Below are positions 1 through 64,000 of a stretch of 64,000 bases of DNA, piece by piece (within the stretch, counting starts at the first letter, position 1; the number at the start of each line of letters is the position of its first letter). The notes below the pieces were generated by a model, which saw nothing but the letters and a program-made list of their open reading frames with translations, was not told the DNA's origin and searched no databases. The stretch spans positions 1 through 64,000 of the forward strand of contig PDRA01000020.1 of assembly GCA_002747975.1 (NCBI GenBank). The letters are read 5' to 3'. The stretch is from Candidatus Altimarinota bacterium. Lineage in GTDB: Bacteria > Patescibacteriota > Gracilibacteria > BD1-5 > UBA2023. The position numbers were made by a program, and so were the translations under genes.

Positions 1-116
1 GCGAGTTTATTTCTCCCAAGGATTTTGTTTCTTTTGTCCGCAAAAGAAAAGAGAAAGTCTGAGGGTTTTCATAGCCCAAACGACAGTTTGACAAGAAGTG
101 CAGAAAACACAAGGAA

Positions 117-475
117 GATCCTGAAACAAGTTCAGGATGACAGAAAAAGTCACCCCGAGGAACGAAGTGACGTGGCAATCTGTGTGATGATGAAAACGGA
201 AGAGATCGCCGCGCTTCGCTCGCGATGACGGAGAAAGAAGAAACCACAGAAACATGGATCCCTGGTCAAGCCAGGGATGAAAGGAAGAGAAAAGGCAACA
301 ATAATATGTCATTCCTGCGCAGGCAGGAATCCATTCGGGGAAAAAGGTACAAAAGAGGAAGATCCTGAATCAAGTTCAGGATGACAGGGAAAAGAGATCG
401 CCGCGCTGCCCTCGCGATGACGGAGAAAGAAGAAACCACAGAAACCAAGAGATCCTGAAACGAGTTCAGGATGAC
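117..475. repeat. Cluster of short palindromic repeats
   Basis: No gene is supported in 1-512. It holds three near-identical palindromes at 117-141, 361-385 and 451-475 (GATCCTGAAWCRAGTTCAGG followed by ATGAC), another at 308-332 (GTCATTCC...GGAATCC) and one near 259-276. A direct repeat of about 50 bp occurs at 202-251 and 394-443, differing at only a few bases. The first palindrome returns inverted near 8500 and inside cysS near 21250. These look like a dispersed REP/RPE-type family; the short ORFs across it are repeat translations, not genes. Confidence 0.8.
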
Positions 476-512
476 AGAGACCAAAATCCCCCTGTCCTTC
501 GAACATTCCCCT

Positions 513-869
513 TTACAAAGGGATACGATATACATCACTTTTGTAATTAGTCGCCTCTTTATATTTATTAAATTCTGTTTGCACTTTCTCAATGTAAGGC
601 TCAAGTTCTTTTCCAATAAGAGGAAGGTCTATAATCTTGGTCAGTGACCAACTAATAAGGGTAATAACAATAGTCGCTCCAATCAAGAGTCCAAGTCCAC
701 GAAAAATCCCAGCCACAAAATTGGGCCATATCATCTTCCATGGTTTACGAATAAAATCAGTAAATTCCTCAAGCCCTGTATTTTCGACAGCACGAATAAA
801 CTGATCAAGCTCATATTTTGTGAGTTTTCGAGATTTTGGTTTTGGTTGATTTCTCTGTAGAGAACGCAT
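513..869 (-). CDS. Small membrane protein, DUF5665-like
   Basis: A 118-residue protein. The first ~45 residues are charged and basic (RNQPKPKSRKL near the N-terminus), then comes a stretch FVAGIFRGLGLLIGATIVIT with one long transmembrane segment, then a charged tail. This layout matches DUF5665 family proteins, small single-span membrane proteins of unknown function common in candidate phyla. The ATG at 869 is preceded in frame by ATG-CGA-TGA, so with TGA read as Gly the start could instead be 878, adding three residues. Family assignment is from memory of its pattern and is moderate. Confidence 0.7.
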   Translation of the reverse strand: MRSLQRNQPKPKSRKLTKYELDQFIRAVENTGLEEFTDFIRKPWKMIWPNFVAGIFRGLGLLIGATIVITLISWSLTKIIDLPLIGKELEPYIEKVQTEFNKYKEATNYKSDVYRIPL

Positions 870-981
870 TCATCGCATACAATAAAAAGGGATTATGAAT
901 ACAATTATACTTTTAGTATACACTATTTAAGCGTTTTTTGCAAAAGATTTTACTTATATCATCTCACGCAGGTAAAATATG

Positions 982-3900
982 CTATCGTAAATTCGTACTA
1001 AAAATATTATTTGGGCGACTCATCGCATCAAAATTGGTAATAATTACCACTCACTCTTCATGTCATTTGTTGTAATTCTTCGTTCCCTGTGGTTTAGGAA
1101 AATCAAATCATTTGTTATTCATCCTCAAAAATGAGAGATCGTACTCTACAGCCTGATAGAGTGTTCCAATAGAAAATCCTGATGTTTCAATCGTCGTTCC
1201 ATTTGCTGGAATCAAGTATCCAGTAGAATCATTTCACCGAACGGCTCATCAGATTGTATTTCGAGAAAAAAGACTTCCATGGAAGACGAGTTGATTTTGA
1301 AGCGCTGCTGTTCGTGATGGGTCGCTCTTGGTAAATCGGTTCCCATTTGAATCAACAGAGATAACAGATCACTCTGTATAAATATTAGCATTGATATAAC
1401 GTACATATGGCTTAATATAGAAATTTCCTTTTGTATCATCTCCAAGATCATCTTTGATGACAACCAAAGAGAGTGGAGTCGTCCCCTCACCAAGAAACTC
1501 TGTATCTACCATGATATTTCCATTTTTTACAACAAGTGTGTGCCATGGATTTGTAGAATTTGGAAGGTTTGATCCAGTCATCACAATATCACCAGAAATA
1601 TAGGCAATACCATGAACAATCGCTCATGATTCAGAGAGATTTACTTTTGGAGTTCTATTTCGAAGTAAGAAGGCAATATTTTTGTAAATAGTGTTTCTAT
1701 AATCTTGTGTTGGGATACTACTTTCTACAAAATTAGCTCTATCGAGGACATACCAATCTTTCCCTTTTGTCTGCTTGGTTCATCCTACATAAATCCGGCC
1801 GAGTTTTCACTGATTGTATTCAATACCTGATCCATAAAATCTCTTTTCATGAGAAAGCCAGTATCGAGGAGTTTTCTTATTTCCATCAATTGATTTGAGA
1901 TTATTGACTTTCACAATTGGAAATGTATCAATATCAAGATCATTCACTGTGAAGTTTTCTTGCGTGTCTTGTTGTTCTATGATAAATTGGCTTTTATGAG
2001 CTCATGTAAGCACAGTGTTTATAATTGAAGTATTTCCGTTATATGATCCAGTTGAAGAAATGAAAAGTTTACCCGTATCTTTTGGCATAAGAGTCTCTGT
2101 GAAGTTGGATGTTGTAAGGCTGAGAGAAGTGTTTGGAGGCCAATCTTCTTTTGGCTGTGTTCGGAAATATTTGAGATAAATATTATTTAACGCTCCAAGT
2201 GTTATGTTATCGGCGACACCTTCATCGAGTTGTATCGATCCAGTAAAGATATGATAGAATTCTTTTTTGTTATAATTACTTGGGAAATCTTTTTCACCTG
2301 TAGCATCATAACGAGGACCTTTTTGACTACAATCATTGACTCAGAAATTATCCCAAAAACAGGTTCGCCCAGCGAAATGCACTTCAAATTTTCATGGAGT
2401 ATATGAGTATACTTGTGTATTGATACGACCCTCAAGATCAGTCTTTCCATTCCCAAAAACATAGCCTCCACTCAGTCCATTATCTTTGATACGAGTTTGT
2501 ATTGATGATGGTCAGCTTCCCTGCACAGCATCGAGATAAATCGTTGCTCCAGTTTGAGAAATACTCCTGATCTTCCTCTCACTCATTTTATTGTAATATC
2601 GATCATAGAAAGTCAGGAGAAGCTCATAATTATCATTGGCATCAGCAAATCGATCAATATTAAGTGCTGGAATATTTTCTACCGTGACAACTCATTGATC
2701 TGTTCGAGGCTTACAGGTTCCTGATGTATTACAACTCTGAGCATTTCCCTTTGTTTCCGTTGGAATACAGATATCATCTGTAGGACACACAGGCTGACGA
2801 CAGTTGCCAGAAGGACAACTTACCGGTGCTGGACAGTCACTTGGATCAGTACAATGTGGCTGAGGACTGAGCGCTGGCACAATTCGAAATTGCACCCTTG
2901 CATCATCACTATTTTCTGGACTGAGAATATTTCCAGCATTATCCTGTACTCGAAGAGTGATTTGATAGAGTCCTGTTTTTTTGATGGTTCCAGTCCAATT
3001 CAAATTGATTTTATGAGGCACAGAATCCATAGTGCCACTGGATGCACGCAGATCAATCCTGTCTTGACGAATTTTACGCGCCTGAAGCCGATTGTTACCT
3101 GATTTGATCAAACTATCTATTTCTATACCTGAAGCAGTGAAAACTCCTGCATAGACCGTTTCAGATACAGTTCATCATTGAGCGTTTTGTATTCTTTCGA
3201 TTTCAATAGAAAAATCTTTTATCTCAGAAACTCCAGCATATCCATCCCAACGAGAAAATGGATTTCCGCTGTATTGACTTGATCCAGAATCAGTCAACTC
3301 AAAATTGAAGTGAACATCACCAGCGTAGTAGCTTCCTGCCTGCACACGATTATTCTCATTATCCAAAAGAGTCTGAGTTGCATTATAGTTATCTTGCGTT
3401 GGAGTATCTGTTATGACTGAAACCGGCTTGATTTTGTCGATAAGGGGACCTTGATGATCTCCAGTTTCATTTTCTTTGAGCTTGTACTTACAAGTACTGG
3501 CATCTCGACTCACAGTAATATCTGGATATCCAGAAACCGGAAATGTATTTATTTTTGTGACAAAATCCGGATCACCTGGAAATATATGAGCTCAAAGATT
3601 TCTAACTTCTTGATCATAGACATCCTTATTGCTAGGTGTCCAATTCCCTGGGTCAGCAAAAAAAGATATATTCGGTGCGTTTGTTTTTTTTGCAATTACA
3701 AAATAGTACAGACGAATACTTTGTAAAAGATCTGTTGAAGGAAAGGTGTTGTTTTGTATATGAGAAATGATTGATTGACAGGTCGTCTTATCAGCCGTTG
3801 AGAGAAGAGAGCTGAATTTGGTACAAAACTGTTTCATATCAGATTCTTTGAGGGTATACTTACACTTTCGTTCAATGTCTGTTGGAGGATCGATATAGGC

Positions 3901-4767
3901 CTCACATGCATCAGTACTCATATTACCAACCTCATCTGTATATGGACTCGACATATAATACTCTGTTTGTCTATTTTGAAGGAGGGTGCCAATATGAACA
4001 GTAATTCCAGTATTTGTACAACCAGAATCATCATCACTACACAGTGATCGAGGAACAAGATTTAAATACGTCCAAGCTCCAGTATACGAGAGTCATCCAC
4101 TGGCATATATGATAGAACCTCCTGTTCCATTCGCAATAATATCGTCGAGCTTATTCTCAAGATCAATGTTATCTAAATACTGTCACTGGGATCCTTGTAT
4201 CATTGTATATCCCATCATAACCGGATCACAAGTCGGTAGTTCTTCATCCCATTTATAGGTTGCTGTTTTTTTGTGTTGTACAAAAAAGTCTGATCCATCT
4301 GGATTGAGTTCTCCAGTACACTGCTGCCATTTCATAATAGCTGGATGAGTAAAATCTCCACCAACATGAACCGATTGTCAATCTGGTCAACGATAAATAC
4401 AATTATACTCGTCATCAATACAATCTCCATCATGGTATCAAGTACACGATCATGAGGCATCAAATCAATCACAGAGTTGTTCGTATTCATTACATCACAA
4501 TGTACAAGTATAACAATAGCTGTCTGAAATATCTGTTAAAGAATTATGATTTTGCAAGGGTCCTGCACATTTATCAAGTGTCACTCCATCAAATATATTG
4601 ATCTTCTGAACGACACAAAGGTTATTGATTCCATTAAGACGAATAAATGGTCATACAGCACCTGTGCCAGTCGTTTGAGTACAGCCATTCCAACTTGCCT
4701 GCACATCAAAAGTTCAAGCCAGAAGTACAGAGAAAAACGCAAATAAAAGAAGAGGGAGTTTTTTCAT
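982..4767 (-). CDS. Large secreted cysteine-rich surface protein
   Basis: A 1261-residue reading frame, continuous only if TGA is Gly; I checked it codon by codon and found no TAA or TAG before 982. It starts MKKLPLLLFAFFSVLLAG, a signal peptide. The first ~200 residues are rich in Cys and Asp (for example CDGFDASGSC). The middle has Ig-like beta segments (YQITLRVQDNAGNI) followed by a short Cys-rich insert near 2700-2870. The C-terminal third (VVKNGNIMVDTEF, IYVGGTKQTKGKDWYV) resembles surface proteins of candidate phyla. It lies 19 bp downstream of the small gene at 4787-5080 and is probably co-transcribed. Likely an exported cell-surface or adhesin-type protein; no enzymatic motif was seen. 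Confidence 0.85.
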
Positions 4768-4786
4768 AAATACAAAGTATTAAAAA

Positions 4787-5080
4787 TTAATATGAAAAGA
4801 AAGATGAAACTGATCATGGAGTCGAAATAGAACCACCAGGAGGTGTATAAGTCGGATTGGATCCTGGTCATTCTGCTGGACAGTCCATATCATACCTATC
4901 ATCTGTCAGACCCACAGATATACTGTTTCCATCTGGAGGCATTGTATTCGGTCACCACCACTGGGTATCTCCATCAGGAGTAAATGTAACTGAAGCCCAG
5001 AGGATTCCGACACCCAGCAAAACTCCTGCAATCAAAAGAGAGAGAAAAAATGATTTTTTTAAAAAACTCTGTTTTTTCAT
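4787..5080 (-). CDS. Small exported or membrane-anchored protein
   Basis: A 97-residue frame with in-frame TGA at the glycines of QWWGPN, PAEGPG and STPGS. The N-terminus MKKQSFLKKSFFLSLLIAGV is basic then hydrophobic, a signal anchor. The remainder is Pro/Gly/Asp-rich (FTPDGD, TMPPDGN) and low in complexity. It directly precedes the large surface protein on the same strand, suggesting a two-gene export operon in which this is a small accessory or substrate. I do not recognise a family. Confidence 0.7.
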
Positions 5081-5204
5081 AGAGAGAAAACTTAAATAAT
5101 ACCCCTGTATAGTAATAGTTTTTTACAATTTTACAAGAGATTTTACTTGTATTTTCCGATTTTTTGTATACAATGGGGAGTGTTTATTTTTAATATGTAT
5201 TACA

Positions 5205-5510
5205 ATGAAAGTATTCGCAAGCATTCTTGCTCTTGTTTTTGTGCTCTCAGCCTGTACTGGAACAAATCAAAACAAACAACCCAAAATCAATACATCACAA
5301 GAAACACAAAAAACACAAGTACAAAAACCAAACCAACCACCTTCTTCCCAAACATGAGAGGTGATAGAGGCTCCTATAAATCCAAATCCTAATCCTCAAA
5401 TCTGAAAAGGAGATATGCACGATGCCAGTGGAAATACTATCCCCTTTCCTTCTCCAGAGGAGCAAACCAAAATCAAAAAAGAACTCTCTCAAACACAAGA
5501 ATATAAATAG
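5205..5510 (+). CDS. Putative lipoprotein
   Basis: A 101-residue protein with a clear lipoprotein signal: hydrophobic ASILALVFVLSAC with lipobox LSAC, Cys about residue 17. The mature part is a Gln/Lys/Pro/Asn-rich disordered tail (KTQVQKPNQPPSSQT) with two TGA-coded Gly. A -10-like TATACA lies at 5167-5172. It is divergent from the surface-protein operon. No known family; an anchored low-complexity envelope protein is the best reading. Confidence 0.75.
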
Positions 5511-5528
5511 TGTTTGAATAATGCTCCT

Positions 5529-5602
5529 GTCCCCGTAGTTAAGTGGAATAACAAAACCCTCCTAAGGTTTAGTCACAAGTTCGATCCTTGTCGGGGACAC
5601 CA
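5529..5602 (+). tRNA. tRNA-Arg (anticodon CCU)
   Basis: Full cloverleaf: acceptor GTCCCCG/CGGGGAC, D arm GTTA...TAAC, anticodon stem AAACC/GGTTT with loop CTCCTAA giving anticodon CCT, T arm ACAAG-TTCGATC-CTTGT, and an encoded CCA end. It reads AGG. It sits just upstream of ssb. Confidence 0.93.
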
Positions 5603-5680
5603 TTTTATCTAAAAAAACTTGCAAGTTTTGATTTTTTTCATACACTTAGAGGTGTTTATTTTTCTAAATTATTATTATTT

Positions 5681-6127
5681 ATGGCTAGCTCACTCAACAA
5701 AGTTCAAATTATCGGAAATCTCACAGCAGATCCTGAGGTTCGAGAAACTCCAAATGGTCAAAAGGTTGCTACTTTCTCTGTCGCAACAAATCGAAAATGG
5801 AAAGACTCGAATGGTGAATTTCAAGAAGATGTCGAATTTCACAATTGTGTCGCATGGCGATGGAATGCTGATTTAGCTGAACAGTATATGCACAAAGGAA
5901 AAAAAGTCTATGTAGAAGGATATCTTAAAACTCGAAACTGGGAAGATACGGCTGGTGTCAAGCGATACAAAACGGAAATCGTAACGGACAATATCATACT
6001 CCTCTCTCCAGCAGGAACTCCAGAAAATACCGGATCGGCTCCAGCAGCAGCTCCAGCTGAAGCAGTATCAAGCTCAAGTAAACCAAAAAAAGAAGAGGAC
6101 ATCAACATAGAAGATATTCCGTTTTAA
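5681..6127 (+). CDS. ssb: Single-stranded DNA-binding protein
   Basis: A 148-residue SSB that coats single-stranded DNA in replication and repair. The OB-fold core runs from SLNKVQIIGNLTADPEVR through TFSVATNRKW and VYVEGYLKTRNW (residues ~4-108), then a Pro/Ala/Ser-rich linker and the acidic tip DINIEDIPF, which matches the conserved partner-docking tail. The ATG at 5681 is chosen because it fits the family N-terminus; an upstream ATG in frame would run through the tRNA tail. There is no TGA in this gene. It stands alone between the tRNA and convergent ligA. Confidence 0.96.
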   Translation: MASSLNKVQIIGNLTADPEVRETPNGQKVATFSVATNRKWKDSNGEFQEDVEFHNCVAWRWNADLAEQYMHKGKKVYVEGYLKTRNWEDTAGVKRYKTEIVTDNIILLSPAGTPENTGSAPAAAPAEAVSSSSKPKKEEDINIEDIPF

Positions 6128-6178
6128 AAAAATATGAATTTATTTTTCCCTTATTTTCTCGTAAAATAAGGGATTTTT

Positions 6179-8296
6179 TTATGTCCCCATCTCAAATAAT
6201 GCTTCCAACGACAAACAAGAAACTCCTAAATCTTCAGCCTTTTTTTGCTTGCTTCCTGCCTTTTCACCAACCACCAAATAGTCAAGTGCTCTACTGACAC
6301 TGGTACGAATTTGTCCGCCATTTTTTTCTATCCAGTCGTGGATTTGATCGCGACTCATATTCTCAAAACTCCCTGTCACACAAAAAGTTTTTCCAGAGAG
6401 TTTTGTCTCTGTGAGATGTTGTTTTTTTTCAGGGATTTGTATATCAAGTTTCTGAAAAAGAGATTTCATTCTCGCGGCATTCTCCTCAAAAAACCAGGTA
6501 AATCCTTTTGCCGTTTCTGGTCCTATATCTTTGATATTTTCGAGCTCTTCTGGATCTATTTGACACAAAAAATCGACTGAAATAGGATGATACCCATTTT
6601 TTTCGTATACATATTCTTCGAGAATTTGTGCTGTTTTTTTTCCAACTCATGGGATTCCTATCGCTGTGAAAATTCGAGCCAGTGTTGTATGACGAGCATC
6701 CTCCACCGCCTGTATGAGATTTTCTACCGATTTTTCTTTGTACCCCTCAAAAGAGAGGATTTTTTCTCGAAATCGCTCAATCTCAAAAATCGAAGCAAAG
6801 TCATCAATAATTTCGGTTTCAAGAAATAACTCTATTTGCTTGACTCAAAGTCCATCAATATTTAAACCCTGCTTCGAAACAAACATCTCGAGTTGACCCT
6901 GCACTTTCGCAGGACAATGCTTATTTGGACAATAAATAGCCACTTTCCCTTCATTTTGGAGAAGAGCTGTCTGACAAATCGGACAGTTTTTTGGTGTGAT
7001 AACCTTCTTTTCATTTCAACTTCGAACACTGTCTATCACGCTAACAATCTCGGGTATAACTTCTCCAGCTCTTGAAATATAAACATAATCTGCAATTCGA
7101 ACATCTTTTTTGGCAAGCTCATCATAATTATGAAGCGTGGCTCGTCGTACGATCACTCCTGTCACTGGTGTGGGTTCAAGATTGGCAACTGGCGTCACTG
7201 TTCCTGTACGCCCAACAGAATGCTCTATCGAAAGCACTCGGGATCGCACTTGTTTTGCTGGGAACTTGTAAGCGATAGAATAGCGAGGATGATGCGCCGT
7301 TTGCCCAAGGAGATGCCACAACTTCATATTATTTATTTTCAATACAATTCCATCAGTATCATAATAAAATCGTTTTTTTCATTCATCGAGATAATCCTTG
7401 ATTTCTGTTTCGATTATTTCTATGAGTGTATCAATTCCAGAAATAATTCAAAACTCATACTCTCCACAATCAAAACCCCACTCTTTTAGCATTGATACGA
7501 GATCACTGTATGAAGGTATGTCAAATCATACTATTCATACTTCGTCTTTTTCGACCTGTGGAAGTGAGTAAGCAAAAAACTCGAGTTTTCGCTCTCGTGT
7601 GATGAGAGGATTGATCTGTCGCAGTGATCCAGAGGCGGCATTTCGTGGATTGGCAAAAAGTTTTTCGCCATCTTCCATTCGTTTTTTATTGACTTGTTCG
7701 AAGACATTGTTTGGCATGACAACTTCTCACCGCACTTCTATATATTCATAATCCTCAAAAGCGTCAATTTTTTTCGGAATATTTGCAATTTCTTTCGCTC
7801 AAAGCGTTATATTTTCCCCTTCTATCCCGCTTCATCGAGTAATAGCCAGATCCAGTATTCCATATTTATAAATAAGAGCAACCCCAAGTCCATCATACTT
7901 TGGTTGGATATAATATTCAAATTCTTCTGGAGACTTTTCCTTCAAGATATTTCGCATTCTCGTCTCAAAATCGCGAATATCATCGGTATTATACGTGTTA
8001 TCAAGCGAAATCATTGGATATCGATGTCTGATCTTCTCAAATTGCTGACTTGTCAAAATTGCAAGTTGTGCCGTCGGAGAACTCTCATCAAGCATACCAT
8101 GATCAGCTTCGAGTTTTGCAAGGGCATGAAATAGCTTATCATACTCTTCATCAGAAATGATTGGTGACTCTTTTTCATGATAGAGGGTATTATGATCTCG
8201 TATGACTTCTCGCAAACGAAGAATATCTTCTTTTTTGAGTCGGTGAAGCCGCTCGAGAAAATCATTGCTGTCTTGAAGAAGAAGTTGTGTATTCAT
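6179..8296 (-). CDS. ligA: NAD-dependent DNA ligase
   Basis: A 705-residue frame with several TGA-Gly codons. LigA seals DNA nicks using NAD+. The N-terminal Ia/adenylation region begins [20 protein letters not shown] and includes [13 protein letters not shown]; the adenylation motif with catalytic Lys is [11 protein letters not shown]. The OB fold includes [20 protein letters not shown], a Zn-finger segment lies near 6900-7000, helix-hairpin-helix repeats follow, and a C-terminal BRCT domain ([20 protein letters not shown]) ends the protein. The length is normal for the family (~670-700). It is convergent with ssb. Confidence 0.96.
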
Positions 8297-8691
8297 AGAA
8301 GGAAGTAAATAGAGAATAGATTGTAGAAGGGAGATTTTAGAAATTAGAATTTTAGAATGTAGAGGGCAGAGATTTTTTTATAACCCACTTTGCGAAATGG
8401 GATATTCATGAAGATAAGGAGATTTTTCGCAAGCCCCCTTTGTAAAGGGGAAAAGCGAGTGAAGCGAGCCGGGGGATTTCTTGTCTTTGCGGTCCCTGTC
8501 ATCCTGAACTTGTTTCAGGATCTTTCTTTTGCTCTTATTTGCTCCTACCTCCGTCATCCTCAATCTATTTGAGAATATCTTTATCCCCTTTCATTCATTC
8601 TTTTCAAGAAATATTCAAAGAGTATAAAAAAAATTTGTATTTTGTCGAATTTTTTATATACTTTATGGACTTTTATTCTTATTTTAATATT
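8297..8691. other. Intergenic region with dispersed repeats before tig
   Basis: About 395 bp without a gene. At 8430-8530 it holds CCCCTTTGTAAAGGGG, a copy of the palindrome near 505-520, then GAGTGAAGCGAGCCGGGGG and an inverted copy of the 117-141 palindrome (GTCATCCTGAACTTGTTTCA). Near 8657-8662 TATACT is a plausible -10 for tig, with a weak -35 (TTGTAT at 8635-8640, 16-bp spacing). Confidence 0.7.
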
Positions 8692-10020
8692 ATGCAAGTT
8701 TCTACAGAAAAAAAATCACCCTACCTTATCGAAATAACTCTCAAGGAGTCATGAGCTGAATTCGAAAAAGCCTATAAAAAAGTTCTCAAAGATGTCCAAG
8801 AAAAATGATCAGTAAAAGGATTCAAAAAAGGAGCAGAAATTCCAGAAAAAGTCATCGTGCGTGAGTTTGGAAAAGAAGCTCTCCAACAACAGACTCTCGA
8901 TAGTGTTATCGAAAAAGCCTATCCAAAAGCACTCGCAAAAGAAAAAATTATCCCAGCTGCTCCTGGGAATATCACTCAGATCAAAAGCATCAATCCAGTT
9001 GAAGTCGTTTTTGAAGTTGAAATCTTCCCAGAAGTCAAAATCGATGAAAAAAAGCTCGATACTATCAAAATCAAGAAATCAAGTGTCCGAGTCACAAAAA
9101 AAGAGATAGAAGAGGAGCTCGATGCGATCAAAACTCGATTTACACACTACCATGAAGCTGGTAAAAAAGCTGATGATGGAGCTGATACTTCAAATGAAAC
9201 CATCGAAAAAAATGATCGAACCACAATCACGGCTCAAGGATACGACAAAAAGGGTGGTGCGCCAATCAATGAAACCTATGTCCCAAGTCATCCGCTTGTC
9301 ATCGGATCTGGATCATTTATTCCAGGTTTTGAAGAGAAACTTATCGGTGCAAAAGTTGGAGACAAAGTTGATTTTGATATTACCTTTCCAGATGACTATC
9401 ACAGTGATGATTTTAAAGGGCGAAAAGTATACTTTGAAGCAACCGTCGAAAAAATCGAAAAACCACACACACCAGAATTCACACCAGAATTTATTGAGCA
9501 GCTTCGAGGGGAAAAAACTGATCTCGAAGGATTCAAAGAAATTCTCAAACAAGAGATCACTGACAGAAAACAAGCTCAGGCAAGACAAAAAGATGAGGGT
9601 GAACTTATGAAACAACTCGAAAAAATCTCAACACTTGAAATCGGTCCAGCTCTCCTCAAAAGAGAAACTGATCAAGTTTTTCTCGAGCACAGTGAGCAAA
9701 TCCGACAACAGGGTATGGATATCAAAAACTACCTCGAGCATGTAAAAATGGATGAGGAAACCTACAAAACAGAAGTTGTAAAACCAGAAGCAGAGCGACG
9801 ACTTCGAGCCGAACTGATTCTCTCACAAATCCGAAAAATCAAAAAGGTCGAACCAACAGAAAAAGATATGAAAGCAGAAATTGCAACTATTATCAAAGCC
9901 TACGGTTCGTCTGAGGTCATCGATCGACTGGAGAAAAAACTCGTTCCAGGTGATCCAACCTATGAAGATATCAAAAACCGACTTGCCTACAAACAAGTTG
10001 TAGAAATGTTTTTTGAATAA
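8692..10020 (+). CDS. tig: Trigger factor chaperone
   Basis: A 442-residue ribosome-associated folding chaperone and peptidyl-prolyl isomerase. The N-terminal ribosome-binding domain contains the signature GFKKGAEIPEKVIVREFG (canonical GFRxGKxP). The FKBP-like PPIase domain spans roughly residues 175-260 (PLVIGSGSFIPGFEEKLIGA and VDFDITFPDDYHSDDFKG). The C-terminal helical arms are charged. TGA-Gly codons occur near the N-terminus (KES-G-AEFEKAY and QEK-G-SVKGF), so the first true ATG at 8692 is recovered only with code 25. A hairpin terminator follows. Confidence 0.96.
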
Positions 10021-10040
10021 AGAGCACTTGAAAGTATAAT

Positions 10041-10069
10041 AAAAAGACCTTGATGAAGAGGTCTTTTTT
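10041..10069 (+). terminator. Rho-independent terminator after tig
   Basis: Inverted repeat AAAAGACCT ... AGGTCTTTT with an 8-nt loop followed by a T run, 20 bp after the tig stop. Confidence 0.85.
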
Positions 10070-10089
10070 GGTTTCTCGTAATAAATCAT

Positions 10090-10117
10090 TTGAAAAAAAA
10101 CAATTTTTCTATATACT
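10090..10117 (+). promoter_or_regulatory. secA promoter
   Basis: TTGAAA at 10090-10095 and TATACT at 10112-10117, spacing 16. It leaves a predicted leader of only ~17 nt before the secA ATG at 10141, with no Shine-Dalgarno. Confidence 0.65.
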
Positions 10118-10140
10118 GTGTCGGCAATTTAATTTTATAT

Positions 10141-12867
10141 ATGTTTTCACTGATTACAAAAATTTTTGGCGATCCGTCAGACAAATCGATAGAAGAGGAT
10201 TATAGAAATGAGATTACAACCCTCGATCAAGTTCAGGCCAAAACACACGAATTTCAAAGTAAATTCGAAGGACTCGATATTGACGATGACGATGAAAGAA
10301 GACAAATCAAAAAAATCCTTGAAGAAATTAAACATCAGGTTTTTGCTCTCCACAGACGAACGTGTGAACTTATTCATGGAAAAACATTTGACCTGGATTC
10401 TACTACCAAATACGAATGGAATATGGTTCCATATGATGTGCAGCTTCTCGGAGCGCTCGCTCTTCATGATGGAAATATTGCCGAAATGAAAACCTGAGAA
10501 GGAAAAACCCTTGTTGCGACTATTGCTGCCTACCTCAATGCCCTCGTTGGACAGAGTGTACACATCGTAACAGTCAATGATTACCTCGCTCGCCGTGATG
10601 CCAAAGAAATGGGAATAATCTACAATGCCCTCTGACTTGATGTTGGGGTTATTTCTCATGGACAGAGTTTTGAAGAAAAAAAACACTCATACAGCCGAAA
10701 TATCGTCTATGCAACAAATAATGAACTTGGTTTTGATTATCTGCGAGATAATATGGCAGTCAGTAATGAGAATAAAGTCATGGGGAAACTCTGGTATGCT
10801 ATTATCGATGAGGTTGATAGTATCCTTGTTGATGAAGCTCGTACACCACTTATTATTTCTGCTCCATCAGCTGAACCAACCAGTCAATATATGCGGTTTG
10901 CAGCCATTGCTCGTAAGCTCAAAGAAAATACAGACTACAAAATCGATGAAAAACAAAAAACCGCTACTCTCACCGAAGAAGGGATCAATAATCTTGAAAA
11001 AATTATTGGAGTAGACAATATCTATGTTTCTCAACACTACAATGATATTCATCATATTGAAAATGCGCTCAAGGCCTCAACTGTCTACAAAAAAGATATA
11101 GACTATCTAATTCGAAATGATGAAATTCTCATTATTGATGAGCATACAGGTCGAGTCCTCCCAGGACGACGATACTCAGATGGTCTCCACCAAGCGATCG
11201 AAGCAAAAGAAAATGCAACGATTCAAGAAGAATCACGAACACTGGCTTCAGTGACTTTCCAGAATTATTTCCGACTCTACAAAAAACTCTCTGGTATGAC
11301 CGGTACTGCCAAAACAGAAGAAGAAGAATTTTATAAGATATATAATCTTGAGGTGATCTGTGTACCAACAAATCGCCCTATTATACGACAAGATAGAGGT
11401 GATCTCCTCTTTCGCAGTGAAAAAGGAAAATTTCACTATATTGTAAATCTTATCGAGAAACTCTATGAAAAAGGGCAACCGGTTCTCGTTGGTACTGTCA
11501 GTGTCGCCAAAAGTGAATACCTCTCTCACCTGCTCGAGCAAAAAAATATTCCACACAATGTCCTCAATGCAAAGCATGACAGCAAGGAAGCCGAAATTGT
11601 CGGAGCCGCTGGTAAGTACAAATCGATTACTATCGCTACCAATATGGCTGGTCGTGGAACTGATATCAAAATCGATGATCGAGTTCGAAATCTCTCTGGA
11701 AGTGTAGTCATAGAATGAAAAGGAGGGAAACAAGAATACCCACTGGGTTGACTTTTTATTATCGGGACAGAAAAGCACGAAACACGACGAATTGACAACC
11801 AGCTTCGTGGACGATCAGGTCGTCAAGGGGATCCAGGACTTTCGCAGTTTATGATTTCGCCACAAGATGATATTATGCGTATTTTTGGCGGGGATAAATT
11901 GTTTTCTATTTTAGCAAGATTTGAATCTCATCCAGAAAATGATCCGCTTGTAGAGTCAAAAATGCTCACTCGAAACATTGAAACCATTCAAAAACAAGTG
12001 GAAGGAAGAAATTTTGATATTCGTAAGCATATCCTCGAGTATGATGATGTCCTCAATCAGCATCGACTTGCCATCTATGCTCGACGAAATCGTATCCTAA
12101 GTGGAAAAGATATTCACAGTGAAATTCTCGAAATGCTCGAACATCAAATCCAAGCAATGGTATCAAGTCTCTATGACATTCATAATGAAATTGATTCAGA
12201 ATATATAACTGATATTGTCAAAGAAATAAATGACTTTGCAGAAGCTGAAGAAATAGGCAGAGATGACCTTGCGAATATAACATCACAAGAAAAAATGACA
12301 GAGAGAATCAAAACTCTCCTGGCTGGAAAAATTGAGAAACTACGAGACACTGGAAATGAAGAAACATTTGCTGATTTTGAGCGTCAATTGACACTTGCCA
12401 GTATTGATGAAATGTGGATGCAACACATTGATAAAATGGCTCGACTTCGAGAAGAAGTTGCCTTTGAATGATATGCTCAAAAGAATCCACTTGTCGTCTA
12501 CAAAGAACGAGCCTATGAAAGCTTTATCCGCCTTATCAATGATCTTGAATATCGAGTAATCAAAGCACTCCTAACAGCAAAACCATCTGAGGCAATTGAC
12601 AGCGTAGAACTCGAAAGTGCACTCCGAAGCGACTACACTGAAACAGCAGTAGCAACACATGGAAAACCCAAAGAAGCCGAAGATATAAATATTTTCCCAA
12701 ATATGCCGAGAAACTCAAATAGCAGACAAGAAGATGGCACACGAGTCATACGAGTCCAAAATACCAATCAGACTCCAAAAGAAATAGATATGAGCTCAGT
12801 TCCAAAAAATGCTCAGTGTCCATGTGGAAGTGGAAAAAAATTCAAAAATTGTCATGGAAAAGGTTAA
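10141..12867 (+). CDS. secA: Protein translocase ATPase SecA
   Basis: A 908-residue preprotein translocase motor acting at the membrane with SecYEG. The Walker A is KTGEGKTL around residue 119 and its first Gly is a TGA codon. [16 protein letters not shown] is the DEAD-like box with the conserved following segment, [12 protein letters not shown] precedes it, and NMAGRGTDI is motif VI. The C-terminus carries the zinc-binding SEC-C motif [14 protein letters not shown]. Several further TGA codons split this gene under the standard code. lepB follows 22 bp downstream, consistent with an export operon. Confidence 0.98.
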
Positions 12868-12889
12868 TTTTATTTTTTAATATATAGTT

Positions 12890-13711
12890 ATGTCAGGTCA
12901 AAAACCCTATCAAGAAAATCGTGAAATGGAAGAAACTAATTCAGCTTTTATGGATTTTATCAAGTTTCTAAGAGATTTTGTCATTCTCCTTATTATTGTT
13001 ATCTTGATTCGCTATTTTGTGGTCACTCCATTTCGTATTTCCGGTGACTCAATGGAGACAGCCTATCATGATGGAGAATACATTCTCGTAAATCGACTTT
13101 CTTATCTAAATTTTGATACGCATTTTGATAATTTCATAGGGACAGGAAGCTCAAAAAACATGCTTCAGAAATGAGCTGAAATGATCAAAAAAATCCCACT
13201 TCATATTGGTGATCCAGTTCGCTGAGACGTGGTGGTTATCACTCCTCATATTGATACAAGCAAAGAATACTATATCAAACGAGTGATCGGTATGCCAGGA
13301 GATACAATTCGGTTTGAAAATGGAAATGTATCTATCAAAACTACTCAATCACAATCATTTATTGAACTTCGTGAACCATATCTTTCTGCTAATAGCAAAT
13401 GATTTACTTTTCTCCCAACAAGTGTCGGAACACAAAAAGAATTTATCATCCCAGACTGACACTATTGGGTCATGGGAGATAACCGACAAAATTCGGCAGA
13501 CTCTCGAAACTGTTTTCAGCGATGTACTCCATGAAACCAAATGCACCTCGCTCCTCGAAAAGATATTATTGGTCGAGTTCTTCTTGATTTTTGAAATTTT
13601 GATCTCTTCAAGGATGGTGAGTTTCCAAAACTTGGAACCCTCAAATGGGTTCATCATCCACGATTTTTTGATACCCAAAGGAATGCCGAGTATCCTGAGC
13701 TTGAAAAATAA
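12890..13711 (+). CDS. lepB: Signal peptidase I
   Basis: A 273-residue membrane serine protease that removes signal peptides. One N-terminal transmembrane segment (VILLIIVILIRYFVV, ~31-45) precedes box B RISGDSMET with catalytic Ser54. The Lys-containing box YYIKRVIGMPGD carries the general-base Lys. Box E reads GHYWVMGDNRQNSADSR, its leading Gly being TGA. The length is somewhat above the family minimum because of an insert around 13100-13200. It follows secA and ends 3 bp before truB, so the genes are probably co-transcribed. Confidence 0.95.
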
Positions 13712-13714
13712 ACT

Positions 13715-14569
13715 ATGTTTTTTCTTATAAACAAACCAAAGTGAATATCGAGTTTTGACGTGATTCGTTCCCTTCGAAAAAAACTTAACACCAAAAAAAT
13801 GGGACACACTGGTACACTTGATCCGCTGGCAAGTGGACTCCTTTTGATAGCGACCGATACAAGTACCAAGCTCATTCGCGCACTCGAAGGATGTGATAAG
13901 ACGTATATTTTTACAGTGCGCCTTGATGGCACAAGTGAAACCCTCGATCTAGGAAGCACAGTACTTTCAATTGATACCTCAAACTACAAACATATTTCTC
14001 AAGGCACCCTCATCAAAAAACTCGAATCACTTACCGAGCAAGTTCCACCCAAACATAGTGCCCTCCATATCAATGGAGCAAGAGCCTACGAACTGGCGAG
14101 AAAGTGAAAAGATTTTGATATCCCAACCCGAAAAATACATGTCAAAGATGTGAAAATTTTGGACCAAAAAGAATTTGAAATCACAATTCAACTTCGTATT
14201 TCTTCTGGCGGATATATTCGTTCACTTGCTCCTGAGATTGGGACGTTTTTTGGCGTAAATGGTGGATACATTACCCAGCTTCAGCGAACCATTCTCCATC
14301 TTCCATCATGAGATTTACAACTCTCTGAGAGCACAAGTATTGAAAATATGAGTAAAAAGGATTCCATTTCTTACAACACGCTTTTCTCACACTTCGAACA
14401 CGCTCATATTTCCCCTGAGCAAAAACAAATGCTTCTCGAGGGAAAAGATATTACGCTCGAAACAGAGCCCAAAAAACAACGATGAAATATACTTCTCTTT
14501 TGTGATGCATTCGTATCATGGTGTACCTTCGAATGAAAACATTGCACAATAAAAAGAAATTATGTATAA
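13715..14569 (+). CDS. truB: tRNA pseudouridine-55 synthase
   Basis: A 284-residue TruB, which converts U55 of the tRNA T-loop to pseudouridine. The catalytic motif is KMGHTGTLDPLASGLL with the catalytic Asp in GTLDP. Further family motifs are KTYIFTVRLDGTSETLD and, after the insertion of a TGA-Gly, the SGGYIRSLAPEIG segment. It starts 3 bp after lepB with MFFLINKPKGISSFDV, where the Gly of NKPKG is TGA. Its stop overlaps a TATAAT-like sequence. Confidence 0.95.
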
Positions 14570-14639
14570 TATAATTTCTTCACACAAAAATCACACAGTA
14601 TGTCTTGATTTTTTTGAAGTTTTATCTATACTCCCAGTT

Positions 14640-15002
14640 ATGAACATTTTATTTCGTATCATTCTTGGTATTTTTATTTGTTGTATGGGGATTTGTGTAT
14701 CTCTACCACATACAACTTTTGCTCAAACTTCGCCAAAAACAGAAGTAATTGAGAATTATATACTTGAAGCCTATAAACTTCAAGGCGATAAGATAATCAC
14801 AGCTCTGGTAAAAAATCTAGAAAAAATCGAAAATGTTGACAGGATTAAAACCTACAAAAATTTACAAACAACATTTATTCTCAAAAAACAAAGTATTCAA
14901 AGAAATAAAAAGCTCTCAAAGATGACCCAAGATATTCTCTGAAAGTATATTGATTATATTGTCTATAGGCTTGAAAAAGAAAGAAGAAAACTTCTCAAAT
15001 AG
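14640..15002 (+). CDS. Small secreted protein
   Basis: A 120-residue frame after reading through one TGA near 14940. The N-terminus MNILFRIILGIFICCMGICV then HTTFAQT is a signal peptide with a plausible cleavage after A-Q. The mature part is helical, charged and Lys-rich (KNLEKIENVDRIKTYKNLQ) and could form a coiled coil. In-frame ATGs exist upstream (14562) but would bury the signal peptide. No family is recognised. A terminator follows immediately. Confidence 0.7.
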
Positions 15003-15010
15003 TCTTCAAA

Positions 15011-15038
15011 AAACTTCTCAAATTGAGAAGTTTTTTTT
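15011..15038 (+). terminator. Rho-independent terminator
   Basis: AAACTTCTC ... GAGAAGTTT hairpin followed by eight T, 8 bp after the stop of the small secreted protein. Confidence 0.85.
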
Positions 15039-15048
15039 ATAAATGACG

Positions 15049-16596
15049 TTACTTATGGAGAGATTGTAAATATGTAAAAATTCTATCATATAGGGTGTCA
15101 TCGTATAAATCAATTGAATGCTTGCGCAGTAAATCAAGAGGACGAGACGAACCACCAGACGAATAAAATTCGACTATATCTTTTATTTGTATGTTCTTGT
15201 TTTTGTATTCTAGAAATAGTCAAAGTGCAGCAATCGCGCCAAAAATATACGAGTAACAGTAAAATGGCGTATGAAATATATGCGAAATATTTTCCCATTG
15301 AGATGAAGAAAAATAATCTCAAGAAACTGTATTTCAAATCTTTTTCCATAAGTATGAAAAATCATACTTTTCTAAATCTGAGAGTTTATGACCTTCTTTC
15401 TCAAAAAGAGTAATTTGCAATTGATAAAAAATCGATGTATAGAGAGAGTTGATAAAATAATTTTTTGCTTTCTCATCTTGAGAGAGATGACGATCAAAAT
15501 AGAGTATTTCACTCAAGATTGCAGCTGTCTCTGCAAGAACAAAAGGACTGTAATATACAGGTGATTTTTGCTGCTGAGAAAGAGTACCATGAAGTATATG
15601 TCCCATCTCATGAGCAAAAGTAAAAACACTCGAAACATCGCCACAAAAATGCAATGAAACAAAAGCTGGACTCCTGTATCGATAGCTTGAAAAGGCTCAT
15701 GGATACTTATCTGACTTTGGAAGCAAGTCAGCTCTTGATCATACAAAAACATCTTGTAATTGAGCTCCTCAATTAGGAGAAATTTCAGAGACAACATCAA
15801 GATAGGTGTGGATGGTTTCCTGAAGATTATAAGAATTTTGAGTGATTTTTGATGGTGTATATGTCCGTAAAAAATCCTGATACTGTGGAATATAGTATCA
15901 AACTTTCGAAAGAAAAAAATCGACAAAATCATCAGGAAGTTGTTCTTGTCTATTTCGAAGTGCCATTGGGTTATCTCCATAGTTTCCCTGTTTCATTTTG
16001 TCACTCCAGCACAGACAGAGCTTGTGATACAGTGTAGATATTTTTTTGTTTTTCTCTTCCTGCAAAATATCTGAATTATTAATTTCCTGGTACTTCATTT
16101 GTATTTTTTCTATATTCATATTTTTCATACTCTCTGATTTTTCTTTGGTTTCATTTCAAATATGTGGTAAATTCTCAATAATAGATGCAATATCATTTTT
16201 ATAAGGAAGCATCTTCGGATTATGAAGAAGTGATTCGAGTGTTTCCTTTCCTATTTTTTTCCAGGCTTCTTGTATGAAATCAAGTTTCTTTATATATTTT
16301 TCATATTCGGATTGAAGCTTGATATATTTTTTTACTTTGTCCGCATTATGTATATCCTGACTATAGTTATAATAACTAAAATAGAGTGGCTTCTCAAGTA
16401 TACAAATAAGATCCGTATATTCATCATAAAATTCTATAATCTTTTCTGAAGTATGAAAAGTATGAAATATATTTTTATACTTTTTTATAAACTCTCTCAA
16501 CTTCTCCTTTCATAAATTTTGATCTCTTATAAAATCCGGATCATCAAAACCAGAGTAAAAATATTTTTCGAGATTCCATTGGGTCTTATACTTCAT
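15049..16596 (-). CDS. M3 family oligoendopeptidase (PepF-like)
   Basis: A 515-residue zinc metallopeptidase frame interrupted by many TGA-Gly. The catalytic motif is FAHEMGHILHG, with HExxH zinc ligands and catalytic Glu; the downstream Glu ligand lies in FVLAETAAILSE. The C-terminal EFYSSGGSSRPLDLL matches the family substrate-binding end. It starts MKYKTQWNLEKYFYSGFDDP. It is shorter than typical PepF (~600). It presumably degrades oligopeptides in the cytoplasm. It is followed on the same strand (upstream) by the DEDDh exonuclease, with only 3 bp between the genes. Confidence 0.9.
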
Positions 16597-16599
16597 GTG

Positions 16600-17223
16600 C
16601 TATGAAAGAGTATCCAAACGTAAAAACTTCATAAGTACTTCACGAGTTGCCATCACATCTCATCGAGCCGTATGAGCCTCATATCATCGAATCTTGAGTC
16701 TATCTGTAAGTCATCAAGGCTTTGAAAGACTTGTGCTCTCAAAAGTAACTGGTTTTCCAGAATATCGAGCAATAGCATTATGTTCATTTGCAATTGATTT
16801 TGTATCAAGAATATCATTTCCAAGTCGCATAAAAAGCTGAGGATAGCCCGCAAGATAAAATATACTCTGCAAAAATGAAATATCAGCCGTTACATACTGT
16901 CCAACGATAATTGGATTTTGATCAAGAGAAAAATAAGAATCAATAAAAACCTGAAATGCTTCGCAAAATTCTTCATACGATCGTCCCGCTGCAATTCTAT
17001 CAAGTGTAAAACCATTGTATTCAAGAGCATCTGGCTCAATAACGATATCTGCTGGCGGACATAAATCCATAAAAAACTCGCCAATAATATCAAACCGATT
17101 ATCCATTACCAACGCCCCAACTTCAATAACCCCATTTCGAAATGGGTTTAATCCAGTCATCTCTAAATCTACCAGCAAATATGTTCCATTTTTTATTTGA
17201 TTTTTCACAAAAAAAGAATACAT
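16600..17223 (-). CDS. DEDDh 3'-5' exonuclease (RNase T/DnaQ-like)
   Basis: A 207-residue frame. ExoI is LLVDLEMTGLNP (catalytic Asp and Glu), ExoII lies around IIVGQYVTADISFLQ with a conserved Asp, and ExoIII is EAHTARGDVMAT with His and Asp four residues apart, one intervening Gly being TGA. This is the complete DEDDh set. Likely substrates are small RNA or DNA 3' ends; the exact role cannot be told apart among RNase T, oligoribonuclease and proofreading types. It is divergent from rlmE and forms a two-gene unit with the M3 peptidase. Confidence 0.85.
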
Positions 17224-17276
17224 TAAAAGATAATTTCGTGCCTATCATATTCTATTTTTTATTTTTGTCAAAACAT

Positions 17277-17879
17277 ATGCCAAAACCATTTCGCGCCAAC
17301 GATAGTTATTCCCAGAAAGCTCGCCAACTGTGATATCGAGCTCGCAGTGCTTTCAAGCTTTTAGAAATCCAAGAAAAATACAAACTTATAAAGCCAAATA
17401 TGAATGTGCTTGACGTTGGAGCAGCTCCAGGAAGCTTTTTGCAGGTTATTGCAAAGATCATAGGAAGTAAATGAAAGGCTGTTGGAATTGATATTCAGAA
17501 AATCGATCCAAATTTTGGTTTTCCAAATATACACCTTTTACAGGAAGATGTATTTGAATTTGAAAAAATAGAAGCATTTTTTAAAACTCTCGACATAGAC
17601 CAGTTCGACCTGATCACATCTGATATCGCTCCAAAAACAACTGGAATGACCTGAGTCGATCAATACCGATCAGTAGAACTCAATCTTGCTATTCTCGAAC
17701 TGGCAAAAAAATTCCTCAAAAAAGAATCCCATCTCGTGCTCAAAGTATTTGTATGAGAAGATGTTCAAGACCTTATCGCTCCTCTCAAGCAAGAATTTCA
17801 AAAGCTCTCTCGATTCAAACCAAAAGCCTGTCGAGACAGAAGTTTTGAAGAATATTTTATTTGTCAAAAAAAGAAGTAA
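17277..17879 (+). CDS. rlmE: 23S rRNA 2'-O-methyltransferase RlmE/FtsJ-like
   Basis: A 200-residue Rossmann methyltransferase. The SAM motif is MNVLDVGAAPGSFLQV, the catalytic tetrad can be followed as K in ARSAFKL, D in TSDIAPK, K in HLVLKVF, and E in RSFEEYF. Gly residues in IIGSKGKA and MTGVDQY are TGA. It would methylate the ribose of the 23S A-loop U2552 equivalent. Its stop overlaps the start of the ABC ATPase (TAATG), so the two are translationally coupled. Confidence 0.9.
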
Positions 17880-18562
17880 TGAATCCTACAACACCTCACA
17901 TATCAATCAAAAATATATATTTTTGATACAAAAAATCAAAAAAAGATCTTATACAAAATATTTCTCTCGATATTCCTGCTGGCAGCATACTCCAACTTGA
18001 CTGACCATCTGGAAGCGGAAAAACTACTTTTTTAGAGTTAGTATGAGGTATTTTATTACCGAAAAGTTGAGAAATATGTATTTGAAAAACACCAACAAAA
18101 AAACTCAATAAACAAAGATTTTCACTTTTTTGATACGCTTTTGTTGATCCTGATTTTTTTGAAAATATGAGCGTCGAAGATAATATCTTGATGCCATCAA
18201 GAAGTATGAATAAAGATATTGATATGAACTGGTACTCTACACTGATCGAAGACCTATGACTTACACCATACACTGAAAGTAAGCTTTGAAATATTTCTGC
18301 ATGACAACGAGAACGAGTCAACCTCGCAAGAGCCCTCATTCATAAACCAAAAATACTTATTCTCGATGAGCCCTGATCTCATCTTGATGATATCCTAGTA
18401 TGAAAAGTTATACAAATCATACTTGAGTATTCTCAGAAACAAAAATCTACTATTTTTATTTCAAGTCACCGAGATATGACTGATATTCACTTTGATTTTT
18501 TACTTTCTTTTTATGAAAACGATAACCTTTCTATTCAGGCAAATACAAAATCACAAGATTAA
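17879..18562 (+). CDS. ABC transporter ATP-binding protein (FtsE/LolD-like)
   Basis: A 227-residue nucleotide-binding subunit. Walker A is LDGPSGSGKTT and its first Gly is TGA. The signature is NISAGQRERVNLARAL, again with a TGA Gly, and Walker B is ILILDEPGSHLDD. The H-loop His lies in FISSHRDM. It overlaps the following permease gene by 50 bp, so the two form one transporter. The size suits FtsE, LolD or MacB-type ATPases that work with FtsX-like permeases. Substrate unknown; a role in division or envelope processing is inference. Confidence 0.9.
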
Positions 18563-19721
18563 AAGTTTTAGTTTTGTATGTGTTATTATACTTGTTTTAC
18601 TGCTTTGATATGGGATAATCTGGCTTTATCAAAATATCTCATCAGCCGTACAATACTATTCAAATGTGCAGGTTGTCAATCCTCATAGGATAAGCATTGT
18701 ATGAGAATCAAATATCTTTAGTCTGATTACCAAATGAGGGTGAGGACTTTTAGATGAGGACATCAAACATATTGAAAATGATCCAAAACTAGAAAATATT
18801 CAAACATTTACTCTTATTCAGTATCCAGTTACTTGAGATTTTTCAGTATTTTCATTTGGACTTGAAAGCGATATTCCTGTCTTTGCACTCTCTGGAAACA
18901 CGCTTGATTCAAATGGTGTTGGAATCTCAAAAAAAATGCTTGAATACTATAACCTGCAGTTTGCTGGAAGTTCCCCATTATTTCCAAAAATTGATAAAAA
19001 TTTTATTATTGGAAAAGACGTCACAGTCACTATCGGAAAGTCAAAAATATTTAATCTTCAAGGTAAAAAAAGTGCAACACCAATACATACAAAAATTACA
19101 AATATTCATCCTGACTATCCATGATTTTGAATTGTACTTGACAGAGACATTGTCGAACGAAGCATGTCTGAAATAGGGCTTTCTTTGGGAAACCCCTACA
19201 AGATCATCGCTTACGTGAAAAACCTAGATGATATCCCAAAAATTCGAGAGGAATACAAACACTTAAAAGTAAATTTTGATCAGGATATTATACGAGAAAA
19301 TGGGGAAAAACTCACAATTCTCAAACAAGTATTTTTTGTTGCATTTTGTATTATTATTTCCATAGTATGATCTATCATACTTTTCTTACTTGGGAGTTTA
19401 CTTCGAGAAATACGACATATCTATAGACTTATTCATCGACTTGGGATGTCATGATTTCGCACCCACATACTCACACTTGGAGAGCCAATTCTTCTAACTG
19501 CGATTTGATGAATACTTGGATGAATTTGTATTTGGCTTTGTTTTTCATCTTTTTGAGCATTTTTGATGCAAATTCTTCCAGAAAAATGAATACTCTTTCC
19601 CCTGATAACTCCAAATACAGCAGAAATTTGGCTCTATGTAGCTTGCACAATTTCGGTACTTATACTCATACTCCTATACTACAATTGGAACCAGCTGCGC
19701 ATCTTGAAGCATATCAGATAG
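18513..19721 (+). CDS. FtsX-like ABC permease
   Basis: A 402-residue frame starting at an ATG inside the ATPase gene (MKTITFLFRQIQNHKI). An N-terminal membrane span (VCVIILVLLLGYGIIW) is followed by an extracytoplasmic domain of ~230 residues and then three C-terminal spans, the first FFVAFCIIISIVGSIILFLL and another ILLTAIGGILGGICIWL. This FtsX-family layout fits its coupled ATPase partner. It is longer than typical FtsX (~300). Many TGA-Gly lie in loops, including four in one run (TKGGGG at ~18733). Confidence 0.85.
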
Positions 19722-19814
19722 TCTATATTTTTCAAGAAAATATATGAGAAAAATAAAAAAAACCTTCCCTACAAAAATAGTAAGAAAGGAAATAAAAGCA
19801 AAATAATGGTGAGA

Positions 19815-20252
19815 TTATGTTGACTGAAGCTGAGCAATGATATCAGCAATTTGCGGTGAGGAAATATCTCATTCTATCAAAAGAGTACCACGATCTTCTG
19901 GTGTATAAAATCGTGGAAGTTCTGATTGAATCAATTGTTCAATCTGATCGCTGCTCATATCTCGAAAGAGGGATATTTTGATTCCTCCTTTATCATAGAG
20001 CAATTCCTGATACGCAGAAATATTTTTTCCTGTATCTATCGCTTCAGCTTTAACCCAAGAAAATCCAGTTGTATCACCATTCCAATACGCATTTTGCTGA
20101 ATCTCCAAAGGTGGAGTATGAGGCTGTGGGGCAGAAGGTACTTCGTTTGGGAAATATCCTTTTGCTATATAAATACAAGACAATACACCGAGTGAGATAA
20201 TTGCCTGAAACCATTGAGATGCTTTTTTTTGACGATTCTTATTCATATACAT
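19815..20252 (-). CDS. Single-span membrane-anchored hypothetical protein
   Basis: A 145-residue frame (second ATG at 20246 is equally possible). The basic N-terminus NKNRQKKASQWFQ leads to a hydrophobic anchor IISLGVLSCIYIAKG, then a Pro-rich spacer (NEVPSAPQPHTPP) and a soluble domain (ISAYQELLYDKGGIKISLF, EDRGTLLIEGDISSPQ). It ends at TAA after one TGA. No family recognised; the topology suggests an outward-facing domain. The upstream 20253-20480 region is AT-rich with no feature I can name. Confidence 0.6.
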
Positions 20253-20485
20253 ACTATATTTAAAGAATAAAAGATATCTCTTTACAAAAAGAACAGATAT
20301 ATTATAATATAATTTTTATAATTTGTCAATACTTTTACATAAAAAAATATATTTGTCAAATATTCTGGTGGATAAAGATGTATCTTTTAGCAAAAGAATG
20401 CGGAAAAAACGTTTTCTCCTATAGAAGAAAAACATATAAATATATGCTTTTTTCAAGCAAAAACCGATAAAAAGAGGAAATATAA

Positions 20486-20514
20486 TTGGATTTATAGGTA
20501 TTTTTTTGTATACT
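20486..20514 (+). promoter_or_regulatory. cysS promoter
   Basis: TTGGAT at 20486-20491 and TATACT at 20509-20514 with a 17-bp spacer; predicted leader about 18 nt to the ATG at 20539. Confidence 0.65.
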
Positions 20515-20538
20515 TTGAATGTTTATTATTCTACATTT

Positions 20539-22272
20539 ATGGCACTTCATCTCTATAATACACTCTCTCGTCAAATCGAACCATTCAAACCACTGCGACA
20601 AGATGTTGTAAAAATTTACTATTGTGGACCAACTCCCTACAATTTTGCTCATATTGGAAACCTACGAGCCTATCTTTTTGAAGATTTGGTGGTACGAACC
20701 ATGCGATTCTTGGGATACAAGGTGAAAACTGGAATGAATATCACTGATATCGACGATAAAACGATACGCGACAGCCAAAAGTCAGGGGAAAATCTCAAAG
20801 ATTTTACTGAAAAATACAGCAAAGAATTTCTCAAAGATCTTGATGCCCTTCATGTAAGTCGAGCTGACACCATCAAGCCAATCTCACTTCTTATCGAAGA
20901 AATGCAGGTTATTATTCAATGACTTCTTGACAAAGGCTATGCCTATATCGCCGATGATGGAAGCATCTATTATAGAGTCGCAAAATACAAGCCATATGGC
21001 GAACTCGCTCACCTCGATATGAGCGGCATGAAGTCAAATATACGAATTGATAATGATGAATATGAAAAAGATGAGATTGCAGATTTTGCCCTTTGGAAAG
21101 CCTACAATCCAGAAAAAGATGGCGAGAATTTCTGGGAGATAGATTTGAAGGTAAATGATGAAAATTACCAGTTAAAAACTCCAAAAACTGTCATTCCGGA
21201 CTGTGATCTGGAATCTAGTGCAGGACTGTGTGATAATTCTTTTGGAAGAAATCCCGAAACAAGTTCAGGATGACAAAAGGGGACACTAGGATGACAAGAA
21301 AATGAAAGTAAAATTTTGACTCAAAATAGATGAAATTCAAGTGAAAATTGAGCACCGAAATGAGTCGTACAATCTCATACGGCGAGTGAGGAAGCGGAAA
21401 TTTGAACTTGAAGTTCGCTATTTTCAGTCAAAATAAAAGGAAGACCCGGTTGGCATATCGAGTGTAGCGCCTGTAATTATCATATATTTGGTGAGCAGAT
21501 TGATATTCATATGGGTGGTATTGATAATCTTTTCCCTCATCATCAAAATGAAGTAGCACAAACCGAAGCCTTCACAGGAAAACAGTTTTCAAAATACTGG
21601 ATGCACGGCGGACATTTATTGGTTGATAACAAGAAAATGGCAAAAAGTGCAGGCAATTTTTATACGCTTCGTGATATCATCGAGAAAAATGCAGATCTCT
21701 CTCCTGAGCTTGTTTGTCGTGGATTTCGACTGTTGACACTTCAAAATAAATATCGAGATAATTTCAATTTCACTCAAAACCGCCTTGAGGCTGGTATCAA
21801 AACCATTCAAGGATTTGATGAAACCTTCAAAAAAATAACTCGCTACAAAGGATTTGAGACGGCTTGACATACAATTGCACGAGATTTTAGAGATATGCTC
21901 CAATGAGCAATGCAGGATTTTGTCAAGCATCTAGAAAATGATTTTGACAGCAATACAGCGCTCACTGTCATTTTTGAATTCCAAAAAACCATCAATGCTG
22001 GCATGGATGCAAATTCCTATTCTCTGGAAGAAATCGAGGCTATCAAAGATTTTTTTAAAAATATTGATAGTGTGCTGGCTCTTTTTGATTTTTCTCTATT
22101 TGAAGCAGGACAGGAAATCCCAGAAGAAATCCGTGAGCTTGCTGAAAAGCGAGCCGAGGCAAAAAAAGCAAAAGACTGGAATACGGCTGATACAATTCGT
22201 GATACGCTGACTCAAAAATGATGGAAAATGATCGATGAGGCCGGTGGAAAATGGAGTATAGAGAAGATATAG
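20539..22272 (+). CDS. cysS: Cysteinyl-tRNA synthetase with inserted segment
   Basis: A 577-residue class I synthetase, about 100 longer than usual. HIGH-type motif [11 protein letters not shown] at ~residue 38, KMAKSAGN (KMSKS) at ~366, zinc ligands including YYCGPTP, IECSAC and the H/E segment [10 protein letters not shown]. Between ENFWEI (~201) and [12 protein letters not shown] (~300), where the family is continuous, lies an in-frame ~98-residue segment made of low-complexity Gly/Ser/Glu/Gln and a copy of the dispersed palindromic repeat. The frame stays open through it because TGA is Gly. The active-site parts flank it intact. Confidence 0.95.
21184..21275 (+). repeat. Palindromic repeat copies inside cysS
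   Basis: 21184-21229 carries an ATTCCGGA...TCTGGAAT palindrome of the GTCATTCC type and 21249-21275 carries CCCGAAACAAGTTCAGGATG, a copy of the repeat at 117-141. Both lie in the inserted part of cysS and are translated. Confidence 0.75.
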
Positions 22273-22487
22273 AAACCAAAAAAGTGTCCATAAGAGACAT
22301 ACAAGGCCTGAAAAATGATACACATAAAGAAAAAATTAAGTAATTAATATATACTTTCATATACTTGTCAAATGTTTTTTTATAGAAGCGACGCTTTTTC
22401 TTGCTTTTTCGCATTTTTTCGCTACTATAAGGTGGATAAAACACGCATATATTTATCACTTATAATTCTCTATTGATACTTATTTTT

Positions 22488-24242
22488 ATGTCCTCTTTTC
22501 AATCTTCTCTTCAAGAAATTTTTGATTCTTTTGATACATCAAAACAAACTAAAATCGAGATTACTCCAGCTCCAAAGCCAAAACTTGGGGAATATTGTGT
22601 AAATATTTTTCCACTGGTAAAACTTTTGAAAAAATCACCAAACGAAATCGCTCTCGAATTTGCCAAAAAAATGGAAGAAAAAAGTGAAATTTTTACAAAA
22701 ATAAATGCCACTGGTGGGTATATCAACTTTTTCCTTTCAAAAAAAGCCTGGCAACAAATTATACAAGACTTTCTCAAAAAAGATTTTTTGCCTCAAGCCG
22801 ATACAAACAAGGATAAGACAGTTGTCGTGGATTATATCGGAATGAATGTAGGAAAACCGCCACATATCGGACATATTTGTACTCCCCTCCTCGGTCAATC
22901 TATGATTAATACAATGCGGTATCTGGGGTATAAAGTCATTGGTGATTCTCACCTTTGAGATTGGGGTTCACTTTTTGGAAAACTTATTGTCGGTTTTGGA
23001 AAATATGGAAGTGAAGAAAAACTCGAAACAGATGCCATCGATCACCTCCTCGAGGTCTATATCAAGATAAATAGCGATTGCGAAAAGGATGAAAGTATTC
23101 AAAAACAGTGTCGAGATGCATTCAAAGAGCTCTCGAATGGAAATCCAGAATATACAGCACTCTGGGCAAGGTTCACGGAAGCAACCATACATACCGCCGG
23201 AGAAATGCTTCGAATGATGCATATACATCAAGACTATGATGTAGGAGAGAGTTTTTATGAGTGAATTGATCTGCCACGCATCGGAAAACAACCACCACTT
23301 CAATACGATATGCACTCTATTGTCGATGAGCTCTTAGAAAAATGAATTGCAACCAAAAACGAGGATGGAAGTGTAGGAGTCGTATTTCCAGAAGACACAA
23401 AAATGCCGTCGACCATTCTTCAGAAAAAAGATGGAACCAATCTCTACCTTACCAGTGATCTGGCAGCTATCAAATACCGACTCACTAATGGCTGGAATCC
23501 AGATAAAATTCTCTATTTTGTAGATGCCAGACAGTCGCTGCATTTTCGGCAGGCGTTTTGGATTGCAAAAAAAGCATGGAAAGATCTCGTAGAAAATGTA
23601 GAACTCTTTCATGCTGCCAATGGAGCTATTGTCCTCCCAGAATGAGCAATGAGTACTCGAAAGTGAAATATTATCCGACTCGATAGCCTCGTAGAAGAGT
23701 GATTTGTGCGAGTCAAAAAGCTCCTCGAAGAAAAAGGAAAAAGTGGAGAAGATGCGTTGGGTGAGACTGATATACGAGAAATTGCTATTGGAGCAATTAA
23801 ATACGCCTATTTGATGCAGGACCGAGAAAGAAATATTGTCTTCACTTGGGATAAAGCCCTCAATTTCGAAGGAAATTCTGGACCCTATATTCAGTATGCC
23901 TATGTCCGTGGGAAAAAAATGATAGAATCAGAAACCGAGACAAAAGAAATTGATACGTCACAGATAGAGCTTTCACCCTATGATATCGCACTCTTACAAA
24001 AAATAGAAGAAATGCCACAGGCAATCGAAAAAGCATTTTCTCAATATAAACCGCACCATATTGCCAGTTATACGTATGAACTTGCAAATGTATTTAACGG
24101 ATTCTATGTCCATACTCCAAAAATAAAAGACGAGAAAAATAACAGCCTCAAATCTCTGAGAATACGACTGATTAGACAGGCAACTCAAAACCTACGAACC
24201 TGCTTTGATCTTCTGGCGATTAAAATGCCAAATAAAATGTAA
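22488..24242 (+). CDS. argS: Arginyl-tRNA synthetase
   Basis: A 584-residue class I synthetase charging tRNA-Arg. The N-terminal Add1 domain is followed by the HIGH motif GKPPHIGHICTPL and the invariant GDSHLGDWG, whose second Gly is TGA. A KMSKS-equivalent reads GAMSTRKGNIIRLD, with a TGA before it and another in it. The C-terminal anticodon-binding domain includes the family IASYTYELANVFNGFY. It begins 215 bp after cysS; between them is an AT-rich gap with no clear element. Confidence 0.96.
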
Positions 24243-24252
24243 TTTTTTGCTT

Positions 24253-26070
24253 ATGACTTTTTTTCAAAAAACTTTTCTTGGTTTGGCTGTCCTCTTCGGA
24301 TTTACGCTCTCGGCATTTGCCAATCATCCTTTTACTGATATTCCAAGGCAAAGCCCCTATTATGATGCGGTCAATGCCCTGTATACAAATGGAATTCTCA
24401 AAAGTGATGAATCAAATTTGTTTCACCCAGAAGCTCCCATGAGACGAGACTTTTTTGTATCGCTTGTAGTCGGTGTCGGATGTAAAAAATGTACCACGCC
24501 ATCAGGAGAAGATATACGAAAATACATGAACTCACCATATATTGATCTTCCAAAAACTAATCCATATTACTACTGTATCGCCTACGCTGATGACAAGGAT
24601 ATTGTCCAAGGATATGGACTCGATGCACGAGGACAAGCCAGCTGTGAGAATGGAACAGTCTATACAAGTGTGCCATTTTGTGCAGAAAATACCATATCCA
24701 GAATAGAAGCTGTAGCTATTCTTCTGCGGCGATCTGGACTCTGGAATGATACACTCAATGAAAACTATACAGACAGAAGTTTCCCAATATCAGACGTATC
24801 AACATACTGGTATGGGTATGCAAAAAAAGCAATAGAACTCGGACTCATAACAAAAAGAGATGATGACTCAATCGGGCAAGATGAGAAAATATCTCGATGA
24901 GAGTTTACGCTTATGACATCCAAAGTACTGGACTTCACACAGTGTAATCCAAGTCAAAATGAAGGTGAGAATACCATAAGTTCTCAAATTGTCATCAGTC
25001 AAAATGGAACACCAGTACAACAAACAGAATTTGGTGAGGGCGAAGCCTGTAAGATAACTCCTGTTACCTCTCAACCAGGAGATTGGATATATGAGTGGAG
25101 TATTATAAATAGAAATGGTGATCAAAAAAAACTCACGCAAAAAGAAATTTCGTGTGCCGATTTTAACGGTGGTACCTCTGATATTCAAGTCACACTTATT
25201 GATCCAAGTACCAATACACCGGTTTCGACCGCCACTACAACTGTAAATATCATCCCATCTTCTGGTGAAGTCACTGGCCTCTGAGTCCTGCTCAATGGAG
25301 ATCCTCTTCGAGGAACGCCTGACACAAATTTTGTATTTACGACTACCATATCACAAACCCCAAATCCTACAAAAAAATATATAGACTATAATGATGGAAG
25401 TATTGCCCAAATCACTGATAGTAATACTGTCATCACTCAAACACATAAATACAAAAATTCTGGTCTCTACACCGTCACTGTGACTGTCACCGACACAAAA
25501 AATGGAAAAACTGGACAATCAGCAGTCGTTGTAAGGGTCCTTGAAGATGATGATTTCGATGATGATGGAGTTCCAAATGATAAGGATGACTGTCCAAGAA
25601 TACGATGAACACAAAAAAACAATGGCTGTCCTCTCATCGATACTGGCGATCACAACTGTAGAACTCGCCAGCTTTATGGTGAAAGCGTTACATGTGATGA
25701 TGAAAACTGAGATGATGACGGAGATGGAGATGATTGAGATTGAGACTGAGATGATTGAGATGGAGATGACTGAGACTGAGATGACTGAGATTGAGACGGA
25801 ACACCTGACACTGACGATAGATGTCCGCAGACACCATGACCAAGATACAATGCATGATGTCCAGAGACACACACTCCAAATGCCTGTCTTCTGAGAAAAA
25901 CAAAAAACACTGGCATCGTCAGATGAAGGGCTGTTTGTGAGCAGTGTCCATGCGACAATACACTTTCGATATCAAGCCCTGTACGAGAATGTGATATCCT
26001 CTTTCCTACTATTCTCTCACCAGATAAATCTACAGTCTATTCCCGTGGAAGTTTTTACCTTGTGCAATAA
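24253..26070 (+). CDS. Secreted SLH/PKD surface protein with Asp-Gly calcium-type repeat
   Basis: A 605-residue exported protein. The signal peptide runs FLGLAVLFGFTLSAFA. Residues ~17-220 hold S-layer homology-like segments (FTDIPRQSPYYDAVNALYTN, SDVSTYWYGYAKKAIEL) that bind cell-wall polymers in known families. A PKD-like domain follows (KYKNSGLYTVTVTVTD). Then comes a thrombospondin type-3-like acidic region (FDDDGVPNDKDDCPRIRG), a long Asp-Gly run at 25708-25800 coded largely by TGA, and a Cys-rich tail. Likely an anchored surface protein using calcium. Its stop overlaps the next start (TAATG). Confidence 0.88.
25708..25800 (+). repeat. Asp-Gly coding repeat
   Basis: A purine-rich, hexanucleotide-like run (GAGATGATTGAGATTGAG type) encoding alternating Asp and Gly. 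Most Gly codons are TGA and the rest GGA, so under the standard code this would be a string of stops. The product resembles calcium-binding type-3 repeats. Confidence 0.8.
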
Positions 26071-26783
26071 TGACGATACTGTTTCGATCACATAAAGTTG
26101 CTGCCCGTGGCCTGTCTTGAGTCCAATCAAGGCGAGGAACGGTCGGCGATGAATGGTCTGACCTCCGTAAATACACCCCTGATGATGAAAGTCGTAATAT
26201 TGTATGGAAACGATCAACAAATCCGATTCATATCATCAGCAAGCGAAGAGATTTCGAGCGATCACTCCAATTAATATTTTGTATTGATGAAAATATCTGA
26301 GACACTTTTTCATTTCCACGCTCGCTCCCCTCACGTGCACAGTGGAAACAACAGTCACTCTCTCTGCTTGAAATGTCAGCCCAAAAATCTCGATTCCCTT
26401 CCAAAAGTTTCGTTTGAAATATACAATCACAGATACAAACACTCCTAAAAACAAAAGTAAAAAATCATCTCATCATCCTCATTTCAAGCAATCTCGAAGC
26501 GCTCGAAAGCGATATTCATGTCCTTTCTCATCACAATGATGTTATCATTATTCAGGTCGAGCACCCTTTTGAAAAAAATCCAAACAAAAATGTATGGATT
26601 GAGGGAAAAGTATTTGATACAAAAAAAATACAAACCTATCAAAACATGAGAAGGGAAGCAAAAGAAAAGTACCGTCAATACTATAAAAAACACGATATTA
26701 CTGTTTTATTTCTTGATACCAGTGCATCCATAGAACAACCGCTCAATAATTTTTTTAAGTATCGATATGCCAAAAAACGATAG
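26070..26783 (+). CDS. DUF58 family protein
   Basis: A 237-residue frame coupled to the upstream surface protein gene by TAATG. It carries the DUF58 hallmark: a RxYxPGD-like segment SDLRKYTPDDESRNIVWKRS followed by an RDFERS stretch, as in proteins of the MoxR-linked vWA-like family. Several TGA-Gly codons are present (for example LSG-VQS, ENIGDTF). No signal peptide or membrane span was seen. Usually the partner of a MoxR ATPase; here the neighbours are a surface protein and dprA, which overlaps its end by 17 bp. Function unknown. Confidence 0.75.
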
Positions 26784-27867
26784 CCTCATTCTCGCTCTTA
26801 TCCACATGGCTGGCTGTACTCACAGGGAAATGACCTTACTTTTTTCGCAGGAAAAATACAGTCCAGAACAGGTGTATGATTGGTTTGTTGGAAAGGTCTC
26901 ATTGAATACTGCTGTCATTACAACGGAGAAAAAAGAAAAAATTTACAAAACGCTCAAGAAAATTGATATCGCGCACATCGAATCTATCCTTACCAAAAAA
27001 AAGATAAGCATTATTACACGAGATGCTCCCGAATATCCAGAAAGACTTCGACAAATTCCAAAACATCCCTACCTTCTCTATGTACGATGAAAGCTCAAAT
27101 CACTTCCCATACAATTGGCAATCGTCGGAAGTAGGAAATATAGCCTCTATGGAAAAAGGGCGATCGAATTCCTTGCAAAAGATTTTGAAAGTTATCCAAT
27201 TGGGATTATCAGCGGTTGAGCGTATGGCATCGACACAATTGCGCACCAAATCGCTCTCAAACATCATCTCTATACGATATCAGTCTTTGGTTGTGGGGTT
27301 GATTCCCCATATCCTCAATCAAATATCAAACTCTTTGATTCTATTCTCGAGAGTGGTGGAGCCCTTATATCTCCATTTCCTCTTATGGCAGAGCCACTTC
27401 CCTATCATTTTCCAATACGAAATGTACTAGTCGCTGGACTCTCAGATGGCATCATCATCCCTGAATGAGCCAAAAAAAGTGGGACGCTCATCACGGCTCG
27501 TCTGGCTCTCGAACAAAACAAAGATGTATTTGTCGTTCCATGAGATATTTTTCGAGAAACAAGCCTTGGATCAAACCAGATTATCATCAAATGAGAAGCC
27601 AAACCTATCGTATGTGCAGCGGATATCCTCGAAGAATATGGTATTGCTCGAAAAGAGGGAGATGAAAGTGTCACAAAAAAAGAAATTTCTTTTGCGAGCA
27701 AGGAAAGTAAACAGATTTATGAACAAGTACAACTTGGCAATAATACTCCTGATAGTATTGCAAAAAAAGTTACCCTCGATCATTCAAGTATCGTGAGCGA
27801 GTTGACTCTCCTCGAAATAGAAGGACACTTAAAACTCCTGCCAGATGGCTCTTATGAATGTATTTAA
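26767..27867 (+). CDS. dprA: DNA processing protein DprA
   Basis: A 366-residue DprA/Smf, a single-stranded DNA-binding protein that loads RecA during natural transformation. The Rossmann core shows QLAIVGSRKYSLYGKRA, SGGAYGIDTIAHQIAL (one Gly TGA), SVFGCGVD, and GTLITARLALEQNKDV near the end. An N-terminal SAM-like helical region precedes it, and a C-terminal winged-helix-like tail follows. The frame runs through five or more TGA codons. It starts within the DUF58 gene. Confidence 0.92.
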
Positions 27868-27885
27868 TTTCTAAACTTCCAAAAA

Positions 27886-28341
27886 ATGAAAAAACAAGAT
27901 GTTGTTCGTGCATTTGTCTTCAATACAGATGGCGATATTCTCCTTGTCCGTCACCGAAAAGACAGCCCCTTTGCCCTTCCATGATGACACAGGGAACCCT
28001 GAGAATCTCTGCATGATGCTATGATACGAGAAATCAAAGAAGAAACTGGATCAGAAGCTCGTTTTTTTGATATTGATCCAGGTGACTTGATACGTAAATG
28101 AAATAAGCTCAAAAATCTTGCCCATCCTATCAGCATCTATGAGATCCAAATCACTGCAAACAAGACAAATGTCGAGTATATATTTCTTATGGAAATGACA
28201 GAGGATATCAAGCAGATACAAGATGAAGAAATCATAGAATACGGTTGGTATGAACCAGAAAAAATACTGACCATGATCCCAGAGAAAGAAATCTGGGGAC
28301 AATATATCCAAATACTCTCTAAGCTCACTGACGATGAATAA
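27886..28341 (+). CDS. Nudix hydrolase
   Basis: A 151-residue MutT-type hydrolase. The Nudix motif is G34-x5-E40-x7-R48-E49-I-x-E52-E53-x-G55 (GHREPGES...REIKEETG). G33, G34 and G39 are TGA codons. Substrate cannot be told from the sequence; nucleoside diphosphates linked to another moiety are the family substrates. It ends 8 bp into the murG start region and is probably co-transcribed with murG. Confidence 0.9.
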
Positions 28342-29371
28342 GATGCCAAACAATAGACTCCATACAACACTAAAAAAATACTCTACCATAGTATTTGTAT
28401 GATGATGAACTTGATGACATATACAGCCTATAGTATCCATCATACGTATGTATAAGTGATCAAAAAAACTTTTTTGGATTGGAGGAAAAAATTCAAATGA
28501 AAAAAATACTGCAAAGAGTATAGATATTGATTTTTTTGAAGTCTCTACTCTCAAGCTCTCAACAACCAAATCGCTCAAAATACTTCTATATCCTTTCGTG
28601 CTGCTTTGGGGTATTTTTCAGGCAATATGAATCCTTAAAAATATCAAGAAAAATGATACAAATATATGTGTATTCTCAAAATGATGACCCTGAGCCCTTG
28701 CTATTGGTATTGCTGCATGGATAGCAAAGATTCCTCTCTATATTCATGAATCAGATACGATTCCAGGTCGATCAAATCAAGTCCTCTCACGATTTGCAGA
28801 GGCGGTATTTCTCGGTTTTGAATCAGCTAAACAATATTTCTCCTGCAAAAATATCTACTCTGTATGACAGATACTTGACCCTGTATTTTTCGAAAAACAA
28901 AAAGAGACTCAAAATCCATGGAAAACAGATAAACCTCATCTCTTCGTACTGTGTGGAAGTCAGTGAGCGAGGAGTATTTTTCAAGAAATCACAGAACACC
29001 TCCCTTCTCTTGCTAAAAAATATGAAATCTGTATCATTCTTGGAAAACTCAACACAACGATGCGAAAGGAATTTGAGAATAAAAAAATAGGTGCAAATTT
29101 ACTGCACATCTTCGACTGGATGGAGCAAGATACACTGACACATTGGCTCTCTCATACCGACCTTGCCATCACTCGCGGAAGTGCTACAAGTCTTGCTGAG
29201 CTTGATGTTTTTGGAATCAAAAAAATCATCATTCCACTCCCAAGTGCTGCCAAAAATCACCAGTACTCTAATGCAAAAGAATACGAAGAAAAATGAGATA
29301 TTCTCCTCGAACAAAAAGATATTCATACTCTCCTCGATACGCTTTCCCAAATAACTCCTATCGAAAAATAG
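28334..29371 (+). CDS. murG: UDP-GlcNAc:lipid I N-acetylglucosaminyltransferase MurG
   Basis: A 345-residue glycosyltransferase making lipid II on the inner membrane face. The motif VGGGTGGHI lies at residues 22-30 and all five Gly of it are TGA. Other family motifs: SKGGPGALAIGIAAW (three TGA), YIHESDTIPGRSNQVLSRFA, LCGSQGAR, and ITRGSATSLAELDVFGIKKI with the acceptor-recognition Ser/Thr. It overlaps the Nudix gene start region and is convergent with the HerA-like gene, whose stop lies inside its last codons. Confidence 0.96.
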
Positions 29372-30905
29372 AACCGAGAATTCATCTGGCAATTTTTGCT
29401 CCAATACTCCCCGCTTGCCGTCCGCCAATCTTCTTTCCAAGAGAGCGGGCCATCTCTGTTCCAATTGATTTGGTTGCTGTTTTAAAAAGAGTATCACCGA
29501 GTGTTGGATTCTTTTTTCTTTCCTTTTCTTGTTGGATTTCTTGCTCTTTGGCTTGATAGGCTTGAATTTTTTTTGAAAGAACTTCATGAGCACTCTCTGG
29601 ATTGAGGGTATTTTCGTATTTGTGTAAAAGATGCGAACGCTTGATGCTCGTTTGTAATTCTGAGTCAGAAATACTCTCCATACGAGATTCTGGTGGTGCT
29701 ATGAGTGTACGAACCAGCGGAGTTGGCCTCCCACTTTCATCCAGTCAAGTCACCAGCGCTTCTCATACCCCAAGCGTGGTCATTTCTTTTTGCACATCAT
29801 AAAAATTGGTCCGTGGAAAATTCTTCGCCATTTTTCGAATCATCTCATAATCTTTGTCTGTAAAAGCACGCAGAGCATGCTGGATCTTGAGTCCAAGTTG
29901 CGAGAGAACAGACTCTGGTATATCTGTTGGAGTCTGCGTACAAAAGTAAACTCCCACTCATTTTGATCGAATCAATTTCAAGATAGATGTGATATTTTCG
30001 AGAAGACGAGAAGAAATATCTCGAAATAAAAGATGTGCCTCATCGATAACGATGACACCTTTTGGTTTCTCAATATCTCACACTTCCGGAAAACTATAGT
30101 ATATTTCTGTAAGAAGCGACAACATAAAGGTAGAAAACATTTTTGGGTATCGTATTGACTTCATAAGTCGTACAACATTGACCTGTCATTTTCAGTGGGT
30201 ATTTCTACGAAACATATCTGAGAGATCAAGTGAGCGCTCTCAAAAAAAAATACGAGCCCCCTGTGATTCAAGCTCTAAAATTTTTCGGATCAAAACTCGA
30301 ACCGTTGCTGTTGATATACTCCCATATGTATCCTGTATTTCTTTTTTTCACTCTCCCGAAAGATAGTTCAGTACAGTTTTGAGATCATCGAGATCAACGA
30401 GGAGGAGAGAGTGGTCATCACAGTATGAGAATACAAGGACCAAAGCTCATCGCTGAGCTTCTGTGAGGTCAAGCATACGAGCGAAAAGCTGTGGTCAAAA
30501 TTCAGATACTGTCGCTCGAAGTTGCGATCCACCCTCTCAAAGAAGTCCCCAAAACTCAACCGGAAAACCCTGTGGCTTCCAATCAAGCTGACTCATATGT
30601 GACAGGCGTTCATCAATTTTGGGATGCGGTGACCCTGGAAATGCCATACCAGAGACATCTCCTTTCATATCCATCATTATAGAAGGAATCCCTTCTTTCG
30701 AAAGTGATTCGAGAAAACCCTGAATTGTCTTGGTCTTCCCTGTTCCTGTTGCTCCAGAAATAAGTCCATGACGATTCAAAGTCGAGAGTGGAAGACGGAT
30801 AGGAATATCACTGGCATTTTTTTGGTCGGACTGTGAAGCCCCGATATATATACTCCTACCAGTAAAAGTATATCCACGAGTTAATATATCTGCAAAAGAA
30901 TCCAT
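29358..30905 (-). CDS. HerA-like/DUF853 ATPase
   Basis: A 515-residue frame. Walker A is SGATGTGKTKTIQGFL and Walker B is GVIVIDEAHLLFRD, as in DUF853 (HerA/YjgR-like) P-loop ATPases. A coiled, Lys/Glu/Gln-rich C-terminus (KEQEIQQEKERKKNP) precedes a Gly-rich end. The start is the ATG at 30905; a TTG six bases upstream is not needed. Such proteins are thought to pump or translocate DNA. Its stop overlaps murG by 14 bp convergently, and ftsZ lies upstream on the same strand. Confidence 0.85.
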
Positions 30906-31031
30906 ATGCAAAAATTATGATACGTACAAGTATACAAAAAAGCAACAATTTTGCAAATGGAGTTCGAAAACCGCTTACAAAAAATCCCCTTCTCTTATAA
31001 AAAAGAAAGGGATTGTGTTAAAAATAATTGT

Positions 31032-32309
31032 CTATTTTCCTATTTTGTTTCGTAGAAAGGCTGGAACTTCATAGTCTTCTTTTGGTTCTTCTTGAGCCGC
31101 TTTTGGAGCTCATCCACCTCCCATAGCAGATTGTCGGAAGATAGCTGGCTGACTCATGTTACCGGCTGGTTTTGTATTGCCTCCAACTGTATTAGTTCGA
31201 CCAAATCCTCATCGGCTCATACTTCCAATTTTTGCATTTGTCTCCTCAGAGAAACCAGTTGCAATCACCGTGATTTTGATCTCACCAGTGTATGCTTCAT
31301 CGATAGAAGTACCAAAAATAATGCTTGCCTCTGGATCACATGACTCAGTAATAAGTCGAGAAGCTTCATCAACCTCAAACATCGAGAGATCATTTCCACC
31401 AGTGATATTGAGCAGAAGTCCTTTTGCTCCATCAATAGAAAGCTCAAGAAGTGGTGATTCAATCGCTCCTCTGGCAGCCTCTGTCGCTCTATTTTCTCCG
31501 CTTCCGTATCCAATACCCATAAGAGCTGATCCTGCATTTTCCATAACTGATCGTACATCGGCAAAGTCTACATTGATCAGTCCTGGTCGAGTGATGAGAT
31601 CAGAGACTCATTGTACACCCTGTTTGAGAATATCATCAGCAACTGAGAAGGCCTCGAGAAGTGGTGTTTTTTTATCAATAATAGAGAGAATTCTATCATT
31701 TGGAATTGTGATAAGTGTATCAACTTTTTCTTTGAGGTATTCATATCCTTCGACAGCTTGATTTGTTCTTTTTGCTCCTTCGAAAGCAAATGGTTTTGTC
31801 ACTACACCGACAACAAGTGATCCAAGTGATTTGGCAATCTCTGCAACCACAGGAGCGGCACCAGTACCAGTTCCTCCTCCAAGTCCGCAGGTGATAAATA
31901 CCATATCAGCATCTGTAAGTGCGTTTTTGATTTCTTCACTTGATTCTTCAGCGGCTTTTTTTCCGACATCTGGATTGGCTCCAGCTCCCAGTCATCGAGT
32001 TGTTGCTCGCCCTATATTGATACGAGTCGACGCTTTAGAAGTAAAGAGTGCTTGAGCGTCTGTATTGATCGCGATAAACTCAATTCCTTCGATTCCAGAT
32101 TCTATCATTCGATTGACAGCGTTGTTTCCACCACCACCGATACCGACGACTTTGATATTGGCAACAGGAGAAATATAATTTCCCACATTGACCTCTACTG
32201 GAGATGAAGTTTCTGATTCAGCATTTTTGAGAGTCGGTTTTTTTGAGTTTGACATGCTATTTTTGAGAAGCTGTTTGAGTCTGTCTTCGCTTTGATTTGA
32301 TTGAGACAT
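31032..32309 (-). CDS. ftsZ: Cell division GTPase FtsZ
   Basis: A 425-residue tubulin homologue forming the division ring. The GTP-binding signature is [16 protein letters not shown]; the N-terminal loop [15 protein letters not shown] and NTDAQAL are standard. The segment [14 protein letters not shown] and KQGVQGVSDLI each have a TGA Gly in a conserved position. The C-terminal tail is Gly/Pro-rich and ends with [13 protein letters not shown], matching the FtsA/ZipA-binding tip. It lies 40 bp after ftsA. Confidence 0.98.
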
Positions 32310-32349
32310 AAAAGAAAAATAAGAAAATTAAAAATAAGAGAGAAAAAGA

Positions 32350-33588
32350 TTATTGCGATGGCATTATCTTTTTAATAAGATTTTTCAAAGATTGAAAGAT
32401 TTTTTTGAAAGAGAATGTTGCTCGAAATGAGCTTCCTCCGAGAGCGCCATATTTTTGGATCAAAAGGAGATTTCCTACCACTGCTGTATAGATAGGATCA
32501 CCGATAGAAGTACCCGTAATTCCCTCGATAGCATCTGGAAGTCCTATGCTAGCTGGAAGTCTCATATATGTACGAGCCAATTCTGAGAGTCAGTTCACTT
32601 TTGCACCACCACCAGTAAGGACAATTCCCTCTGGAAGCCGTCCATCTCGGCCAACTTTCTTGAGCTCCATCACGATGTGATGAAATATCTCTTCATATCG
32701 AGCCTTGATGATTTCATTCATAAAATTTTTGCTAATACTGATCGTATCAATACTCGAAATTCCAGAAAGATCGATTTCTTCATCAGGACTGTCTTCATCA
32801 AAATCCACATTTCCATATTCAAGTTTTATTTTTTCAGCTGTGTCGATAGAAATTCGAAGTCCAAGGGCAATATCACTGGTTACAAGTTCTCCACCAATTG
32901 GAATCACACCTCCATAAATAAGCGCTCATTCTTCATAGACAGCAACATTGGTTGCACTTGATCCGATATCTACTACGACCACACCAAGCTCTTTTTGTCG
33001 ACGAGAGAGGGTTGCTTCCCCAATAGCAATAAGATTTGGATAGCTGTCAATGATTTCTACTCCCACATCATAGACACCCTTGTGAATATTTGAGAGAACA
33101 TTACTACTCATCGTAATAATATGACCTCGTACTTCAAGTTTTTTTCCACTCATACCAACTGGATTTTTGATACCACTTTCGAGATCAAGACCAAAACTTT
33201 CTGGAATCACCTTGAGAACTGTTTTGTTTGAAAGATCAATGCCACTTTGTGCCATATCAAGAGCACGACTGACATCCTCTTCAGTTACCTCAGTACCAGA
33301 AACTGGCACGACGCTACTTCGCTCGATGACAGAGATATGCTGTCCAGAGATACCAAGACATACCTGCGAAACTTGTTCACCTGTCATTTTCTCAGCTTCT
33401 CCAAGAGCTGTATCAAGATTACTCTTGAATTCTTTCATATCAAGAATATTTCCTTTTCGGATTCATCGAGACTCAGCGACTCCGACTCCGAGGATACGTA
33501 GTTGTTTTTGTTCATCCCATTCACCGATGAGAGTTTTTATTTTTGAGCTACCAATATCTATGGCAACGAATTGTTCACCTGATACCAT
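32350..33588 (-). CDS. ftsA: Cell division protein FtsA
   Basis: A 412-residue actin-like protein that tethers FtsZ to the membrane. Actin-family motifs: FVAIDIGSSKIKTLIGEWDE (phosphate 1), VVVVDIGSSATNVAVYEEG (phosphate 2, the last Gly TGA), and GIVLTGGGAKVNGLSELA (adenosine). The C-terminal SLKNLIKKIMPSQ is an amphipathic helix, the usual membrane anchor. The 1C domain SHS2 part precedes residue ~170. It is upstream of ftsZ, the usual ftsAZ order. Confidence 0.97.
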
Positions 33589-33912
33589 ATGTTGTAAAAA
33601 ATAATAATTATTGTATAAAAAATGTACTCTGGTTTCTTGCCTTAAATACAAATGATTTGTATTTTTCTCTTGAATTTGATGCAAGCATTATATGATTTGG
33701 AAAAAAAAATTCAATATTTATTTTTGAGAATATGTATACCTTTTTTGCCCATACTTTTATTTGCAAAATCAACTTTTTTTGATACAATCGGTATCACGGT
33801 AATGTAAAAAACTTTTTTACTCGCAAGAAAATACCGGTCGTACCGACTTTCGTTTATTGCAAGTATTCGCAATAAGTAAATTTCATACTTTAAACACTTA
33901 TCATCAATACCT
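33589..33912. other. Divergent intergenic region between ftsA and dcd
   Basis: About 320 bp without a gene. It contains short inverted elements (GATACAATCGGTATC near 33781-33795 and CGGTCGTACCG near 33836) and AT-rich stretches. It must hold promoters for both directions, but I cannot place a convincing -35/-10 pair. Confidence 0.5.
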
Positions 33913-34488
33913 ATGATACTTTCAGATACAAAGATCAAAGCAAGGCTTGATTCTTGAGATATTCTCATAGAATCTCTCCTGTGATATGACACAGGGAAAC
34001 AAATTTGACCAGCAAGTTTGGACTTTCGACTGGGAAAAACTTTCAAGATATACAGAAAATCAAGACAAACTGTGATAGATTCAAAACGCTGAGTTGACAG
34101 TGAACATGTAGAGACAATTGAGCTTGAAAAATGAGAAAAATTTGTACTTCATCCTGGAGATTTCGTACTTGGAGTTACCGCCGAAAAAATAAAAATTCCC
34201 TATGACTTGGTCGCTCGATGTGAATGAAGGAGTAGCATAGGAAGACTTGGAGTCATTATCCATTCAACTGCTGGGTTTATAGATCCAGGATTTGAAGGGA
34301 CCATCACGCTCGAAATGACAAATATCAATGAACTTCCAGTGGCTCTCTATGTTGGAATGAGGATTTGACAATTTGCATTTGAAAAAATAGATTGAACGGT
34401 TACAAACACCTATGACAAAAGAAAATGAAGTAAGTATATGGGACAAGTATTACCAGAAGAAAGCAGAATAGGCGACGATAACTTCTAA
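33913..34488 (+). CDS. dcd: dCTP deaminase / dUTPase-type protein
   Basis: A 191-residue member of the dCTP deaminase family, making dUTP (or dUMP) for thymidylate synthesis. Family signatures: [32 protein letters not shown] and [12 protein letters not shown], the last holding the Glu expected to be catalytic in dcd. Several TGA codons lie at Gly positions (DSGDIL, RIGQF, KIDGTV). It starts [15 protein letters not shown]. miaB follows 6 bp downstream, so both are probably in one transcript. Confidence 0.92.
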
Positions 34489-34494
34489 GAAAAT

Positions 34495-36531
34495 ATGAAA
34501 AAATACTTCATAAAAACATTTGGCTGTCAGATGAATTATGCTGACAGTGAAAAGATAAATATGATCCTTATGTCGGCTGGTATGCGAAAAGTGATCGACC
34601 CGACAAAGGCTGATATCATCATACTCAATACCTGTAGTGTTCGCCAAAAGTGAGAAGACAGGGTTTTTGGGATGATCCAACAAATCCGAAAATACCACAA
34701 GCAAAATGGGACTCCAATCCCACTTTTTGGGATTACGGGTTGCATGGTGCGTAAGTCTGGACTGGCACGAAAATATATAGAAAAGATGCAGGACGAGGTT
34801 TCTCGAATCAAGTGAGGCGCAAAACAAATCACTCGAATTTCTCAAAGTGATCTTCTCAATTATGATGACAATCTGTTTATTCGTTCGCCGCATATCGATT
34901 TTGTATTTCGTATCGAAGAGGTCAGCTTCTTGACAAAAATCCTCTCTCATATTTATGGAAAAAGCATCGGAAATGATGCTAAGTTCGATGACTATCTCAA
35001 GGCAAAACAACTGCGAGAAAATCCACATTCTGCCACAATTATTATCCAAACCGGTTGTGATAATTATTGCACATTTTGTATTGTCCCCTACACCAGAGGA
35101 CACGAAAACTCTCGAGAAATTGAAGATATTGTATCCGAAGCAAAGGAAGCGGTCAAAAACGGAGCCAAAGAAATCACACTTGTGGGACAAAATGTCAATT
35201 CCTATGGAAAACAATTTGTAGACAAAAAACTCTGGAATGAAGAAAAAAGCTGTTGGAATACAAGACTCAAAATAGGAATTGACGTTGATGATACCCTACA
35301 GCAGGTTTGGAGCTTAGAAATTCTCAAAAAATATAACAAGAAATACAATAAAAATATACAATATGAAGATATACAATCTCCTGACTCTGCTGAAAACGAA
35401 AATTTAAAACAAGAATTCTTTGATTTTTGGTACAAAAATTATGAAAATCCGCAAGCATGTCCGCTGTTTGAAGGTGCAAAGGAAGTTATCGAAAATCTCA
35501 GAAAAAAACACGATCTCTATATCATCTCTTCAAGAGAAAATGATACAAGAGATTCAAAGGTCATCGAAAAAACGCAGCATTTTTTAGAGAAAATTTTTTG
35601 AAAACATACATTTAAGGGATATTTTTTCACAGGTGAAGAAAATAATTCAGATGATAAATCTGAAATAGCAAATAAACATAATTTTGATATTGTGATAGAT
35701 GACGCTCCTCATCATTTACAAAGATACGTTCAAAATACAAATGCAAAAGTGTTTTGTTTTTCTCAGCCCTGGAATACAGATTTAGAAATAGAAAATGTAA
35801 CAAAGATTCAAAATTGGAAAGAATTTTGAGAGCATATCGAAAATATTTGAAAATCCCCATTTCGAAAACTTCTCGAAGCACTCGATACAATAGAAGGGCT
35901 TGATAGAATTCGATTTACTTCGAGCAATCCTCATGATATGACCGAAGATATTTTAGATGCGCATTTTGACCTCAAGAAAACCTGTAATTATCTGCATTTT
36001 GCCCTACAATCAGGAAATGACGCTATGCTCAAAAAAATGAACCGAAGGCACAAATATACAGACTTCAAGAAGATCGTAGACTATTTGAGAGAAAGAGATC
36101 CCAGTTTTTCTATTTCTACCGATATTATTGTAGGATATTCTGGAGAAACGGATGAGATGTTTGCAGATACCGTCAAGGCTTTTGACGAATGTGAATTTGA
36201 TTTTGTCTTCAATGCCAGATACAGCGTACGAAATGGTACCATTGCCAGCAAAATCTATGAAGATGATATTCCAGATCAAGTAAAAGCCCAAAGGTGGCAT
36301 ACGCTCAATGATAAGCTTCTCGAGAGTGTCATACAAAGAAATAAAAAAATGCTTGGGAAAGTCGAGGAAGTCCTCATCACCGGGAAAAAAGATGGAGAGT
36401 TTTTTGGGCGAACAAGAAATTTCAAAGAAGTCTATTTCAAATGTGATGAAGAAAATACAAAAATATGAGACATAAAAAAGGTCCAACTTCAAGAAGTGGA
36501 CCGATATATTATACGAGGATCGCTGGCATAA
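34495..36531 (+). CDS. miaB: MiaB tRNA methylthiotransferase with inserted HAD phosphatase domain
   Basis: A 678-residue frame; MiaB is normally ~440-470. The N-terminal UPF0004 domain starts [20 protein letters not shown], with cluster Cys in GCQ, NTCS and GCM. The radical-SAM motif is [16 protein letters not shown] (C188, C192, C195). It then reads [14 protein letters not shown]. Residues ~257-451 are unlike MiaB and form a HAD domain: [12 protein letters not shown] (motif I, D263), IISSRE (motif II), IVIDDAP (motif IV). After it MiaB resumes with [20 protein letters not shown] and a C-terminal TRAM domain. The enzyme adds a methylthio group to i6A37 of tRNA. Confidence 0.92.
35266..35847 (+). 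other. In-frame HAD-superfamily domain within miaB
   Basis: A self-contained ~194-residue domain between MiaB segments that are adjacent in ordinary MiaB. It resembles cytosolic 5'-nucleotidase (NT5C-type) members: DVDDT nucleophile, ISSRE Ser/Thr motif, a Lys in KGYFF, and the DDAPHH acidic motif. TTA Leu codons look more frequent here than in the flanks, where CTC and CTT dominate; three TGA Gly are present, so it is adapted to code 25. Confidence 0.85.
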
Positions 36532-38100
36532 CTATGGAAGGATTCTATCGAGAATTTGCTCGGTCCAATCATAGTAATAAAAACATGTTGTGTTAAGTAC
36601 GCCTGTATTTACAAGTTCTGCTGTTATTTGAGCGTTTTCACAAGACGGAATATCCAAAACAGCGAGGATTTTTGAGTCATCAGTAAGAGCATTTTTGATA
36701 TCCTGTGTTGCTGTCGTATAGATCCACTCTTCTGGATATCACCAGTCCGCATTATAGAGCATCACTCCAATATAGTCGAGATATTCTTCAAATTTACTTG
36801 GATTTTGGGCGACTTCTTTCATCTCAACTGGCAATACAAACGCTCAGAGCTCTAGATCTGGTTTGATGGCTTTGACAGAATCTGAAACTCTATGTATATA
36901 CGTTGCAATCTCATCTTGTCTGAAATTATTCCATGCCTGTCTTTGGGTATTATCAGTCGTAAAATCAATCGTAAGAGCATCGATACCGGTGAAGTCCTGA
37001 AATTTATCCCGAGTTGCTTGACTCATATCCATAGCATATCCATCAAATCGAACCCAATCAATAAAAAGTCCATCTATATCATAGTTTCTCGTCACTTCTT
37101 CTATGATAGCAATCTGATGATCTTGAACTGTGCTCGAAACAGGGTTGGCAAAATATTCACCATTTGGATTATAAAAAGCGACACCAGTTCCGCTCAAATA
37201 CATCATTTGATTGGCTGGATTATTGTTGATGACGACCTTATCATGAAACTGAGGAAGCCAAGCATATACCTTCATATCATTATTGTGAGCAAAATCGATC
37301 GTATACTCAAGTGCATCAAAATTCCAGGTTTGATAGTCCTGAGCAATAGGAGCAAGAGTACCACTATAAAACAACTCTCCAGAATCCATATGAGCGAGAT
37401 CTTCGTCATTTTTTACAAGCAAAATAATTGTTTTGATTCATTTATCGCGAAAAAGCTCAAGATGGTTTTGTGCAGCCCATCTATGTACGAAGTTTTCTGG
37501 GGTTCTCACGATGATAGTGTTTCTCTCCAAAAAAGGAGAAACACTGGTACTTCCTGTGCCTGTTGTTCAAGTTCCTGTTGTTCAGGTTCATGTTGTTCAA
37601 GTTCAAGTGCTTCAAGTTCAAGTGCTTCAAGTTCAAGTGCTTCAAGTTCAAGTGCTTCAAGTTCAAGTGCTTCAAGTTCCTGTTGTTCAGGTTCAGGTAC
37701 TTCAAGTTCAGGTATTCCCTGTTCCTGTATTTCCTGTACTATTTCCAGAAGCATTTACAGTATCATTTCTTCAAGATCTTGAATTCCCTCTTGATTGCTT
37801 TTTAGCTTTGAGTTCCTCTATTTTGAGTTGTATCTTTGCCTCGAGAAAATCTATAATAAGCCAGCGCTCTCCGTGATAGAATTTTTTGATTTCTCGGATT
37901 TTTGTTCTCAAGGCTTCAAATGTTTGGATTTTTGCATCAATTGACGAAACACTCATATCAACTTTTGCGATAAACGCAACAAATGGAGGATCAATATGAG
38001 ATCGAGTAGGAGCGTCTAAGGTTCATGAAAATGCACTCGCTCCAAAAAGATGACACCAAAAACCAACCACAAAAACAAAAAAGAGAGAGATATTTTTCAT
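36532..38100 (-). CDS. Secreted glycoside-hydrolase-like protein (GH10-like/DUF4015)
   Basis: A 522-residue exported protein. The signal peptide is NISLFFVFVVGFWCHLFG. A Lys/Glu-rich helical stretch (~50-110) is followed by a Gly-Thr/Ser linker coded by a tandem repeat (37561-37700). The C-terminal ~300 residues are a TIM-barrel family like DUF4015/GHL10 (YDIDGLFIDWVRFDGYAMDM, YAWLPQFHDK, YLDYIGVMLYNADWW). Catalytic acids probably lie in the FIDW and LDYIG regions. Probably acts on cell-surface glycans. Its stop abuts that of miaB (convergent, no gap). Confidence 0.85.
37561..37700 (-). repeat. Tandem 15-bp repeat coding a Gly-Thr/Ser linker
   Basis: On the plus strand CAAGTTCAAGTGCTT recurs about five times exactly, flanked by decayed relatives. 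Read on the coding strand it gives Gly-Thr-Gly-Ser-Thr with almost all Gly as TGA. A slippage-prone minisatellite, plausibly length-variable. Confidence 0.85.
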
Positions 38101-38176
38101 ACGAAAAAAAATGAAGAGTAAATATATACTCTCAAGTATATAAATTATGGACCTAAAGTAAAGTAAAAATAGAGTA

Positions 38177-38656
38177 TTATACTCCTTGGAGCATTTCTAT
38201 ATACAAATTGCAGGTTTCTTTGAGGCCTTGTGAAAATGGATTATTCTCATATGCTTTGAACTGCTGAGTATACCATATATACAGACTTTGGATCTCTTGT
38301 GCTGCTTCTTTTTTGAGCGCCGTACGAGCCTGCTCTCTTGTCTCCTCATCGAGAGAGTCCCCAAACGAAGTATCTTGATTGATTTGCATATCTGTATTGT
38401 GTCATAGTCACTCAATACGAGACAAGAAATAAATATATTTTTTCTCAATTACCGGAACGATATACTCATAGGCTTGTTGCATCGTTTCGGTGATAAATTC
38501 AGGGTTATTTTGATACTCCAAGTTGTGAATTTGGTTCAATCTCTTATTAAAAGAATTCCACAATTCTTCTAAATAACTCGGTTTATACGGTCCTACAGCA
38601 AAATTTTTGAGCCGAAGAGAAGAAGGATAGTCTCAAGCATGATTTGGATTTGACAT
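38177..38656 (-). CDS. Hypothetical protein
   Basis: A 159-residue frame with TGA at Gly in NPNHAGDYP and RIEGLGHNT. It is a helical, Glu/Gln/Asn/Tyr-rich soluble protein (LEELWNSFNKRLNQIH, REQARTALKKEAAQEIQSLY) without signal peptide or membrane span. It begins MSNPNHAGDYPSSLRLKNFA. No family recognised. It lies downstream of the candidate RNA at 39064-39292 on the same strand, with repeats between. Confidence 0.65.
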
Positions 38657-38794
38657 AAAAAGAAATTTTTAAAAAAGTACTTAAATATACTATATAATTA
38701 TTTTTATATTTGTCAATATAAAAATTAAAGATACCTTTTGTCCGAGTAGGAAGCAGATCAAAGAATTCAACTCTTCGATAAGAAAAGGTATTTT

Positions 38795-39060
38795 CCCCTT
38801 AGTGAGGAGATTAAGCAGGTGTGTTCAAATAAGATTTTCAGCTCATACTCCACTGACACAATAATTGTATTTATCCCTCTCAGTGAGGGGATTAAGGGGG
38901 TGTGTCTGAATATAGTCCTCAATCAATACTACTCTGATAGAGTCTTCAACTGAACTCCACTGATACGATGATTGCATTTCTCCCCCTCAGTGAGGGGGAT
39001 TAAGGGGGTGTGTTCAAATAGAATTTCCAACTCATACTCCACTGCACAATGATTGTTACA
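38795..39060. repeat. Three tandem imperfect ~80-107 bp repeats
   Basis: Units begin near 38795, 38873 and 38981. Each starts with a CCCCTCAGTGAGGGG palindrome followed by ATTAAGGGGGTGTGT, an AT-rich middle, and a shared tail (ACTCCACTGA with a CACAATGATTGTA-like end). No ORF or partner gene is evident, and units differ in length. A small dispersed repeat cluster; I see no CRISPR structure. Confidence 0.75.
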
Positions 39061-39063
39061 TAT

Positions 39064-39100
39064 AAAAAAGCCCTTCTTCTTTGATTTGAAGAGAAGGGCT
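39064..39100 (-). terminator. Terminator of the candidate RNA
   Basis: On the minus strand AGCCCTTCT ... AGAAGGGCT hairpin followed by a U run. Confidence 0.85.
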
Positions 39101-39292
39101 GGTATTTGAAGGGGATGGGCGGTTCATCCCGTTAAGTGATTCCGCCTAGGTCCACCATCCTTGGTGACAGAACCAATGACTCTACTCATCACTTACAAGT
39201 AGAGAGATACTATTAGAAAAACTAAATGTACTCTGCATCAAATTCTGAATCTCAGCTCCCTGCTTATGAAACACACACTCTCTCAAGCGTGC
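39064..39292 (-). ncRNA. Candidate structured non-coding RNA
   Basis: A ~229-nt transcript unit on the minus strand with a promoter and terminator but no ORF. In transcript order it can form a GCACGC/GTGTGT hairpin near the 5' end, a CTCTACT/AGTAGAG hairpin (39170-39200), nested GGATGG...CCATCC and GGCGG/CCGCC stems (39113-39165), and a pseudoknot between AAGTGAT (loop of the second hairpin) and ATCACTT. Ending is at the 39064-39100 hairpin. I do not recognise tmRNA, 6S, SRP or T-box signatures. It is back to back with the AAA+ operon promoter. Confidence 0.6.
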
Positions 39293-39299
39293 AATATAG

Positions 39300-39326
39300 A
39301 TTATAACTAAAAAAATAAAAAGTCAA
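39300..39326 (-). promoter_or_regulatory. Promoter of the candidate RNA
   Basis: On the minus strand TTGACT (39321-39326) and TATAAT (39300-39305), spacing 15 bp. It fires away from the AAA+ operon, about 60 bp from its promoter. Confidence 0.6.
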
Positions 39327-39361
39327 GAAAAAACTTGCAAATTTTAAAATTATTTGTATTA

Positions 39362-39389
39362 TTGACAAGTATTTTATATATTTTATAAT
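39362..39389 (+). promoter_or_regulatory. Consensus promoter of the AAA+/LRR/vWA operon
   Basis: Exact TTGACA at 39362-39367 and TATAAT at 39384-39389, spacer 16. The start of transcription is expected near 39396, only ~2 nt before the ATG at 39398, so the mRNA would be leaderless. Confidence 0.75.
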
Positions 39390-39397
39390 TTTTTTCT

Positions 39398-41788
39398 ATG
39401 GCGGAAATTTATACAGAAATTTGAGAGCTTGATAGCCTTAAGCAAGAACTCTTCTTTCTGAGGCAAAAATATCAAGGCTTCCCTTTTGTCCAAGATGAAT
39501 ATAAGGGCAAAACAATTTTTGATGTCTTTGAAGCAGTGGGAAATGATGAAAAGCAGATGAAACAAATCCTCACCCAAAGTGCGCTCGAAAGGCATACAGT
39601 CGACTATAAATGAACTGCACAAAAGTTTGATTTTTTCAAAGAACATGGACTTCATTCATATATGAAATATCAAGTGCATCAAATCAGCCAAAGCGTAGGA
39701 CAAGTGATGCATGATATCATGAGATACAGAGAGATCAATGCCAATATTCATCAAAAAAATAATCAGAGTATAGCAATATCAGGAGAGCAAAACCCACTTT
39801 CACAAGTTGCTGATTTTTATCGAGGGACTATACTCTCTCGTCTGCGAAAGAAAAAAGAGCAAGAAAAAATAGGATTTTGGGATGAGTGAGAAATAGATAG
39901 TGATCTTGCTCAATTTCTCTGAATCGATATAGATGCTTCTCAAACAATCAATCCAGAGATCGAGTCACTTGTGTGGAAATATGATTTTTTCAAACGGATC
40001 CAACAATCGGTAGAAAAATGATATGTACTGAGCTATAGAGAGATGGAACTCATCAATGATATTATAAAAGATCTCAAAAATGGAGAGGTTGTACTGATGA
40101 CAGGAGACACTGGAAGTGGTAAAACAGAACTCGCGAAGTTTCTCGTCAAAGAGTATATGCAATCAGAGTATGTATTTGTCAGTGGAAACAAAGAAATGGA
40201 AGTCAGCGACCTCACTCTCGAAAAAAATGTCACCTCAAGATCACTTCTCGATACCGATACTCATATTGTCGATGGAAAAGAAGAAACCCAAGAACAACAG
40301 GCAGTAAAATTTCTAGAAAAAATAGTATATACAAACCAATTCAAACAACTGGTTTTACAAAAAGCAGAGGATCTGGGAAAAAGTCAGGAAGAGATCCAAA
40401 AAATATGAGACGAACTGCAGAATATAGATCTTCTCGATAAAAAACTTATCACCGAGTATCATCTCATGGGAGTGTACAAAGCTGCCAAACTTGGTATTGC
40501 CTGTATTATTGATGAGACCAATATCATACGACCAGAGGTGCTTATGGCGCTCAATGATACTCTCACAAAGCATATTGGAGATACAATCCAACTCCCAAAT
40601 GCTCTCGATGATATCACAGTCAAAAAATGATTTTGTATCATTCTGACAGGAAATGATCCCGAACAAAACAAAAACGCTGAAACTTACAGCTCTGGTCGAT
40701 ACAAGTTCGATGAAGCAACCTACAATCGACTCCGAGTTTACGCAAAAAACTATGCTCGCCAGATCATAGAAACTCACAAAGAAAATAAGATAGAGAGTGT
40801 CCAAGATTACACACTCAATTTTCTCGAAGACAATGAGCTCTATGGAATAGTACTGATGATGATGTTTTGATGAAAAGAAAATCTCAATCACAGTGGAAAA
40901 TATGGTTTTGAGATTATGAAAAAAGATTTCGAAGGAAAATATATTGGAAAAAAAGAATTTTTTAAAACTCTTAAAAGTCTTTCAAAATCGATTTCTCTTA
41001 TACAAAGATCATTTTCAAATGAAGTTATCCCGCTCTCTGGAGCGAACTCCACATTTAGTCTCAAGGATCATATCACTCGAAAGGTTTTTTCAATGCGAAA
41101 TCTCACACATGTAATTGCTGGTTTCAAAAATGATACCCTCCCAATTGAGTACCATATCTGGAATGAATTTGTGAAACATACGACCAATACAGATGAGCAG
41201 TATGCTCTCTTGCTTGCTTTTTCAGAGTTTGGACTCTTTGGCGATCTGATTACCGATAATAGAGAAGCAAGTATCAATAATATAAAACGAAAAATCCGAA
41301 ACCTCAAAACACAGGAAAATACCATCAGCATAACAGATATAGAAAACAAAGTAACCATCACAAAACAGGATATGTATAAAACATATTTTGGTTCTATGGA
41401 CTTGGGAGATGATTTTTTTGAGAAAAATATAGAAAATATACACCAAAAACAAGAAGATAATGAGACTCAAGATGAAGATGAAATGGACTCTTCTTGGATC
41501 GATGAAAATATAGAAGTCACAGAAGAAAGTCTCCAAGAAATAATACAAAACCTCGATGAGCTTGTAAATCAAAACGAAAGAGAATTTGATCTTGGAGATT
41601 TTTTCTTTCTGACACAATTTTTCAAACAACTGGGTACAGAAATACGAGAAAACAATATTGATACAAGCAAATACAATATTCTCTACTCTGCTCTTCTCAA
41701 AATGACACAAATTTTTAAAACATTTGAGGATTGATGAGAATTTGATGCAGATGCTTTTATGAATCTTGTAAAAGATATTAATAATTAA
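39398..41788 (+). CDS. MoxR-type AAA+ ATPase
   Basis: A 796-residue frame with a long N-terminal helical region (~1-230) and a P-loop domain at ~230-440. Walker A is LMTGDTGSGKTELAKFL, Walker B is LGIACIIDETN, and sensor-1 is CIILTGND. This hexameric-type AAA+ arrangement matches MoxR/dynein-like ATPases that remodel proteins together with a vWA partner. The C-terminus is acidic and Gln/Glu-rich (HQKQEDNETQDEDEMDSSW). First gene of the operon; followed 8 bp later by an LRR gene. Several TGA-Gly are in frame. The N-terminal domain is unfamiliar. Confidence 0.85.
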
Positions 41789-41796
41789 ACACTAAA

Positions 41797-42963
41797 ATGA
41801 ACGTAAGTACAGTACCCACATCTACAAAATCATCATCTCATACGGCAATTATGGCGGAAGTTTGAGGGATTATTAATATAGTATGAACTCAGGCGATGGA
41901 GTGAATTCATGAATCTCGAGAAAATATGGCAGAGCTTTTGGGGGAATTGGAGGATGTAGTGAATCAGAGAAGAAAAGAGATAAATTATGATTACGGTTAT
42001 GATGATTATGAAGCAAGAGTTTGTCAGAGTGATATATTTTTTGAGAAGACACTTCAAGAGAAAGTGCTCAGTATTCCAGAAATAAGGAATTTGTATTATA
42101 AGATCACTTCCCTTTTCCAAGAAAATGATAGAGAAGTAGCAGGAAAAAAGATGCAAGAAGAGTATTTAGCTGATCTTGTTTTCGAAAGTATGAAAAATAA
42201 GGAATTAAAAAAATGAGAACTATATATAACGCCATGAAAAAAAGAGAAAAGCTTAAAAAAACTTAAAGACAAAATAAGGGGAGCACAGTGAAACTGAATA
42301 AAGATTCTGAATTTACACGATTATGAATGACTAAAATGTTTCGAAGCAGATGAGATATTGAAATTTGCAAGAAATTTGAAATGAAGTGGGGTACGTAGAT
42401 TAAATCTATGAAGTAATCAACTCTGAGAAATCCTTGGGAAAGATGGAGTAATAAAATTTATAAAGGCGCTGAGATGAAGTGGGGTACGTAGCTTAAATCT
42501 ATGAAATAATCAACTATGAAATAATCAACTCTGAGAAATCCTTGGGAAAGATGGAGCAATAGAATTTATAAAGGCATTGAGGTGAAGTGGAATAAAAAGT
42601 TTAAATTTGTGGGATAATGGGCTATGAGAATATCTTGAAGTAGATGGTATGATAGAGTTCATAAAAGCATTGAAATGAAGTAAAGTACGAGAATTAATAT
42701 TGGGTTGGAATCAATTATGAGAATATCTTTGAAAGGATGGAATGATAGCATTTGCGAAGGCTTTACGATGAAACGAAATACGAGTTTTAGATTTGATGTG
42801 AAATAAATTGTGACAATTTCTAGAAGAAGATGAAATGATAGCTTTTATAAAAATACTAGAATGAAGCGAGATACAGTATCTGAATATATGATACAATGGT
42901 CTGTCAGAAAAATTACAAAAAAAGATACAAGAAAAGTTTCCAAATATACATTTTAGATTTTAA
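41797..42963 (+). CDS. LRR protein 1 of the cluster
   Basis: A 388-residue paralogue of the family. The conserved N-terminal domain (~1-130) includes AIMAEVGGI, ELLGELEDVVNQRRKEI and QEEYLADLVFES. It is followed by about six 31-residue leucine-rich repeats of pattern LxGSxVRxLNLxxNxLGxxLxxDGxIxF, ending in a KIQEKFPNIHF cap. Most repeat Gly codons are TGA. It starts 8 bp after the AAA+ gene. Two neighbouring repeats (42382-42560) are nearly identical at DNA level, and one shows a 15-bp internal duplication. No signal peptide; cytosolic. Confidence 0.85.
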
Positions 42964-42970
42964 AAACACT

Positions 42971-44413
42971 ATGAAAACAGCTACAGTACCCACATCTACA
43001 AAATCATCACCTCATACAGCAATTATGGCGGAAGTTTGAGGGATTATTGGTATAGTATGAACTCAGGTGATGGAGTGAATTCCTGAATCTCAAGAAAAAT
43101 TTATCACACTTTTACGAGAATTGGAGGACTTGGTGAGTCAGAGAAGAAAAGAGATAAATTATAACTACGATCATCGTGATTATAGAAAAAGGCTCTGTCA
43201 AAGTGATGAAGTTTTTGAGAAGACACTGCAAGAGAAAGTGCTCAGTATTCCAGAAATACAAGAACTGTATTATGAAATAATTTCCCTCTTTCAAGAGAGT
43301 GATCGAGAAGTAGCAGGAAAAAAGATACAAAAAGAGTATTTAACTGATTTGGTTTTTGAGAGCATGGAGAATATCGAATGGGGAGAATTTAAAAATCTTA
43401 TTATACAAAATCAAAAGAGTAAAGATAAGAAACAAAATTTAGAAAGGTATAAGCAGAAAATACAAGCAATGCAGTCAAGAGGAGCAAGACATTTAATTTT
43501 GAGATGAAATGAGTTATGAAAGCATCTCTGAAAGGATGGCGTAATAGAACTTATAAAATATCTTAAATGAAGTGAGATACAAGTTTTTGTTTTGAGTTGA
43601 TATGATTTATGACAAATTTTCTGAAAAGATGGAATGGTGGAGTCTGCACAAGCTCTAAAATGAAGCAGAGTACGGGCTTTGGATCTGAATTGAAATAAAT
43701 TATGACAAATCCTCTGAAAAGATGGAATAGTAGAATATACACGAGCTCTAAAATGAAGTGAAGTGCGAATTCTCAGCTTGAGCTGAAATGAATTATGAGA
43801 ATTTCTTGAAAAAGATGGGATGATAGAACTTGCAGAGGTTCTGGGACCAAGTAAAATACAAGCTTTAGAGTTGGGCTGAAATGAATTATGAAAATATCTT
43901 GGAGCAAATGGAATCATAGGATTTGTGAAAGCCCTAAAATGAAGCGAAATACGAGTATTGGATTTGAGCTGAAATGAGTTATGAAGATATCTTGGAACAG
44001 AAAGAATAATAGAACTCATAGAAACTTTACATGAAAATGGAGTACGAAATGTAAATTTGCGGAATAATAGGTTATGAGGGTACTTATGAAAAGATGGAAT
44101 GATAGCGTTTGCACATGCTCTAAAATGAAGCGAAATACGAGTCTTGGATTTGAGTTGAAATGAACTATGAAAAAACCTTGAAGCAGATGGAATGATAGCA
44201 TTTGCAGAGGCTCTAAGATGAAGTAAAATACAGGGTCTTGACTTGAGTTGGAATAAGTTATGCAAATATCTTGAAGCAGATGAAATAGTCGAATTTGTGA
44301 AGGTATTGAATTGAATTTGAATACAAAAATTGAATTTGGAATTGAACCAAATACAAGAAGAAACTCAACAAGAACTCTTAGAAGCCTTTCCAGAAATACA
44401 TTTTGACTTTTAA
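42971..44413 (+). CDS. LRR protein 2 of the cluster
   Basis: A 480-residue paralogue, the longest, with the same N-terminal domain (SSPHTAIMAEVGGIIGIVG ... TDLVFESMENIE) and about nine 31-residue repeats (KGSEIRVLDLSGNELGKNL style). Every repeat contains several TGA-coded Gly. It ends with ALEAFPEIHFDF-type cap (EAFPEIHFDF). The spacing to LRR1 is 7 bp and to the vWA gene 14 bp. No enzymatic motif. The domain split suggests a conserved docking N-terminus with a variable recognition solenoid. Confidence 0.85.
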
Positions 44414-44427
44414 TTTTTTAAAACATT

Positions 44428-46911
44428 ATGACTACTATCAACCAAACATCACTGTTCGAAACAGAAATCCCAAAAGAATTTGATACTTTTTTGGAGTATT
44501 TTGATACCTGGATACAAGGACAAAAATCAGCAATGAGACATTTTTTGTGAGTCAATTCGCCGATACATATTATCTACAAAGACTTACCAACTTTTGCATT
44601 TCAACCAAATACAAAAAATATCATCATTCCTCTGAGTTTTTTAAAAGTATTTCATAGAAATATCACCCAAAATAAGCCATGAAATCCATTTTTGTACAGT
44701 TTTGAAGATTTGAAAATGGGAATCTATCACGAGCTTTCACACTTCCGAGATATGCTCCACGAAAAAGACAGTAAAAAAAGATGAGCGATGATACAAATTC
44801 TCAAACATATTCAGAAAGAAAAAATCATGATAAACGCAAATAAATATATACCAATTGCAAATCAAATGCATGATCTCGTCAATTGTGTCGATGATATCAT
44901 CGTCAATACAGAAGTGGAGATGAATCTACAGGCAGAAATCTCGAGAGAATATATGCAAGGAGTATATATCTACAATCTTTTTGCTGATGTTTACGAAGAG
45001 AACTGATGAGATTATAGAGTAAGCAAAGAATGAGGAATTGAATATGTATGAGAAGGCAATGGAACACACCGAATCAATGACAAGGGAGAAATAGACTATT
45101 CAAGCAAGCAGCTTTCACAGGCATTTCCCAACTTCTTGTTGCGAAGTTTCATGGTGAAGAGCCAAAGCATCAAGCTCCCAGAAAAAGTAGAAAATATACT
45201 CTTCTCAAATAAACACAGGCGAGCTCGACCGAGCTGGAAAATATCGATACAAAGACAGGTATGACAGATGAAGGCATATTTCAACGAAATTGAAAATAAT
45301 CCTCAATATACAAAACGAGTGCAAAAACTCAAACCAGAATATATGCAGATAATTGAAATACTTGAAAAGGCAAAAGACAATGAACAACTCGAAAATCTCC
45401 TCTCACAGAGCATCAAAAACACAAATACAACCAGACGATTTTATGAAAAAACGATCAATCTTATTGATATTATCAGACTCTTTACTCTCTCAAGTGGAAA
45501 AGAGAATTCGCATGAACTTGATATATCGCCATGAATGCGATATGAAATATATAAAGCACTTTTTCTTCCACTCCAAAAGTCCTTCATTCTTATGGATCTC
45601 TTGACCAAAGATATCAAGGATAGCAACAAAAAATGAGAAAACGGAGAATGAAAGAATGGAAAATGAGAAAACGGGGAATGAGAGAAGGGAAAATGAGAGA
45701 ATGGAAAATGAGAAGATGATAAGCCATGAGATGAAAATCAAGAGAAGGAACCTCAAGATGCATGATCTGGAAATGGACCTGTACATGAGAGCCCAGATAT
45801 AGACGAGAAAATAAAATTCTTGGAAGAAGTTGATAAAGAAGAAAATAAAAAAGAACAAGAAGAACTTGCCAAAAAACAAGTCGAAAAAAGTCAATATGAT
45901 GTCGATTCTATATTTGATGGAAGTGGAGTATGAAAAGTATGAAAAGATATATTTGAGCATATTTCTCACAAATACAATGAATACATAAAAGAAATTGTAG
46001 AATTTTTTATCAAGGAACTTGCCAAGCTTGAAAGAAAAGAAATACGAGAAGAATACAGCGGAAAAAAATGAACCCTCGATCCTCAAAAACTACGATCTTA
46101 CATCGCTCAGGATCCAAGCATGTCACAAATCGATACCAAAAAACTCTACAAAAGGTATAATTATAGAGAAAAAATTGCTGAAACACTCAAAAAAATAGAT
46201 CTCACACTTGCCATCGACATATCTGGATCAACCAATTCTTTTCGTGGAAAAGATGGAATGATCAATATCATATCAACTCTGCTTTTTGTCGCTATGAAGC
46301 ATATCGAACAACATATCAATCACACACTATGAATTCCAGATTATACAATTCCAGTTGAGTTCTTGCTCTACGGAGATGGAACTCCGTATTCTTCGTATCA
46401 CTCTGAGCACAAAAACAGCAGCAATGAGGTGCGTATAGCAGAAATGAATGAAAAATTAATAAGTCTTGATGGCGGAACCAATGACACTACGGCGTGGGAG
46501 AAAATATCGCATGAATTCAATGCACAACTCTCACAAGACCCAGAATACACACAAGAAATCAAAGACCATAAACGCAGACCAATTATTCTGCAGATTGCTG
46601 ACAGTGATGTCTCTGAAAATGGAGTCGAATCAATCAAAAAAGTAATGAAAAAACACTTACAAGATGATGCTCTCATCGATTCTCTCCCGATAAAACGAAT
46701 CATACTCTGAAATATACAAAATATCAATATCTCACAACAAGAGTATGAAGCTCGAAAGAAAATGTGAGAGCTCTGAAACTGGGAACCAAATTTCCTCCCT
46801 GATGGAAGCGTTCAGCTCAAGCAAATATCCATCAAATCAAGAGATGAAATACTTGGTCAAATCAAAGCACTGTTCAAAAACTTTTTTGTAGATATGAAAG
46901 AAAATATTTAA
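44428..46911 (+). CDS. vWA-domain protein with zincin-like N-terminus
   Basis: An 827-residue frame. Near residue 101 the sequence IYHELSHFRDML gives HExxH, a zincin-type motif preceded by a hydrophobic helix. A central linker is Glu/Lys/Gly-rich (NGEGKNGKGENGEG), nearly all its Gly coded by TGA. The C-terminal vWA domain has a full MIDAS: LAIDISGST (D597, S599, S601), LDGGTNDTTA (T684) and IADSDVSENG (D725). MoxR-vWA pairs act together; this one sits between two LRR genes. Whether the HExxH is catalytic is unproven. No signal peptide was seen. Confidence 0.85.
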
Positions 46912-46921
46912 ATTGCACTCT

Positions 46922-47893
46922 ATGACACTTACAAACTATTCATTCCATGAAGATACACCACCTCATACAGCAATTATGGCGGAAGTTTGAGGAATTATTG
47001 GTATGGTGTGAAATAAGGCAATGGAGTGACTTTCTCAATCTCGAGAAAATATGAGAGAGCTTTTGGGGAGATTGGAGGACTTAGTAACGAAGGAAAGAAA
47101 CAAAATAAATTATAATTATGCCGATTATGAAGAGAGACTGTGTCAAAGTAATGAAGTTTTTGAAAAGACACTGCAAGAGAAAGTACTTAGTATTTCAGAA
47201 ATAAGGAATATGTATGATGAGATTATCTCTTTGTTTCCAGAAGATTCACAAGAACTTGCAGAGAAGCGGATACAAGAAGAGTATTTAGCTGATTTGGTTT
47301 TTGAGAGTATGGAAAATAAGGAATTAGGGCAATTTAAAGTATATGAAATGTATGGATATACAAGTGGAATTAAAAAAAACAACTTGAAAATGTGCAAAAA
47401 CGAAATAAAAAAAATCCAATGAAATGAAATGAAAAAACTAGTTTTTGATTGGTGTGACCTGTGAAAATATCTTGGAACAGATGGGATAGTGGATCTTATG
47501 AAGATTCTAGAATGAAGGGGGATACGATATTTGGATTTGGTACATAATAGATTATGAGAATATCTTGGGGTAGATGGAATGATAGCATTAATAAAAACTT
47601 TACACGGAAGCGGAGTACGAGGTTTGAATTTGTGAGATAACGCATTGTGAAAATATCTTACAAAAGATGAGATGATGAGATTTACAAGAGCTCTAAAGTG
47701 AAGTGGAATACAGTATTTATCTTTAGCCTGAAACGAGCTATGAGAATATTTCACGAAAAACGAAATATTTGAATTTGCAAAAGTTTTATGATGAAGTGGA
47801 CTACGAAGTTTGAATTTGTGGAGTAATGAATTGTCAGAAGAATTTCAACAAGAACTCATCGAAGCCTTTCCAAATATACATTTTGAATTCTAA
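46922..47893 (+). CDS. LRR protein 3 of the cluster
   Basis: A 323-residue paralogue. The N-terminal domain (HTAIMAEVGGIIGMVGNKA ... LADLVFESMENKEL) is conserved; five to six 31-residue repeats follow (GSGVRGLNLGDNALGKYL) and it ends QELIEAFPNIHFEF. It lies 10 bp after the vWA gene and 5 bp before LRR4. TGA is frequent at repeat glycines. Confidence 0.83.
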
Positions 47894-47898
47894 AAACT

Positions 47899-48987
47899 AT
47901 GAACACAGCTATAGAACACACATCTATGAATCCACTGCCTCATACAGCAATTATGAATGAAGTTTGAGAGATTATTGGTATGGTATGAACTCAGGCGATG
48001 GAGTGACTTTCTCAGTCTCAAGAGAATATGGCAGAGCTTTTGGGAAAATTGGAGGATTTGGTGAATCAGAGGAGGAAAGAGATAGATTATACCTACTACT
48101 GGGATTATGAAAGAAGGCTATGTCAGAATGATGAAGCGTTTGAAAAGACACTACAAGAGAAAGTCTTGTATAACTCGAAAAAATGGCTTAAGATTTGAAA
48201 AAAACAAAGTGAGATTTGAAAGCTCTATTTCAAGATTATTTCTCTCTTTCCAGAGGATGCACAAAAGCTTGCAAAGAAACGGATACAAGAAGAATATTTA
48301 ATGGATTTAGTTTTTGAGAGTATGGAGGGCGACGAGTTAGAATGAGGAGAAGAGTACAAAATACAAAATCAAGTAGGTGGAGATAGAGAGGAAAATCTAG
48401 AAAAGTACATCGAAGAAATACGCAAAATACGATGAAGTGAAATAAGAAGTTTGAATTTATGGAATAACAAATCATGAAAATATCTTGGGACAGATGGAAT
48501 GATAGAGTTTGCAAGAGCATTGAAACGAAGTAGGATACGAGCCTTAAATTTGAGTCGGAATGAATTATGAGAACACCTTGGAACCGATGGAATAGTCGAA
48601 TTTGTGAGGGCACTGAAATGAAGTGAGATACGAAGTTTGATTTTATGGAATAATGAATTGTGAAAACACCTTGGAGTAGATGGAATGGTGAAGTTTGCAG
48701 AGGCTCTAGGATGAAGTGGGATACAACATTTGGATATATGAAACAATGAATTATGAGAATATCTTGGGACAGATGGTATGATAAAATTTGCAGAGGCTCT
48801 GGAATGAAGTAAGATTAAAAGTTTAGGATTATGATGAGAATATCCCGGATTATATGGGATGATAAGATTTGCAAAAGCTCTGGAATGAAGTGGAATAAAG
48901 AGTTTGAAATTATGACATCACAAGTTATCAGTAGAATCCCTCGAAGTACTCGAAAAAAAAATTCCAAATATACACTTTAGATATTAA
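47899..48987 (+). CDS. LRR protein 4 of the cluster
   Basis: A 362-residue paralogue. The N-terminal domain has a variant stretch LYNSKKWLKIGKKQSEIG not seen in LRR1-3 but shared with LRR6. About six repeats follow, the last ones divergent (SLGLGGEYPGLYG), ending KKIPNIHFRY. Gly codons are largely TGA. Spacing to LRR5 is 6 bp. Confidence 0.83.
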
Positions 48988-48993
48988 AAAATT

Positions 48994-49965
48994 ATGGACA
49001 CAATTGTAGGACACACATCTATAAAATTATCACCTCAAGAATCTCTTGTAAGAAAAGCTTGAGAAGTTGTTGGTATGGTGTGAACTCAGGCAATGAAGTG
49101 AGTTCATGAATCTCAAGAGAATATGATGAAGCTTTTGGGAAAATTGGAGGATTTGGTGAATCAGAGGAGAAAAAAGATAAACTACGATTACAGTGATTAT
49201 AGGAAAAGACTTTGTCAAAGTGATGAGATTTTTGAAAGAACATTACAAGAAATTATATTTAACATTCCAGAAATAAAAAATTTATATGATGAAATAATTT
49301 CTCTCTTTCCGGAAGATATGAAAAAATTCGCAGAGGATCGGATACGAGAAGACTATTTAACTGATTTGGTGTTTGAAAGTATGGAAATCAAAAAATGAGA
49401 ACAAGAGAAAGAATATAAAATGCGAAGTAAAATGAGTAAAGACAAAGACAAAAATCTAAAAAAGTGTAAAGAGAGTATGAAAAAAATACAGTGAAGTGGA
49501 ATAACACATTTGGATTGAACTTGGCGTGGACTGTGAGAATATCTATGAAAAGATGGGATAATAGAATTTGTACTAACACTAAAGTGAATCGGAATACAAT
49601 ATATATCTTTGGCTTGAAATGAACTATGAAAATATCTTGGAGTAGATGGAATGGTGGAGTTTGCAAGAGTATTAAAGTGAAGTGGGATACGAAGTTTAAA
49701 TTTATTCAATAATACGTTATGGGAGCACTTATGAAAAAGTGGAATGGTGGAGTTTGCAAAAGCGCTGAAATGAAGTGGGATATGAAGCTTGAATCTTGTT
49801 TTGAATGAAATATGAAAATTTCTTGAAAAAGATGAAATAATTGAATTTGTAACAGCCTTGAGATGAAGTGAAATACAGCATTTGAACTTATGGGATAATA
49901 ATATACCAGAAGAAGCTCAACAAGAACTCACCGAAACCTTTCCAGATATACATTTTGAATTTTAA
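48994..49965 (+). CDS. LRR protein 5 of the cluster
   Basis: A 323-residue paralogue with a different extreme N-terminus (SPQESLVRKAGEVVGMVGTQA) shared in style with LRR6. Then KLLGKLEDLVNQRRKKI and TDLVFESMEIKK, a charged linker, and about five repeats ending ELTETFPDIHFEF. The spacing to LRR6 is 6 bp. Confidence 0.83.
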
Positions 49966-49971
49966 AAAATT

Positions 49972-51065
49972 ATGAACCCAATTGTAGAACACGCATCTAC
50001 GAACCCATCACCTCAGAAATCTCTTGCTCAAGAGGTTTGAAGGGTGATTGAAATGGTGTGAGCTCAGGCAATGGAGTGACTTTCTGAATCTCAAGAAAAT
50101 ATGAGAGATCTTTTGAGAAAATTGGAAGATTTAGTAAATCAAAGGAGAAAAAAGATACATTATAATTACTGGGATTATGAAAAGAAACTACATCAAAGCG
50201 ATGAGATGTTTGAAAAAATACTTCAAGAGAAAGTCCTGTATAGCTCGAGAAAATGGCTTAGGATTTGAAAAAAACAAAGTGAGGTTTGAGAACTCTATTT
50301 CAAGATTATTTCTCTCTTTCCAGAAAATACACAAGAACTTGCAGAGAAACGGATACAAGAAGAGTATTTGGCAGATCTTGTTTTGAAAATATGAAGATCA
50401 AAAAATGAGAACAAAAAAAAGAATATAGGATGCAAAGTAAAATGAGCAAAGACAAAGGCAAAAATCTAAAAAAGTACAAAGAGGATATGAAGAAGATACA
50501 GTGAAGTGGAATAACACACCTAATTTTAAAGTGGTGTATACTATGAAAGCACGTATGAAAAAATGGGATCATAGAGTTTGTAGAGAATTTGAAATGAAGT
50601 GGGATACGAGTTTTGGATTTGGATTGAAATGAATTATGAAAATATCTCTGAAAAGATGGAATGATAACACTTGCAAAGACTCTGAAATGAAGTGGAGTAC
50701 GAAGCTTGGACTTAGGATCTAATGAGCTATGAGAATACCTCTGAAAAGATGGCATGATAGCTTTTGCAAAGGCCCTGGGATGAAGTGAAATACGAAGCTT
50801 GAACTTAGGATCTAATGAATTATGAGAATATCTCTGAAAGGATGGGCTGATAGCTTTTGCAAAAGTTCTGGAATGAAGTGGAATACGATATCTGGATTTA
50901 TACTGGAATAAACTCTGAAGGCACCTGACAAAAAATGAGATCATAGAATTTGCAAAGATGCTCAGATGAAGTGGAGTACGAAATGTGAATTTGTTTAATA
51001 ATAAACTGTCAAAAGTACTCAAAGAAGAACTCGAAACTATTCTAGATATAGATATTATAACATAA
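49972..51065 (+). CDS. LRR protein 6, frame broken by one base
   Basis: The sixth paralogue. The N-terminal domain (SLAQEVGRVIEMVGAQAM, LRKLEDLVNQRRKKI, and the LRR4-like variant SRKWLRIGKKQSEVG) is in frame 1 to about 50384. There LADLVLKI replaces the family LADLVFES because a run of four T (50381-50384) stands where relatives have five. Without repair the frame stops at 50467. Downstream the rest of the protein reads perfectly in frame 0 through six repeats to TAA at 51063. A recent inactivating deletion, a phase-variable T run or a sequencing error would each explain it. Confidence 0.75.
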
Positions 51066-51081
51066 TATCTGACAAGCACTA

Positions 51082-51110
51082 AAAAGGACCCAAAGTGGAT
51101 CCTTTTTTTA
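51082..51110 (+). terminator. Terminator of the operon
   Basis: AAAAGGACCC ... GGATCCTTTT imperfect hairpin followed by a T run, 16 bp after LRR6. It also faces the convergent gene at 51132. Confidence 0.75.
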
Positions 51111-51131
51111 TTAAGAAAATGAAGAGGATTC

Positions 51132-52274
51132 TTAGTTGATAGCTCGGCACGAGCTTCCAGCCTGCTTCTTGTAAGCATTTGCAAGAGCTGTATTTTTTGC
51201 ATAACTGGCAATCACATAGGCATCACAGGCAACCTTGCTCGACATCCATCATTTTGCCTTGATTTGATCAATCGTAGAGAGTGCCTTGCTGTATTGTGTG
51301 ATGATAAAGTAGGTTCGATATCGCAGACTCAAAACTTCGAAGTTTGGAGCATATTTTGCGAGGTAGTTATCAGATTTCTGAATTACACTGACATATCGGT
51401 TATTGTCGTAGTCGGCTTTGATAGCAGCAATTTCACTTGCATTTCCATTTGTACTCTGAGTGTTTGTATTTGGCTTCGTATCATTTGGTTTTGTATCATT
51501 TGGTTTTGCCGAAGATACGCTGCCAGTCGTCTGGACTGAGGTATTATTTGCATTTTCTGGAAGAGAGTAGATGATAGGCATACGAACCAGATATGGATCA
51601 GCGACAAAAATACGCTCTACACCAGAGAATGGATTACTTCCCCGTCGTGTGATATACCATCATGTTGTACGATCAAATTCAAAAAATCAAACCAACGTTC
51701 GCTTGAATGTCGATGTATCAAACTTATAAAGAAGTTTGGCATCATAGCTACCGGAAAGAGTATTTCCATAGTAGAGAATATCGACAAAAACATGATCGTC
51801 ACTTCCCTTCACAAACTCATACCCACCAATTACTGCCGGCTGACGAATTTTGTAAAATGGTTTTATATTTTCCCAATCTTTGTGAATTTGATTGATAAAT
51901 CCAAGATGTTGAGCATTTGTAATATGCGATGTAGGTGCTTGGAAATTGAGCGAGAGAGATGATTGGCTCACCTTGGCTAACGCTGGCGGATTGACTGTAT
52001 TTGATACCGATACTTTCTTATCATTCAATCATCGCAATTTTTTGATTGCTTCCCAGCGCTCAAGTGGGATTTTTACATTTTGCTCCTGGAGAATTTGCTT
52101 GAGCATTTTATTTTCTGCCTCGAGATAGAGAACTTGTTGCTTATACTCGGCAAGAAGTTTCTCAAGTTTTTCTGCTATTTGCTCAGCAGAAAGCTGTGTA
52201 TTTGCAAACACGAGAAGAGGCAGTCCAATCAGCAATGCAGCTGATACAGTTTTGAAAAAAGAAAAAGATTTCAT
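51132..52274 (-). CDS. Secreted protein with coiled-coil N-terminus
   Basis: A 380-residue exported protein with three TGA-Gly. Signal peptide FFKTVSAALLIGLPLLVFAN, then a heptad-like helix EKLEKLLAEYKQQVLYLEAE. The middle has beta-type segments (HVFVDILYYGNTLSGSYDAK) and a low-complexity spacer (KPNDTKPNDTKPNTNTQST). The end resembles a TPR-type helical repeat (NRYVSVIQKSDNYLAKYAPN, KALSTIDQIKAKG) with a conserved Cys pair. No family recognised; an envelope protein. Confidence 0.72.
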
Positions 52275-52346
52275 ACATGATAAATTATAATCCCCATTAG
52301 TATAATAAATACCGCCTATAAATCAACACCTGTCATCAAATATCTA

Positions 52347-52374
52347 TTGCAAAAAAATAAGAATTATGTATAAT
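52347..52374 (+). promoter_or_regulatory. rnpB promoter
   Basis: TTGCAA at 52347-52352 and TATAAT at 52369-52374, spacing 16. Transcription would begin near 52381 and include the tiny ORF at 52400. Confidence 0.7.
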
Positions 52375-52399
52375 AATTGTATTCAAAAAAGTTATTTAA

Positions 52400-52468
52400 A
52401 TGTCAAAAAAGAAAAAAAGAAAAGATATTGATTTTTTTTTATTTTGAAATATACTTGCAAAGCTCTAA
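52400..52468 (+). CDS. Tiny ORF immediately upstream of RNase P RNA
   Basis: ATG to TAA encodes 22 residues, MSKKKKRKDIDFF then LFGNILAKL with one TGA Gly. It is very basic then hydrophobic and ends at the base of rnpB helix P1. It may be a real small gene, a co-transcribed leader, or chance: the T/A-rich tract makes short ORFs easy. I cannot tell. Confidence 0.3.
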
Positions 52469-52821
52469 AAAATTTTTGGGAAAATACACGCGTCCGCCAC
52501 ACGCGGATGAGGAAAGTCTGGACATCCCCTCGAAATGAGAAAAGCTAACGGCTTTGGTCCTGTCATATATCGAAACGGCAGGATACGGACAGTGCCACAG
52601 AGACAATACAATCCCTCGGGACAAAGGTGAAAAGTCCACCTCTGGTGGATCGAGCATTCGCTCGGCGGTAAACCCTCTCTGATGCAAAAGGAATGGTACT
52701 CTTGGGAGTATATGATCGAGGCAATTTCCATAGAGTATACCTTGCTTGAGAATACTGGTGACAGTATTCCTAGATAGATGTGTATTGAGATACAGAATCC
52801 GGCTTATTACCCAAAAATTTT
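52469..52821 (+). ncRNA. rnpB: RNase P RNA
   Basis: The catalytic RNA that matures tRNA 5' ends. Conserved blocks are clear: GAGGAAAGTCTGGACATCCC (CR-I, P4 5' strand), ACAGTGCCACAGAGACAATA (CR-II/III), GGTAAACCC, and AGATAGATG ... ATACAGAATCCGGCTTAT (CR-V, P4 3' strand). The ends close with P1 as AAAATTTTTGGG (52469-52480) paired to CCCAAAAATTTT (52810-52821). Confidence 0.96.
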
Positions 52822-52861
52822 CATGAGAAGTTTTTGTTTTTCTCTTTTTTTGTCATAAAAA

Positions 52862-53491
52862 ATGTCCCACCTACCGAAACATCTTGTCATCGCCTGAATA
52901 CAGGGTTCTGGAAAAGGAACACAAGCCCAAAAAATAGTAGAAAAATTTTGATATGTTTTGTTCGAGACAGGCAGACAACTTCGGGAGATAGCAAAAGAAG
53001 AGACCGATCTAGGACGAGAAATCAAGAGTATTATGGAGTCCGGTTTCCTTGTTTCGTCCCGTCATTTACAATCAATTATAGAAAATTTTATCAAAAAAAA
53101 TAAAGGCAAAAAACTTCTCTTTGATTCACCCATTCGAAACCAAGAGCAAAACAAAGCACTCAAACCAATACTCTGAGATTTTACAGTGATTCATCTCGAA
53201 CTTGACAAAGAAAAGGCAATGGATCGACTCCTTGGACGCAGAATTGATCCTGAAACGGGTGAAGCCTTCCCTGCCGATTTCATATGAGATACCAATCCAA
53301 AGACAGGAAACAAACTCATACGTCGTCTCGACGACACCAAAAAAGCCCTCAAAAAAAGAATTGAAATATCAATTCGAGATACTATCCCGATCATCAAAGA
53401 ATGGGAAAAAGAATGACACCCTGTATATCATATCAATACCGATAAACCAATAGACAGCATATTTGCTGAAATCGAAACTATTCTTTCATAA
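52862..53491 (+). CDS. Divergent adenylate kinase-like protein
   Basis: A 209-residue NMP kinase. P-loop AGIQGSGKGTQAQKI; LID-type region LLGRRIDPETGEAFPAD. The place of the usual DGFPR is DSPIRN, and the core GDMLR is TGRQLRE, so it is divergent from the next gene. The first Gly in the P-loop segment is TGA. Its head-to-tail neighbour 12 bp downstream is a more canonical adk. Substrate preference may differ (other NMP). Confidence 0.85.
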
Positions 53492-53503
53492 AAAAATTAC
53501 ACT

Positions 53504-54148
53504 ATGCACATTATCCTCGTTGGAATTCAAGGTTCTGGAAAAGGAACACAGGCTCGAGAAATTCGAGAACATAATCCAAATTATGACTTTTTTGAGATGG
53601 GTCAAAAATTACGAGACTTCTCACAAATGGATGAAGAACTCTCTCCAAAAGTCAGAGAATCTCTCGAAAAATGAGAACTTATCTCTGATGATATTATCGA
53701 AGCAATGCTCCGACACTATGCAAAAAATCACTCTGAAAAAACCATTGTGTTCGATGGAATCCCTCGTACTCTTTCTCAGCTCGATGTGATGGAAAAAGTA
53801 TTTCCAGAATATTTTGTAATTTTCTTGGACCTCGACAAAGAAGAGGCTATCAAGCGACTGGCAAATCGCCGAGTTGATCCAGTCACAGGTCGCAGTTTTC
53901 CGGCTGATTTTGAGTGAGAATTTTCTCCTTTTACTGGAAACAAACTCATCAAGCGAGATGATGACAATGAAGAGGCGGTCCTCAAAAGAATCGCTGGCTT
54001 CTATCACAATACCCTTCCCCTCATCACCGAATGGGCAGCTCGCGGTAAGCGTGTCTACCGAGTTGACGCTGGAAAAGACATCGATGAAGTCTATGATATG
54101 ATAGAGGCGATACTCTCAGCCTACAATGGATATGATGGAGTTTCATAG
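53504..54148 (+). CDS. adk: Adenylate kinase
   Basis: A 214-residue adenylate kinase interconverting AMP, ADP and ATP. P-loop LVGIQGSGKGTQAREI, NMP motif MGQKLRDFS, the conserved FDGIPRT, and the LID segment NRRVDPVTGRSFPADF. Two TGA-Gly (SLEKGELI, DFEGEFS). It follows the divergent paralogue closely, forming a tandem pair. Confidence 0.93.
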
Positions 54149-54249
54149 GAGTGCGCCAAGAGAATAATCCTAATTTCTCAATTCTTATCCCTATTTTCCT
54201 AAGAAAAACTTGCTTTTTTGAAAAAAGAAATACAATACTGGCAAGTTTT

Positions 54250-54325
54250 GCCAATGTAGCTCAGCCGGTAGAGCACACCCATGGTAAGGGTGAGGTCACG
54301 GGTTCAAGTCCCGTCATTGGCTCCA
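54250..54325 (+). tRNA. tRNA-Thr (anticodon GGU)
   Basis: Acceptor GCCAATG/CATTGGC, D stem GCTC/GAGC, anticodon stem CACCC/GGGTG with loop ATGGTAA (anticodon GGT), T stem ACGGG/CCCGT, encoded CCA end. It lies just before the secE-nusG genes, a common bacterial layout. Confidence 0.94.
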
Positions 54326-54380
54326 TAAAAAAATTTGACTTTCTTCCAGTTTTTTATACAATGACTTCCATCATTCCAAG

Positions 54381-54402
54381 AATCCCCTGCGGGGGATTTT
54401 AA
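54381..54402 (+). terminator. Probable terminator after tRNA-Thr
   Basis: AATCCCC ... GGGGATT hairpin with only a short T run. Confidence 0.55.
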
Positions 54403-54409
54403 AATGGTT

Positions 54410-54437
54410 TTGACGAAAACAGATTTTTGAATATAAT
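54410..54437 (+). promoter_or_regulatory. secE-nusG promoter
   Basis: TTGACG at 54410-54415 and TATAAT at 54432-54437, spacing 16; leader ~19 nt to the secE ATG at 54463. Confidence 0.7.
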
Positions 54438-54462
54438 CTGTACAAATTATTTATTTTTTTCT

Positions 54463-54843
54463 ATGTTTACATTTTTCAAAGAAGCTATTCGAGAGCTCGA
54501 ACACGTTGTATGGCCAACACCAAAAGAAACTCGAAAATATATGAACTATAATATAGGAGTAATTATTGTTGTGACTCTCATCCTTAGTATACTTGGTATC
54601 ATCATCACGACAGGACTGTCAGAACTACGAAACATCACCTATCAAGGACCAAAAAATACCATCATAAATGATGCTAATACGGATGCAACTCGAGGTGATC
54701 TCGAAAATCTCAAAAATATCCTCTCTGGAAGCATACAAGCCAGTGGTGAAGCAAAAGGAAATACGCCAGAACTTCGCCTTGATACTTCTCCTGAAGTACT
54801 TCCAACAGTCGAAGATACGACTACTTCTGGTACCAGTCAATAA
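54463..54843 (+). CDS. secE: Preprotein translocase subunit SecE
   Basis: A 126-residue SecE. The family N-terminus FFKEAIRELEHVVWPTPKETRK precedes one membrane span (NIGVIIVVTLILSILGIII). Beyond the normal ~60-residue core it has an unusual ~55-residue acidic, Thr/Ser-rich C-terminal tail (TPELRLDTSPEVLPTVEDTT) that most SecE lack. It is followed 27 bp later by nusG. No TGA. Confidence 0.92.
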   Translation: MFTFFKEAIRELEHVVWPTPKETRKYMNYNIGVIIVVTLILSILGIIITTGLSELRNITYQGPKNTIINDANTDATRGDLENLKNILSGSIQASGEAKGNTPELRLDTSPEVLPTVEDTTTSGTSQ

Positions 54844-54870
54844 TTTTATGGGTCTTTATTTTAAATTACT

Positions 54871-55422
54871 ATGTTTGATTTCAATACAAAAAAACAAGGT
54901 GAGTGGTACGTAATACGAGTTGTATCTGGTACTGAAGAAAACGTACGTCAATCGCTTCTCCAACGTCGAGAAACATTTGGTCTTGAGGACTATATCCTCG
55001 AGGTTTTTGTACCAATGCATGATAGCATATCAGTGCGAGCGGGTGGAAAAAAAGTAAAACGCAAAAAAAATATTTTTCCTTGATATATTCTCGTACGAAT
55101 GGTTGTAACCAACGAAAGCTGGTACATCGTGCGAAACACCCCAAATGTAACTGGATTCCTCTGAGCTGGTACCGTACCTGTGCCTGTCAGCGGAGATGAG
55201 CTCGAAAAACTGAAATGAGTCCTCACGGAAAAAAGCGAAGAGTACAAAACCGATATTCAAGTTGGTGAATTTGCTACAATAAAAAGTGGACCATTTGAAT
55301 GAAGTGAAGGAAAAGTCGTCGAAGTCAACACCGATAAATGAATGGCAAAAATCATGGTCAATCTCCTTGGACGAGATACTCCTGTCGAAATCGAGTTTAC
55401 CAGTATTATCCAAAAAAAATAA
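54871..55422 (+). CDS. nusG: Transcription antitermination factor NusG
   Basis: A 183-residue NusG. The NGN domain begins GEWYVIRVVSGTEENVRQSL and holds FPGYILVRM, whose Gly is TGA. GFLGAGTVPVPVSGDEL and the KOW domain segment FEGSEGKVVEVNTDKGMAKI follow; several Gly are TGA. It binds RNA polymerase and couples transcription to translation. It follows secE as usual. Confidence 0.96.
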
Positions 55423-55440
55423 TTTCTTTTTTATAAATCT

Positions 55441-56163
55441 ATGCGTATTGCTCTTATTACACTCTTGGTAGCAGCACTGGCATTTATTACCAGTATCACT
55501 TGGATGCTGGCAAAAAAAGATACGGTAAAAAATCAATTTAGTACACATCAAAACCCTTCTCTTCTTGAGCCAAGAACAAAAAATACAGATTCAAATGCTG
55601 ATGCTGTCATCACACTCGAGACGCTTAAGTACCAAGCAAAAACAGAACAAAAACTTGAAAATCTCGAAAAAAAACTTGATGCTATCATCGAATCAAGAGG
55701 AGTACATCAAGAAGAAACTCCTGGAGCTTCTCCAAAAGAACCCCAAAAAGCTCCTCAGATTACCGAGCAAATTGATGCAAAAATTGTCCCTATCTCGGCA
55801 AAATTTCTCTCAAAAATTATGCCAACCATTACACTCAAAAAACTAGATAATAAGGGAATATTTTGACTCAAAATTTTCGATAAGGATATTACCTATACAA
55901 GCTATGAGGATTCAAAATTTGGAATCACTGTCATCGCTTCTATGCTTCCCTACAATGAATTTCTCAAAAATTTCAAAGCGCTCGATGATAAGGTATTTAC
56001 CGTAAATGAGACAAAAAGTTTTCCATTTAGAAGTTTCTACGTCAATCCGCCAAAATCGGACTCAACCGCGCGACTGGTGATGCAAGTAGAAACACAAACT
56101 CTCCTGATTACAATACCAAAAAGTCGATTTGCAACATTCAAAAAACTTATTCTCTCAAAATAA
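55441..56163 (+). CDS. Membrane-anchored hypothetical protein
   Basis: A 240-residue frame with one TGA-Gly near 55864. N-terminal anchor IALITLLVAALAFITSITWM, then a charged helical region with a coiled-coil-like stretch (TEQKLENLEKKLDAIIESR), a Pro/Glu linker, and a C-terminal folded part (TLKKLDNKGIFGLKIFDK, FGITVIASMLPYNEFLKNFK). It lies between nusG and greA and may be cotranscribed. No family recognised. Confidence 0.65.
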
Positions 56164-56193
56164 TTACTTTCTAAAATTTTACTTTTTTTATTT

Positions 56194-56682
56194 ATGGCAA
56201 AAGAAAAAATCATTCTCTCCTCTCAAGGACTCAAAGAACTCCAAGAAGAACTCAAATACCTCAAAGAGGAAAAGCGAGTTGAAATCGCCGCTAAACTCAA
56301 AGAAGCTATTTCATACGGTGACCTCTCGGAAAATGCTGAGTATCAAGCGGCTCGTGATGAACAGGCTCAAATCGAGCTTCGAATTGATGAGCTCGAAGTC
56401 ATGCTCAAACCTGGAAACTATGAAATTATAGATACAGAGCATGCGAGCAAAAAACAGCGAGGTGATGTTCATATCGGTACAAAAATCACACTCAAAAAGA
56501 AATCTGATGGCGAAAGCTACACCTACACAATTGTCGGTTCTCAAGAAGCTGATATTCTCGAGAAAAAAATCAGCAACGAATCTCCTATGGGAAAAGCTCT
56601 TATGGGAAAGAAAATCGGCACCACAGTCAAGGTACAAGCTCCAGCTGGAAAGGAAGAATACACCATCGAATCAGCAAAATAA
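56194..56682 (+). CDS. greA: Transcription elongation factor GreA
   Basis: A 162-residue GreA that rescues backtracked RNA polymerase. The N-terminal coiled coil has ELKYLKEEKRVEIAAKLKEA and the tip motif SYGDLSENAEYQAARDEQA (acidic residues at the active-site loop). The FKBP-like C-terminal domain includes SYTYTIVGSQEADI and ISNESPMGKALMGK. Full length, normal. Confidence 0.97.
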   Translation: MAKEKIILSSQGLKELQEELKYLKEEKRVEIAAKLKEAISYGDLSENAEYQAARDEQAQIELRIDELEVMLKPGNYEIIDTEHASKKQRGDVHIGTKITLKKKSDGESYTYTIVGSQEADILEKKISNESPMGKALMGKKIGTTVKVQAPAGKEEYTIESAK

Positions 56683-56703
56683 TTTATTTTTTATTTCTCT
56701 CCT

Positions 56704-57120
56704 TTGAAAGAATTTTTTTATACACATCCAGTACTTGTCCCAGTCATTGCACTCCTAGCAGCTATCGTTTTCAAGTGAATATTTCATGCCCTCGCTGGGC
56801 GTTTTAGTATTGCTGGAATGCTTTGAAGTGGAGGGATGCCAAGTGCTCACTCGACTTTTGTCGTTGCCCTTACTACGATGATTGGTATCAAAGAAAGTGT
56901 ATGGAGCAATCTTTTTGCTGTCTGTCTTGTCTTTTCTATCATCATCATCTATGATGCGATGAATGTACGATATCAATCTGGACTTCATGCCAGAAGGCTC
57001 AATAAACTGGCTCCTCACAGAACTGATATACTCAATGAATCAATGGGACATACACCGCTTGAAGCATTTGCTGGTGGTATCATCGGATTCTTGACCGCTG
57101 CTATACTAATGCTTGTATAA
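56704..57120 (+). CDS. DUF212 family membrane protein
   Basis: A 138-residue multi-pass protein of the DUF212/YuiD type: SGGMPSAHSTFVVALTTMIG with the His-containing phosphatase-like loop, then IYDAMNVRYQSGLHARRLN and LGHTPLEAFAGGIIGFL-like end (MGHTPLEAFAGGIIGF). The start must be a TTG at 56704, since the next in-frame ATG (56818) would cut family sequence. Two TGA-Gly. Its stop overlaps the rlmN start. Confidence 0.82.
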
Positions 57121-58250
57121 TGAATATACAAGACAAAATATCTATTCATGATGAAAAAAAAATTATAACGCTTCTCGAGGAAAATGGCGAGAAGAAATTT
57201 CGCTATACTCAGATCGAAAATGCAGTCTATAAAAACTGAATTTGTGATTTTGATGCGATGACTACCCTCTCAAAAGAAGTACGAGAACTCATGAAAAAAA
57301 ACTGTTTTTTTGAATCACTCTCCACCCACTCAACTTCGACAAGTGATGATGGACAGACGACGAAATTTCTCTTCAAAACCTATGATGGGCAAATGATAGA
57401 AAGTGTCATCATGCGACATCTCTCTGGACGAAATACACTGTGTGTAAGCTGTCAAGCTGGTTGTCCTATGGCCTGTACTTTTTGTGCAACTTGAAAACTT
57501 GGACTCCTTCGAAATCTCGAATTTTATGAAATCATCGAGCAACTCATGATGGCAAACAAATTACTTGAAAAAGAAGGAAAAAAAATCAGAAATATCGTCT
57601 ACATGGGAATGGGTGAACCTTTTTTGAACTATAACAATATAAAAGAATCCATTCGCATTGCCAGCAATCAAAAAAAACTTGACCTCTCCAGTCGACGAAT
57701 TACTATTTCTACCTGTGGAATTGTCCCATGAATCAAGAAACTTGCCGAAGACTTTCCTCAAGTTTCACTGGCCGTATCTCTTCATGCTCCAAATGATGAA
57801 ACTCGCCGAAAAATCATGCCTGTTGATCATACCTATCCACTCAAGGAACTCATGAGTGCCCTCGATGAATACGTGAAAAAAACAAATAAACGAATTTTTT
57901 ATGAGTATATTATGATTGCTGGTGTGACCGATAAGCCTCAATTTGCTCATGAACTTGCTGATCTTCTCAAAGGTCGGCTGGCACATGTAAATTTTATTCC
58001 CTACAATCCATGAGAAGGAATTATGGGAAATGGTTACTTGCCAACTTCAAATCTTCTTATGAAAAAATTTCAAAAAACCCTCGAAGCATGCGGGATTCCC
58101 TCAACAATTCGACACACAATGTGAGATGATATCGATGCTGCTTGCGGACAGCTTGCACTCAAAGAAAAAGGGAGGTCACTGGCTGGAAAAGAGGGAAAAT
58201 CTATGAAAGGACTCGTTGAAAAATACTGGCAAGAAGGAGAGAAAAAATAA
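57120..58250 (+). CDS. rlmN: Dual-specificity RNA methyltransferase RlmN
   Basis: A 376-residue radical SAM enzyme methylating 23S A2503 and tRNA A37 at C2. The cluster motif is QAGCPMACTFCATG (CxxxCxxC; the final Gly TGA). Other marks: NIVYMGMGEPFLNY, TISTCGIVPG, VSLHAPNDETRRKIMPVD and IPYNPGEGI. The catalytic Cys near the C-terminus lies in RHTMGDDIDAACGQLA. Start overlaps the DUF212 stop (TAATG), and a strong terminator follows. Confidence 0.96.
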
Positions 58251-58288
58251 GTTTCTTTATAAAAAATTTGACTTATTTTTGTTTTTTT

Positions 58289-58317
58289 ATACCATACCTC
58301 CCCGTATGGTATTTTTT
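58289..58317 (+). terminator. Rho-independent terminator after rlmN
   Basis: ATACCATAC ... GTATGGTAT hairpin with a 6-nt loop and a T run. Confidence 0.88.
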
Positions 58318-58325
58318 ATTTCAAT

Positions 58326-58568
58326 ATGCAATCAAATAAACAAAAATCTCTGGTCTCACTCAAAAAAGCAAAGACCTCTCTCGAAAAAATCATCACCATG
58401 ATAGAACAAGATGAAGTATGTACTGATATTATTCATCAAAATCTATCAGTCATAGGACTGGTACAATCGAGCAACCTCTCTCTTCTTACCGCTTTTATAG
58501 AAAATTGCGAGAATACGCAGAATCAAAAACAAGAAATCTTGCATATTTTCAAACTCCTCCAAAAATAA
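58326..58568 (+). CDS. CsoR/RcnR-like metal-sensing regulator
   Basis: An 80-residue all-helical protein with the layout of the CsoR/DUF156 family: LKKAKTSLEKIITMIEQDEVC then TDIIHQNLSVIGLVQSSNLS. The Cys after DEV matches the family's first metal ligand; a second Cys is in FIENCEN, and a His is in IIHQN. It could repress the following gene in response to metal or thiol. It is 19 bp upstream of the DUF4395 gene. Confidence 0.7.
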   Translation: MQSNKQKSLVSLKKAKTSLEKIITMIEQDEVCTDIIHQNLSVIGLVQSSNLSLLTAFIENCENTQNQKQEILHIFKLLQK

Positions 58569-58587
58569 TATTTTTAATTTTTTATAT

Positions 58588-59172
58588 ATGAAATTTTTTA
58601 CAGATTTTCTTTTCAAAAAAGAAATTTGACAGGTTATTCCTGACCTCAAAATCCACTGAAAACCAGCTCCCTACGGAGTTATCAATGAGCGAGCAATTCG
58701 AGCAACAGCCTGAATCATGTTTACTCTTGGGCTTATTACATTTTTTATTGTTTTTTCGACAAAAAACTTTACCCTTCTCTATCCGACTCTTGCAGCATTT
58801 TGGATACAGTTTTTTATAACAGTTTTTTTCTGACCTCAATACGCACCGTTTTCGATTATTGGAAGATGGATTGTCTCAAAACAACAACCAGAATATGTAT
58901 GAGCCATACAAAAGCGGTTCGCCTGGGGAATTGGTCTTGTTATGGCGACGACCATGTTTCTAGTAACAGCCGTATGAGGCATTACTGGTATGATTCCAAT
59001 GAGTATTTGTCTCGTGTGCTTGAGTTTTATGTGGCTCGAGTCAGCAGCTGGTATCTGCGTATGATGCAAAATATATGGATGGCTGCTTTCAAAAGGATAT
59101 ATCCAAACACCAGAGCACAAACCGGCCTGTCCAGGATGAGCCTGCAGTCTTGATTTCTCGCAAAAGAAATAA
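58588..59172 (+). CDS. DUF4395-like membrane protein
   Basis: A 194-residue frame, TGA-Gly throughout. Four or more membrane spans (WIMFTLGLITFFIVFST minus the TGA, FFITVFFGPQYAP, GIGLVMATTMFLVTAV). The hallmark is near the C-terminus: ICVGCKIYGWLLSKGYI with CxxC and SMW-like ESAAGIC, and a later Cys pair in KPACPGGACS. Coupled with the CsoR-like gene, it may handle a metal, sulfide or thiol. Confidence 0.75.
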
Positions 59173-59265
59173 TATCGAGCAAACAAAACTCTAAAAAAAA
59201 TTTACTTTTTTAAAAAAAAGAGTACAATAGTAGAAGTATATATTCTTTTTAATTCAGAAAAAAAT

Positions 59266-59748
59266 ATGACACAAAAAAATAACCCTTCTGTGGAAGAAAC
59301 CATACAAACCGTCGAAACTCTCAAACAAAATAACAAACATAAACAAGCCCTCGATACTGTGCTCGTATGACTCAAACAACATACTGATGACTATAGACTC
59401 TACGAAGAACTTGCCGATATTTATCTCTACCAAGGAAACATAGAAAAAGCTGAAGAAGTCATCGGATACGCTCGAGAACTTCATCCAGAATCTGGTACTG
59501 GTATATTTCTCGAAGGATATATCGCCGTCGAAAAATGAGATTTTGATGGAGCAATCAAAATTCTCTCAAAAGCAAATCTCCAATTTCCAAATAATCCTGA
59601 AATCCTGCGAAACCTTGGTTGGTCATACGTCATGAAAGGATCCGTTGATAAAGGAATTATTCTCTTGCGACGAGCGCTGGCTCTTGATCCAGATCATCCA
59701 ATCACAATCCAGAATCTCTCAAATGCACTTCTGTCCGTTGATCAATAA
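59266..59748 (+). CDS. TPR-repeat protein
   Basis: A 160-residue protein with tetratricopeptide-type repeats: YRLYEELADIYLYQGNIEKA, GDFDGAIKILSKANLQFPNN, NPEILRNLGWSYVMKGSVDK and LLRRALALDPDHP. Three or four tandem units of ~34. Two TGA-Gly. A scaffold for protein contacts; partners are unknown. 7 bp before the next gene. Confidence 0.85.
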
Positions 59749-59754
59749 TACACT

Positions 59755-60126
59755 ATGTTTACTCTTCCTGTCTGAGATCTTTTAGCCAGCTATACCTGAG
59801 ATAGCAAGGTATTTTCTTTTTCTGGTCATGTTTTTGATGGATATTATGACGATCTTATTTTCAAGAAAGAACTCTCATTTCACATAAAACTCATTGCTCT
59901 TGATGATGGCATCGAGGGTCACTTTACTGATCTTCATACTCGTGTAAAATACGAAAATATTACAACTGACGTTTCTCTTGAATCATTTGAAAGAATATGG
60001 AAACTCAAACCAACAAAAAATGACCCCGATGATATAAAGCCAATCAACAAAAAAGATATGACGATTGATATAGGAGAGGTCATTCGAGAAGAGATTATTA
60101 TGTACTGTTGTAACGAAAATTTATAA
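59755..60126 (+). CDS. YceD-like (DUF177) protein
   Basis: A 123-residue protein. Starts MFTLPVGDLLASYTGDSKVF with TGA at both Gly. Segments TDVSLESFERIWKLK and MTIDIGEVIREEIIMYCC resemble the core and C-terminus of DUF177, linked in other bacteria to 23S rRNA accumulation and usually next to rpmF, which is not seen here. Follows the TPR gene. The family call is tentative. Confidence 0.55.
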
Positions 60127-60138
60127 AATATTTCTTTT

Positions 60139-61098
60139 TTATCGAAAGATTTGACGAATTTTCCTTATAAAACAAAGTAATCCGTAACGAAATGGGAGGA
60201 TTGGATAGAGAGATTTAGCTGGAAGTGTTTCGACAAAACCACCAAACTTTGCTTTGAACTGGGAAACTCCCGAGAGTGGATCATTTGGATTCTCTGGCTT
60301 AGCAATACCCAAGAAATCATACGTTCTACAATTCTGTTTTTTTGCTTCTTGGATGGCCGTCCATTGAAGGAGGTATGGAGCCTGTTGCCGACGAGCAAAC
60401 GGATTGCTTGAAGAAGCTCCATAATAATAAATAGCTCTCTGGTTAAAAAATACAAAAATCCCAGCTGCTATCATATCTCATTGAAAAAAAGCTCAAAAAA
60501 GTCTGCCATCCTCTCATAAAATTTCGAGAAAATGCTCATAGTATGACTGGCTATTTCCGGCAAAACCATCACGCTGAGTGGTCTCTTGTAAGAGGTCAAA
60601 AAAGAGGGAAATATTTTCTTTACTTTTTTCAAGTGGTCGCACTTCTACTCATCGCTTTTGTGCCAGCCGTATATTATAGCGGCCTTTCTGATGCATTCCA
60701 GAGAGAAGCTCATCTTCACTGAGGCGAAGATCAAGGCATCTTGTATAGGGAGTTAGGAAGCTTTTATATGGCTTTTTTCCATTTGAGAGAGAATCGATCG
60801 TATCAATGGGTTCAATTTGCAAAAAAACAATACGCTTTTTTTTGAGGTATTTTTTGAGTTCGCAGATACATGTGTCCACATCATCAGAGACCTGATGGGC
60901 TCAAACACCATTTACAAAAGCTCCAAACAGACCAAATCCTATACTTCGAATTTCTACCAAAAAATATGTTGAGCCAGTATTTCCAAAATAAAAAACTTCT
61001 TTTGCCTGATTTGAATCCAGTAAAATTTGTTTCCAATATGAAGACTGCCAAAACGAAAGATGAGCATCAGAAACCTCAGAAATCTGCGTATACTTCAT
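60139..61098 (-). CDS. FemAB-like peptidoglycan aminoacyltransferase
   Basis: A 319-residue GNAT-fold protein of the FemAB (PF02388) family that attaches amino acids to peptidoglycan peptides. Segments: DLRLSEDELLSGMHQKGRYNIRLAQKRG (family core), QSYYEHFLEIL, AIYYYGASSSNPFARRQQAPYLLQW and KFGGFVETLPAKSLYPI. Three TGA-Gly. Convergent with the YceD-like gene. Whether it uses aminoacyl-tRNA here is unknown. Confidence 0.88.
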
Positions 61099-61157
61099 AG
61101 TAAAAATTAAAAAGATAAAAAGAGTGTATGAATTTGTAAAATAAAAGCAAGAAAAGT

Positions 61158-61186
61158 TTGCAAAAAATACAAAAATCTGTTATACT
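61158..61186 (+). promoter_or_regulatory. Promoter of the STAS gene
   Basis: TTGCAA at 61158-61163 and TATACT at 61181-61186, spacing 17; leader about 24 nt. Confidence 0.7.
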
Positions 61187-61216
61187 GTGAGAGATATAAT
61201 TTTTTATTACGTTGTT

Positions 61217-61573
61217 ATGTTCACTCATCTTGAAATAAAAACAGCATCTACAAACACTGGAGTTAAGATTTTTTCTTTTGACGGAGAACTCGATGAAACC
61301 AATGTAGATACCACTTTTCCAAATATTATTGAAGCAATTGGAGACTTTTCGGATGCAAAAATTCTTTTCAATCTTGAAAATCTATCCTATCTCAATAGTA
61401 AATCTATCTGATATATTGCTGATATTGCTCAGAGAAGTGAGGACAGCGGATGAAAATTTGCCCTCTGTAGTCTCACACCAGAAGTTCATGATACGCTTGA
61501 TCTTGTTGGGATTACTTCTATTATTCCAACCTACAAAAACCAAGATACAGCACTCGTTGAACTTTCAAAATAA
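61217..61573 (+). CDS. STAS-domain anti-anti-sigma-like protein
   Basis: A 118-residue STAS domain. Core: FSFDGELDETNVDTTFPNII, FNLENLSYLNSKSIGYIADI with a Ser in the position phosphorylated in SpoIIAA-type proteins (N-S-K), and GKFALCSLTPEVHDTLDLVG. Gly after SKSI is TGA. No anti-sigma kinase is visible nearby. Terminator follows. Confidence 0.85.
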
Positions 61574-61589
61574 ATAGATATTTTCTTTT

Positions 61590-61614
61590 TCCCTCCTCTT
61601 TGGAGGGATTTTTT
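61590..61614 (+). terminator. Rho-independent terminator
   Basis: CCCTCC ... GGAGGG hairpin with a T run, 17 bp after the STAS gene. Confidence 0.88.
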
Positions 61615-61666
61615 ATTGCTTTTTTTCTATTTTTTCTTAGAGTAAGAAAAGTATAATTTTTTGTGT

Positions 61667-63910
61667 ATGAAACTTGTTGCTCTTGATCTTGAAACCACTG
61701 GACTCGACTCAAAAGTCGATACCATTATAGAGATTGCTGCAATCAAATTTTCACTCGTAAAACAGTGAAATACATTTGAAGTACAAGATGTAGAAGAGCG
61801 AACCATGCTTATCGATCCAGAGCGGCCTATAGACGAAGAGATTTCTCTGATTACGGGAATACTCCCACAAATGCTGGCTGGTAAAAAAACATGGAAAAAT
61901 GTACAGGAAAAAGTCAGGAATTTTATCGGAGACTTGCCGATTGTTGGACACAATATTTTATTTGACAAAGCTATTCTCGAAGCACATGGCTTTGATTTGA
62001 AAGATACTCTTTTTCTCGATACTTTTGAGCTGGCAAGCATACTCTCAAGCGAGGCATCAAGTCTCAATCTCGGGTTTCTCGCTGACTTTTATAATATCAA
62101 AAAACGCTGAGATGAGCATAGAGCGCTCACTGATACTTGGATTGCTGTTGATCTCTTTTGTTTATTGCTCGAAGAAATAACAAAATGGAGTCAAAGAGAA
62201 AAAATCATCTGGAATACTGTCATGAAAATTACAGACGATCCCTGCCTCAAAAAAATAGCAGAAATTACAGAAAATATCCTTGATACAAATCCTTCATTTA
62301 CACTTGAGGAGGGAGAGCAAAAAAGACAAGAAAAATGAGAAAACACTCAATTTCTGAAAAATCATACTTTTCATACTTACAATATTTTCTCCCCTTGCGA
62401 AAAAGAAGAAAAAAAATTCTTCACATCAAAATGAAAATCTACCCTCATTGTTCGAAATAGAGATGAAGCCAAAAATATACAAGAAAGACTGGACACATAC
62501 AGTATATCAAATACCTACATTCCAAGCAAGAGCTCATATATATCACTTCCAACACTCAAAGAAGTCCTTGACTGAAAATGAAAATACAGTCGAAAGATGG
62601 CAATCCTTATTGCAAGACTTATTTTCTGGCGAGAACAAAAACAAACAGAAAACCTCGATGGTTTTCGAGCCTACTGAGAAGAATATGAACTTCTCCCAAT
62701 ATTTTGTATGAAAGAAGATGAAGATTGCAGTGAATATCATCAAAAAATACAAAACAGTCATCACACCCAAATCACTCTTGTCACAGCGCATACTTTTGCT
62801 CAAGACAAGCAAGTATACAGTGATCTCATCTACAAAGACGCCACTCTTCTCGAATGAATCCTTCGACAGGCCTTTTCAAAGCGAGTTTCTTTTGGGATTC
62901 TCTTCAAAAAAATAGAAACACTCACTGTTTGTCCCTGTATTACAAAAATAAAAGAATACCTTCAAATTATGGAATCTCTCTACTTACAAAGCGTACAGCG
63001 CCCAAGTGGACCAGATCCATTTCCCCCATGAAATTTTGGTGAAACCTATGTAATCGATCAAGAAACACTCTGGTGAAAACACTCTACTTCCCTTGTCCTC
63101 TGGACAAAAAAACTTTGGGAAACAAGCAAAGAGTGGAATCAAAATTTTCAAACAGACTCCGTCCGAGAGAGCGCGGCGCAGGCATATATTACTGCGTCCA
63201 TTCGTACTCTCTGTCAGTATCATCTTTTTCTCAAAAAAGATATATATGCCATCATATCAATTCGAAATGAAAATACTGCGGTCCAATATATATCGAGTCA
63301 TCTCAATACTCTCTTACAAGAGAGTCCTGGAGAATATATGGATTATACTCGAGAGAATCCTTCTGGAAATGATTTTATCAAAAATACCTATCATGCCCAT
63401 GCCGTCAAAACATATACACACCCAGAAAAGATTGTCACCCAGGCATCGTACAAAAAAGTCACCGCTAAAAAAACCGTTATCCTCACAACCAGCCTTCGCC
63501 ATATAAGAGAAATACATGAGGAACTCTCTTCTTTTTGTGACCATGAATTTCTTGTCCAAGGAATATCAGGATGAAAAGAAAAAATGCTCTACAACTTTCA
63601 ACAGGCTTCCTCAGCTGTGCTTGTAGGACTTATAGAGAGCTGGCGAGACAAGAGTGAACTCTGGAAACATGCATGAGCCCTGTTTATCGCAAAAGTCCCA
63701 TTTGATCCGCCAAGCGATCCATATTTTCTCGTGAAAACAAAAACAATGCAAAACAATTTCGATGGATACAGCATTCCTCTTGTCATCGCTCGTATCAATA
63801 CATTGGTCGGAAATGCACGACTTGCAAATCCAGATTTACAAGTGTTTTGTAGCGATGCTCGGCTCTCCAAATCAAAATGGGGAAAAAAGGTCTCTGAAAA
63901 TCTGCTCTAA
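61667..63910 (+). CDS. DnaQ-like exonuclease fused to DinG-like C-terminal part
   Basis: A 747-residue frame. The N-terminal ~170 residues are a DEDDh exonuclease: LVALDLETTGLDSKVD (D7, E9), LPIVGHNILFDKAIL and EHRALTDTWIAVDLF. The remainder aligns in style with the DinG family: a helical linker, KTVILTTSLRHIREIHEEL, and the late helicase segment AKVPFDPPSDPYF with SDARLSKSKWGKK at the end. I see no Walker A or DEAH box in the middle, so the ATPase may be lost or highly divergent. TGA-Gly throughout. Last gene of the window. Confidence 0.78.
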
Positions 63911-63931
63911 CTTCAGCCAAAGGGAGGATTT

Positions 63932-64000
63932 GCCTTTGAAAAATATTTTTGCAAGTATTTTTTTGCAATTTGCAAGTATTTTTTTAAAAAAAGATTTGCA
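63932..64000. repeat. AT-rich TTGCAAGTATTT direct repeats
   Basis: TTTGCAAGTATTTTTTT recurs twice near the window end with a related partial copy, in an otherwise gene-free 90 bp tail. Confidence 0.6.

Follow-up and report, generated by a model that had tools for sequence, protein, structure and literature searches.

An operon encoding an AAA+ ATPase, a zincin-vWA protein and leucine-rich repeat paralogues in a Gracilibacteria genome

Layout of the operon

The window we analyzed is a 64,000-nucleotide stretch of contig PDRA01000020.1 from a Candidatus Altimarinota bacterium of the Gracilibacteria. The host is an uncultured, tiny, symbiont-type organism. Under genetic code 25, in which TGA encodes glycine, the genes of the operon are open, whereas table 11 breaks up the same genes. 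All lie on the forward strand, in the order AAA+ ATPase, LRR1, LRR2, zincin-vWA, LRR3, LRR4, LRR5 and LRR6, and are separated by 8, 7, 14, 10, 5, 6 and 6 bp, in agreement with the spacing of 5-14 bp given in the first-pass annotation. The unit begins with a sigma-70-like promoter, TTGACA-16-TATAAT (39362..39389, forward strand), which that annotation had called near-consensus. It matches the consensus at 12 of 12 positions and is the sole such site in 38600-51500; the same interval contains 57 promoter-like sites, against an expectation of 49.8. As the promoter ends 8 bp upstream of the ATG, the leader would be very short. At the other end, the predicted terminator was recovered as a hairpin followed by a T run (51081..51107, forward strand; -9.7 kcal/mol, z -2.56), with 2 of 200 shuffles equally good; a consensus scan gave no entry for a hairpin at these positions. 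The AAA+/vWA/LRR operon is real.

By a simple hydropathy scan, the operon proteins lack signal-like and membrane segments (19-residue maxima 0.4-1.5), and the same scan did reveal such a segment in two genes near the operon (2.0). This result does not support the surface-recognition role suggested earlier and disfavors a surface adhesin.

The AAA+ and zincin-vWA proteins and the LRR array

The AAA+ ATPase (796 aa; 39398..41788, forward strand) was assigned from its AAA_5 match (E 1.1e-9) and an alignment with three relatives, and contains Walker A (236-243), Walker B (IIDE, 370-373) and TGN (417-419) motifs. With a neighbor that has a vWA fold and a MIDAS, it fits the MoxR-like AAA+/vWA pairing that had been proposed. 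The protein also exceeded the cut-offs of nSTAND3 (E 1.4e-6) and ABC_tran, labels that we read as P-loop cross-matches. On the AAA+ protein, PADLOC matched mad8 alone, at the P-loop (E 2.7e-5), and we rejected assignment of the operon to an ordinary defense system. In a PDB profile search, the AAA+ protein matched ClpC, HslU and FtsH chains (E 4e-4 to 9e-3) and neither midasin nor MoxR; the vWA fold and AAA_5 are therefore the basis of the likeness to midasin described below.

The zincin-vWA protein (827 aa; 44428..46911, forward strand) consists of an HExxH-containing N terminus, a helical part, a charged linker at approximately 395-455 and a MIDAS vWA domain at 498-827. The zincin motif, which extends from HELSH (residues 101-105) to NCVDDIIVN (residues 152-160; 44728..44907, forward strand), is conserved in homologues: H101, E102, H105, N152, D156, V159 and N160 are invariant in ten aligned proteins, and D156 may be a further metal ligand. 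Among 18 surveyed loci, HExxH is present in all, and the downstream N-x3-D-x2-VN in 13. The zincin domain had no Pfam match in the eight proteins scanned and no structural match among those listed.

The MIDAS residues D597-S599-S601, T684 and D725 (46216..46602, forward strand) were located by alignment and in the modeled MIDAS fold. The DISGS sequence begins at 597, T684 and D725 are conserved in six aligned proteins, and the domain reaches approximately residue 824 of 827, so that the description of a vWA protein with a full MIDAS and an HExxH N terminus is upheld. Homologues from G576, G234 and G420 exceed the Pfam VWA cut-off. The best rows for the modeled vWA domain were Rea1/MDN1 MIDAS structures, which occupied Foldseek ranks 1-4 with loose superpositions (rmsd 9-10); rank 5 followed close behind (E 3.6e-4 vs 2.3e-4). 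The top four VIA rows were aligned from residue 498-500 on, in keeping with a MIDAS fold that has an N-terminal extension like that of Rea1, and the fold alignments span mainly residues 518-825. In the model, pLDDT averaged by tens is 46-91 over the vWA region and pTM is 0.55. By best match, the modeled domain appears closest to the MIDAS of midasin (Rea1/MDN1). Across 11 proteins, the most acidic 60-residue stretch contains 15-41 D/E; a D/E-rich linker is clear in the window protein and G477, and weak or Gln-rich in G234, G455 and G420.

The remaining genes encode LRR proteins, all on the forward strand. LRR1 (388 aa; 41797..42963; LRR_1 E 8.1e-6) has an N-domain followed by RI-like LRRs, LRR2 (480 aa; 42971..44413; LRR_1 E 9.9e-9) has nine scored repeats, and LRR3 (323 aa; 46922..47893) is modeled with an all-alpha N-domain (16-129) and an LRR domain (139-322). 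These three exceed the Pfam LRR_1 cut-off; LRR4 (362 aa; 47899..48987) and LRR5 (323 aa; 48994..49965) fall below it and were assigned by repeat scoring, together with the identity of their N-domains. In LRR6, the frame containing the N-domain (49972..50469) closes ahead of the LRRs, which ORFs and repeat scoring place in a different frame (50265..51065); this frameshifted copy is a pseudogene or an assembly error. All eight genes of the first-pass annotation were thus found under code 25, with LRR6 split rather than a single open gene. The six paralogues do share an N-terminal domain, as the N-domains of LRR2 to LRR6 are 55-75% identical to that of LRR1.

The repeats are beta-alpha units of 28-31 residues that form a horseshoe, as in LRRs of the RI/NLR type. 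The six LRR proteins are built like the arms of immune receptors. The near-identical internal repeats noted earlier exist as a few pairs (86% in LRR6, 82% in LRR1) but are not general: on average, repeats are 63.7% identical within a gene (83 pairs) and 61.9% identical between genes (445 pairs). Nucleotides 12-409 of LRR1 are 84% identical to LRR2, and in LRR1 a short stretch inside one repeat is duplicated (a 15-bp tandem). In some LRR gene pairs the N-domains are more alike than the repeats, and repeat-column scoring places variability on the concave face, although in G022 concave positions account for only two of the five most variable columns. Both features support the proposed diversifying role. 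We read a CNF1 match on LRR2 (E 3.9e-5, under its cut-off) as a chance or cross-match on repeats, and PADLOC matches to Csm2/REase_II on LRR3 (E 0.01-0.02) as chance. A viral fold search with the LRR model returned nothing at E <= 0.001.

Related loci in the class and across Patescibacteria

A search of the class for the gene set recovered the AAA/vWA/LRR association from two further genomes, one of a different family, arranged as AAA-LRRx8-vWA and as AAA-LRR plus LRRx4-vWA-LRRx2. Rather than occurring mostly apart from AAA+/vWA neighbors, the LRR N-domain was found in three of 353 class genomes, all with a vWA gene, and 14 of 15 matches lay inside the array. In G025, the vWA gene directly follows the AAA gene and the sole LRR-N gene lies elsewhere. 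The AAA search matched 22 of 353 genomes, with weak matches (E 2.7e-8 or worse) beyond G000, G002, G022, G025, G066 and G299; L074, L075 and L077, which by eye hold ABC-type genes, served as controls. A first contig scan yielded no relative and a second yielded three. A strain-level comparison found no second locus-bearing genome in two genera.

If repeats select targets, as had been suggested, different repeat proteins would be expected beside homologous vWA genes. In Patescibacteria at large, homologous zincin-vWA genes adjoin ankyrin, WG or WD40 repeat proteins, a comparison that supports such selection. At other zincin-vWA loci, the neighbor is a reverse transcriptase or a tandem array, which in one genome comprises 37 ORFs. 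In four of the 18 surveyed loci (G576, G234, G420 and G544), no repeat supported by a profile, group of adjacent paralogues or reverse transcriptase was detected, and in two (G584 and G446), both at contig ends, no AAA gene was seen. An earlier vWA profile matched six of 379 phylum genomes; vWA-like proteins of G285, G255 and G283 were left out because they have no HExxH. Between lineages, the N-domains of the window and G022 are homologous and the other 27 of 28 profile pairs reached a probability of at most 3.6, so that homology does not support a single docking mode for all. ULD_2, matched within the repeats of an LRR protein from G066 (E 7.7e-12, above cut-off), and VasL, matched by a protein from G446 (E 1.4e-6, barely above cut-off), were considered chance or cross-matches.

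At locus G455, the reverse transcriptase (RVT_1 E 3.4e-20) accompanies template and variable repeats whose differences lie at template adenines in 21 of 21 and in 20 of 30 cases; this locus carries a diversity-generating retroelement (DGR). Such repeats were not found on the short contigs of G481 and G584. The retroelement link is partly foreshadowed in print. Some of the MoxR-vWA ternary types in PMC7159879 carry DGRs or beta-propellers.

The window flanks contain no defense island. For nine chosen flanking genes in eight genomes, we obtained HEC-05 in G576 (2.9e-178), PDC-S01 in G455 (2.2e-63) and mad3/mad8 on a G544 gene that by eye looks like an ABC exporter; the remaining six had no match at E 1e-4. 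This support is too thin for a defense-island context. Viral carriage was likewise rejected: no case was confirmed in viral contigs (192 pattern stretches), and tblastn with three vWA queries gave no phage match. Matches to 11 PHROGs families, mostly tail fibers and each from one of ten members, were read as low complexity.

A candidate split midasin-like machine

The first-pass annotation had considered the combination unfamiliar. A MoxR-clade AAA+ and vWA couple with a variable third component is a known kind, as set out in Kaur et al. 2020 (PMC7159879), where the ternary types include VMAP, iSTAND, FtsH and beta-propeller; the words leucine and ankyrin are absent from its main text as far as this was available. 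Two features set the operon apart from these systems: a vWA protein that combines an N-terminal zincin motif with a MIDAS at the other end, and, as third component, separate repeat proteins arranged in an array (LRR, ankyrin, WG, WD40). General Pfam, NCBIfam and PADLOC profiles, as distinct from the authors' own, assigned no VMAP, iSTAND or FtsH label as a third component to the eight proteins (LRR part of LRR6 excluded). PMC searches turned up no paper linking Patescibacteria with MoxR and vWA.

The operon resembles midasin (Rea1/MDN1) in its AAA_5-type motor, in its C-terminal MIDAS, the best structural match, and perhaps in its charged linker. The midasin ligands Rsa4/NLE1 and Ytm1/WDR12 are WD40 proteins and carry a docking domain (UBL). 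Midasin unites six AAA domains in one giant chain and acts in ribosome assembly, whereas the operon encodes separate chains (796 and 827 aa), adds a zincin motif and has a candidate docking domain that is modeled as all-alpha rather than UBL. No adaptor arrays are known in NorQ-NorD, RavA-ViaA or CobS-CobT. These couples perform dedicated metal-insertion or assembly tasks, as PMC7159879 describes for most of them. In jumbo phages, a MoxR and metallopeptidase-vWA pair shares the two-gene logic and the N-terminal metallopeptidase, and is proposed to process virion proteins; the relevant passages of PMC7824862 name no repeat-protein set.

The gene set, motifs, fold matches, co-occurrence and varied repeat classes beside homologous cores are best explained, we tentatively propose at somewhat short of an even chance, by a split midasin-like machine with exchangeable repeat-protein adaptors and the zincin as cutter. 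The AAA+ protein would form a motor ring. The C-terminal MIDAS vWA domain, on its charged flexible tether, would grip the helical N-domain that the LRR adaptors share; an invariant acidic residue may make the contact, as it does in Rea1-Rsa4/Ytm1. LRR arms would hold intracellular target proteins, the motor would drag the adaptor-target assembly apart, and the zincin domain would cleave target or adaptor. Tandem duplication that preserves the N-domain while the repeats change may diversify the adaptor repertoire. The likeliest role would be intracellular conflict, directed at a phage or other invader or at partner-cell proteins.

Another explanation, which we consider rather unlikely, is that the repeat proteins are clients, matured or assembled by an AAA/zincin-vWA chaperone-processing pair (as proposed for NorQD or the jumbo-phage pair), and that the LRRs act elsewhere. 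According to PMC7159879, the MoxR-vWA couples known so far serve as chaperones for assembly or insertion, the phage pair of PMC7824862 is a proposed processing precedent, and a client set within one operon would look identical; however, clients are not expected to switch fold class (LRR, ankyrin, WG, WD40) on a constant core. It is still less probable that the set is a lifestyle effector aimed at proteins or surface structures of a partner or prey cell rather than at invaders, since the operon proteins lack signal-like or membrane segments by hydropathy and the motor ring would need to act inside its own cell. The frameshift in LRR6 and the 15-bp duplication in LRR1 would suit an array that arose incidentally through repeat slippage and duplication and does little, beside an AAA/vWA pair doing ordinary work, but this is improbable, as arrays with conserved N-domains are kept in three genomes from two families, and five of the six window LRR genes are open over 323-480 aa.

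Under the split-machine reading, relatives appear to keep motor and grip and exchange the recognizer, which suggests a general recognize-and-dismantle system. It is possible, if doubtful, that Patescibacteria share a modular machine for intracellular recognition in which a constant midasin-like AAA+/zincin-MIDAS core works with interchangeable, self-diversifying adaptors (LRR, ankyrin, WG/WD40 or DGR-mutated) that choose the proteins to be dismantled and cleaved. Such a machine would be the prokaryotic equivalent of a receptor repertoire linked to a remodeling protease. Patescibacteria genomes are tiny, yet some devote from approximately 12 kb (the window) to approximately 50 kb (G477) to a single locus of this type. 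Were the couple to act on any protein that the repeats bind, it would amount to a bacterial midasin whose ligands can be programmed; because different adaptors occur with a common core, the question is open to direct tests. If true, three puzzles would be joined: the repeat proteins and retroelements of these bacteria, their response to phages or partner-cell proteins, and the choice of clients by MIDAS motors.

An eight-gene operon with a AAA+ and a zincin-vWA protein

The window covers 64,000 bases of contig C26 from a 0.98-Mb genome (41 contigs, 92% complete). Co-directed frames are open from 39398 to 51065 when TGA is read as glycine (code 25, the genetic code of SR1 and Gracilibacteria); table 11 fragments them. 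The first-pass annotation described eight tightly spaced genes in one unit: a AAA+ ATPase, a zincin-vWA protein, and six LRR proteins. The unit itself is borne out by intergenic gaps of 5–14 bp, a sigma-70-like promoter (39362–39389, forward strand; 12/12 consensus match), and a terminator hairpin with a T run (51081–51107, forward strand), but LRR6 is split into two frames. Its N-terminal domain is encoded at 49972–50469 (forward strand), and the frameshift in this gene (49972–51065) falls between that domain and the repeats, which lie in another frame. The frameshift may reflect a pseudogene, an assembly error, or phase switching. LRR1 carries a 15-bp tandem duplication within one repeat (42499–42534), likely a slippage scar. 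On the reverse strand, 36532–38100 encodes a protein resembling glycosyl hydrolases (GHL10, E 3.7e-17); it begins with a hydrophobic segment and contains a Ser/Thr-Gly-Thr-Gly run encoded by 15-bp tandem repeats (37566–37710).

The AAA+ protein (796 aa) matched Pfam AAA_5, the dynein-related subfamily (E 1.1e-9); its best NCBIfam match, GvpN (3.7e-5), was far below cut-off. Four aligned proteins of this kind show little variation in the Walker A, Walker B, and TGN motifs, and a profile of the four returned only ClpC, HslU, and FtsH chains from the PDB. For the zincin-vWA protein (827 aa), scans against Pfam, NCBIfam, and PADLOC gave no match at E 0.1. It contains HELSH at 101, NCVDDIIVN at 152, and DISGS at 597, and T684 and D725 are conserved across six aligned proteins. 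In a structure model (mean pLDDT 75.9, pTM 0.55), the N-terminal half, including the HExxH helix, is helical, with ten-residue blocks mostly at pLDDT 76–96. Residues ~399–454 form a charged, disordered stretch, and a C-terminal alpha/beta domain is modelled at lower confidence. Between the zincin and the metal site of the vWA domain (MIDAS), the most acidic 60-residue window, a maximum by choice, holds 15–41 D/E in a set of 11 proteins; in the genome G234 it is Gln-rich.

Recurrence of the AAA+/zincin-vWA couple

A search of 353 class genomes with the vWA protein yielded eight with E <= 0.001. Matches were strong in the source genome (G000), G022, G025, and G066, weaker in G002 (1.1e-15), and weak in G048, G049, and G299, the last a homologue by motif and context. 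The AAA/LRR/vWA set, which the first-pass annotation had proposed seeking in relatives, was found in two of them. G022 carries the whole set on a single 15-kb contig (AAA, LRRx8, vWA); in G066, a member of another family, it is divided between AAA-LRR on one contig and four LRR genes, vWA, and two LRR genes on a second. One G066 LRR protein (L017:5618–6862, reverse strand) matches the ubiquitin-like domain ULD_2 of Pfam above cut-off within its repeats (E 7.7e-12), probably a cross-match. In G025, vWA directly follows AAA.

A profile of the N-terminal domain shared by LRR1 to LRR6 (N-domain), which does not reach the G066 N-domains, matched 3 of 353 class genomes (G000, six hits; G022, eight; G025, one). 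Each holds the vWA gene, so in this sample N-domains did not occur mostly apart from the couple. The G025 hit sits apart, near tyrosyl-tRNA-synthetase-like and ClpP-like genes (assigned by eye).

Across the phylum, 18 of 379 genomes gave a match to a profile built from ten zincin-vWA proteins. We read the neighbourhoods of 13, including the window, leaving out weak matches (G513, G540, G593, G618, and G657). Five loci found in the class searches (G022, G066, G002, G299, and G234) brought the total to 18. All 18 vWA proteins contain HExxH and the D-x-S/T-x-S MIDAS motif, and 13 contain N-x3-D-x2-VN (absent in G543, G544, G584, G497, and G446). In 15, the AAA gene shares a contig with the vWA gene (a fragment in G497), and in G066 it is on a separate one; it was not seen at the G584 and G446 loci. 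The zincin-vWA/AAA core is distributed more widely than the LRRs.

Changing repeat classes and diversifying neighbours

Repeat proteins, profile-supported or homologous, adjoin 8 of the 18 loci: LRRs at the window, G022 (BLAST to the window), G066 (LRR_6, 1e-22), and G437 (1e-31); ankyrin repeats at G002 (8.4e-31); WG repeats at G299 (2.2e-16) and G477; and WD40 at G391. A second AAA gene in G025 likewise adjoins an ankyrin protein (1.3e-32). Adjacent paralogue groups were detected by BLAST at eight loci (window, 5; G022, 8; G066, 6; G455, 3, including one ORF over the template repeat; G391, 10; G543, 3; G497, 2; G446, 5). Pairs at G002, G420, G437, and G544 were not counted, being overlapping ORFs or ordinary-enzyme-like by eye. 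Reverse transcriptases adjoin G455 (Pfam 3.4e-20), G584 (Pfam 8.2e-20), and, by eye, G481. At least one of these three features is present by profile or BLAST at 13 loci, or 14 with G481. G576, G234, G420, and G544 had no profile-supported repeat, BLAST paralogue group, or reverse transcriptase; by eye only, G234 has an LRR-like and G576 a propeller-like neighbour. Paralogues occurred in 2 of 10 control stretches (2 and 5 ORFs), a set that was small and unmatched and included two stretches with other AAA genes; the loci were scored unblinded.

In G477 (contig C46; L041, L068, and L116), the couple is followed downstream by 37 ORFs with a minimum length of 200 aa, ungrouped by BLAST and spread over ~49 kb of a 1.1-Mb genome. 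Most start with a similar M-x-C stretch (alignment fixed on the first cysteine). Among eight of these ORFs that were scanned, three exceed the WG cut-off, four hit WG or propeller families below cut-off, and one has no match. A tandem array in G391 (L108:802–14074) consists of members with a common N-terminus. Two have WD40 at their ends and resemble other members in this N-terminus at 41–70% identity over 53–67 positions; two of these others, when scanned, had no Pfam match. In G455, a DGR with a template and two variable repeats (L043:2201–8869) lies beside the couple. The 137-nt template, 26% A, and one variable repeat disagree at 21 positions, every one a template adenine; the second variable repeat departs from the template at 30, of which 20 are at A. 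Paralogues flanking the G446 vWA gene (L115:372–6040) are alike at both ends (closing TPPRPERKELN) and differ in their middles.

A putative adaptor-loaded machine

The shared N-termini in G391 and the retroelement in G455 make "adaptor" more than a label. As the operon products lack export signals by hydropathy, the proposed scene is the cytoplasm. There, the AAA+ ring would act on the MIDAS domain, which would grip the adaptor N-domains while the LRR arms hold a target protein; pulling would take the complex apart, and the zincin would cut. One alternative, that the LRR proteins are clients undergoing assembly, accounts for the operon almost as well as the adaptor reading but is a poorer explanation of why the repeat class changes. 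Window and G022 N-domains are related by profile comparison (probability 90, E 1.4e-6); of the 28 between-lineage comparisons, the remaining 27 gave probabilities <=3.6. Judged from these profiles, apparently unrelated N-domains count against one mechanism for all. Either docking evolved repeatedly, or divergence has erased the similarity of the domains, or adaptors dock differently.

Predicted conflict systems in which a third component joins a MoxR-vWA couple are established in the literature (PMC7159879). Diversified recognition parts beside such couples are a published theme (PMC7159879, PMC10907252), and a MoxR and metallopeptidase-vWA pair is described in jumbo phages (PMC7824862). As far as our searches of the PMC literature show, three things are new: the LRR array beside the couple, the way repeat classes are exchanged in Patescibacteria around a zincin-MIDAS core, and the likeness to midasin (Rea1/MDN1). 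From the diversification and the kinship with ternary systems, our first guess is that these loci may serve in conflict.
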